A stretch of DNA of 29,037 bases from a virus: positions 1 to 29,037 of the IMG/VR virus record IMGVR_UViG_3300042934_000393. The stretch is one strand, 5' to 3'. Made by a program: the position numbers and the translations under genes. Shown here one piece after another: positions 1-29,037 of the stretch (position 1 is the first letter of the stretch; each line of letters begins with the position of its first letter). The notes beneath the pieces are model-generated. The model searched no databases. It was not told where the DNA came from and saw only the letters and a list, made by a program, of their open reading frames with translations.

Positions 1-23
1 CAGAACCAGTACGACCAAGTCAC
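1..23 (-). CDS. 5' end of next tail gene (partial, runs off window)
   Basis: The stop TGA of the Dit-like gene (22-20) overlaps a GTG (23-21) that opens a frame reading MTWSYWF to the window edge. This GTGA overlap matches the coupling at many other junctions in this window. In tail operons the gene after Dit is usually a minor tail protein (Tal or tip type), so that is the likely identity. Only seven residues are visible, so the call rests on context. Confidence 0.4.
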
Positions 24-454
24 GGAACAACCACCTTCTCCGGATCAGGCGCCCACAACTGGATCTGATACTCAGCAACCGACCCGTACACGACAATCCG
101 CAACTGCGGCTCCCCATACCGGAACACGGTTGCTGTCTTCGCGCCCTTCGGAGTCGTCACCGTCAGAGTGTCCGAACCGCCGTCCTCGAGCAGTGCATCC
201 AACGCATCCAACGCGTCCTCAAACGCCTCCTCATCACCAGTCCCCAGAACCTTCCCGGAGAGCGTGACGATACGACCCGAGAGGTAACCCGGCGTCGCGA
301 ACTGCCCGGGATGATTCGGGCGGTCCACGTACTCACGACGCATCGACGTGCCACCCACGAACCAGCCCTCGAGCCCGTTGTCACCGATCGTGTAGGTCGC
401 CGAAGCACCACCACCCTGGAACGTCAACCCCCCGACCGTCGCCGTGATGCTCAT
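20..454 (-). CDS. Distal tail (Dit)-like minor tail protein
   Basis: A 144 aa protein lying directly after the tape measure gene and sharing an ATGA overlap with it (451-454). That is the place of the distal tail protein in siphophage tail operons, which forms the hexameric ring joining the tube to the tip. It is rich in beta-strand patterns and ends in WAPDPEKVVVP; a WxAPDP-type segment is typical of the Dit N-terminal domain. Full-length Dit proteins usually have about 250-300 residues, so this is short: either a Dit N-domain-only protein or a related minor tail protein. The open frame stops cleanly at a GTGA-coupled start, which argues against a frameshift. Confidence 0.6.
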   Translation of the reverse strand: MSITATVGGLTFQGGGASATYTIGDNGLEGWFVGGTSMRREYVDRPNHPGQFATPGYLSGRIVTLSGKVLGTGDEEAFEDALDALDALLEDGGSDTLTVTTPKGAKTATVFRYGEPQLRIVVYGSVAEYQIQLWAPDPEKVVVP

Positions 455-3171
455 GCGCTCCTCATCTCAAACTCGAGGGTGCGCGCCGCGGCGCGACCGA
501 TCTGCTCTTCACTCATCCCCGGCTGCGGATAGATGTTTTGGCTGACCTGAACGACCTTGCCGTCACCACCACCCGAGGCGCCAGCCATCGACGGGAACCC
601 CTGACCGGTCTTCACCCAACGGCGCATCGCTTCAACGACGTCATGCCCACCCGCAGCATTGACCTCAGACGCAGTCCAGACATGCTCACCGTTCGACAGG
701 CGGTACAGTCCCGCCGTGTCCGAGGTGCCAGTTCCGGGACCGTAGATCGGGCCACCGGAAGCACGTCCGGGCCGCTCCGCGCCAGTCTCGACGCTTTGCA
801 CAGCCCGGTAGTTGATGATGCCCTGCAACGTCCCATACCGGGTCTTGAAGTCCTCGATCGTCCGCGCAGCCGCCGCTGTGTTAGCGATCAGATTCCACTC
901 AGTCTCCGAGGGGATAGTAAGAATCTGATCCACGAGGTTCTTGGCCTCGTCAGCGTTAGCCCCGAGGTCCTCCGCACGGTCTAGGAGCGCCTGCCGCGAG
1001 TCCTCAAGGGTCTTCCGGTAGTTCTCCGTATCCCCGTCGAGCTCGAACTGCTTCTTAGCAGCCTCCTCAGCCTCACGCGCCAGGTCGACCAGCATCTCCT
1101 TGTTGCGGCGCCCCGCATCAGTGCCCTCATCAAGAGTGAGCACGTAATCCGCGAGACCGTCGTTGTTCTCGTCAAGACCCTCACGGGCCTTCCGGATCAC
1201 ATCGTCGATCTCAGCCAGCGAATCCTTGTACGCGATGTTCGCGCTGATCGCATCCTGACCGACACCGTTGGCCTCGTTGATCGTCTCCAGCAAGGTCGCC
1301 AGTTCGTCGTTCAGACCACCAGCCTTATCGGCGGCTTCCTGGTATGCCTGAGCCGCAGTCTTGGTGCTCTCAGTGTTCTCATCCGTCGCGTCCTTGGACT
1401 GCTCCCGGATGTCCTTGCCCCGCTCGAGGCCATCGGTCTCGTCCTTGATGGCTTCACGCAGCGTCCCAGCCGACTGTGCAAGGTCGATGTAGCTGATACC
1501 GAGCTCGTCGGCCATCTTCTGCGCCGCGGACCCGCCAACACTCGCCACGTCAAGGATCTCGTTCAATTCCTCAAGCGCACGCCTGTTACCGGAAGCCGCA
1601 TCAGTGACCAACTGAAGCGAGATGCCCAGCTTCTCGGCGTTGTCGTACGCCGACCCGAACTCCAGACCCAGAACAGACTTCTCCAACGCCAGGTTCTCGA
1701 TAGCCAGATCCCGGGCAGCATCAGCACCCTGCTCGAGCGCCTGCGCATAACCCTCAGCACGCTGACGCGCCTGAGCCTGCTTCTGCGCCAGAGTCCCCAC
1801 CACAGCAACCAGTGCCGTGATCGCGACAACAACCCCGCCGCCGACGAACGCCAGGCGTCCCGCCGTTGTCTGGAGCGTTGCCAGCGCAACACGGAACTCT
1901 GCGATCTTCGGGACTGCGAGGAGAGCCGCACCGCCGGTCAGCGCAACGGCACCAGCAACCCCACCCAGGAGGCCAATGATGCCCTGCACGGGCTCGGGAA
2001 GGTCAGCGAAGCTCTGCGCCATGCCCGCGATAGCATCCGCACCGTCCTTGACCGCGGGGAGGAACACCGCACCCAGGTCGATCGCCGCGTCGCGGATTGA
2101 GTTGCCGGCGATCTGGATCTGCGCCTCAGTCGTCTCGTACCGCTTCCGGGCCTCCTCGACCAGCGCCAGGTTGTCTTCCCACGCGACCGCGCCGAGCTCG
2201 AGCGACTTCCGCAGAAGATCACCCGAATTCGCCATACCAAGAAGCGCCTGCGACACACGAATGTCCGACTGCCCCAGATCAGCGAGAGTCTTGAAGACAT
2301 CCCCACCGGCCGCGTCGATCTTCCCCAGACCCTCAACGAACGTCGCAATCGCGTTCGCCGGGTCCTCATTGAACGCCTTCTGGAACTCCTGCGAAGACAT
2401 CCCCGCAACCTCAGCGAACCGCTCCAGATCCTCCCCACCCGCAGACACCGACATCGCAATGTCAGTCATGATGCGGGAGATAGCAGACCCACCGGCCTCA
2501 GCCTCAATACCCACCGACGCGAGAGCATTCGCGAACCCGAGAACCTGCGCCTCAGTCAGCCCGACAATCTCACCCGCACCAGCGATACGCTGCGCCATCT
2601 CGACAATGTCACGCTCAGTCGACGCACCATCGTTACCCAGCGCCACCAACGCAGCACCCAGGTTGTCAACGTCCTCCGGGGCGGTCTGCATCACGTTCAT
2701 CAACTGCGCGATCGACGTAGCAGCCTCATCCGCCGTCAGATTCGTCGTCTCAGCGAGGTCGATCATCGTCTTCGTGAACTCAGCGATGTTCTCCCGCTCC
2801 ACACCAAGCTGACCCGCCGCCTCAGCGACACCCGCGATCTCCTCATGCGTGGCAGGGAGAACAGCAGTCAGCGACCGCAACTGCTCCTCGAGAACAGCCA
2901 TCTCCTGCGCGTTACCATCAACGGTCTTAGTGACACCAGCCCACGCCGACTCCCAGTCGATCGCAGCCTTCACCGACAGTGCAGTGACGGCGGTAATCGC
3001 AGCGCCGGCAACGACCGCTCCACGCCCAATCTGCTCAAACGCCGACTTCTTCTGCGCAAGCTTCTCCGACTCGGAACCGAGATCCCGCGTCGCCTTCTCT
3101 GCCCGCTCAAAAGCGGCCACATACTCTGCCGACTGAGCCGAAAGGATGACCTTGGTCTGACGATCCGCCAC
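451..3171 (-). CDS. Tail tape measure protein
   Basis: A 906 aa protein, the longest here, placed after the tail chaperones. It sets tail length and passes into the host envelope during DNA ejection. Residues about 85-370 look like the TP901-type tape measure core (IDWESAWAGVTKTV, then long Ala-rich helices). Hydrophobic segments lie at about 397-421 and 440-463, and long charged helices follow. The C-terminus holds NIYPQPGMSEEQIGRAA, a motif that recurs in the small head gene at 6868-7059. At roughly 0.15 nm per residue the tail would be about 135 nm. It starts with GTG at 3171, preceded by AGGCGG. The start lies only 49 bases from a divergent lipoprotein gene. Confidence 0.93.
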   Translation of the reverse strand: MADRQTKVILSAQSAEYVAAFERAEKATRDLGSESEKLAQKKSAFEQIGRGAVVAGAAITAVTALSVKAAIDWESAWAGVTKTVDGNAQEMAVLEEQLRSLTAVLPATHEEIAGVAEAAGQLGVERENIAEFTKTMIDLAETTNLTADEAATSIAQLMNVMQTAPEDVDNLGAALVALGNDGASTERDIVEMAQRIAGAGEIVGLTEAQVLGFANALASVGIEAEAGGSAISRIMTDIAMSVSAGGEDLERFAEVAGMSSQEFQKAFNEDPANAIATFVEGLGKIDAAGGDVFKTLADLGQSDIRVSQALLGMANSGDLLRKSLELGAVAWEDNLALVEEARKRYETTEAQIQIAGNSIRDAAIDLGAVFLPAVKDGADAIAGMAQSFADLPEPVQGIIGLLGGVAGAVALTGGAALLAVPKIAEFRVALATLQTTAGRLAFVGGGVVVAITALVAVVGTLAQKQAQARQRAEGYAQALEQGADAARDLAIENLALEKSVLGLEFGSAYDNAEKLGISLQLVTDAASGNRRALEELNEILDVASVGGSAAQKMADELGISYIDLAQSAGTLREAIKDETDGLERGKDIREQSKDATDENTESTKTAAQAYQEAADKAGGLNDELATLLETINEANGVGQDAISANIAYKDSLAEIDDVIRKAREGLDENNDGLADYVLTLDEGTDAGRRNKEMLVDLAREAEEAAKKQFELDGDTENYRKTLEDSRQALLDRAEDLGANADEAKNLVDQILTIPSETEWNLIANTAAAARTIEDFKTRYGTLQGIINYRAVQSVETGAERPGRASGGPIYGPGTGTSDTAGLYRLSNGEHVWTASEVNAAGGHDVVEAMRRWVKTGQGFPSMAGASGGGDGKVVQVSQNIYPQPGMSEEQIGRAAARTLEFEMRSA

Positions 3172-3185
3172 CGAATCACCGCCTG

Positions 3186-3214
3186 TTCTGTTACGTGCCG
3201 CGCGGCGCTACGAT
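3186..3214 (+). promoter_or_regulatory. Leaderless promoter of the lipoprotein gene
   Basis: A -10 box TACGAT at 3209-3214 (fits TANNNT) ends six bases before the ATG at 3221, so transcription would begin at or next to the start codon. A weak -35, TTCTGT, lies at 3186-3191 with a 17-base spacer. No Shine-Dalgarno sequence precedes the ATG, which agrees with a leaderless mRNA. Confidence 0.55.
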
Positions 3215-3220
3215 CAGCGC

Positions 3221-3520
3221 ATGAGGAAACTGGCGGCGGTTGCCGTTGCGGCGATGCTGTTCGCCCTATCGGGATGCGCCGGAGGTGGCGGGTACATCGA
3301 GACGATCCGCGAAGACCGGCCGACGTTGACGGAAGACCTCACCGAAGAGGAACTTGAATCCATCGGTGAGGCTGTCTGCGCCGCCCTCGACGAGGGGTTA
3401 AGCGGGCACCGTGCGGCTGCGGAGTTGGAGGCGAGCGGCATGAGCATCGCGGATGCCGGGACTGTCGTCCTAGCCGCAAGCGATCACCTATGCCCGCAGC
3501 ACGCCTCAACCGTCGATTAG
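3221..3520 (+). CDS. Small secreted lipoprotein (moron), DUF732-like
   Basis: A 99 aa protein on the strand opposite to the whole tail operon. It has a clear lipoprotein signal: MRK, a hydrophobic run, then the lipobox L-S-G-C with Cys19 as the lipidated residue. The mature part has two more cysteines (EAVCAALDEGL and HLCPQH) framing a helical region. This resembles the small DUF732-type secreted domain of mycobacteria; that match is from memory. It would sit on the outer face of the host membrane. With its own leaderless promoter and opposite orientation it is a typical moron. Superinfection exclusion or lysogenic conversion are likely roles, by inference. Its last 15 bases overlap the convergent chaperone frame. 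Confidence 0.8.
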   Translation: MRKLAAVAVAAMLFALSGCAGGGGYIETIREDRPTLTEDLTEEELESIGEAVCAALDEGLSGHRAAAELEASGMSIADAGTVVLAASDHLCPQHASTVD

Positions 3521-3841
3521 CTCGGCACTCCACCGCAACGTCGACATGTCCGCTTCCGGGTACGAGCGGCGATAGTCTTCCTTCACCAACCGCACCGCTT
3601 CCTCCGACCAGTCGCGACGTGGACCGACAACCTTGAACTTGAACTGGTTGGCAGGGTCCATTGCGACGTGATGCGGGATGCCCAGATCGTTTCGGCTTTG
3701 CTCGAGCCGGCGCGCGGCCAGCAGCGTCTCGAGTTCCGTGGGCGTGAAGCGGGGTTCGCTGACACTCACCGACACAACGTTCCCGTTGGCGTCGAGGGTT
3801 ACCGTCGCGGACGCCCATCCGTTGAGTTCGCGGACGGTCAC
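3506..3841 (-). CDS. Tail assembly chaperone, frameshift extension (gpT-like)
   Basis: A 111 aa frame with a possible GTG start at 3841, although the frame is open upstream to 3892, before the stop of the first chaperone. Read through from the slippery site it gives SLSGRAEEEAQLARELGVTVREL and onward, which is a typical continuation in chaperone fusions. I therefore think its main product is the C-terminal 128 residues of a 268 aa G-T fusion, not a free protein. Such fusions bind the tape measure and recruit tail tube subunits. Its 3' end overlaps the convergent lipoprotein gene by 15 bases. Confidence 0.75.
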   Translation of the reverse strand: MTVRELNGWASATVTLDANGNVVSVSVSEPRFTPTELETLLAARRLEQSRNDLGIPHHVAMDPANQFKFKVVGPRRDWSEEAVRLVKEDYRRSYPEADMSTLRWSAELIDG

Positions 3842-3855
3842 GCCAAGTTCGCGGG

Positions 3856-4311
3856 CTAGCTGGGCTTCTTCTTCCGCCCGCCCGCTGAGGCTTTTCCCGC
3901 GTGCGCGAGCCGCTTAGCAGGGTCGTATTCGTTCAGACCCCACACCGCAGAGGCAAGGTTCTTCAGGTCGGGTCCCGAGAGGGAATCCACGACGTCGAAC
4001 CACGGGCGCTTCTCGGGGTCCGTGACCAGCTTCCTCGGCAGCGGGTCGCTGACCTTCACAACGTCGTCACCCTGCACCAGGTACACGTTCGGGTATGACC
4101 GTGTCACCGCATCGAGGTTGTAGCCGAGGTTCTGGTCCATGACGACCTTCGGCCGTGCCGGGTGCTCTGCGGTCAACGCCCGCCAAGCCGAACCCGTGAC
4201 CGGCCAGAACCGAACCGTCACCACCTCGTCACCCATGAGGATGTCCTGATCTACAGGCTCCACCGAGTCGAACGACTCCCGGGCCTTCGCGACAAGAGCC
4301 GCAATATCCAT
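3856..4311 (-). CDS. Tail assembly chaperone (gpG-like)
   Basis: A 151 aa protein between the major tail protein and the tape measure, the conserved place of the first tail chaperone. It has VVTVRFWPVTGSAWRALTAEHP near the N-terminus and a C-terminal helix LKNLASAVWGLNE, as in actinophage chaperones. It ends in the basic tail GGRKKKPS. A canonical X XXY YYZ slippery heptamer is in frame at codons 139-140 (GGA AAA), 11 codons before the stop. Most ribosomes would give this short form and a minority the fusion. Confidence 0.85.
   Translation of the reverse strand: MDIAALVAKARESFDSVEPVDQDILMGDEVVTVRFWPVTGSAWRALTAEHPARPKVVMDQNLGYNLDAVTRSYPNVYLVQGDDVVKVSDPLPRKLVTDPEKRPWFDVVDSLSGPDLKNLASAVWGLNEYDPAKRLAHAGKASAGGRKKKPS
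3892..3898 (-). promoter_or_regulatory. -1 programmed frameshift site GGGAAAA
   Basis: On the minus strand the zero frame reads gcG GGA AAA gcc, a perfect X XXY YYZ heptamer. It differs only in the last base from the lambda G-T site GGGAAAG. Slipping back one base moves from the 3856-4311 frame into the 3506-3841 frame, which is open across the junction. The frames agree: the first gene's codons begin at positions divisible by 3, the second's at positions one higher. The predicted fusion is 140 + 128 residues. Confidence 0.85.
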
Positions 4312-4334
4312 GTCTCCACCTATTCCCCACCGTA

Positions 4335-4379
4335 GGGAAAACCGGCCTGGGTGGACGGTGGAGGAACCACCCAGGCCGG
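4335..4379 (-). terminator. Intrinsic terminator after the major tail protein
   Basis: A perfect 13-bp stem (4342-4354 with 4367-4379) with a 12-base loop. On the minus strand it is followed by TTTTCCC. It lies between the major tail protein and the chaperones, where partial termination would give much more tail tube protein than chaperone. The U-tract is short, so it probably attenuates and does not stop transcription fully. Confidence 0.7.
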
Positions 4380-4386
4380 GGCTTGA

Positions 4387-4869
4387 TTACGCGATGACGG
4401 CGACGTCGTCCTGCGTGGCGTCGACCACGAACAGCGTCTGCGTGATGGTCTGCACACCGTTCTCCACGGGCGAGTCCTTGCGCTGCTTGCCGCACTCGAT
4501 CGTGATGACATCGACGATCTGAGCCGCAGTCCACACGGTCTCGTTCGGCTCCGAGTAGCGGAGAGTCAGGTGACCCTTCGTACCGCGGGTGAGAGTCGCA
4601 GCAGCAACATCGGCAGCGTCACCGAACACGTACTGCACCTCAACCTGCTCGGTGACCTTGCCGGCCTTCTCAAGAATCTGCTTGAGCGTGAGGCGGGGGT
4701 CTTCGATCCGCGCCTCAGTGATCGTGCGCGCCAGGGTCTTCAGCGAGTAGGTGAGATCCGCACCAGCCGCGAGGTCCGCCGCCGAGGTCGGGTCATCTGC
4801 TTCCGCAGTGAAGGTGATTCGCAGGTTTCCATCCCATGCGACTGATCCAGGAACGGCCTCAAGAGCCAT
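4387..4869 (-). CDS. Major tail tube protein
   Basis: A 160 aa protein just upstream of the chaperones, the conserved place of the tail tube subunit. It polymerises as hexameric rings around the tape measure. The sequence is beta-rich (SVAWDGNLRITFTAEADD, VEVQYVFGD, GHLTLRYSEP) with few cysteines. I chose the ATG at 4869, giving MALEAVPGS, because GAGGAG lies just upstream and the previous gene stops at 4871. The longer frame to 4908 lacks a ribosome site. The strong terminator behind it fits a highly expressed product. Confidence 0.85.
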   Translation of the reverse strand: MALEAVPGSVAWDGNLRITFTAEADDPTSAADLAAGADLTYSLKTLARTITEARIEDPRLTLKQILEKAGKVTEQVEVQYVFGDAADVAAATLTRGTKGHLTLRYSEPNETVWTAAQIVDVITIECGKQRKDSPVENGVQTITQTLFVVDATQDDVAVIA

Positions 4870-4870
4870 G

Positions 4871-5077
4871 TCAGTTCTCCTCTGTCTTGTCGCCCGTGGG
4901 CGGCTCAATGGACACGGATGTGTCCGGTGTCTCCGCCACGGGGCGGAAGGTTTGTGAGAGCGCCGCGTTCCAGCGACGCCAATGCGTTTCGGTCACCGTC
5001 ACCCGGTTCCCGTGCGCGTCCTCGAGCACGATGTGACCCGGTGTGGCCGGTTTCGCCGGCTGCCTACGCTTCGCCAT
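4871..5077 (-). CDS. Small basic tail-operon protein, unknown
   Basis: A 68 aa protein, MAKRRQPAKPATPG and onward, with a basic N-terminus and an acidic C-terminus (PPTGDKTEEN). The ATG at 5077 has AAGGGGG upstream, and the gene ends one base before the major tail start. It contains HIVLEDAHGNRVTVTETHWRRW. Small proteins at this place between tail terminator and tube are common in actinophages and have no known function. I do not recognise a family. Confidence 0.65.
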   Translation of the reverse strand: MAKRRQPAKPATPGHIVLEDAHGNRVTVTETHWRRWNAALSQTFRPVAETPDTSVSIEPPTGDKTEEN

Positions 5078-5098
5078 GCGGACCCCCTTAACTGGAGA

Positions 5099-5121
5099 AG
5101 CCCCCGCACACGGCGAGGGCT
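5099..5121 (-). terminator. Hairpin between tail terminator and small tail gene
   Basis: AGCCCCCGC (5099-5107) pairs with GCGAGGGCT (5113-5121) with one mismatch and a 5-base loop. There is no U-tract on either side. It could be a weak terminator or a processing point in the 59-base gap. Confidence 0.3.
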
Positions 5122-5136
5122 CCTGCGAACTAATGG

Positions 5137-5559
5137 TCATTCGGGATCGGCCGACCAACCCACCTCAACAACCGCGTACACGATCGTTGGCTGCGGGTCC
5201 GTCTGCACCTGAATGGGCAGAGGCGACGAGAACCAGAGCGGCTTCGACCGCTCACCCGCCACCGTCAGAGTCACCCCGACACCACCCGGGTAAAGCTTCG
5301 CCTCGAGCAGATCCAGGAGCGCCTGAACCTCATCCGCGTCACGCCCCACCAAGTGACCCGTAAACCGCGGATTCTTCCGAGACCGCGGACCCGTAATACC
5401 CGTCTGCTCGTTCTGGCCCTGCGCCGGATGCCACACCATGTACGGCGGCGCCGGCTTCGTGCCGTTCGGGTACTGGGCGAGCGTGACGAACGTCTTCGTG
5501 GCGAGCGCAACGAGCTCCTGCGTCTTCGCCTTCAACGCGTCAGTGTGCTTCCTAGACAT
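5137..5559 (-). CDS. Tail terminator protein
   Basis: A 140 aa protein. Its order after the gp10-like protein and before the tube protein matches the tail terminator, which caps the tube at the head-proximal end and docks it to the head. Features include ALATKTFVTLAQYPNG near the N-terminus, PPYMVWHPAQGQNEQTG, and the paired segments FTGHLVGRDADEVQALLDLLEAKLYPG, a pattern seen in actinophage tail terminators. It starts with ATG at 5559 directly after the stop of the upstream gene. Confidence 0.7.
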   Translation of the reverse strand: MSRKHTDALKAKTQELVALATKTFVTLAQYPNGTKPAPPYMVWHPAQGQNEQTGITGPRSRKNPRFTGHLVGRDADEVQALLDLLEAKLYPGGVGVTLTVAGERSKPLWFSSPLPIQVQTDPQPTIVYAVVEVGWSADPE

Positions 5560-5976
5560 TCAGAGGCCCGCCTTCCGCATGGCATCGTCGACCGCACGGA
5601 GAACGCCACGCATGAAGTCCTCTTCGTTCTCCGCCAGCGACGACGCAAGCTCGTTACCCGGAGTCAGAGCATTCGGTGAACCCGGCGCCCCAAACTCGAT
5701 CAGGTTGCCGAGATGCGCAGCACCGCCACGACCCTTCTCGTACCCGATCTCAGACTCAAGCGAACGCTTCCGCGAGTTCACATCGAACGTGATCGCCCGC
5801 GCCGCCTGCCGGAAGTGGCGACGTGCACCAACCTTCCGCTGCGCCGCCTTCTTGATCCGGTTAGACGTCACATTCAGGGCAACCTTCAACGGCTCCTCGA
5901 CGCCCTCCGCTGCAAGATCAAGGTCGGCGGCAAGCTTGTTCAGCTCGGAGAAATCGAACTCGATACCATCCGCCAT
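5560..5976 (-). CDS. HK97 gp10-like head-tail / tail completion protein
   Basis: A 138 aa protein with the usual gp10-family layout: an N-terminal helix (FDFSELNKLAADLDLAAEGV), a basic middle (RIKKAAQRKVGARRHF), then a glycine-rich segment ending in LGNLIEFGAPGSPNALTPGNELA. The phrase LIEFGapgspn is a common mark of the family. It joins the neck to the tail. I start it at the ATG at 5976 (MADGIEFDF) because GGAGGAAG lies upstream and the previous gene stops at 5978; the frame extends to 6063 without support. Confidence 0.8.
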   Translation of the reverse strand: MADGIEFDFSELNKLAADLDLAAEGVEEPLKVALNVTSNRIKKAAQRKVGARRHFRQAARAITFDVNSRKRSLESEIGYEKGRGGAAHLGNLIEFGAPGSPNALTPGNELASSLAENEEDFMRGVLRAVDDAMRKAGL

Positions 5977-5977
5977 G

Positions 5978-6385
5978 TCAGTTCGCTTCCTCCACCGGAT
6001 ACCGGTGTGCGGTGACCTGACCAGCCTGCGGAAGACCCTTCGTCCGGGCCTCGCGACCAACAAGTGACGGGTCTGCTGTGGACGCAGTCACACGCCACAA
6101 CGTGTTCACCCCGACCAACGGTGTGGCACCCACCGCGACGTGAATGTGCGTGTCCTGTACCGCGGGAACCTGAGATCCCTGCTCACGCTCAGACACGTTC
6201 ATCGTGGCGGATTTCCACCGACCCGTGACGGCTGGGTAGACCGTCACCTCAGTCTCGACGACAACACCGTCAGCATCCGGCTCCGACTTCGTCACGGTGT
6301 ACACCTTGAACGTCTCAGTGAACCGCCCCGCAGCCTGCGACCGCAGGTAAGGGAGCTGCGAAGCGATGTCGTAACCGAGATTCAC
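5978..6385 (-). CDS. Head-tail connector / head closure protein (DUF6093-like)
   Basis: A 135 aa protein starting with GTG at 6385 in a GTGA overlap with the gene before it. It has GRWKSATMNVSEREQGSQVPAV followed by LWRVTASTADPSLVGREARTKG and the end HRYPVEE. This matches my memory of DUF6093, an actinophage head-closure family. It sits in the conserved connector string between capsid and tail tube. Its job would be closing the portal after packaging and giving the tail a docking surface. Confidence 0.7.
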   Translation of the reverse strand: MNLGYDIASQLPYLRSQAAGRFTETFKVYTVTKSEPDADGVVVETEVTVYPAVTGRWKSATMNVSEREQGSQVPAVQDTHIHVAVGATPLVGVNTLWRVTASTADPSLVGREARTKGLPQAGQVTAHRYPVEEAN

Positions 6386-6852
6386 TCTTCACCGCTCTCG
6401 AAGAGCGGGAACCCTGCGATGTCCACCCCGCAGGAACAGTACGACGCGCCCATGGACAGGGAGCACCATGCCAGGTGTGTCGAGCACGTGCCGAGCATGT
6501 CGATAGCGAACGCACCGGAAGGTTCCGTGAGCCCAAGCAGAGCCCAAAGCTCGTCGGGGATCGTCACCCGACCCTTACCGGACCGGTACGACTTCGACGT
6601 GGAGCCGTCATCCACCGAAACGGTCACCTGGGTTGAGTCGTCCGGGCGCTTCACCTGAGCGACCACGGCTTCCCGGACTACGTAGTCCAGTTTCGCCTGA
6701 TCGATCGTCTCAACCTCAAGCTGCACGCGACGTACCTCGATGAGCATTTCTGCGTCATCGATCCACATCTCCCACTGCTGCTCAACCAGCGAACCCGAGT
6801 CGGGGACGGCCACCCCCAGAGCCACCGCAATGTTGTCGGTGCTTACAGACAT
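6382..6852 (-). CDS. Head-tail adaptor with Cys-rich C-terminus
   Basis: A 156 aa protein in the adaptor place after the capsid genes. The N-terminal two thirds are a helical connector domain (MWIDDAEMLIEVRRVQL, LDYVVREAVVAQVKRPDD), and SYRSGKGRVTIPDELWALLGL precedes the tail. The final 35 residues are unusual: CSTHLAWCSLSMGASYCSCG has four cysteines and a histidine, which could bind a metal or form disulfides. The ATG at 6852 has AGGGGGCGG upstream. Confidence 0.75.
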   Translation of the reverse strand: MSVSTDNIAVALGVAVPDSGSLVEQQWEMWIDDAEMLIEVRRVQLEVETIDQAKLDYVVREAVVAQVKRPDDSTQVTVSVDDGSTSKSYRSGKGRVTIPDELWALLGLTEPSGAFAIDMLGTCSTHLAWCSLSMGASYCSCGVDIAGFPLFESGEE

Positions 6853-6867
6853 GACCGCCCCCTATCC

Positions 6868-7059
6868 TTAGTCGGACTCGACACGCCCGATGTGTTCCTC
6901 ACTCATGCCCGGCGCCGGGTTGATCTTGCGGCGCCGCCCGGGCTTCCGGGGTGCCGGCGAAGTCTCCTCCACCGGCACCCACTCAGCACCCAGCCGCGCA
7001 ACCTTCTCGTCAGCGACAGACACGATGGCGCCCGACGCAGTGTTGCGCAGGCGAACCAT
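6868..7059 (-). CDS. Small head-operon protein (DUF7302-like)
   Basis: A 63 aa protein right after the capsid gene, with a TGATG overlap. The N-terminus MVRLRNTASGAIVSVADEKVARL, then GAEWVPVE, is the pattern of small proteins that follow the capsid gene in many actinophages (DUF7302, from memory). A basic linker RKPGRRRK leads to INPAPGMSEEHIGRVESD, and that tail shares PxPGMSEExIGR with the end of the tape measure. Function is unknown. Confidence 0.7.
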   Translation of the reverse strand: MVRLRNTASGAIVSVADEKVARLGAEWVPVEETSPAPRKPGRRRKINPAPGMSEEHIGRVESD

Positions 7060-7955
7060 CAGACGAGGTCGTGGATCTTCGCGAACGCGTTCAGGTCCGC
7101 GATGCCCCAGCCGTAAACAACCTCCGCACGGAACGCGACCTGGTTCTTACGCTTCAGGTCACCGCCACCGTCCGGGTCACCGTAACGGATGACCTCAAGG
7201 CCGATCGACTTCTGCACACCCCAACGGATGGCCGAGAAGTCGCCGACGAACCCGAGCACGTCGGTGTCGACCGCGAGTACACCAGTACCGCGAACCGTGT
7301 TCGACACGGACGCACGGTGGCCGTCGAGCTCGCTGGTCTCGATGCCGAGACGGAAGTTCGGGTACAGCTTCTGCTCGGAGTTCGTACCGCGCAGAGCCGA
7401 GAACTTCGCCGCGTAGGTCGGGTCCAGTGCGATGTCGCGGGGAACGAACCCATCCGCGAGGACAAGCGCGTCAGCCGCGTCCAGGCTCACGTACGGCTTG
7501 TCCGCAGCCACGTACTCCACCAGGTTCGTGGTGTCAGTGAGACCACCGTTCATTGCGGCGACAACAGCACCACCGGTCGGGTTGATCTCGTGGAACACAC
7601 CGAAGTCGAGCGCGCGGGAGAGCGCCGGCTGAATGAGAGCAAGGATCTCGTCCACGATCTCAAGCTGACGGTCCTCGTCCGCCCACAGAACCTCTTCGTT
7701 GAAACGGAGAGTCTTGTGGAACTTGAACGGCTTGATCGTCTTGCTCGTCGGAGTCACCGTCGAAGCGCCCTTGTCGCCACCCTCAGCGACATACTCGGCC
7801 TCGCCGATGTCGAACGTCCACGACTCGCCCTCACCGAACGTCATCGGAGTCTGAGCGGAAAGGGTGGCCACAGCCGACCCGTTCTGGATCGCACCAAGCC
7901 ACGGCGCGATCTTCTGCTTGGGGATCGAAAGCGACCCCGTAGCAAGTGATGTCAT
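7059..7955 (-). CDS. Major capsid protein (HK97 fold)
   Basis: A 298 aa protein following a scaffold-like gene. Capsid marks include an N-terminal extension (MTSLATGSLSIPKQKIAPWL), an E-loop-like stretch GEGESWTFDIGEAEYVAEGGDKG, the spine helix ILALIQPALSRALDFGVFHE, and a C-terminal FRAEVVYGWGIADLNAFAKI. GAAAGG lies just before the ATG at 7955. It builds the icosahedral head around the portal. No protease domain or gene is seen nearby, so the scaffold is probably removed without a phage protease. Confidence 0.9.
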   Translation of the reverse strand: MTSLATGSLSIPKQKIAPWLGAIQNGSAVATLSAQTPMTFGEGESWTFDIGEAEYVAEGGDKGASTVTPTSKTIKPFKFHKTLRFNEEVLWADEDRQLEIVDEILALIQPALSRALDFGVFHEINPTGGAVVAAMNGGLTDTTNLVEYVAADKPYVSLDAADALVLADGFVPRDIALDPTYAAKFSALRGTNSEQKLYPNFRLGIETSELDGHRASVSNTVRGTGVLAVDTDVLGFVGDFSAIRWGVQKSIGLEVIRYGDPDGGGDLKRKNQVAFRAEVVYGWGIADLNAFAKIHDLV

Positions 7956-7970
7956 TGTCTTGCCTTTCGG

Positions 7971-8501
7971 TTAGTCGGCCTGACCGAACAGGCCCCGCGC
8001 GAATTCGCGAAGCTCCGTGTCGTCCTTGCCAGTCGTTGTGGTCGCGCCCTCTTTCGGGGCGACGTTTCCCTGCTTCTTGGAGTCCGCCTGACGTGCCGCA
8101 AGGCGCTGCGCCTGAGCCGTCAGAGTGGACTCGTCAGTACCGGTGAGGAACAGATCGGCGTCGGACGGTTCATCGTCCTTGCCCTTCTCAGTGCTGATCC
8201 CGAACCGTGCGGCAATGCTCGAGCGAAGCGCCTCAGCCTTGGTGGCACTGAGTTCCTGCTCAAGCGACCCAAGACGTTCCTCGAGCGTCTTCGCGCCCGC
8301 AGCCTTCGCCTTGAGTTCCTCGTAATCGGGGTACTGCTCCTTGGCGAGCCTTTCGGCGCGCTGCTTCACGATCCGGTCGACCTCGGCCTGCGTGAAGGTC
8401 TTATCCTGTTCCTGCGTCTGGGCTCCCGATCCGATCGCCAGCGCGGATTCGCCCGCTGCCGTCGAACCCACACCGATGGGGGTGCTGTCGTTTCCAGTCA
8501 T
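7971..8501 (-). CDS. Capsid scaffolding protein
   Basis: A 176 aa highly charged, helical protein just upstream of the capsid gene, the standard scaffold position. FTQAEVDRIVKQRAERLAKEQYPDYEELKAKA is the usual start of the coiled-coil in actinophage scaffolds. The C-terminus (ELREFARGLFGQAD) would bind capsid. The ATG at 8501 has GGAGAG eight bases upstream. The longer frame to 8534 has no ribosome site, so I rejected that start. Confidence 0.85.
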   Translation of the reverse strand: MTGNDSTPIGVGSTAAGESALAIGSGAQTQEQDKTFTQAEVDRIVKQRAERLAKEQYPDYEELKAKAAGAKTLEERLGSLEQELSATKAEALRSSIAARFGISTEKGKDDEPSDADLFLTGTDESTLTAQAQRLAARQADSKKQGNVAPKEGATTTTGKDDTELREFARGLFGQAD

Positions 8502-8558
8502 TTCGGTACTCTCCGTTTTCGTGCCGTCGCACATTCACCGCGAAACCGTCGCGTACGG

Positions 8559-8575
8559 CCACAGGAGACCCGTGG
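8559..8575 (-). terminator. Hairpin between MuF-like gene and scaffold
   Basis: CCACAGG (8559-8565) pairs with CCCGTGG (8569-8575), seven pairs including one G-U, around a three-base loop. There is no U-tract. It lies in an 80-base gap and may attenuate or protect an mRNA end. Confidence 0.25.
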
Positions 8576-8581
8576 AAGCCT

Positions 8582-9256
8582 TCATTCCGGATAGTTGGCG
8601 TCCAGGTAGTCCCGGACGCGCGCCCTCGTAGCGGGCGTCTTATTGCGCCGGCTCGCCATGTACTGGAACTCGCCAACCTCAGTGCCGGGATCGTTCTCCT
8701 TGAACACCGGCTGCGCAGTGCAGTGACAATTCGGGTGAGCCGCGAACTGCACCGTCGACTGCCGGTACACGGCGCCACGATCAGCCAGCATCCGACAGAA
8801 CCGACACGTCTTAGCCGACGCGAGACGCCGCCAACCCACAGACTCCGGGTCGTTCTGCCGATTCGTGAGGATCGTGTCTCGGTACGGCTTCGCCGTCTCC
8901 AACTGCACAATCTCCGCAAGCCGCTTCGACGCAGTCTCTTCGTCGTCCGAAAACAGCGGATCAGACGCCCACGCGATACCGCGGCGAATCTTCACCGTCC
9001 GGTCGTTGATGACGAACTGCGTGACGAACGTCCGATCCCGAACCCCTGCCCTGACCCGCTCCTCCTCGTAGAAGTCGACCGCCAAAGCAGCCGACCCCTC
9101 AGAGAAGTACCCGATCACCTCAGGGACACTGTTCAGAAGCGCCGCACGCCGCGCTGTAGGGCTCCCGGGGAGCGCCACAAGCAGTCCGACCGCCGTATCT
9201 ACCGACTCAGTCGTTACTAGCCTGAGCGCCGCCTTCGACTGAAGCGCTGTCACCAT
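8582..9256 (-). CDS. MuF-like minor capsid protein
   Basis: A 224 aa protein between portal and scaffold. The C-terminal half has the phage Mu protein F-type Cys/His pattern: KTCRFCRMLADRGAVY, then AAHPNCHCTAQPVF. MuF-type proteins sit inside the capsid near the portal and help assembly or are ejected with the DNA. There is no C-terminal toxin extension; the sequence ends at RARVRDYLDANYPE. Its first 50 bases overlap the end of the portal gene. Confidence 0.85.
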   Translation of the reverse strand: MVTALQSKAALRLVTTESVDTAVGLLVALPGSPTARRAALLNSVPEVIGYFSEGSAALAVDFYEEERVRAGVRDRTFVTQFVINDRTVKIRRGIAWASDPLFSDDEETASKRLAEIVQLETAKPYRDTILTNRQNDPESVGWRRLASAKTCRFCRMLADRGAVYRQSTVQFAAHPNCHCTAQPVFKENDPGTEVGEFQYMASRRNKTPATRARVRDYLDANYPE

Positions 9257-10643
9257 TAGCGACCGCCTTCGAGTTCACCAGCGCACGCACAACAGCACGC
9301 CCGTCCGCCTTCTGCTTCTCCGCAAGAGCACGCTTGATCGTCTGCTCATCCATACCGATGAGCTCGAGACCAACCTCGGTCTCAGCAAGCCACGGAACCG
9401 CCGCAAGCTGCTTCTGCCCCGCATCAGCAGCAGCAGACCGCGACACGTACTGCGGGTTACGCCACTTCGTGTCAATCGACGCCCACTCGGCAGGGATCTC
9501 GTTCAGATCGTTCTGAATCGCAAGCCCACGAGTCACCGCACGACGGACCGTAATAGACCAGTCGTCCGTGGCGCCCTCGGCCTCAGCAAGCAGGTTCTCG
9601 CGCGCCTCCGAATACGAGTCCGCAGCGGTCGGGTTCGCCATGTCAGTCAGCGCAAAGTCCGCATCCGACAGGTCAAACTCGCGGGCCGTCAGCTTCGCAA
9701 GAGCGTTCATCTGCGCCAGATGCGCCTCGGGCGTCTCGGCCTTGAACTGCTTGATGTCCGCCCGCGGGTTCTGCGCTTCGTCATCATCCGGGATACCGAA
9801 CACACGCCCAAGCGCAACCTGCCACGACGCCTTCTGCGACCCATCAGCGTTCTTGAATATCGCATCGCTCGCGCCCAACAGCACAAGCTGCGGGATGGAG
9901 TAGATATCCATGTGACCCTCCATGCGAATCAACGCACGAACAGCCGCATCCTGAAGCCCAATCGTCGACCGGGTGATCCGCGAACGACCCATACGCCGAG
10001 ACGCACGCGGCCGATACACCATCGGATCAGCCGGCACATGCCACGGATGCTCCGAACGATCCACAGACCAACCAGACGAATCCTTCTCCGCGTTGACCGT
10101 CTCCCCATCGAGGTACAGCACAAACCCGGTAATCTTCCCGTCCTTACGAGACGTCACCGACAGCAGATCATCAAGGCGACGCTTCCGGTTATTCCACGAC
10201 CCGAACGCGTTCAACGCATCCTTCGCATGAATCAGCGCCTTCGGCTCACCCTTCGACTCATCACCACGCGTCGTAATCAGATACGACACCCCATGAATCA
10301 GAGAATCCGTGCGCCCGTTCGCGATCTCCGACAGCAGGAAGTTGTTGTCCGTGAGCTCCTGGATACCAAGCGCATTGATGTCCCCACCGGTCCACACCAT
10401 CCGCTCGAGATTGCAACGACGAGCCAGCCCGTCAACACCCTTCGCATTCCACCCAAGGATCAGACCCAACCGCTTGTACTGCGGCGGAATCACCGACCCA
10501 ACCTGACGAATCGCCCGCTTCCCGTCATACACCGACGAACGCAACAGATTCCGCTTCGACAGCGCCGCCAACTGCTCGACGTTGTAGTTCAGGGTGACAA
10601 GCTCGTCCTCCGTCATCCCGGGAACATGGATCTTTTCGGCCAC
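9207..10643 (-). CDS. Portal protein
   Basis: A 478 aa protein directly after the large terminase, with the portal family order. It has an N-terminal YNVEQLAALSKRNLLRSSVYDGKRAIR segment, a wing domain with LIHGVSYLITTRGDE, the long crown helices (ITRSTIGLQDAAVRALIRMEGHMDIY) and a late SDADFALTDMANPTAADSYSEARENL segment. It forms the dodecameric DNA gateway and docks the terminase. It starts with GTG at 10643, sharing one base with the terminase stop (TAGTG). The N-terminus carries VPGMTEDEL, faintly like the PGMSEE motif of two other virion proteins. Confidence 0.92.
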   Translation of the reverse strand: MAEKIHVPGMTEDELVTLNYNVEQLAALSKRNLLRSSVYDGKRAIRQVGSVIPPQYKRLGLILGWNAKGVDGLARRCNLERMVWTGGDINALGIQELTDNNFLLSEIANGRTDSLIHGVSYLITTRGDESKGEPKALIHAKDALNAFGSWNNRKRRLDDLLSVTSRKDGKITGFVLYLDGETVNAEKDSSGWSVDRSEHPWHVPADPMVYRPRASRRMGRSRITRSTIGLQDAAVRALIRMEGHMDIYSIPQLVLLGASDAIFKNADGSQKASWQVALGRVFGIPDDDEAQNPRADIKQFKAETPEAHLAQMNALAKLTAREFDLSDADFALTDMANPTAADSYSEARENLLAEAEGATDDWSITVRRAVTRGLAIQNDLNEIPAEWASIDTKWRNPQYVSRSAAADAGQKQLAAVPWLAETEVGLELIGMDEQTIKRALAEKQKADGRAVVRALVNSKAVANGDSASVEGGAQASND

Positions 10644-12127
10644 TAGAGAACCACCGCCGTCCTAGATCCAGAACGCCTCGTCGGGCGTTTCACGTTGTCG
10701 TTCTGAGCGCCCCAAAGGGCGAGAGTCATCGCCACTATCGGCGTGATGTCGGACGCTGCGTCCTTGCGGTTCCACGCCCAGCCGGAGCCAAGCGGTCGCT
10801 TCCGGGCAACCGACAAAGCCACGTTCACCTGCGGCTGATCGACATGCCGCACAGAGGGAGTCGGACTGACCACCGCGTCATAGAACTTCGCGCACGCAAT
10901 GGCCATGTCACGCCCCTCCGCGCCCGCGAGCGTCACCTCAACGTCAGTACCAATCAGGTAGTTGCGGTCACGACGCTTCTCGACAAGACCAGACATCTCA
11001 TCCGCAACAATCGCGTGCAGACGATTCTTCGACGCACGCTCCACCACCCACGGGATGACCCAATCGACACCCTTACGGGACTCATCCATCTCCACATGCC
11101 ACAGGCCATCAGCCCGCATCCCAGCAAGCGCCACGGAAGCAACGTCACGGCCCGGAGGAACGTCAATCGCAAGCGACAACCGCTCAATCGCCATCGACGC
11201 CGGATCAGCGACCGCAGACCACTCAGCCTCACCGATAACACGGTGCTGCGAGTCCGCATCCCAGATCCCCATCGCCTCGCGGAGAAACGAATCCTCCGAA
11301 AGCTGCTTACGCATCCGCTGGATCGCCTCGGCCGGCGTCCGATGCGGAAACGACGGGTTCGCCTTCGCCTGCTGCGCAAGGTCGTCCGGGCTAGCGTTCT
11401 GGTCCGCGCTGAACTCGATGTAAAGCGTTTCGCCCTTACCAGTACCCTGCTCGAGCGCTTCCGTGCGAAGCCGCTCGAACACCTCACCCGGATCAATCGG
11501 ACGCGGCGGCGTCCCCGTGAACAACGCCAGCGCGTTGGGCGCCGCGTTCATCGCGGGAAGCATGTCGTCAAGCGCACGCTCGGTGAGGATCTGTGCCTCA
11601 TCGAACACTTCGATGTCAACCTTCGCGAAACCACGCCCGAAGCCGGTCTCCCGAGCTCCGAACATGATCCGCGACCCGTTGCGGAACTTGATCTCCTCCG
11701 CACCCGCAGCCGTGAACACCTGCTCTACAAACGGAGCAATCTTCCGACGCTTCGCCATACCCTGCATCGACCGGAACGTCTCTTTAGCCGTCTTCAACCG
11801 GTGCGCAGTCCACAGAACAGTCGTCCGCGGAAACAGCAGACACAACGCGAACACGATCGCACCCAGCAGATACGTCTTCCCCACTTGCCGCGGGATCGAC
11901 ATCGCAACGCCACCAACAGTGGCGGCGTACTTGCCATCCTCACGCTTAGCGAGAATCGCCCGCCCAGCGCCGTCCTGCCACTGATCGAACGTCAACCCCA
12001 ACGCCAGGCACTTGTCACGCACAGCCGGCCAACCAGTCGACGCAATGCCCTTCGGCAGAATGACATGGCGGGCAGTCTCAGATAGCTTCGGCGTCCCAGG
12101 CTTCATCTGGGGTTCGGCTGTCACCAT
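10643..12127 (-). CDS. Terminase large subunit
   Basis: A 494 aa packaging motor. The ATPase domain has a Walker A-like IPRQVGKTYLLG and Walker B VDIEVFDEAQIL, with a coupling motif LALFTGTPP. The nuclease domain has acidic clusters LSLAIDVPPGRDVAS, IVADEMSG and AKFYDAVVS. It pumps DNA through the portal and cuts concatemers. I start it at the ATG at 12127 (MVTAEPQMKPG) because AGGAGG lies upstream; the frame runs on to 12175 inside the small subunit gene. The overlap with the small subunit is 50 bases. Confidence 0.95.
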   Translation of the reverse strand: MVTAEPQMKPGTPKLSETARHVILPKGIASTGWPAVRDKCLALGLTFDQWQDGAGRAILAKREDGKYAATVGGVAMSIPRQVGKTYLLGAIVFALCLLFPRTTVLWTAHRLKTAKETFRSMQGMAKRRKIAPFVEQVFTAAGAEEIKFRNGSRIMFGARETGFGRGFAKVDIEVFDEAQILTERALDDMLPAMNAAPNALALFTGTPPRPIDPGEVFERLRTEALEQGTGKGETLYIEFSADQNASPDDLAQQAKANPSFPHRTPAEAIQRMRKQLSEDSFLREAMGIWDADSQHRVIGEAEWSAVADPASMAIERLSLAIDVPPGRDVASVALAGMRADGLWHVEMDESRKGVDWVIPWVVERASKNRLHAIVADEMSGLVEKRRDRNYLIGTDVEVTLAGAEGRDMAIACAKFYDAVVSPTPSVRHVDQPQVNVALSVARKRPLGSGWAWNRKDAASDITPIVAMTLALWGAQNDNVKRPTRRSGSRTAVVL

Positions 12128-12386
12128 CCTCGTCAGCCTCCTGCTTCGCCTTAGCCTCAATCGCCTCAATCTCACGGGCGATCTCTTGCAATCGGCGAGT
12201 CAGGGACGCTAGGTCACGGGGCGGACAATTGGGATCCTGAACCGCCTTCGCCACACGGTTACGCATCGACACCAGCAGCTCGAGCTGATTCCCACCCTCA
12301 GCCGCCTCAAGGACCGTCTTCACGACCGTCACCGCGGGCGGCTTCTCGTCCTCACCCAGCGCACGCAACTTCTTACGGTCAGCCAT
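12078..12386 (-). CDS. Terminase small subunit
   Basis: A 102 aa protein (MADRKKLRALGEDEKPP and onward) just before the large subunit. It has a short basic N-terminus and a helical part with ELLVSMRNRVAKAVQDPNCPPRDLASLTRRLQEIAREIEAIE, then an acidic tail. The phrase NCPPRDLASLTRRLxEI is common in actinophage small terminases. It would recognise the packaging site and load the motor. A GTG at 12395 in the same frame is an alternative start; no strong ribosome site decides between them. Confidence 0.8.
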   Translation of the reverse strand: MADRKKLRALGEDEKPPAVTVVKTVLEAAEGGNQLELLVSMRNRVAKAVQDPNCPPRDLASLTRRLQEIAREIEAIEAKAKQEADEDGDSRTPDEAWDAEAI

Positions 12387-12395
12387 GAGGATCAC

Positions 12396-12486
12396 CGCCC
12401 TGTGGAAAAAACGCCCAGAATGTACATCGCCTATACCCGAGGGAGTTTCCTAGGGGCAGGGAGGGGGGAGGGTGGCCACCGGTTGT
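12396..12486. other. Gap holding a candidate cos site and a G-quadruplex motif
   Basis: A 91-base gap between the HNH gene and the small terminase, the usual place of the cohesive-end site in HNH-terminase phages. The plus strand has four G-tracts at 12453-12472 (GGGG, GGG, GGGGGG, GGG with loops of 2, 1 and 1 bases), which fits the canonical quadruplex pattern. A run of six A lies at 12405-12410. I cannot place the actual cut from sequence alone. Confidence 0.45.
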
Positions 12487-12756
12487 TCACTCGAGCGAGC
12501 CGCTGCGACGAATGATCGGTGCGTAGTCGCGTGCCTTCTTCGCGAGGTTGCATTGCCTGTGGGATGCACGCTTGTTGCTGAGGTCGTCGGCCCCGCCTTT
12601 GCTGTACGCCCTGACGTGGTCAGCTTCGAAGGACATGGGGTGGGGTGACTTGAGTGTGTAGTCGATGGGTAGTCCGCAGATGTGGCAGTTCGCTTTGGTT
12701 GCTGCGATGCGGCGCCGGTCTCTGTCGCGTTGGGATGTGTTGCGTCCCTTGCTCAT
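12487..12756 (-). CDS. HNH endonuclease (terminase partner)
   Basis: An 89 aa HNH nuclease next to the terminase genes. It has CHICG with the later SHRQCN as zinc ligands, and the HNH core FEADHVRAYSKGGADDLSN with the DH pair. In cos phages such as HK97 an HNH protein beside the terminase is needed for cos cutting, so packaging is the likely role. The ATG at 12756 has GGGAG six bases upstream. The frame runs open to 13137, but that part is antisense to another gene. Confidence 0.85.
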   Translation of the reverse strand: MSKGRNTSQRDRDRRRIAATKANCHICGLPIDYTLKSPHPMSFEADHVRAYSKGGADDLSNKRASHRQCNLAKKARDYAPIIRRSGSLE

Positions 12757-12783
12757 GCGGTACTCCCGGATGTCGTGGCCCGG

Positions 12784-12792
12784 TGTTAATGT
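12784..12792 (+). promoter_or_regulatory. Leaderless extended -10 promoter
   Basis: TGTTAATGT holds an extended -10 (TGN followed by TAATGT at 12787-12792). The box ends six bases before the ATG at 12799. No -35 is visible, which is usual with an extended -10. The arrangement is the same as at 3209-3221 and 20505-20517. Confidence 0.5.
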
Positions 12793-12798
12793 GTGCTC

Positions 12799-13143
12799 AT
12801 GTCTGAGTGGGAGCGGTACGGTCAGGTTGGTGTGACGCACGCTAACGGTGACCGCATCGTGGGATTCGTGAGCGGGTACGCACGGGACCTGGCTGATGCC
12901 GGTACCCCTAACGTGTCGACCCTTGCCAAGTCGTCGTTGACTCAGGCGATCGGGGCGGTTGATATCGGTGACCGTCTGACTGTTGTTGACATGGTCGTGT
13001 CGCTGGGTGACGAGATGGTTGGCCGTATCACTGGTCCGCTTGTCAAGGCTCTGGGTGGCACGGGTGAGCTCGTCGTTGAGCGTGTGATCGTGAACGGTTC
13101 CACCGTGGTCAATGTGGGCGGGATCTTCTACCCGCACGCGTGA
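12799..13143 (+). CDS. Plus-strand orphan protein, 114 aa, unknown
   Basis: A 114 aa protein (MSEWERYGQVGVTHANGD and onward) read against its neighbours, divergent from the HNH gene. The C-terminal half looks beta-rich (GELVVERVIVNGSTVVNVGGIFY), with no signal peptide, membrane segment or cysteine. I do not recognise the family. The start is the ATG at 12799, six bases after a TAATGT box; a GTG at 12793 is in frame but would overlap the promoter logic. Own promoter, opposite strand and place at the end of the structural block point to a moron-type accessory gene. Confidence 0.65.
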   Translation: MSEWERYGQVGVTHANGDRIVGFVSGYARDLADAGTPNVSTLAKSSLTQAIGAVDIGDRLTVVDMVVSLGDEMVGRITGPLVKALGGTGELVVERVIVNGSTVVNVGGIFYPHA

Positions 13144-13195
13144 CGTTGCACACGTGCATGGTGTACCTCGGAGGTTCGTCGAAGGGAATCGTAAG

Positions 13196-13333
13196 TCGGC
13201 TTGCGGGATTCGAACCCGGATCTCCCTCGCCCATGCGGGGTGTCCTAGACCATGCAGTAAGTCACACCCATCAGAGTTGCCTAGGACTCAGGGTGTTGAT
13301 GTGCAGAGGCCATTCCATTAGACGATCAGCCGG
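13196..13333 (-). ncRNA. Split or degenerate tRNA-like element
   Basis: The 3' part has a T-arm (CCGGG, loop TTCGAAT, CCCGC; four of five pairs) followed by AAGCCGA. The 5' part, CCGGCTG then ATCGTCTAATGGAATGGC, looks like an acceptor strand and D-arm. The acceptor gives only five pairs (CGGCT with AGCCG). The two parts lie 138 bases apart in total, too long for a tRNA, and a hairpin (ACACCC/GGGTGT with GAGT/ACTC inside) fills the place of the anticodon arm. It may be a decayed tRNA, an intron-bearing tRNA or a tRNA mimic. Confidence 0.3.
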
Positions 13334-13472
13334 TAGTGCCCGTTGAACGCTTGGTCTACGTCTGGCCTGCTCCCCGGAGAGAGACAGGGCGTCGGGATGG
13401 GCTTCCCGCCGAACCGTGGGCTTCTGCTACCCCGTTCGGTGTCGCGGCTTTTGCAGAGTCACGCGACCGCTG

Positions 13473-13563
13473 TGGAGCTGCGCGGAGTCGAACCGCGTGT
13501 ATCCGCCGCTGGCCTCCCGGTCGCTTAGTACCGGGAGGTGCTGCGGGCTTTCCTGTCAGCCCC
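13473..13563 (-). ncRNA. tRNA-like RNA with tmRNA-type ends
   Basis: A 91-nt element. The ends GGGGCTG and CAGCTCC pair over seven bases including the G3-U70 wobble, as in tmRNA and alanine tRNA, with A as discriminator. The T-arm is perfect (CGCGG, TTCGACT, CCGCG). There is no normal D-arm. The middle is a nine-pair hairpin CCTCCCGGT/ACCGGGAGG with loop ACTAAGCG, below which CCGC can pair with GCGG. The loop CTAAGCGAC resembles the tag-end hairpin of actinobacterial tmRNA. It looks like a tmRNA tRNA-like domain without the messenger part. Confidence 0.4.
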
Positions 13564-13615
13564 GTGGTGTGGTTTGCGTCGTCACCGCGACGAGATAGAC
13601 GAGAACCCCCTCAGA

Positions 13616-13861
13616 TCAATCGTCATCTTCCGGGACTGTTGCTGATTGCCGGTCCTCAGTGAGCGCCACATCCAACAGGCCACGCTTCATCACCCACGAC
13701 ATTTCAGGGGACGACAACACGCCAACCGTGGATTGCCCATCCTGTTCCATCTCCGGTGAGAGCCGGTGCGAGATGAGGCACCAGGCTTCCACGTAGGACT
13801 CGGGTTCAACCTTCTCGTAGTAGGTGCGTACAGCAGCACACAGGTCGTCGTAAGCGCTCAT
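13616..13861 (-). CDS. Hypothetical 81 aa protein
   Basis: The sequence is MSAYDDLCAAVRTYYEKV at the N-terminus, then EAWCLISHRLSPEMEQ, and an acidic end (TVPEDDD). It is helical and acidic. I do not recognise a family. The ATG at 13861 overlaps the stop of the upstream small gene as ATGA, which decides the start; the frame is open to 14110 but that part overlaps two better-supported small genes. Last gene of the small-protein cluster 13616-14469. Confidence 0.65.
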   Translation of the reverse strand: MSAYDDLCAAVRTYYEKVEPESYVEAWCLISHRLSPEMEQDGQSTVGVLSSPEMSWVMKRGLLDVALTEDRQSATVPEDDD

Positions 13862-13992
13862 CTGGCGTATGCCCACCAGTAGCGTTGCCCGTCCGCGGTA
13901 GTCCCACGGTGCGGGCCGGCATGCCCTTCCGGCTGGTTCAGGTCGCACGTGAGCGAGTCGACGTCGAGGACCAACGTCATCGTGCAGGTCAC
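13858..13992 (-). CDS. Small Cys/His protein, 44 aa
   Basis: A short gene found from overlaps. GTG at 13992 lies in a GTGA overlap with the stop of the gene before it and has GAGGG upstream; an ATG at 13980 is a second choice. The product includes LTCDLNQPEGHAGPHRG, a CxL-(x)n-GHxGPHR pattern frequent in small actinophage proteins, possibly a metal-binding knuckle. It ends RYWWAYAR and couples by ATGA to the next gene. Function unknown. Confidence 0.55.
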   Translation of the reverse strand: MTCTMTLVLDVDSLTCDLNQPEGHAGPHRGTTADGQRYWWAYAR

Positions 13993-14120
13993 TTTGAGCC
14001 CTCACCCTCACAATGCATTGGGTTAAGTGGGTCGGCTTGTTCTGTGACGAGTCGGCCGATGCGTGAGTCGATGTACTCAGCCCGAAGGTTGCAGCACACG
14101 TCACTGTCACACCGACACAT
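13989..14120 (-). CDS. Small Cys-rich protein, 43 aa
   Basis: A short gene with ATG at 14120 in a TGATG overlap with the gene before it and a GTGA overlap with the next. The N-terminus MCRCDSDVCCNL has four cysteines in ten residues, and another (MHCEG) lies near the end. The arrangement suggests zinc binding. Both junction overlaps keep the cluster's coupling intact, which is the main support for the gene. Function unknown. Confidence 0.55.
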   Translation of the reverse strand: MCRCDSDVCCNLRAEYIDSRIGRLVTEQADPLNPMHCEGEGSK

Positions 14121-14302
14121 CAGTCAGCCACCGGATACAGGTCCACGTACTGCCCGTGGTGTGGCAGCCACTGCCAACGCCGAAACAGACCGTTGCGACG
14201 CACCAACCAGTAGTGCCCGTCGTGCGATACGGCTTTCCGGCGCCCATCCCACGTGACTGTTCCGTCAGGCCATGACTCGACACACAGGATGCGGTCGTTC
14301 AT
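14120..14302 (-). CDS. Hypothetical 60 aa protein
   Basis: MNDRILCVESWPDGTVTWDG at the start, then KAVSHDGHYWLVRRNGLF and RRWQWLPHHGQYVDLYPVAD. It is rich in Trp, His and Gly and probably beta-stranded. I chose the ATG at 14302, which has GGGAG upstream and overlaps the previous stop as ATGA. The GTG at 14317 would put that ribosome site inside the gene. No family recognised. Confidence 0.65.
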   Translation of the reverse strand: MNDRILCVESWPDGTVTWDGRRKAVSHDGHYWLVRRNGLFRRWQWLPHHGQYVDLYPVAD

Positions 14303-14469
14303 GCTTCCATCTCCCACGTGTGGTCGACGACAGTCATAGACTGCTCACGCAACGCCGTTTCATGCTTCCGAAAGAAATGGTTGCAGTAGGTGAGCTCGAT
14401 CATGTCGATCCAGCAGGACCAGTACGCTTGCACACCGCAGTGATCGCAGCGTCGGGATGTGTCAACCAT
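14299..14469 (-). CDS. DUF7455-like zinc-binding protein, 56 aa
   Basis: MVDTSRRCDHCGVQAYWSC, then ELTYCNHFFRKHETALREQ. The CDxCGxQAY start, the later CNHH-type pair and the HETALREQ helix match my memory of DUF7455, a small zinc-ribbon-like family in actinobacteria and their phages. The four ligands would be C8, C11, C29 and H31. It is the first gene of a five-gene coupled cluster behind a strong hairpin. AAGG precedes the ATG at 14469. Function unknown. Confidence 0.7.
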   Translation of the reverse strand: MVDTSRRCDHCGVQAYWSCWIDMIELTYCNHFFRKHETALREQSMTVVDHTWEMEA

Positions 14470-14494
14470 CACGCACCGCCTTCACGCGGTTAGT

Positions 14495-14531
14495 GCAGTC
14501 CCACCAGACAGTGAGTGTCTGGTGGGACTGC
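14495..14531 (-). terminator. Strong 16-bp stem-loop
   Basis: GCAGTCCCACCAGACA (14495-14510) pairs perfectly with 14516-14531 around the five-base loop GTGAG. No U-tract follows on the minus strand. It stands between the 3'-5' exonuclease gene and the small-protein cluster, so it is probably a U-less terminator or mRNA end of the type common in actinobacteria. The 136 bases from 14532 to 14667 hold nothing else I can support. Confidence 0.5.
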
Positions 14532-14667
14532 GGGAAGTTTCCGATCCGCCGCGCTCGTCTCCGCAATGCAGGGTTCAGGCTCTACTAGCCCGTTCAGTAG
14601 TTACGCCGGAGGGTTGGCGGATGGAAGGTTTAGATGCCAGAAACGCGTCTTTTGGCAGGTATCCCTG

Positions 14668-15498
14668 TCAGACGCCCCTGACCATTGACATGCGTTCCGG
14701 TTCGATCGACAACCGACCATGCCAGCCGCACGAGACGCAACGCTGCATCGAGTAGGTGAACACGTCCGCGATGAACCGTTTAGCGATCGGCTTCGTCTCC
14801 CCACCACACGCACGGCAAGTGTCCAAACGCGACTGCCCGTCAACGAACAGTGCCGGATGGTTCTTGATGTGAGGGCGGAGAGCGTCATAGAGACCCTGTG
14901 TGGCGATGACGTCGCCGGCACAATACTCGGTGAGACGTTCCCGGTCCTCCACAGACCCAGCCACAGCACGGTTCATCGCTTCACGGTCGTACGCGTCTGT
15001 CTTCGCCGGGATACCGATGATCTGGCAGAGGGCGTCGAGGGACTTGAACTGCACCCCGGTACGAAACTGCCGTGCCACCTTGAGGGTGTCGACAGTCTTG
15101 AACGGCGGCAGTGGGGGAAGCGTCGGCCGGTGCTTGTGCCCGATCTTCGGGAAGTAGAAGTCACCCTTCAACCACGGCACATCAGCACCATCAAGGTTGT
15201 GACCCACAATGATGTCGGCCATGGCCATGATGGAGTGAACTTCGCGGAGGAACGGACCACGCCCGCCCTTGTCCCACTCGGCGAACCGCATCACGTCAGG
15301 TGAGTCGTACCACTTCGCACACACGATCGTCGTGCGCGGCTCCCGAACCACAGTCTCGTGGTGGATGTACCGGTTCTTCAGGTCTCCACGGTCCCACCAC
15401 TGCTGCTCCGAAACACCGGAGACCCGTTCCACATCGAGGATGAGGATACGGTTGCGGACTGCCGGGTTCAGCGCGGCACCCGCCGCCCTCAGCGGCAT
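14668..15498 (-). CDS. DEDDy 3'-5' exonuclease with C-terminal zinc ribbon
   Basis: A 276 aa protein. The exonuclease motifs are in order: ExoI RILILDVERV (Asp and Glu), ExoII DIIVGHNLDGADVPWL (Asp) and ExoIII LTEYCAGDVIATQGLYD (Tyr and Asp). This is the DEDDy set of DnaQ/polymerase-type proofreading nucleases. The last 60 residues add CRACGGETK and RCVSCGWHG, a four-Cys zinc ribbon. It would trim DNA 3' ends in replication or repair. The ATG at 15498 overlaps the end of the upstream gene and follows AAGGTGGG. After its TGA the same frame stays open 29 codons but without a start. Confidence 0.8.
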   Translation of the reverse strand: MPLRAAGAALNPAVRNRILILDVERVSGVSEQQWWDRGDLKNRYIHHETVVREPRTTIVCAKWYDSPDVMRFAEWDKGGRGPFLREVHSIMAMADIIVGHNLDGADVPWLKGDFYFPKIGHKHRPTLPPLPPFKTVDTLKVARQFRTGVQFKSLDALCQIIGIPAKTDAYDREAMNRAVAGSVEDRERLTEYCAGDVIATQGLYDALRPHIKNHPALFVDGQSRLDTCRACGGETKPIAKRFIADVFTYSMQRCVSCGWHGRLSIEPERMSMVRGV

Positions 15499-15731
15499 GA
15501 GCAACGCCCACCTTCGTGTCGACGCACCTTGTCCTGCGACACGTCATGCCCGTCAGCTCGGAACACGTCAGCGATGAACGCTTTCGGCTTCCCCTCACGG
15601 ATCATCTGCTGGTAGTACGCGTAGTCGTCGGGTTCCAGCTTTCTGAGCAGCTCCCCGAAGGAACACTTCGGTCCTGGTTTCTGTTGTTCGACGGTTTCAG
15701 CGGCAGTTTTGAGTCCCACGGTCGCTCCCAT
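15489..15731 (-). CDS. Conserved-looking 80 aa protein, possible DNA binder
   Basis: KPGPKCSFGELLRKLEPDDYAYY, then REGKPKAFIADVFRADGHDVSQDKVRRHEGG. The second half has the shape of a helix-turn-helix (PKAFIADVFRADG, SQDKVRRH), and the end has two cysteines (GRCSCR). Similar small proteins occur next to exonuclease or polymerase genes in actinophages, from memory. The ATG at 15731 has no clear ribosome site. It overlaps the exonuclease start by ten bases. Confidence 0.6.
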   Translation of the reverse strand: MGATVGLKTAAETVEQQKPGPKCSFGELLRKLEPDDYAYYQQMIREGKPKAFIADVFRADGHDVSQDKVRRHEGGRCSCR

Positions 15732-16001
15732 GGTTGGGTGCTACTCCCCCGGTATACGCGGGGAGCGTGCACGGGAAAGTGAAAGAGGCCCGACCTCACC
15801 GTTACGTGGCTCCGGGCTGTTACGGTCACGCGCTTAGCGAAGGCGCGACTCTTGGGACCGTGTTTGGGTATGGTGGCCGGCTCCTGGGCGCGGCGGTTCT
15901 CTACCGATCTACGGGGTCGCCGCTGCCGGGAGAACACAAAACCCCGCCGACTGTGGTGTCGAACGGGGTGGTTTGGCTATTTGAAGGCGCGCTTCATCTA
16001 C
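15732..16001. other. 270-base gap with hairpins, no gene
   Basis: No supported gene lies here. The gap holds CTCCCC/GGGGAG near 15745-15765, GCCCG/CGGGC near 15789-15818 and the terminator at 15938-15969. A plus-strand frame from 15734 crosses all three hairpins and has no ribosome site, so I reject it. The 80 aa gene at 15731 probably takes its promoter from here, but I see no convincing boxes. Confidence 0.4.
15938..15969 (-). terminator. Intrinsic terminator of the 16828-16002 operon
   Basis: ACCCCG (15941-15946) pairs with CGGGGT (15964-15969), with an inner stem CGAC/GTCG (15948-15951 with 15958-15961) and loop TGTGGT. On the minus strand TTTGTGTT follows. It lies 33 bases past the stop of the last gene in the run starting at 16828. 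Confidence 0.65.
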
Positions 16002-16220
16002 CTAGGGTCGATTATACACACACGAACGGTCGTATGCAATGCCTTGCACTCGAACTGCGTTCGCCAGCGCTTCCGTGAGCACCATGCGGATCCGGTGTTC
16101 CTCCTCGTAGGCGGCGATCAGAGCCGCCAAAGGCTCATGCAAGCGGTGCGCGTCGCCGGACAGGCGGTCTCGGGAGTAGTACCGTTCGAGAGCAGCGCGG
16201 GCATCTTCGAGTACTTTCAC
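16002..16220 (-). CDS. Hypothetical helical 72 aa protein
   Basis: MKVLEDARAALERYYSRDRL, then HRLHEPLAALIAAYEEEHRIR and MVLTEALANAVRVQGIAYD. It is mostly helical and charged. The start is the GTG at 16220, fixed by AAGGAGG nine bases upstream and by the stop of the gene before it at 16222. No family recognised. Last gene before the terminator. Confidence 0.65.
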   Translation of the reverse strand: MKVLEDARAALERYYSRDRLSGDAHRLHEPLAALIAAYEEEHRIRMVLTEALANAVRVQGIAYDRSCVYNRP

Positions 16221-16221
16221 G

Positions 16222-16425
16222 TCAGTCCTCCTTGGTCCAGTCAGGAAGACAGGGATGCGGTAGGCCCTCAGACGCGCAGTTGCAGTCTCGCATCTGCAAG
16301 GCGACTGGATCGCTGCACGTCCATTCGTGCACTCGGTCGAACACCTGAATCTCACGCCCCTCGTGCGCTGCGATTGACTTATTGCAGACTAGGCAGGACA
16401 CTTCGACGTGCGCCCCTTCTCTCAT
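16222..16425 (-). CDS. Small Cys-rich protein, 67 aa
   Basis: MREGAHVEVSCLVCNKSIAA, then HEWTCSDPVALQMRDCNCAS and PHPCLPDWTKED. Seven cysteines, with CLVC and CNC pairs, suggest zinc binding. The ATG at 16425 overlaps the upstream stop as ATGA and follows GGGAG. Function unknown. Confidence 0.65.
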   Translation of the reverse strand: MREGAHVEVSCLVCNKSIAAHEGREIQVFDRVHEWTCSDPVALQMRDCNCASEGLPHPCLPDWTKED

Positions 16426-16580
16426 GTCCCGCTCCCATCCGTGCGGTTGGCGAGTATCGCGGCGATACCCTCGTACTTCTGTCGGCAGTGGTCGATGTGC
16501 GCGGCCCGCCCGATCCGTTCCGCCTGTGCGAGGCGACCGGCCAGGTAGGCCAGCCGTTCGCGCAGTGTCTCTGTGTCCAT
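16422..16580 (-). CDS. Hypothetical helical 52 aa protein
   Basis: MDTETLRERLAYLAGRLAQA, then ERIGRAAHIDHCRQKYEGIA and AILANRTDGSGT. It is a short helical protein, probably a coiled coil. The ATG at 16580 is in a TGATG overlap with the gene before it, and the end couples by ATGA to the next. No family recognised. Both overlaps support it as a true gene. Confidence 0.6.
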   Translation of the reverse strand: MDTETLRERLAYLAGRLAQAERIGRAAHIDHCRQKYEGIAAILANRTDGSGT

Positions 16581-16828
16581 CAGGCCCGCCCGGTGAGGAT
16601 CTTGTACGCCTGGAGGTCCGAGCCGCCGAAGCCATTCGAGTACATGGCCTCAACGTCGTCGTAGTCGATGCCCCATCGCGCTTCGAGCTCGCTGCCGAGG
16701 GCGGTCGAGATGTGAATCTCCGCGATGGTCAGCGTCTCGGCGCGAGAGTCCATGACCTCGAGCATCGTGACGATCTCGTCGGTGCTGTAGTTGCCGATGG
16801 CCTCTTTGACTGCGGTGCGGTTCGTCAT
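16580..16828 (-). CDS. Hypothetical acidic 82 aa protein, first gene of a leaderless operon
   Basis: MTNRTAVKEAIGNYSTDEIV, then TMLEVMDSRAETLTIAEIHI and a C-terminal RWGIDYDDVEAMYSNGFGG. It is acidic and helical. I do not recognise it. The start at 16828 has no ribosome site, but TTGCAG, 17 bases, TACTGT and six bases lead straight to the ATG. It heads a four-gene run ending at the terminator 15938-15969, and it is divergent from a mini-HTH gene that may regulate it. Confidence 0.65.
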   Translation of the reverse strand: MTNRTAVKEAIGNYSTDEIVTMLEVMDSRAETLTIAEIHISTALGSELEARWGIDYDDVEAMYSNGFGGSDLQAYKILTGRA

Positions 16829-16883
16829 GTAACTACAGTAACAGGCTAGACCTGAACCTGCAACCCCAGTTACAATGTTTCTC
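16828..16883. promoter_or_regulatory. Divergent leaderless promoters with an inverted repeat
   Basis: Leftward promoter: -35 TTGCAG (16863-16858), 17-base spacer, -10 TACTGT (16840-16835), six bases, ATG 16828. Rightward promoter: -10 TACAAT (16871-16876), seven bases, GTG 16884, with a weak -35 TAGACC (16847-16852). TGTAACT (16828-16834) and AGTTACA (16868-16874) form a perfect inverted repeat touching both -10 regions, a candidate operator. Confidence 0.65.
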
Positions 16884-17060
16884 GTGACTGATTCCACTCT
16901 CGAAACCCTCCAAGCCTTCCAAGAACGCATGGACGCCATGCCCAAGCGTCGCGCCGAACTGATCGAGGAAGCCCGCAAGGCCGGCCACTCATGGCCAACG
17001 ATCGCGAAAGCGCTTGGCATGACCCACCCCGGCGCGATGAAAGCAGCCAAAGCCAAGTGA
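16884..17060 (+). CDS. Plus-strand mini helix-turn-helix protein, 58 aa
   Basis: MTDSTLETLQAFQERMDAMP, then KRRAELIEEARKAGHSWPTI and AKALGMTHPGAMKAAKAK. The second half fits a helix-turn-helix (SWPTIAKALGMTHPGAMKAAK), in the way of a DNA-binding domain with almost nothing else. I start it at the GTG at 16884, seven bases after TACAAT; the ATG at 16875 lies inside that box. It is divergent from the 82 aa gene over a shared operator-like repeat, so an autoregulated local repressor is likely, by inference. Confidence 0.7.
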   Translation: MTDSTLETLQAFQERMDAMPKRRAELIEEARKAGHSWPTIAKALGMTHPGAMKAAKAK

Positions 17061-17061
17061 C

Positions 17062-17685
17062 TCACCCCTCCCTGTTCTCGAGTTCGTAGGCGAGTTCTCG
17101 TGCTCCCCACCTCTTGTCGCAGGCGCGGCAATGAGCAGTGGACTCGTCAATCAGGTTCACTTCAGGGTTGCGGGGTGATTCGACGACAAGGGGACGCGGG
17201 TATCGTTCCCCATCCCTCCACCACTCCGACGCCCCACATGTCGGGCAGGGGTCGGGGAGGTCTTTCTGTCGGGGTGGTTCAATCTCCCTACGGATCGCAG
17301 ATTCCCAGTTGCCCATGATCCGTGTGCGGGCGTTTACGGCTTCCGGTTCACGGACGGTCTGCGTCCATGCCACATACCATGCCCGCAACGTCCGCCCCGG
17401 ATCACCCTTATGCACGGTTGCTTTCGCCCCATGCGCCCAATCCGTGATCTGCGAACTGATCCGCATGAACAGTTGGAGGGCGCCGGAGTTGATCGGTACC
17501 CGCTGGTTCGGGAGCGACTTCGACCCTTCCCGGCTGAGGGAGAACCGGATCTCGTTCTCCAACCGGTCCAGCAGGGGCGTGTCGAACACGACACACGTGA
17601 ACCGGGAATCCTGAATCGTGTGATGCAGAACCCCCGGTTTCGTCAGCGCATCAACAGCGTCGAGGAGTTCGGTGAGTTCGGTCAT
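17062..17685 (-). CDS. DUF7341-like protein with zinc ribbon
   Basis: A 207 aa protein. The N-terminal part (MTELTELLDAVDALTKPG, then TPLLDRLENEIRFSLSREGS and NQRVPINSGALQLFMRISSQ) follows a pattern I know from actinophage DUF7340/7341 proteins. The C-terminus has DPCPTCGASEWW and HCRACDKRWGA, a four-Cys zinc ribbon. The ATG at 17685 overlaps the upstream stop as ATGA. It always lies among replication genes, but its function is unknown. It converges with the mini-HTH gene, one base apart. Confidence 0.75.
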   Translation of the reverse strand: MTELTELLDAVDALTKPGVLHHTIQDSRFTCVVFDTPLLDRLENEIRFSLSREGSKSLPNQRVPINSGALQLFMRISSQITDWAHGAKATVHKGDPGRTLRAWYVAWTQTVREPEAVNARTRIMGNWESAIRREIEPPRQKDLPDPCPTCGASEWWRDGERYPRPLVVESPRNPEVNLIDESTAHCRACDKRWGARELAYELENREG

Positions 17686-17852
17686 AGTGGTTTCCCGTGG
17701 CCCTTCAACCCACACGACGGCAGAACGCTCCCGTCAACATCCCTCGCTGTCCCCCGCATCGGCTGCACCCCACACCACGCACACGTATACGTCGAAAACG
17801 CCATATCGCGGACAGCATCACTGATCGGTGACGGCTTCGGCTTCTTACTCAT
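17682..17852 (-). CDS. Small zinc-finger-like protein, 56 aa
   Basis: MSKKPKPSPISDAVRDMAFS, then TYTCAWCGVQPMRGTARDVD and SCGLKGHGKPL. CAWCG with SCGLKGHG gives a likely Cys3-His or Cys3 zinc site. AAGGAG lies eight bases before the ATG at 17852, and both ends overlap neighbours as ATGA. Function unknown. Codon use is high GC, like its neighbours. Confidence 0.65.
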   Translation of the reverse strand: MSKKPKPSPISDAVRDMAFSTYTCAWCGVQPMRGTARDVDGSVLPSCGLKGHGKPL

Positions 17853-18490
17853 GCGACTGCTCCTTCACGGGTGAGGTGGTCGATCAGTTGCCGGCCGACG
17901 TACTCGGAATAGGCCGGCGGGATGGCCTCACGGAGACCGTCACGGTTCGCCCACGGCATCCCCATGACCTCACGGCCTTTGTCGACACCGGAGAAGTTCC
18001 CCACGACGTGCATGTACTCACCCGGAACCGGAGTGCGGCCCATCTTTGTGGTCTTCGCGACATGCAGCGGGTGCTCCGGTGAGGTGAGGCCCCAATTGGT
18101 CTCAAACAGGCGATGCCGGTATGTCTCGAGCCCAAACATCTCCCCACACAGCATCACCGGATCATGCAGTTCCGGCTCCGCATCCATCACGTTCTCGATG
18201 ACGTACGGAAGCCCTGTCTGTTCCAGCAGTTCCCGGGTCGGGCCGATCAGATCCGGGAAGTCGCTGCGGTTGATGCGGTGCGTCTTCGAGTACAACTGGC
18301 ATGGCGGCGACGCGTGGATGGCGTCGAAGTGGCGTGCGTGCCAGCGGACGAAGTCGAGCGCGTCCCGCTGGTGGAACGCGAACGGATAACGAGGTTGCGG
18401 GTCGATATCGACCCCAACAACGTCGAAGCCGGCACGGTGATATCCCGTACCGGCTCCGCCCTGACAGCAGAAAAGATCCAATATCCTCAT
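17849..18490 (-). CDS. C5 cytosine DNA methyltransferase (Dcm type)
   Basis: A 213 aa methyltransferase. Motif I RILDLFCCQGGAGTGYHRAGF binds SAM, motif II is VGVDIDP, motif IV ASPPCQLYS has the catalytic Cys, motif VI YVIENVMDA the ENV, motif VIII TYRHRLFET, and motif X AIPPAYSEYVGRQL. Only about 40 residues lie between motifs VIII and IX, so the target recognition domain is very small. It would methylate phage DNA to evade host restriction. No partner nuclease gene is nearby. I start it at the ATG at 18490 (AAGGAG upstream), not at 18556. Confidence 0.88.
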   Translation of the reverse strand: MRILDLFCCQGGAGTGYHRAGFDVVGVDIDPQPRYPFAFHQRDALDFVRWHARHFDAIHASPPCQLYSKTHRINRSDFPDLIGPTRELLEQTGLPYVIENVMDAEPELHDPVMLCGEMFGLETYRHRLFETNWGLTSPEHPLHVAKTTKMGRTPVPGEYMHVVGNFSGVDKGREVMGMPWANRDGLREAIPPAYSEYVGRQLIDHLTREGAVA

Positions 18491-18651
18491 CCCGTTCTCC
18501 TTGCGTTGGGGCAGTCGGGTCGTCCCCCTGTGTACGGGTTCCGACAGTTGCCGCACACATGCGCGGGTGGTTCGGGCGGACGAATCATCACGGAGTCAAT
18601 GTCCCTCTGCTCCCGCTTCGACGGATTCCACCAGGGGCGTGGCTGGCCCAT
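18487..18651 (-). CDS. Small four-Cys protein, 54 aa
   Basis: [20 protein letters not shown], then PAHVCGNCRNPYTGGRPDCP and NARRTG. VCGNC with PDC is a zinc-knuckle-like pattern. The ATG at 18651 is in a TGATG overlap with SSB and its end overlaps the methyltransferase start as ATGA. Function unknown; a DNA- or protein-contact role in the replication block is possible. Confidence 0.65.
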   Translation of the reverse strand: MGQPRPWWNPSKREQRDIDSVMIRPPEPPAHVCGNCRNPYTGGRPDCPNARRTG

Positions 18652-19073
18652 CAGAAGGGCTCAGAGGATTCGGCGGCATCCCACGAGCCCGCTGCGACAG
18701 GTGCGTTGCCCGAACGAACGCGCGTGATGGTCGCGGTCGCGTGTTTCAGCGACGCGCCCAGGTCGTCCACGTCGAGCTCGATCGCGGTTCGCTGGTTGCC
18801 TTCACGGTCCTGGTACGAACGCTGACGCAGAGCTCCTGTGGCGACGACACGGTCCCCCTTGGTGAGTGAGCCGGCGATCTGTTCCGCGAACTGACGCCAC
18901 ACCGACGCGCGGAGAAACACGGTCTCTCCGTCCTTCCACTCATTGGCCTGCTTGTCGAAGTGGCGGGGTGTGGATGCGATCGTGAAGTTCACGACCGGGA
19001 GGCCGTTCTGGGTGTAACGGAGTTCGGGGTCAGCGGTGAGGTTGCCGACGACGACGGTGGATACTTCGCTCAT
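18651..19073 (-). CDS. ssb: Single-stranded DNA-binding protein
   Basis: A 140 aa protein with the OB-fold of bacterial-type [31 protein letters not shown], then [43 protein letters not shown]. It coats single strands in replication and recombination. The C-terminus ends SSEPF, a short version of the DDDIPF tail that binds partner proteins. The ATG at 19073 follows GGAG and overlaps the RusA stop as ATGA. The frame is open to 19394 but that part is antisense to RusA codons. Confidence 0.92.
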
Positions 19074-19477
19074 TGGTTGCTCCATTCGGTGACGTCGATT
19101 CCGACGCCGGTAGGGTCTCCGGGTGTTGGGTAACGCTTCGTTGCGGTGAGGTCGACGACTCGCGCGTCGTCCCCCAGCAGCCCGCCATCTGTGAGCCCGT
19201 CCATCACGGCTCGCACGAGTTTGTCGATGTCGGGCTTCACCGCAGGCACCTCCCAGCGGGGTCGTTGGGGGCGTGGGAGGACAAACGAAAGGGTCACGAT
19301 GACTGGACAGTCGAACGTGACCCCAAGGTCCGCGTGAGTGGCGATCACATGCCGCCACGGTTTCAGGCGGGCGGCGTTCGCATCCCTCAACCACGCCCGC
19401 CCCTTCGCCTGCGAAACGGTCTTGGATCCTTGTGGGACAGGCACACCTTCGATGAAGAACGACACTGTGTCAGTCAT
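19070..19477 (-). CDS. rusA: RusA-type Holliday junction resolvase
   Basis: A 135 aa protein with RusA features: [15 protein letters not shown] at the N-terminus, [30 protein letters not shown] with the conserved Asp residues, and a final KRY segment ([12 protein letters not shown]). RusA cuts four-way junctions in phage DNA so that concatemers can be packaged. It lies between SSB and a DNA-binding protein, and overlaps both by four bases. Confidence 0.9.
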
Positions 19478-20394
19478 GCTGCTAACGTCCCGTTCCTGTG
19501 GTGGGTGGAGTTCGCCAGATAGATAGGCAACCCGAGCTCGGCACGCACACGCTCAACCGTCTTCACGTTGCAGCCGATGTGGTTCGCGATCTTCTTGCCC
19601 GACCAGCGGCGTTCGTTGAGGATGCTGATGACTTCGCGGCGTTGCTCCGGGTTGAGGTCCGGTTGTTCCCCAGCGATCGCGGAGTCGACGGTGGACGCCC
19701 ACAGTTCTTCGACTGTGGGGAGTTCGGGTTCCGCGTCCGGGTCGTCGATGGTGTCGTCATCCCATGCGAGGGGTGACGCCCACCCGTTCTTCACGGCGAT
19801 GCCACGGGACCGGGTGTACGACTGCTTCTCGACCGCCGTGTCACGGGGTGGGAGGGTGTTCCACATTTCGTCGTACAGGCGGGCGATGAGGTCACGTGTG
19901 GTTGCGGTGACGACGGTGGAGCGGGTGATGTTGTACGCCCACGTTTTCGCGTGGCCGGCGCGTGCACTGATGGCCCAGAACGTCCACCCGACAGCGACGA
20001 GGGCGCGGATGCGGCGGATGGTCCCTGTGGCGTCGGTCTTGCGGGGTTCGGGCGCACGGTGCCGCATCTTCGGGTGGGTCCCGAGGAGTGCGTCAGCGGT
20101 CTCCCGTTCCACCCGGACCGTCACTCCACGCATGATGCGGGAGATGGTGGGGACAGACACACCGGAAACGGCTTCGATGTCGGCGTAGGTCCAGTCCTCA
20201 CGCATGAGCTGCATGATGCGGGGCACGGTGATGATCGCGTTGACGAACTCTTGAAGTTCACCGTTGCGTGCCCGTGCTTCACGGTCGCGTTCCTGCTTCG
20301 CGCGGTGCGCCCGGCAGTCGGTGCAACGGCAACGGTGCTTCTGGTAGCAGGTGCCCGTGGCGCCGTGCTTGTGGTTCTCAGGGCACGTGTTCAT
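19474..20394 (-). CDS. Multi-HTH DNA-binding protein with Cys/His N-terminus
   Basis: A 306 aa protein. The N-terminus MNTCPENHKHGATGTCYQKH, then RCRCTDCRAHRAK, has cysteine and histidine pairs as in small actinophage zinc domains. Three HTH-like units follow: YADIEAVSGVSVPTISRIMRG, WAISARAGHAKTWAYNITRS, and at the end KKIANHIGCNVKTVERVRAELG. AGGAGA precedes the ATG at 20394. It may regulate the block or bind the replication origin. The frame is open to 20574 but overlaps the divergent gene there. Confidence 0.75.
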   Translation of the reverse strand: MNTCPENHKHGATGTCYQKHRCRCTDCRAHRAKQERDREARARNGELQEFVNAIITVPRIMQLMREDWTYADIEAVSGVSVPTISRIMRGVTVRVERETADALLGTHPKMRHRAPEPRKTDATGTIRRIRALVAVGWTFWAISARAGHAKTWAYNITRSTVVTATTRDLIARLYDEMWNTLPPRDTAVEKQSYTRSRGIAVKNGWASPLAWDDDTIDDPDAEPELPTVEELWASTVDSAIAGEQPDLNPEQRREVISILNERRWSGKKIANHIGCNVKTVERVRAELGLPIYLANSTHHRNGTLAA

Positions 20395-20415
20395 GTGGGT
20401 CTCCTGGTATGCAGT

Positions 20416-20444
20416 GAGGGCCACACCAATACGGTGTGACCCTC
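20416..20444 (-). terminator. Imperfect hairpin in the divergent region
   Basis: GAGGG-CC-ACACC (20416-20427) pairs with GGTGT-GA-CCCTC (20433-20444), a ten-pair stem with a 2x2 internal mismatch. It lies between the multi-HTH gene's start and the 77 aa gene's promoter, with another repeat (GTTCGG/CCGAAC at 20459-20475) next to it. It may be an operator or a 5' UTR hairpin of the leftward mRNA. Confidence 0.35.
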
Positions 20445-20474
20445 GAAAATGTGGATGAGTTCGGCTAACCCGAA

Positions 20475-20510
20475 CTGGGGTTTGACGGCATACCCCAGCT
20501 GGGGTAATGT
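20475..20510 (+). promoter_or_regulatory. Consensus leaderless promoter with a 16-bp palindromic operator
   Basis: TTGACG (20482-20487), a 17-base spacer, TAATGT (20505-20510), then six bases to the ATG at 20517. TACCCCAGCTGGGGTA, a perfect palindrome, lies at 20491-20506 and fills the spacer. A half-site CTGGGGT recurs at 20475-20481. A repressor bound here would block RNA polymerase outright. Confidence 0.8.
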
Positions 20511-20516
20511 AGCGCC

Positions 20517-20750
20517 ATGACAACGAAACAGAACATCGCCAAGGTGGAAGCCGCCGAGAGCTACGACATTGCACGCCTGATCGTGAAGGGTCTCGCCGGG
20601 GAGCGGTCGCAGTACACCGACCTAGAACTCTGGACCGGGCGCGAGTGGGAAGCCGTGCACCGCGCAGCGGAGGAACTACTACCGCTCTACAGGCAGAATC
20701 TTCTGCCGGCCGAGCTGCTGGCTCGTCTTGGCAGAAGCATGGTGGACTGA
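20517..20750 (+). CDS. Plus-strand orphan protein, 77 aa, unknown
   Basis: MTTKQNIAKVEAAESYDIAR, then LIVKGLAGERSQYTDLELWT and a helical end (AEELLPLYRQNLLPAELLARL). It has no cysteine, signal or membrane segment. I do not recognise it. It reads against its neighbours, from the strongest promoter visible in this window, under a palindromic operator, and a hairpin follows its stop. I infer a lysogen-expressed accessory or immunity protein. Confidence 0.72.
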   Translation: MTTKQNIAKVEAAESYDIARLIVKGLAGERSQYTDLELWTGREWEAVHRAAEELLPLYRQNLLPAELLARLGRSMVD

Positions 20751-20752
20751 AT

Positions 20753-20770
20753 CACGACGCCTCCGTCGTG
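20753..20770 (+). terminator. Hairpin after the 77 aa plus-strand gene
   Basis: CACGACG (20753-20759) and CGTCGTG (20764-20770) form a seven-pair stem with loop CCTC, starting two bases after the TGA. No U-tract follows. Confidence 0.5.
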
Positions 20771-20796
20771 GAGAAATCGAATGCTTGCTGCCCCCC

Positions 20797-21024
20797 CTAG
20801 TCGACGAGCCGACAGCACAGTAGTCTTCGCGCGCCTCGACGCCCCACCACGCTCCGGCCCTCGTGAACACGAGGAACGTTCACGACGGCGCCTCTGCGGA
20901 CTCGACATGTTGTGCCCATTGACGAGCCTCTTCGCACGAACGAACCGGAGCGTGAGAGAGGACCGCACTCGCCGCACACGCCCGGTGTCGTCAACGCGAT
21001 TAGCTGGTCGAAGGTGATTCGCAT
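20797..21024 (-). CDS. Small Cys protein, probably frameshifted
   Basis: The start is well supported: ATG at 21024 in a TGATG overlap, with AAAGG upstream. The first 21 residues, MRITFDQLIALTTPGVCGEC then G, look natural. After that the frame becomes Arg/Ser-rich and unlike a protein. One frame over, the DNA reads SHAPVRSCEEARQWAQHVES and AEAPS and stops at 20880. A single extra base in the CCTCTCTC run at about 20955-20961 would explain it, giving a 48 aa protein with CGEC and SCEEAR. It could be an error, a decayed gene or a +1 shift. Confidence 0.4.
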   Translation of the reverse strand: MRITFDQLIALTTPGVCGECGPLSRSGSFVRRGSSMGTTCRVRRGAVVNVPRVHEGRSVVGRRGARRLLCCRLVD

Positions 21025-21266
21025 CACTGCACCTTTCGGTAGTACCTGTTGAAGTTGGTTTCGTTGATCCACCTGACCGGGACACGACCGTTCGGCCCCG
21101 GTACAGCGTCGACACGCGCCCACCCCAAATAGTTCGGGGTGTTCCTGCGTGGGCGGGCGTCAACAATCCGCACCGGGGTATCGAACCGGACCCATGTGTG
21201 GGGGTGACCGTACTGTTCCAACAGCACACCGCGGGCCGTTGCGACCGCATCAGACAAACGCCTCAC
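21024..21266 (-). CDS. Hypothetical basic 80 aa protein
   Basis: MRRLSDAVATARGVLLEQYG, then HPHTWVRFDTPVRIVDARPR, NTPNYLGWARVDAVPGPNGR and WINETNFNRYYRKVQ. It is basic with aromatic residues and may bind nucleic acid. The start is GTG at 21266 in a GTGA overlap with the gene before it; the open frame to 21320 lacks support. Function unknown. Confidence 0.65.
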   Translation of the reverse strand: MRRLSDAVATARGVLLEQYGHPHTWVRFDTPVRIVDARPRRNTPNYLGWARVDAVPGPNGRVPVRWINETNFNRYYRKVQ

Positions 21267-21550
21267 GACGCACTCCCATCGACGGGCGCCCAGCCAGCGT
21301 GCCGCGCGAAGAACTCCCACGGGATAGACCCGTTCTCTCGCTCGAACATGACGGGATGGGTGTCCAAGAACTGCTCAATGCACTCCCATGCCGCATCCCA
21401 GCCCTGCTCGATGTCGTAGCCGAGCGTGGATCGCCCATTCGCATCGACGTTCGCGTCTTCCCACTCCTGCCACCACTTGTCGCGGGCGTCTGCTAGTTCC
21501 GGCGCCTTCGACTCAAGAGTGCCGTCGCGGAACCGTGACGTGTCGCTCAT
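21263..21550 (-). CDS. Hypothetical acidic 95 aa protein
   Basis: MSDTSRFRDGTLESKAPELA, then DARDKWWQEWEDANVDANGR, IEQGWDAAWECIEQFLDTHP and a Trp-rich end. It has eight Trp residues and a strongly acidic centre. Overlaps both neighbours by four bases (ATGA at 21547-21550, GTGA at 21263-21266). Family not recognised. Confidence 0.65.
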   Translation of the reverse strand: MSDTSRFRDGTLESKAPELADARDKWWQEWEDANVDANGRSTLGYDIEQGWDAAWECIEQFLDTHPVMFERENGSIPWEFFARHAGWAPVDGSAS

Positions 21551-21885
21551 GACTCCGCCGCCTTCGCTGCTTTGAGTTCCCGGACCTTGTCCCAGTACGC
21601 GGCTATCCCCTCGTCGGAGAACTCCCGCACCTCGGGTTCCAGTTGCCGGCGAATCCGTGCTGCACGTTCCCGCGCCTCGAGCACGCGCTTCGAGTTGCGG
21701 ATCACATGGGACGGCATCAACCAGTCCGACGACTCCTGGTAGTGCAGGGTCGCGGCCTCAACAGCCACGTCAAGGTCTACACGGGCGAGATCCCCAGCCC
21801 ACACCTTCGCCACAGACGGTGACACTTTCCGGCCATCCCTAGCCGATGCCAGCGTCAAGAGCTGAAACGCTTCCGGCTCGTTCAT
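21547..21885 (-). CDS. Helicase-loader-like replication protein
   Basis: A 112 aa protein. MNEPEAFQLLTLASARDGRK, then VSPSVAKVWAGDLARVDLDV and HYQESSDWLMPSHVIRNSKR. This sequence style (LLTxAxxRDxRKVxxxxAxxWAxDL, HYxES, LMPxxVI) is common in actinophages next to replication initiators and suggests a helicase-loader or primosome-type role, by inference from place. It overlaps the initiator gene by 47 bases. GGAGGAAACG precedes the ATG at 21885. Confidence 0.6.
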   Translation of the reverse strand: MNEPEAFQLLTLASARDGRKVSPSVAKVWAGDLARVDLDVAVEAATLHYQESSDWLMPSHVIRNSKRVLEARERAARIRRQLEPEVREFSDEGIAAYWDKVRELKAAKAAES

Positions 21886-22648
21886 CGTTTCCTCCGTAGT
21901 AGCGGTAGTAGTCGGCGGCGTTCTCATCCGCACGAGACTGCTTCACGTTGTTTGCTTGGCGGCGGGTGGGTAGTTCATCCGTCCACCGTTCCCCGTTCAG
22001 CCATGCGCCCAGGGCAGGGACGAACTGCCTCTCCGTCGTCTCGGCGTAGGCATCTCCGAAGCGGATGATGTGCGCCACGATCTCGGTCACGTCCATGCGG
22101 CGGGCGACTGTGCCGAACCGTGCTGCGGCCTGCTTCCGTTCGACCTTCTTCGGCCAATGAGCCCAAGCCCGGTCGAACTCACTCGCAAGCACCGCAGGTG
22201 CGGGAGAGTTCTGTTCCCCTGTTCCCCTGTTCCCCTGTTCCCCTGTTCCAGGCGCGGGGATCTCGCGAAGGTCTCGCGAGGGTGTCGCGAGGATCGCATT
22301 TTCATGGTCTGGTCTGGGATATCTTGGCTTGGCTGGCTTGTCGATGCGCTGGTGTCGTTCCCACGCCGCAACGAACAGAAACGGCCTCTCGTCCACTGTG
22401 TAGCGCACGATCAGACCACGTTCGGAAAGGTTCGAGAGCCCTCTCGAAACCCTCGCGACGGTCTCGCGAGACTCCCGGAACATGTCCATCGAGAACAGGT
22501 CGCCGATGATGTCAGACTCAACATCCCGGCCCACACCGTTGTCATCGACGTACGACCACAGCCCAATGAACAGAAGCCGGTCTTCCACCGCGAGGTCCGT
22601 AATGTCCGGCGACCGGTAGAACTCCGGCTTGATGCTGCGGATTCTCAA
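21839..22648 (-). CDS. Winged-helix replication initiator (DnaD/O-like)
   Basis: A 269 aa protein. The N-terminus RIRSIKPEFYRSPDITDLAV, then LLFIGLWSYVDDNGVGRD, is the typical start of phage replisome-organiser winged-helix proteins. The linker holds GTGEQGNRGTGEQNS, coded by five copies of an 8-base repeat (22211-22250). The C-terminal half (FDRAWAHWPKKVERKQAAAR, GDAYAETTERQFVPALGAWL) is a known phage helicase-recruiting type. It would bind the origin and load helicase. It starts with TTG at 22648, just after GGAG. Confidence 0.8.
   Translation of the reverse strand: MRIRSIKPEFYRSPDITDLAVEDRLLFIGLWSYVDDNGVGRDVESDIIGDLFSMDMFRESRETVARVSRGLSNLSERGLIVRYTVDERPFLFVAAWERHQRIDKPAKPRYPRPDHENAILATPSRDLREIPAPGTGEQGNRGTGEQNSPAPAVLASEFDRAWAHWPKKVERKQAAARFGTVARRMDVTEIVAHIIRFGDAYAETTERQFVPALGAWLNGERWTDELPTRRQANNVKQSRADENAADYYRYYGGNDERAGSVSALDAGIG
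22211..22250. repeat. Tandem 8-base repeat, five copies
   Basis: The plus strand reads CTGTTCCC four times in a row (22211-22242) plus a fifth copy ending in A (22243-22250). The unit is not a multiple of three, so each added or lost copy shifts the frame of the initiator gene. All three frames of the repeat code for the same amino acid cycle (GTGEQGNR). Confidence 0.95.
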
Positions 22649-22662
22649 GGCTTCTCCGCCTC

Positions 22663-22857
22663 CTAGTCGTCTGTTGTTCGGTTGACGGCCTCACCCAGCA
22701 CCGCTTGAAGTACCCGCCACTTCGGGAGCCCAGACGTCTCGACAATCTCGTCGATCGTGAACCCGTAGTTGTAGGCGGTTCGGCAGGCTGCTATGCGTTG
22801 CGGGCCGTGGGGTGACATCAGGTGGGACTCGATGAACGCGCGTTCCCAAATCTTCAC
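22663..22857 (-). CDS. Small HTH-like protein, 64 aa
   Basis: MKIWERAFIESHLMSPHGPQ, then RIAACRTAYNYGFTIDEIVE and TSGLPKWRVLQAVLGEAVNR. FTIDEIVETSGLPKWRVLQAV has the layout of a helix-turn-helix. GGAGGG precedes the GTG at 22857. It lies between the HNH gene and the initiator with short gaps, and could be a regulator of that block. Family not named. Confidence 0.6.
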   Translation of the reverse strand: MKIWERAFIESHLMSPHGPQRIAACRTAYNYGFTIDEIVETSGLPKWRVLQAVLGEAVNRTTDD

Positions 22858-22902
22858 GACGCCCTCCGCTCGGAATATGACTCTGACGACATAGCTGGCC
22901 TC

Positions 22903-23223
22903 CTAGTCGAGTCGGCGCATCACGCCGCGGTACAGGACTGGTTCCGTTTCGGGGTCACCCCACGAGTGGATCGACCAGCCCATCTCATGCCCTTCGGTGG
23001 AGTGCGCGACCCCATGACATCCGCTGTGGTTACCCCCTGAGAGGCCACCAGCACCCCCACAGAGCGCCAACAGATTCCATACGTCATGGGTGCCGCCGCG
23101 GGACTTGTACTTGCGGTGATGCAGGTCCGTAACGGGGCGTTTCCCGCAGCCCTCACAGATACCGCCGCACCGTTCCATGACGATGCGGCGGTTGCCGGGA
23201 GGGATAGGTTTCGCCCGACTCAT
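22903..23223 (-). CDS. HNH homing-type endonuclease
   Basis: A 106 aa HNH protein: CGGICEGCGKRPVTDLHHRKYKSRGGTHDVWNLLALC, with a DLHH core and Asn, then NHSGCHG as the last zinc ligands. It ends with a tail (WSIHSWGDPETEPVLYRG) often seen in actinophage HNH proteins of this size. The ATG at 23223 overlaps the gene before it as ATGA. It could act in recombination or be a mobile homing enzyme; there is no intron here. Confidence 0.85.
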   Translation of the reverse strand: MSRAKPIPPGNRRIVMERCGGICEGCGKRPVTDLHHRKYKSRGGTHDVWNLLALCGGAGGLSGGNHSGCHGVAHSTEGHEMGWSIHSWGDPETEPVLYRGVMRRLD

Positions 23224-23477
23224 ACGGGGACGACCGCCCAGCAATCCTCGGCAGGCTTGCCGCACCGGCAGAACGTCGTACGCTCCCTGATCTGTCGCTT
23301 CTTGTACTCGGCACTGTTGGTGCACGCCAGGATCGGACCCGCGCATCCTGTGACGACGTGCGTGACGTCAACGGAACACGCGACTCTCCGGTGCTTGAAC
23401 TGACATCCGGGTTCCTCGTCGAGGATGGTTTCGTCGAGGATGATCGTGTCTACCCGGGGTGTGTCGAGAACAGTCAC
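23220..23477 (-). CDS. Small Cys-rich protein, 85 aa
   Basis: MTVLDTPRVDTIILDETILD, then EEPGCQFKHRRVACSVDVTH and CAGPILACTNSAEYKKRQIR, CRCGKPAEDCW. Seven cysteines, with CRCG and DCW near the end, suggest a zinc fold. The start GTG at 23477 is in a GTGA overlap. Family not recognised. Confidence 0.6.
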   Translation of the reverse strand: MTVLDTPRVDTIILDETILDEEPGCQFKHRRVACSVDVTHVVTGCAGPILACTNSAEYKKRQIRERTTFCRCGKPAEDCWAVVPV

Positions 23478-23734
23478 AAGTCCCCCCGATACGTCGATGT
23501 CTTCGTCGTCACAGCGGTGATCCGAGCGTGCGCTTCGAGTGCCGCCTTCAACCGGCGTGCACCCTCAACCATTGCGACGTCGGTGGCGTGGTCCATCGCT
23601 TCCCAGAAGAACGCGTAGAAGTGGATGAGTCCTTCCCGCGGGTATGAGCCTTCCCACGTCTCGGGCCACTTCTGTTTCCATACCCCGTACATGCGGCATC
23701 CGCAGGGGCAGAGGCGAACGAATGGTCTGTTCAT
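23474..23734 (-). CDS. Hypothetical 86 aa protein
   Basis: MNRPFVRLCPCGCRMYGVWK, then QKWPETWEGSYPREGLIHFY and AFFWEAMDHATDVAMVEGAR, helical to the end. CPCGC near the start may bind metal. ATG at 23734 sits in a TGATG overlap with the candidate annealing protein. Family not recognised. Confidence 0.62.
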   Translation of the reverse strand: MNRPFVRLCPCGCRMYGVWKQKWPETWEGSYPREGLIHFYAFFWEAMDHATDVAMVEGARRLKAALEAHARITAVTTKTSTYRGDL

Positions 23735-24285
23735 CACGACTCCTCGGTGAGCTCGGTCTTGCGTCGTTCCTTGAAGGCCACGACGTCGGGGTGTGCTGCG
23801 AGTCCGCGTTTGCCGGCGAGATCCCATGCCGCCTTCAGGGTCGGGATGGAGTCGGCGTTCGCGATGTCGGCCAGTGCAGCCTCGAGCGCGCCAGTGTCGG
23901 ACGGGAGCGGCTGGACGGTGAACGGTGCACGGCGACCGCGCGTCACGGTCAGCGAGACAGTCAGCGGCTTCTCGATGTGTGAGAGCGCGCGAATCCGGAT
24001 GCCACCCACAGCGTCGGCGCCGAACTTGATGGTCGGATCGCCGTAAAGCGTGATGCTTCGGCCGACGTAGGCGGATGCCTCCGTGCCCCAAGCGGCGATC
24101 AGAACCCGCCGCATTGACTTGCCCGGCTTGTACGGGCGTCCCGGGTATTCGGCGTTGTGCAGCTCCACCGGCTGATCCGGCCCGCCCGCCTTCACCTCTG
24201 TGACGGTGATCGTCAACGGTGTCGTGGCGACGTCGTCGTAGTTGAGTTGATCCGACTTCGGTTCAACGGTGCGTGTGATGTCCAT
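23734..24285 (-). CDS. Candidate single-strand annealing protein, 183 aa
   Basis: MDITRTVEPKSDQLNYDDVA, then TPLTITVTEVKAGGPDQPVE and RPYKPGKSMRRVLIAAWGTE, AYVGRSITLYGDPTIKFGAD. The middle looks like an OB-fold with basic patches and KSMRR; the C-terminal helices follow (FTVQPLPSDTGALEAALADI). It lies two genes after the RecE-like exonuclease, where phages encode RecT, Erf or Rad52-type annealing proteins, and no other candidate lies near. I do not recognise it as one of those families, so the role is inferred. The ATG at 24285 is in a TAATG overlap. Confidence 0.55.
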   Translation of the reverse strand: MDITRTVEPKSDQLNYDDVATTPLTITVTEVKAGGPDQPVELHNAEYPGRPYKPGKSMRRVLIAAWGTEASAYVGRSITLYGDPTIKFGADAVGGIRIRALSHIEKPLTVSLTVTRGRRAPFTVQPLPSDTGALEAALADIANADSIPTLKAAWDLAGKRGLAAHPDVVAFKERRKTELTEES

Positions 24286-24422
24286 TACGTCGCCTCCGCA
24301 TCGAATCCGGCCGCACGCAGGGCTGCGTACACCTGCGAGTGGAAGTCGTCGGGGAACGGGTTCCCCTCCTCGTGGCCTGCGGGCCAGATGTAGAACGTGG
24401 GCGTCTCTCCGAACTCGTCCAT
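24285..24422 (-). CDS. Hypothetical acidic 45 aa protein
   Basis: MDEFGETPTFYIWPAGHEEG, then NPFPDDFHSQVYAALRAAGF. It is short, acidic and coupled at both ends (TGATG at 24422, TAATG at 24285), lying between nuclease and annealing candidate. It may be part of that recombination unit. Family not recognised. Confidence 0.6.
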   Translation of the reverse strand: MDEFGETPTFYIWPAGHEEGNPFPDDFHSQVYAALRAAGFDAEAT

Positions 24423-25276
24423 CAGACTCGTATCTCCTGCTGCTCGTATCGGGCTTCGTGCTCGAACACGACCCAGGTGGGCGGGTCGAGGAACTGGATG
24501 GTCGTGTCGTATCCGGGCCAGACGCCGGAGTCGGTGCACTCCTGGTAGATGCGGCGGGCCTCAGCGGCCTTCGCCTTGCCCATCTGCAACCACAGTTCGG
24601 GGAGCCGGAACACTGCAACCTCGTAAGGCGCGGATCGTTCGACCGCGACGAAATAGAACTCGTCGATGGGGCGACCCTCAGACGCCTCGTACACGTCGTC
24701 GTAAAACGCGTTCTGAACGTCGTATCCCCACTTCGCGACCGACCGTTCAAACCCGGCCTTCGTCGCGTCGTCACCCGTCTTCAGGTCAGCGGCGATGATG
24801 CCTTTCCGTGTCTCACCGGACAGGGCGTCGAACCGTGCCCGTGATGCGACACCATCCACGGGTGCGAACGGTGACACCTCCCGGTACTCGCACACCTCGA
24901 AGATCGGGCGTGCGGTCGGGTGTCGCAACACGGCTTCGGACATGCCGGTGATGGGTCGCAGGTCGGCGGCTTTCATGGGAATCTTCCCCTCGAACCGGAC
25001 ACTGTCAGCCCAGTCCTTTGCGGCTTTCGTTGATGCGGCGCCGTTCGACGCGAGCACGTCTTCCGGGTATGCGATGGCTTGTGCACCAACCCCGAGGACT
25101 TGTGCGTGGACTGCTTTGCCGACGTCGAACGCGGCCGACGTGTATTCGCGTCCTTGCCGGTACTTGAACTTCGCCGGCGACCCACCGAACTCGGAGAGAA
25201 GCAAACGCGCCCCGGTGCTGGAGAGCTCGGGGCGCGAATGGTAATCGGCGTCTGGAAGATCGTAGACGATCGTCAT
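24422..25276 (-). CDS. RecE-like PD-(D/E)XK exonuclease
   Basis: A 284 aa nuclease. The N-terminus YDLPDADYHSRPELSSTGAR and the core GIIAADLKTGDDATKAGFERS carry the D-L-K of the PD-(D/E)XK motif, with KWGYDVQNAFYDDVYEASEG and FYFVAVERSAPYEVAVFRL after it. This is the RecE/lambda-exo-like (exodeoxyribonuclease VIII type) family found in many phages. It would resect double-strand DNA ends to single strands for recombination. It overlaps both neighbours. Confidence 0.85.
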   Translation of the reverse strand: MTIVYDLPDADYHSRPELSSTGARLLLSEFGGSPAKFKYRQGREYTSAAFDVGKAVHAQVLGVGAQAIAYPEDVLASNGAASTKAAKDWADSVRFEGKIPMKAADLRPITGMSEAVLRHPTARPIFEVCEYREVSPFAPVDGVASRARFDALSGETRKGIIAADLKTGDDATKAGFERSVAKWGYDVQNAFYDDVYEASEGRPIDEFYFVAVERSAPYEVAVFRLPELWLQMGKAKAAEARRIYQECTDSGVWPGYDTTIQFLDPPTWVVFEHEARYEQQEIRV

Positions 25277-25662
25277 TGCTCCCCCTCGGGGTAGATGCGG
25301 CGAGCTGCTCTGATCGCGCTGGCTCGAGTGCCAATGTCGCTCGTCTCGGTCAGGATGGGCACGAACCCGAATCCGCCTGCGTAGTCACGCGAGTCAGCCA
25401 CGACCTTGCAGACAACACTTCGCTCAAAGTCGTGGTCGATCACCCAGACTTCCCCGGGCTTGGCGTCGTGCCATGCAGGTGTCGGCATGTTCGCCTCGGC
25501 CTTGAAGAACTCGCGCAGGGCCTCGATGCTGTAAAGCCCGAGAGAGTGGCGTTCGTTCACTTCCGGGTCGGGGTTCTTGTTCAGGATCTTCAGCCACGAC
25601 ACAGGCTCGGTGTCGCTGACGGATACGATGCGGTATCCGTTGCTTGCGGTGTATTCGTTCAC
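25273..25662 (-). CDS. Hypothetical 129 aa protein
   Basis: MNEYTASNGYRIVSVSDTEP, then SLGLYSIEALREFFKAEANM and GEVWVIDHDFERSVVCKVVA, RASAIRAARRIYPEGEQ. It alternates strands and helices, with no known motif. Starts with GTG at 25662; GGAGG lies upstream. First larger gene before the exonuclease and joined to it by ATGA. Confidence 0.65.
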   Translation of the reverse strand: MNEYTASNGYRIVSVSDTEPVSWLKILNKNPDPEVNERHSLGLYSIEALREFFKAEANMPTPAWHDAKPGEVWVIDHDFERSVVCKVVADSRDYAGGFGFVPILTETSDIGTRASAIRAARRIYPEGEQ

Positions 25663-25736
25663 AGGGTTACCTCCACGATGATTCGGATGATGACCACGGC
25701 GACGAACAGCCAGCCGACGGTCACGAGAATGTTCAC
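25659..25736 (-). CDS. Single-pass membrane microprotein, 25 aa
   Basis: MNILVTVGWLFVAVVIIRII, then VEVTL: a single hydrophobic helix with almost nothing else. Both ends are GTGA overlaps (25733-25736 and 25659-25662), so it stays in the coupled series although very short. It may sit in the host membrane. An alternative is that it is only a coupling leader. Function unknown. Confidence 0.5.
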   Translation of the reverse strand: MNILVTVGWLFVAVVIIRIIVEVTL

Positions 25737-25879
25737 GACGACACCGGGCTAGCCGTGATCGACATGATGTAGACGCGGTCGTCGAACACGTCGCGCAACA
25801 TTTCCAGCGTCGCGTCCAGCTCGATGGCAGTGAGCATGCGTGACTCGGTGTATTCGTTGCCGAAAGCGATCTTGTACAT
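25733..25879 (-). CDS. Hypothetical 48 aa protein
   Basis: MYKIAFGNEYTESRMLTAIE, then LDATLEMLRDVFDDRVYIMS and ITASPVSS. It is a compact alpha/beta-looking small protein. ATG at 25879 shares a TGATG overlap with the gene before it and its stop overlaps the microprotein start as GTGA. Family not recognised. Confidence 0.6.
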   Translation of the reverse strand: MYKIAFGNEYTESRMLTAIELDATLEMLRDVFDDRVYIMSITASPVSS

Positions 25880-26133
25880 CACGGCGCGCTCCCGTCCGGT
25901 CGGTGTCCGCCGTCGTCTGCGATGGTCAACTCCCGCAACACCCGTTCCCGCAACGCAACCATCGCGTCCATCGCCTCGTAATGACGTTGCGCCCAGTTGC
26001 GGTTCGTCGTCGCTACATGCAGGGATGACTCGGCGCGGTCGACATCTGTTTCGCTACGCTCAAGGAGTCGCCGTGCGACGTCCCGGTATCCCAGGGCTTC
26101 GGTGAGTGCATCGTCAGCATCAGCAGCGTTCAC
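25879..26133 (-). CDS. Hypothetical coiled-coil 84 aa protein
   Basis: MNAADADDALTEALGYRDVA, then RRLLERSETDVDRAESSLHV and NWAQRHYEAMDAMVALRERV. Heptad-like charged helices suggest a coiled coil. The GTG at 26133 follows AAGGAG. Function unknown. Confidence 0.62.
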   Translation of the reverse strand: MNAADADDALTEALGYRDVARRLLERSETDVDRAESSLHVATTNRNWAQRHYEAMDAMVALRERVLRELTIADDGGHRPDGSAP

Positions 26134-26142
26134 AACAACTCC

Positions 26143-26259
26143 TTAGAGCGCACGCCACGCGGCGCGGATGGTTCGGGTGAGGACGGTCTGTCGTTCCTGG
26201 TTGAACGCCCACACGTACGGGCGAACCAGGAGACGGACGGCAAGGCGATGAAGCGTCAT
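26143..26259 (-). CDS. Small basic protein, 38 aa
   Basis: MTLHRLAVRLLVRPYVWAFN, then QERQTVLTRTIRAAWRAL. Amphipathic and basic (eight Arg). GGAGAAACC precedes the ATG at 26259, and the start overlaps the previous stop as ATGA. It could associate with membranes or nucleic acid. Function unknown. Confidence 0.52.
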   Translation of the reverse strand: MTLHRLAVRLLVRPYVWAFNQERQTVLTRTIRAAWRAL

Positions 26260-26420
26260 TGGTTTCTCCGGTTGGGTGAGAACCGCACCAGGAATGCGGC
26301 ATGGGTGAGGGTGGCGAACACCAGGCCGTAGAGGATGGCGTGGCGGATGATGTGGTTCCGTTCACGGCGCATCCATGGGGGGCGACCGTTCACATACGCC
26401 CACCGGTCACGCGGGCTCAT
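26256..26420 (-). CDS. Small membrane protein, 54 aa
   Basis: MSPRDRWAYVNGRPPWMRRE, then RNHIIRHAILYGLVFATLTH and AAFLVRFSPNRRNQ. A single hydrophobic segment (AILYGLVFATLTHAAFLV) with positive flanks. ATG at 26420, overlapping the gene before it by 14 bases, without a clear ribosome site. Function unknown. Confidence 0.55.
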   Translation of the reverse strand: MSPRDRWAYVNGRPPWMRRERNHIIRHAILYGLVFATLTHAAFLVRFSPNRRNQ

Positions 26421-26727
26421 GACTGCGGATCTGGCTGAGGAAGTCATTCCACGCTGGCTGGTCGTAGGTCGACGTTCCGCGGAGGCTGGTCGCCTCCTCG
26501 ATGGCCTGTTCCACAGTCAGCGGCCCGGTCATGTCGCCGCGGCCCTGATAGTCCTCAAACGGGCTGGGGCATGAACAGCCGGAGTCGGTGCCGAGGTAGA
26601 AGCCGTCCGCGTCCGCCCAGACGGCGAGGATGTCGAACGAGTAATCCGGCTCCGACAGGTATGCCTCATCGACCTTCACGAGTCCGTGGACTTCGGGATG
26701 GTAGTACGGGTTGGTGTCCCAGCTCAT
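26407..26727 (-). CDS. DUF7574-like protein, 106 aa
   Basis: SFDILAVWADADGFYLGTDS, then GCSCPSPFEDYQGRGDMTGP and LTVEQAIEEATSL. The TDSGCSCPSPFE phrase and following helix match my memory of DUF7574, a small family in actinobacteria and their phages. AAAGGAAACGCT precedes the ATG at 26727 (MSWDTNPYYHPEV); the frame to 26823 overlaps the upstream hairpin. Function unknown. Confidence 0.72.
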   Translation of the reverse strand: MSWDTNPYYHPEVHGLVKVDEAYLSEPDYSFDILAVWADADGFYLGTDSGCSCPSPFEDYQGRGDMTGPLTVEQAIEEATSLRGTSTYDQPAWNDFLSQIRSHEPA

Positions 26728-26749
26728 AGCGTTTCCTTTCGTTTGTGTG

Positions 26750-26790
26750 TTGTGGGGTTCGGTACCCCCATGCCGAACCGAACCCCACAA
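26750..26790 (-). terminator. 14-bp perfect stem-loop between small genes
   Basis: TTGTGGGGTTCGGT (26750-26763) pairs with ACCGAACCCCACAA (26777-26790) around a 13-base loop. It starts one base after the stop of the 56 aa gene and ends 23 bases before the next start. There is no U-tract. Likely terminator or mRNA-stabilising end. Confidence 0.5.
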
Positions 26791-26791
26791 G

Positions 26792-26962
26792 TCAGTCGTC
26801 GATCGAGTCCCAGTCGGGCTCACCCTCGGCCCAGATTCGACCGAGCCGGTTGCAGTTCTGCACCGAGTCAGTGGTGAGTTCCGCAGTGACGATGCCGTCT
26901 ACGTAGAACGAGACCGTGGCGATGCCTTCCGCCACGGGGAATGCCTTCCAACTGCGAGACAT
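26792..26962 (-). CDS. Hypothetical acidic 56 aa protein
   Basis: MSRSWKAFPVAEGIATVSFY, then VDGIVTAELTTDSVQNCNRL and WAEGEPDWDSIDD. Beta-rich start and a very acidic end. AAAGGGG precedes the ATG at 26962, and a strong hairpin follows its stop, so it may be a single-gene unit. Function unknown. Confidence 0.62.
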   Translation of the reverse strand: MSRSWKAFPVAEGIATVSFYVDGIVTAELTTDSVQNCNRLGRIWAEGEPDWDSIDD

Positions 26963-27159
26963 GACTTACCCCTTTCCGTTGTGGTGAGGCTTCGGGGTGT
27001 CGATCCCCGACGTAGACGCCGGTCAGCCTCGGGACTGGTCCGTTCCTGAACGATCCGCGGGACGCCTCTACGCCCCTACCGCTCGTGTAGCGACCACACC
27101 GTCCCTTGCGGGCATGAGGTGGCATGGTCCCCGTAGCTACCAATCCGAAAATCGATGTA

Positions 27160-27178
27160 TCAGGCGTCCTGCGCCTGA
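27160..27178 (-). terminator. Intrinsic terminator
   Basis: TCAGGCG (27160-27166) and CGCCTGA (27172-27178) make a seven-pair stem with loop TCCTG. On the minus strand it is followed by TACATCGATTTT. It overlaps the last codons and stop of the 17-codon micro-ORF. Confidence 0.5.
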
Positions 27179-27213
27179 CTCTTGACTGGTGAAACCGCTA
27201 AGTTCCCAGTCAT
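27160..27213 (-). CDS. Possible 17 aa leader peptide
   Basis: MTGNLAVSPVKSQAQDA, with AAGGGAAT a suitable distance before the ATG at 27213. Its end lies inside a terminator hairpin, so translation could open or close the hairpin as in attenuation leaders. Very short; chance is a real alternative. Confidence 0.25.
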   Translation of the reverse strand: MTGNLAVSPVKSQAQDA

Positions 27214-27233
27214 CTGATTCCCTTCGACTCCGC

Positions 27234-27335
27234 CTACTGCGGGGTCTCCCCGGCTACTGCGATCGGCACACGTTCCGCGTCACCGCTAACAGAAAACTTC
27301 CGAGTTAGTTCAGCTATTGAGTTAGCCCGCTTCAT
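27234..27335 (-). CDS. Doubtful 33 aa micro-ORF
   Basis: MKRANSIAELTRKFSVSGDA, then ERVPIAVAGETPQ. It uses codons such as ATA and CTA that are rare elsewhere here, and has no ribosome site. It may be a foreign small gene or chance within an AT-richer regulatory stretch. Confidence 0.2.
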   Translation of the reverse strand: MKRANSIAELTRKFSVSGDAERVPIAVAGETPQ

Positions 27336-27404
27336 GTTCTGCCGGTGGTGTCCGGGATAGAGCGGGATTCAGTTGTGAACCGTCACGCAAGCGCGACGAT
27401 TAGT

Positions 27405-27434
27405 GCCCGGGTCGCATGTGACTGCGACGGGGGC
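27405..27434 (-). terminator. Imperfect hairpin after the 27.5 kb small genes
   Basis: GCCC-GG-GTCGCA (27405-27416) pairs with TGCGAC-GG-GGGC (27423-27434) around the loop TGTGAC: six plus four pairs with a 2x2 mismatch. It follows the last coupled gene of the right-end cluster. No U-tract. Confidence 0.4.
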
Positions 27435-27449
27435 CGGTGTAGCGGTGTG

Positions 27450-27527
27450 CTACTCGAGTTCGGGGATGTCCGTGGGGAGTACGGGGTCGTCTGTGAGGAT
27501 GTCCGGAACAGGACGAGACGAGTTCAC
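27450..27527 (-). CDS. Possible 25 aa acidic peptide
   Basis: MNSSRPVPDILTDDPVLPTD, then IPELE. GTG at 27527 is in a GTGA overlap with the 114 aa gene, keeping the coupling pattern. Proline- and acid-rich, disordered. Function unknown. Confidence 0.4.
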   Translation of the reverse strand: MNSSRPVPDILTDDPVLPTDIPELE

Positions 27528-27868
27528 GGGGTCACCCGCGCGGCCTCGAGAGCGGCGCGCATCGCGGCGCGAGATTTCTCCGCCCGGCCTGCGACAGTGT
27601 TCGGCTCAGTGCCGACTCGAAGCGACTGGTTCACCCGCTCGCCCGCATAGGCGAAACGTGCCGCCTCCACCTGTGCGTCGGTGATCGGCCCCTGTCGGCG
27701 GAAGCCAGCGGCGAGACGGTCGAACTCGCGAAGCACTTCGGCGGTAAACATGGGCGCGCTGCGCTCGTCTGGCGTCCAATGCGTCTCGACGTGATTCAGG
27801 CGACCCGCGAGGTCGGCCACCAGAGCACGGATCGGTGCCAGCGCCTCGCGCTCGTCGTCGGTTGTCAT
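27524..27868 (-). CDS. Hypothetical helical 114 aa protein
   Basis: MTTDDEREALAPIRALVADL, then AGRLNHVETHWTPDERSAPM and ITDAQVEAARFAYAGERVNQ, RAEKSRAAMRAALEAARVTP. Long helices, no cysteine. GGAGG precedes the ATG at 27868, which overlaps the gene before it as ATGA. Family not recognised. Confidence 0.68.
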   Translation of the reverse strand: MTTDDEREALAPIRALVADLAGRLNHVETHWTPDERSAPMFTAEVLREFDRLAAGFRRQGPITDAQVEAARFAYAGERVNQSLRVGTEPNTVAGRAEKSRAAMRAALEAARVTP

Positions 27869-27987
27869 CGTCCTGCCTCCCAGTCGGAACCAGCATTGAA
27901 CACGGCTTGAAGGGTTTCCACGTCCACCTCAGCCACCGGCCCCAGGGTGGCGAGGAGTTGACCGAACGCAAACTCACGATCAGACAT
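27865..27987 (-). CDS. Small acidic 40 aa protein
   Basis: MSDREFAFGQLLATLGPVAE, then VDVETLQAVFNAGSDWEAGR. ATG at 27987 in a TGATG overlap, stop in an ATGA overlap. Helical, acidic. Function unknown. Confidence 0.55.
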   Translation of the reverse strand: MSDREFAFGQLLATLGPVAEVDVETLQAVFNAGSDWEAGR

Positions 27988-28190
27988 CACACACCCCCCA
28001 TGTGGTCAACGTCCGACTCAAACCTGGGCCGGCCCGGCGTCTCGTGCTGCCGGTGCTCAACCAGCAAATCCACCGCAAGCAACCCGGCCCCGATACCGAG
28101 CGGCACCCACCCATCCACCCCGAAAAACACAAGGGTCGCGCCGAAGAAGAACAGGAACCCTCCAGCGATCACATTCAACGCACGGAGCAT
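27987..28190 (-). CDS. Small two-helix membrane protein, 67 aa
   Basis: MLRALNVIAGGFLFFFGATL, then VFFGVDGWVPLGIGAGLLAV and DLLVEHRQHETPGRPRF. Two hydrophobic stretches (residues about 4-24 and 28-42) joined by a short turn, with a polar tail. It lies next to the regulator genes, a place where exclusion or immunity membrane proteins occur; that is inference. ATG at 28190 in a TGATG overlap. Confidence 0.65.
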   Translation of the reverse strand: MLRALNVIAGGFLFFFGATLVFFGVDGWVPLGIGAGLLAVDLLVEHRQHETPGRPRFESDVDHMGGV

Positions 28191-28402
28191 CACGCCACCT
28201 CCAGCTCGGGAGATTCGTCGGCTTCGACGAGGATCAGGCGTGCCTGGTTCCAAGCGTCAAGGTCGGCGGTATAGAACGCGTTCCGATTACCCTGCTTGTA
28301 ATGCTTCGGACCCTTGCCCTGCGAGATCAGGTTGTACAACGTCTGTACCGCCATGCCGCAGTAGTCAGCCGCAGCCTTCGACGTGAGGACGGGGCCGCTC
28401 AT
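28190..28402 (-). CDS. Excisionase-like helix-turn-helix protein, 70 aa
   Basis: MSGPVLTSKAAADYCGMAVQ, then TLYNLISQGKGPKHYKQGNR and FYTADLDAWNQARL. This is the MerR/Xis-type winged-helix pattern (LTSKAAADYCGMAVQTLYNLISQGKGP, then the basic wing and YTADLDAW). Such proteins act in phage excision or as early regulators. ATG at 28402 overlaps the Cro-like gene by ATGA. No integrase in the window. Confidence 0.8.
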   Translation of the reverse strand: MSGPVLTSKAAADYCGMAVQTLYNLISQGKGPKHYKQGNRNAFYTADLDAWNQARLILVEADESPELEVA

Positions 28403-28632
28403 GCTGCACGCTCCCCGATAAGCGCCTCAACCGGCCGGTCAAGCGCAGCGGCGATACGGAGGAAGTTCTTGACGGTCAGCGCTTCAGGCTTGACCTTGAG
28501 CTGGTGTCGGAGCGTCGACCGTGCGATCCCCGATGCCTCCGCCAACCAAGAGAACTTGCGTCCCTCGGTCTCGAGGACCCGCAAGACTCGCGCGGCTGCT
28601 TCGCCGTCTGCGAGGTGTGTGTTGGTTGCCAT
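28399..28632 (-). CDS. Cro/XRE-family helix-turn-helix regulator
   Basis: A 77 aa protein: RVLRVLETEGRKFSWLAEAS, then GIARSTLRHQLKVKPEALTV and KNFLRIAAALDRPVEALIG. This is a complete XRE HTH domain (recognition helix ARSTLRHQL). It is first in the leftward series and divergent from another HTH gene, as Cro and CI are. The ATG at 28632 is six bases after a CACACT box, without a strong ribosome site; the TTG at 28659 is a weaker choice. By place it is the Cro-like early regulator. Confidence 0.78.
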   Translation of the reverse strand: MATNTHLADGEAAARVLRVLETEGRKFSWLAEASGIARSTLRHQLKVKPEALTVKNFLRIAAALDRPVEALIGERAA

Positions 28633-28638
28633 ACCCAG

Positions 28639-28689
28639 AGTGTGACACCCATATGGCAATCTCGCAAGCCTTTTCGGCCATATTGGACA
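28639..28689. promoter_or_regulatory. Switch region with palindromic operator
   Basis: Leftward: -35 TTGCGA (28667-28662), 17-base spacer, -10-like CACACT (28644-28639), six bases, ATG 28632. The spacer holds the palindrome CCATATGG (28649-28656). GCCATAT (28677-28683), an inverted partner of ATATGGC (28651-28657), lies next to TTGGAC (28683-28688), a -35-like box for the rightward gene. These are likely repressor sites. Confidence 0.55.
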
Positions 28690-28742
28690 ACTTTTTGGCT
28701 ACACGGATGTATCAGACGGGGGTCCGGCGTCTCTGAGGGGGC

Positions 28743-29037
28743 ATGGACAAGACCCAAAAGGCCGTCTCCGCCACCTTCCTCGCAACAGGAACGGCTAGTA
28801 TCGACGCCGTGGATGACGCGCCTCTGACCACCGCCGACGTGGTGCGCGAACTAAAGAAAGAAGCCCTCGACGTGTACGGCACACGAGGGAAGTTCTCTGA
28901 CGCCATGAGCGAGCCCGACAACACTGTTGGGCGTTACTTCCGGGGTGAACGCGAGATGCCGGCCGACTTCCTGCTGCGGGCCATTGTTCTTCTCGGGGTC
29001 ACCCCGGAACAGTTTTTTGCTAATGCACGAGCGACCC
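28743..29037 (+). CDS. HTH protein, putative immunity repressor (partial, runs off window)
   Basis: At least 98 residues. RELKKEALDVYGTRGKFSDA, then MSEPDNTVGRYFRGEREMPA and FLLRAIVLLGVTPEQFFANA read as an XRE-type HTH. Divergent from the Cro-like gene over shared operator-like repeats, so it is the candidate repressor, by inference. The ATG at 28743 has AGGGGG but too close. A GTG at 28809 lies seven bases after TAGTAT (28796-28801) and keeps the whole HTH, so a leaderless shorter form is a real alternative, like lambda cI from its maintenance promoter. Confidence 0.68.
   Translation, partial: MDKTQKAVSATFLATGTASIDAVDDAPLTTADVVRELKKEALDVYGTRGKFSDAMSEPDNTVGRYFRGEREMPADFLLRAIVLLGVTPEQFFANARAT

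What the first reader, a model, noticed from the sequence alone, without database searches (positions are those of the whole stretch)
3186..3520. Lipoprotein moron inserted between tail chaperone and tape measure genes
Seen: a complete lipobox protein (L-S-G-C19) in opposite orientation between two tail genes that normally adjoin, with its own -10 box and 3' overlap with the chaperone frame. Known: phage surface lipoproteins often block superinfection. Inference: superinfection exclusion, perhaps by touching the incoming tape measure or receptor. The pair of cysteines in the mature part suggests a stable disulfide fold like DUF732.
Basis: partly seen in the sequence, partly recalled or inferred. 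Interest (0 to 1): 0.72.

Follow-up and report, generated by a model that had tools for sequence, protein, structure and literature searches.

The report
Reverse lipoprotein gene beside tape measure
A temperate phage of soil-type actinobacteria carries, backwards between two tail genes, its own small cell-surface lipoprotein gene; many related phages keep a different small membrane-protein gene at exactly the same spot, which looks like a reserved place for genes that help the infected cell shut out competing phages.

Summary
Window 3221-3520 (+) is a real, conserved gene: dN/dS 0.10 against a 92%-identical relative, lipobox LSGC19, curated DUF732 match, and a predicted DUF732 fold. It lies antiparallel between the tail chaperone (GT) and the tape measure gene (TMP), and starts right after a -10 box (TACGAT, leaderless spacing). 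The virus is temperate: its 99.8%-identical longer contig has an integrase.

The premise that the two genes 'normally adjoin' is only half right. In 64 loci with a related TMP, 20 have GT abutting TMP. At least 41 carry an antiparallel small gene there, nearly all for 64-106 aa proteins with one or two transmembrane segments. The same holds for Footloose, Seahorse, TripleJ and Faja, and for an unannotated ORF in Pitbull. Half of 30 non-redundant slot genes have TANNNT at the fixed leaderless position (P~3e-18). Empty and occupied versions occur beside TMPs 97% identical. So this is a presence/absence moron slot, and the DUF732 lipoprotein is a new payload in it. HK97's superinfection-exclusion moron gp15 sits at the same junction.

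Best explanation: a prophage-expressed, membrane-anchored exclusion factor acting at genome entry. Function is inferred; TMP contact is unproven.

The parts
3221..3520 (+). DUF732 lipoprotein gene, 99 aa
   Evidence: ORF; PF05305 E=9.4e-9 above gathering score; PHROG 658 E=3.9e-12; dN/dS 0.10 versus L003
3221..3277 (+). signal peptide and lipobox LSG-C19 (C19 at 3275-3277)
   Evidence: sequence; one hydrophobic segment, residues 4-22; other phage DUF732 lipoproteins of this type in Stormageddon and Microdon
3347..3499 (+). DUF732 domain with conserved C53 and C91
   Evidence: alignments; model pLDDT 87, six helices
3209..3214 (+). -10 box TACGAT in leaderless position
   Evidence: centre 9.5 nt from ATG; same geometry in the slot genes of related phages
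3205..3220 (.). inverted repeat GCGCT-ACGATC-AGCGC around the -10 box, abutting ATG
   Evidence: invariant in L003
3506..3520 (.). 15-nt convergent overlap of lipoprotein and chaperone stops
3506..3841 (-). tail assembly chaperone, T part of GT
   Evidence: frameshift fusion; 30% identity over 94% to Footloose chaperone
3892..3898 (-). -1 slip site GGGAAAA joining G and T
3856..4311 (-). tail assembly chaperone G
451..3171 (-). tape measure protein gene (TMP), 906 aa

Best explanation
This is a moron in a presence/absence slot between the GT chaperone and the tape measure gene of temperate actinophages. It is transcribed against the late tail operon from its own leaderless promoter, so it should be made in the lysogen when the tail genes are silent. 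The product is exported, lipid-anchored at C19 and folded as a small acidic helical DUF732 domain, probably closed by a C53-C91 disulfide, on the outer face of the membrane. There it most likely acts as a superinfection-exclusion factor that disturbs genome entry by other siphophages. Shown: gene, constraint, family, predicted fold, site, promoter geometry, temperate virus. Inferred: expression in the lysogen, anchoring, exclusion. Unknown: whether the target is the incoming tape measure, another tail-tip part or a host entry protein.
For: Real gene under purifying selection, with an invariant promoter region. DUF732 by profile and by fold: the top BFVD matches include many DUF732 phage proteins, TM up to 0.86. 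Integrase on the 99.8%-identical longer contig. Slot: of 64 loci with a GT end, 20 are empty and 31 (automatic) plus 10 (by reading) carry an antiparallel small gene; the same in Footloose, Seahorse, TripleJ, Faja and unannotated in Pitbull and L014. Antisense-of-TMP control: 1 of 583 ORFs with two hydrophobic segments. Empty and occupied beside TMP N-termini 97%, 93% and 92% identical, with clean junctions. TANNNT at -13..-11 in 15 of 30, P~3e-18. 14 of 17 near-complete occupied records carry a tyrosine integrase. HK97 gp15 sits at the same junction; gp15 and Ltp block DNA injection, and their block is escaped by tail-tube/TMP exchange or TMP change (PMC10883804).
Against: No assay. DUF732 has no known function and no PADLOC match. 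In the other phages looked at, DUF732 genes lie mostly near the immunity, WhiB or recombination genes and many are secreted without a lipobox, so the family was not made for this site. The Ltp charge model does not fit this TMP. No terminator was found. DUF732 is in no other slot examined, so the payload rests on one lineage (window, L002, L003). Empty-slot phages can be temperate too.
Confidence: 0.5

Rival explanations
1. Lysogenic conversion without exclusion: the lipoprotein changes the host envelope or serves host fitness (nutrient binding, stress, surface interaction), and the slot is merely a permissive place for lysogen-expressed genes.
For: DUF732 is known mainly from mycobacteria and their phages without a phage-defence link in the papers found. 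Troll4 gp76, a DUF732 protein, is deleterious to M. smegmatis when overexpressed (PMC7474061). Slot proteins are diverse and match no family convincingly.
Against: HK97 gp15 at the same junction is an exclusion protein, and the slot is filled almost only with small membrane proteins.
Confidence: 0.25
2. Lytic-phase function: made early in infection, as the DUF732 genes in mycobacteriophage early regions presumably are, it protects the infected cell from later phages or alters the envelope before lysis.
For: Most phage DUF732 genes examined lie just right of the immunity genes with WhiB, RecET and similar genes.
Against: Here the gene is away from the early genes and faces the late operon, so late transcription would oppose it; its promoter looks like a stand-alone housekeeping-type -10.
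Confidence: 0.15
3. Regulatory element: the antisense transcript or the inverted repeat tunes T/TMP expression and the protein is secondary.
For: Convergent overlap with GT; the -10 box sits in an inverted repeat with changing but symmetric arms (15 of 30 against 15% background).
Against: The protein sequence is under strong purifying selection here and dN is below dS in the slot genes tested, and relatives do without the insert.
Confidence: 0.07

Closest known systems
HK97 gp15 moron (superinfection exclusion)
   Same: Inserted between the frameshifted tail chaperone and the tape measure gene; small membrane-associated product; reported to block DNA injection, and hybrids with HK022 tail tube and TMP genes escape (PMC10883804).
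   Different: gp15 runs with the tail genes, has one N-terminal hydrophobic segment and an annotated putative terminator; no lipobox, no DUF732.
Ltp of phage TP-J34
   Same: Lipid-anchored small exclusion protein of a temperate Gram-positive phage with important negative charges; target TMP (PMC3952083, PMC11480721).
   Different: Ltp has a serine-rich spacer and a repeat domain; the window protein matches DUF732 and no Ltp profile; own TMP lacks a positive C-terminus. The genomic site of ltp was not examined here.
Phage DUF732 proteins (PF05305, PHROG 658): Stormageddon gp164, Microdon gp40, Fruitloop gp54
   Same: Same domain, invariant cysteines and C-P-x-H motif; Stormageddon and Microdon versions also have a lipobox.
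   Different: They lie outside the tail operon; the F1-cluster versions examined lack a lipobox.
Slot genes of Footloose (gp15), Seahorse (gp19), TripleJ (gp17), Faja (gp18), Pitbull (unannotated)
   Same: Same junction, same opposite orientation; leaderless-type -10 in some (Footloose, TripleJ).
   Different: Proteins of 56-84 aa with two hydrophobic segments and no lipobox or DUF732.

Membership tests
DUF732 (PF05305) | Profile score above the curated cut-off | tested here: met
   36 bits against 22.4
DUF732 (PF05305) | Conserved cysteine pair and fold shared with members | tested here: met
   Cysteines invariant in alignments A1 and A3; model matches DUF732 phage proteins, TM up to 0.86
Bacterial lipoprotein | Signal peptide ending in a lipobox cysteine | tested here: met
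   MRKLAAVAVAAMLFALSGC, kept in L003
Bacterial lipoprotein | Lipid modification and membrane location | not testable with these tools
   needs labelling or fractionation
Phage moron | Present between genes that adjoin in close relatives | tested here: met
   For the slot: L224/L228, L220/L215, L226/L216. For this gene: G003, TMP 82% identical, lacks it, though its chaperones differ too
Phage moron | Own promoter | tested here: met
   TACGAT at leaderless spacing, 1.5% by chance on this strand, and the pattern in other slot genes; sequence evidence only
Phage moron | Own terminator | tested here: not met
   none found
Ltp-type exclusion lipoproteins | Ltp repeat-domain profile | tested here: not met
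   no Ltp-type family among Pfam hits at E<=1
Ltp-type exclusion lipoproteins | Blocks DNA injection through TMP | not testable with these tools
   needs plaque and injection assays; positive TMP C-terminus absent in own TMP
HK97 gp15-type exclusion moron | Located between GT chaperone and TMP | tested here: met
HK97 gp15-type exclusion moron | Exclusion of superinfecting phages | not testable with these tools

The most novel reading that the evidence does not exclude
The chaperone-tape measure junction of temperate actinophages is a dedicated slot: an antiparallel, leaderless, lysogen-expressed gene cassette with swappable membrane payloads, each excluding phages at genome entry, linked to the tape measure gene because the two proteins co-evolve. 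The DUF732 lipoprotein would be its first lipid-anchored payload and the first function for DUF732.
Probability: 0.35. Interest if true: 0.8.

Novelty: new variant of a known kind. Interest (0 to 1): 0.62.

Why it matters
Most small phage genes have no known function. A fixed genomic slot with variable small membrane proteins, next to the gene for the protein that guides DNA entry, gives a short list of candidate exclusion factors in phages of culturable Arthrobacter and Microbacterium strains, and a first testable role for DUF732. It also shows how annotation misses such genes: the Pitbull copy is unannotated.

Tried and rejected
Chance ORF or antisense artefact: rejected by dN/dS, profile and fold. 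Chaperone frame as the real gene in 3221-3505: rejected, the T stop is at 3506 and GT is complete. Sigma70 -35/-10 promoter and intrinsic terminator: none found. Solved-structure relatives: none by sequence or Foldseek; the VIA-align second look gave best Z 4.3, not meaningful for a helical bundle. PADLOC: no match. Plasmids: no match. Operator shared with other sites of the window: only three 3-mismatch sites besides the site itself; their number exceeds the chance mean (1 of 100 shuffles had as many), but none was pursued. Hairpin in the leader as RNA: no more stable than shuffles. Ltp-type charge complementarity with own TMP: not supported. Literature: the Arthrobacter and Microbacterium phage surveys do not mention the slot in the passages found; the HK97 gp15 paper itself was not held, so its content is cited through PMC10883804.

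Full report
OBSERVATION. The window is a 29,037-base IMG/VR virus record. The tail genes run on the - strand: tail tube 4387-4869, chaperone G 3856-4311, T frame 3506-3841, TMP 451-3171. G and T are joined by a correctly phased G_GGA_AAA slip site at 3892-3898, giving a 268-residue GT protein. Between GT and TMP, on the + strand, lies a 99-codon ORF 3221-3520 whose stop overlaps the T stop by 15 nt. Its product begins MRKLAAVAVAAMLFALSGC, a lipoprotein signal peptide with C19 in the lipobox.

REAL GENE. Two other IMG/VR records hold it. L002 is 99.8% identical over the shared 9.5 kb; L003 is 92% identical over 6.5 kb. Against L003 the lipoprotein has 22 synonymous and 8 nonsynonymous changes, dN/dS 0.10, in line with GT (0.09) and above TMP (0.04); under neutrality P=4e-8. 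The antisense frame shares third positions and gives 0.16, so the strand is settled by homology: DUF732 at E=9.4e-9, 36 bits against a cut-off of 22.4, and PHROG 658 at 3.9e-12. The 49 nt from 3172 to 3220 are identical in L003 although third positions differ by 16-23%.

FAMILY AND FOLD. Phage DUF732 proteins share two invariant cysteines (C53 and C91 here), a following proline, and D57 and G59. Stormageddon gp164 and Microdon gp40 also carry a lipobox; the cluster F1 versions examined look secreted without one. AlphaFold2 on the mature protein with 20 sequences gives pLDDT 87.3, pTM 0.78 and six helices. In the viral structure library the best named matches are phage DUF732 proteins, TM up to 0.86. 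Nothing solved matches convincingly. The mature protein is acidic, net -14.

PROMOTER. TACGAT at 3209-3214 is centred 9.5 nt before the A of ATG. In M. tuberculosis, TANNNT is centred 7-12 nt before 73% of primary start sites and no conserved -35 was found (PMC3898074). So the transcript probably starts on the ATG (leaderless). By chance such a box precedes 1.5% of ATG/GTG codons on this strand. No terminator was found.

LIFESTYLE. The longer contig of L002 carries a tyrosine integrase, and the window has a HTH_17 excisionase-like gene at 28190-28402. The virus is therefore very probably temperate. The nearest named relative met here is Arthrobacter phage Pitbull (capsid 93%, terminase 66%).

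THE SITE. Following the chaperone led to Microbacterium phage Footloose and Arthrobacter phage Seahorse, which both have a small antiparallel gene between GT and TMP. TripleJ and Faja do too, Pitbull has an unannotated 71-codon ORF there, and IMG/VR L014 a 64-codon one. All six encode proteins of 56-84 residues with two hydrophobic segments and neither lipobox nor DUF732.

SURVEY. A scan with five of these TMP N-termini gave 80 loci. In 64 the GT end could be placed: 20 have GT within 14-42 nt of TMP (empty), and 31 carry an antiparallel ORF with at least one hydrophobic segment. Of the 13 others, 10 show such a gene when read from another start codon, L209 has a relative of the L181 gene with ATA in place of the start, and L252 and L253 have none evident. 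Several loci are near duplicates, so these are counts of records, not of events. As a control, the strand opposite TMP holds 583 ORFs of 40-110 codons in the same loci and only one has two hydrophobic segments. Slot genes show dN below dS in the pairs tested, mostly far below. No DUF732 was found in these loci, nor in the other window-type TMP records and reference phages searched.

PRESENCE AND ABSENCE. Empty and occupied slots occur next to TMP N-termini 96.8% (L224/L228), 93.0% (L220/L215) and 92.0% (L226/L216) identical, and alignments show the insert lying between the GT end and the TMP ribosome-binding site. For the window lineage itself the comparison is less clean: G003, TMP 82% identical, lacks the gene, but its chaperones are different as well and DNA likeness starts at the TMP start codon.

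SHARED PROMOTER TYPE. Upstream of 30 non-redundant slot genes, TANNNT begins at -13 to -11 in 15 cases, against 0.5% per position for all reverse ATGs in the loci (P~3e-18). In 15 of 30 the box is enclosed by an inverted repeat whose right arm touches or nearly touches the start codon, against a background of 15% (P~1e-5; shuffles 3.2 expected). The arms differ (CCGC/GCGG, TGGC/GCCA, GCCCCGA/TCGGGGC) yet stay symmetric; the window has GCGCT/AGCGC. Start codons were chosen by eye where several were possible, and some members are related, so the repeat statistic is softer than the -10 statistic. What the repeat does is unknown; an operator is one possibility.

HOW IT PROBABLY WORKS. In a lysogen the tail operon is silent and the antiparallel promoter is free, so the lipoprotein can be made and anchored outside the membrane; in lytic growth late transcription would oppose it. 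HK97's moron gp15 sits at this very junction. HK97 gp15 and Ltp of TP-J34 stop DNA entry, and phages escape by exchanging tail tube and TMP or by TMP changes (PMC10883804; PMC3952083). By this analogy the slot genes, including the DUF732 lipoprotein, most likely exclude superinfecting siphophages at genome entry. This step is inference. Against a simple Ltp-like mechanism, the phage's own TMP is acidic overall and lacks a positive C-terminus; a heterologous TMP or a host entry protein may be the target.

VERDICT. What the tools add is that the place matters more than the gene: it is a recurring moron slot, and this lipoprotein is one unusual occupant. New variant of a known kind; interest 0.62.

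Noticed in passing
window 3892-3898 (-): Phased -1 slip site G_GGA_AAA joins chaperone G and T, as in lambda G-GT.
   Followed up: yes
L174:8957-9172 (-), Arthrobacter phage Pitbull: Unannotated 71-codon antiparallel ORF with two hydrophobic segments at the chaperone-TMP junction.
   Followed up: yes
L014:5765-5959 (-): Slot gene whose -10 box TAAGAT lies in a 7-bp inverted repeat GCCCCGA[TAAGA]TCGGGGC directly before ATG.
   Followed up: partly
L209, chaperone-TMP gap: Relative of the L181 slot gene with ATA in place of the start codon; possibly decayed or using a rare start.
   Followed up: no
L071-L078: A second family of DUF732-like lipoproteins (CPEN instead of CPxH) in IMG/VR contigs, several of 50-156 kb; no match in the phage collection.
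   Followed up: partly
L052:2330-2665 (Fruitloop gp54): DUF732 gene close to gp52, the Wag31-binding exclusion protein, in cluster F1 mycobacteriophages.
   Followed up: no
G003 (L048), 7334-7807 and 17140-17619: Two separate tyrosine integrase matches in one 19.8-kb virus contig.
   Followed up: no
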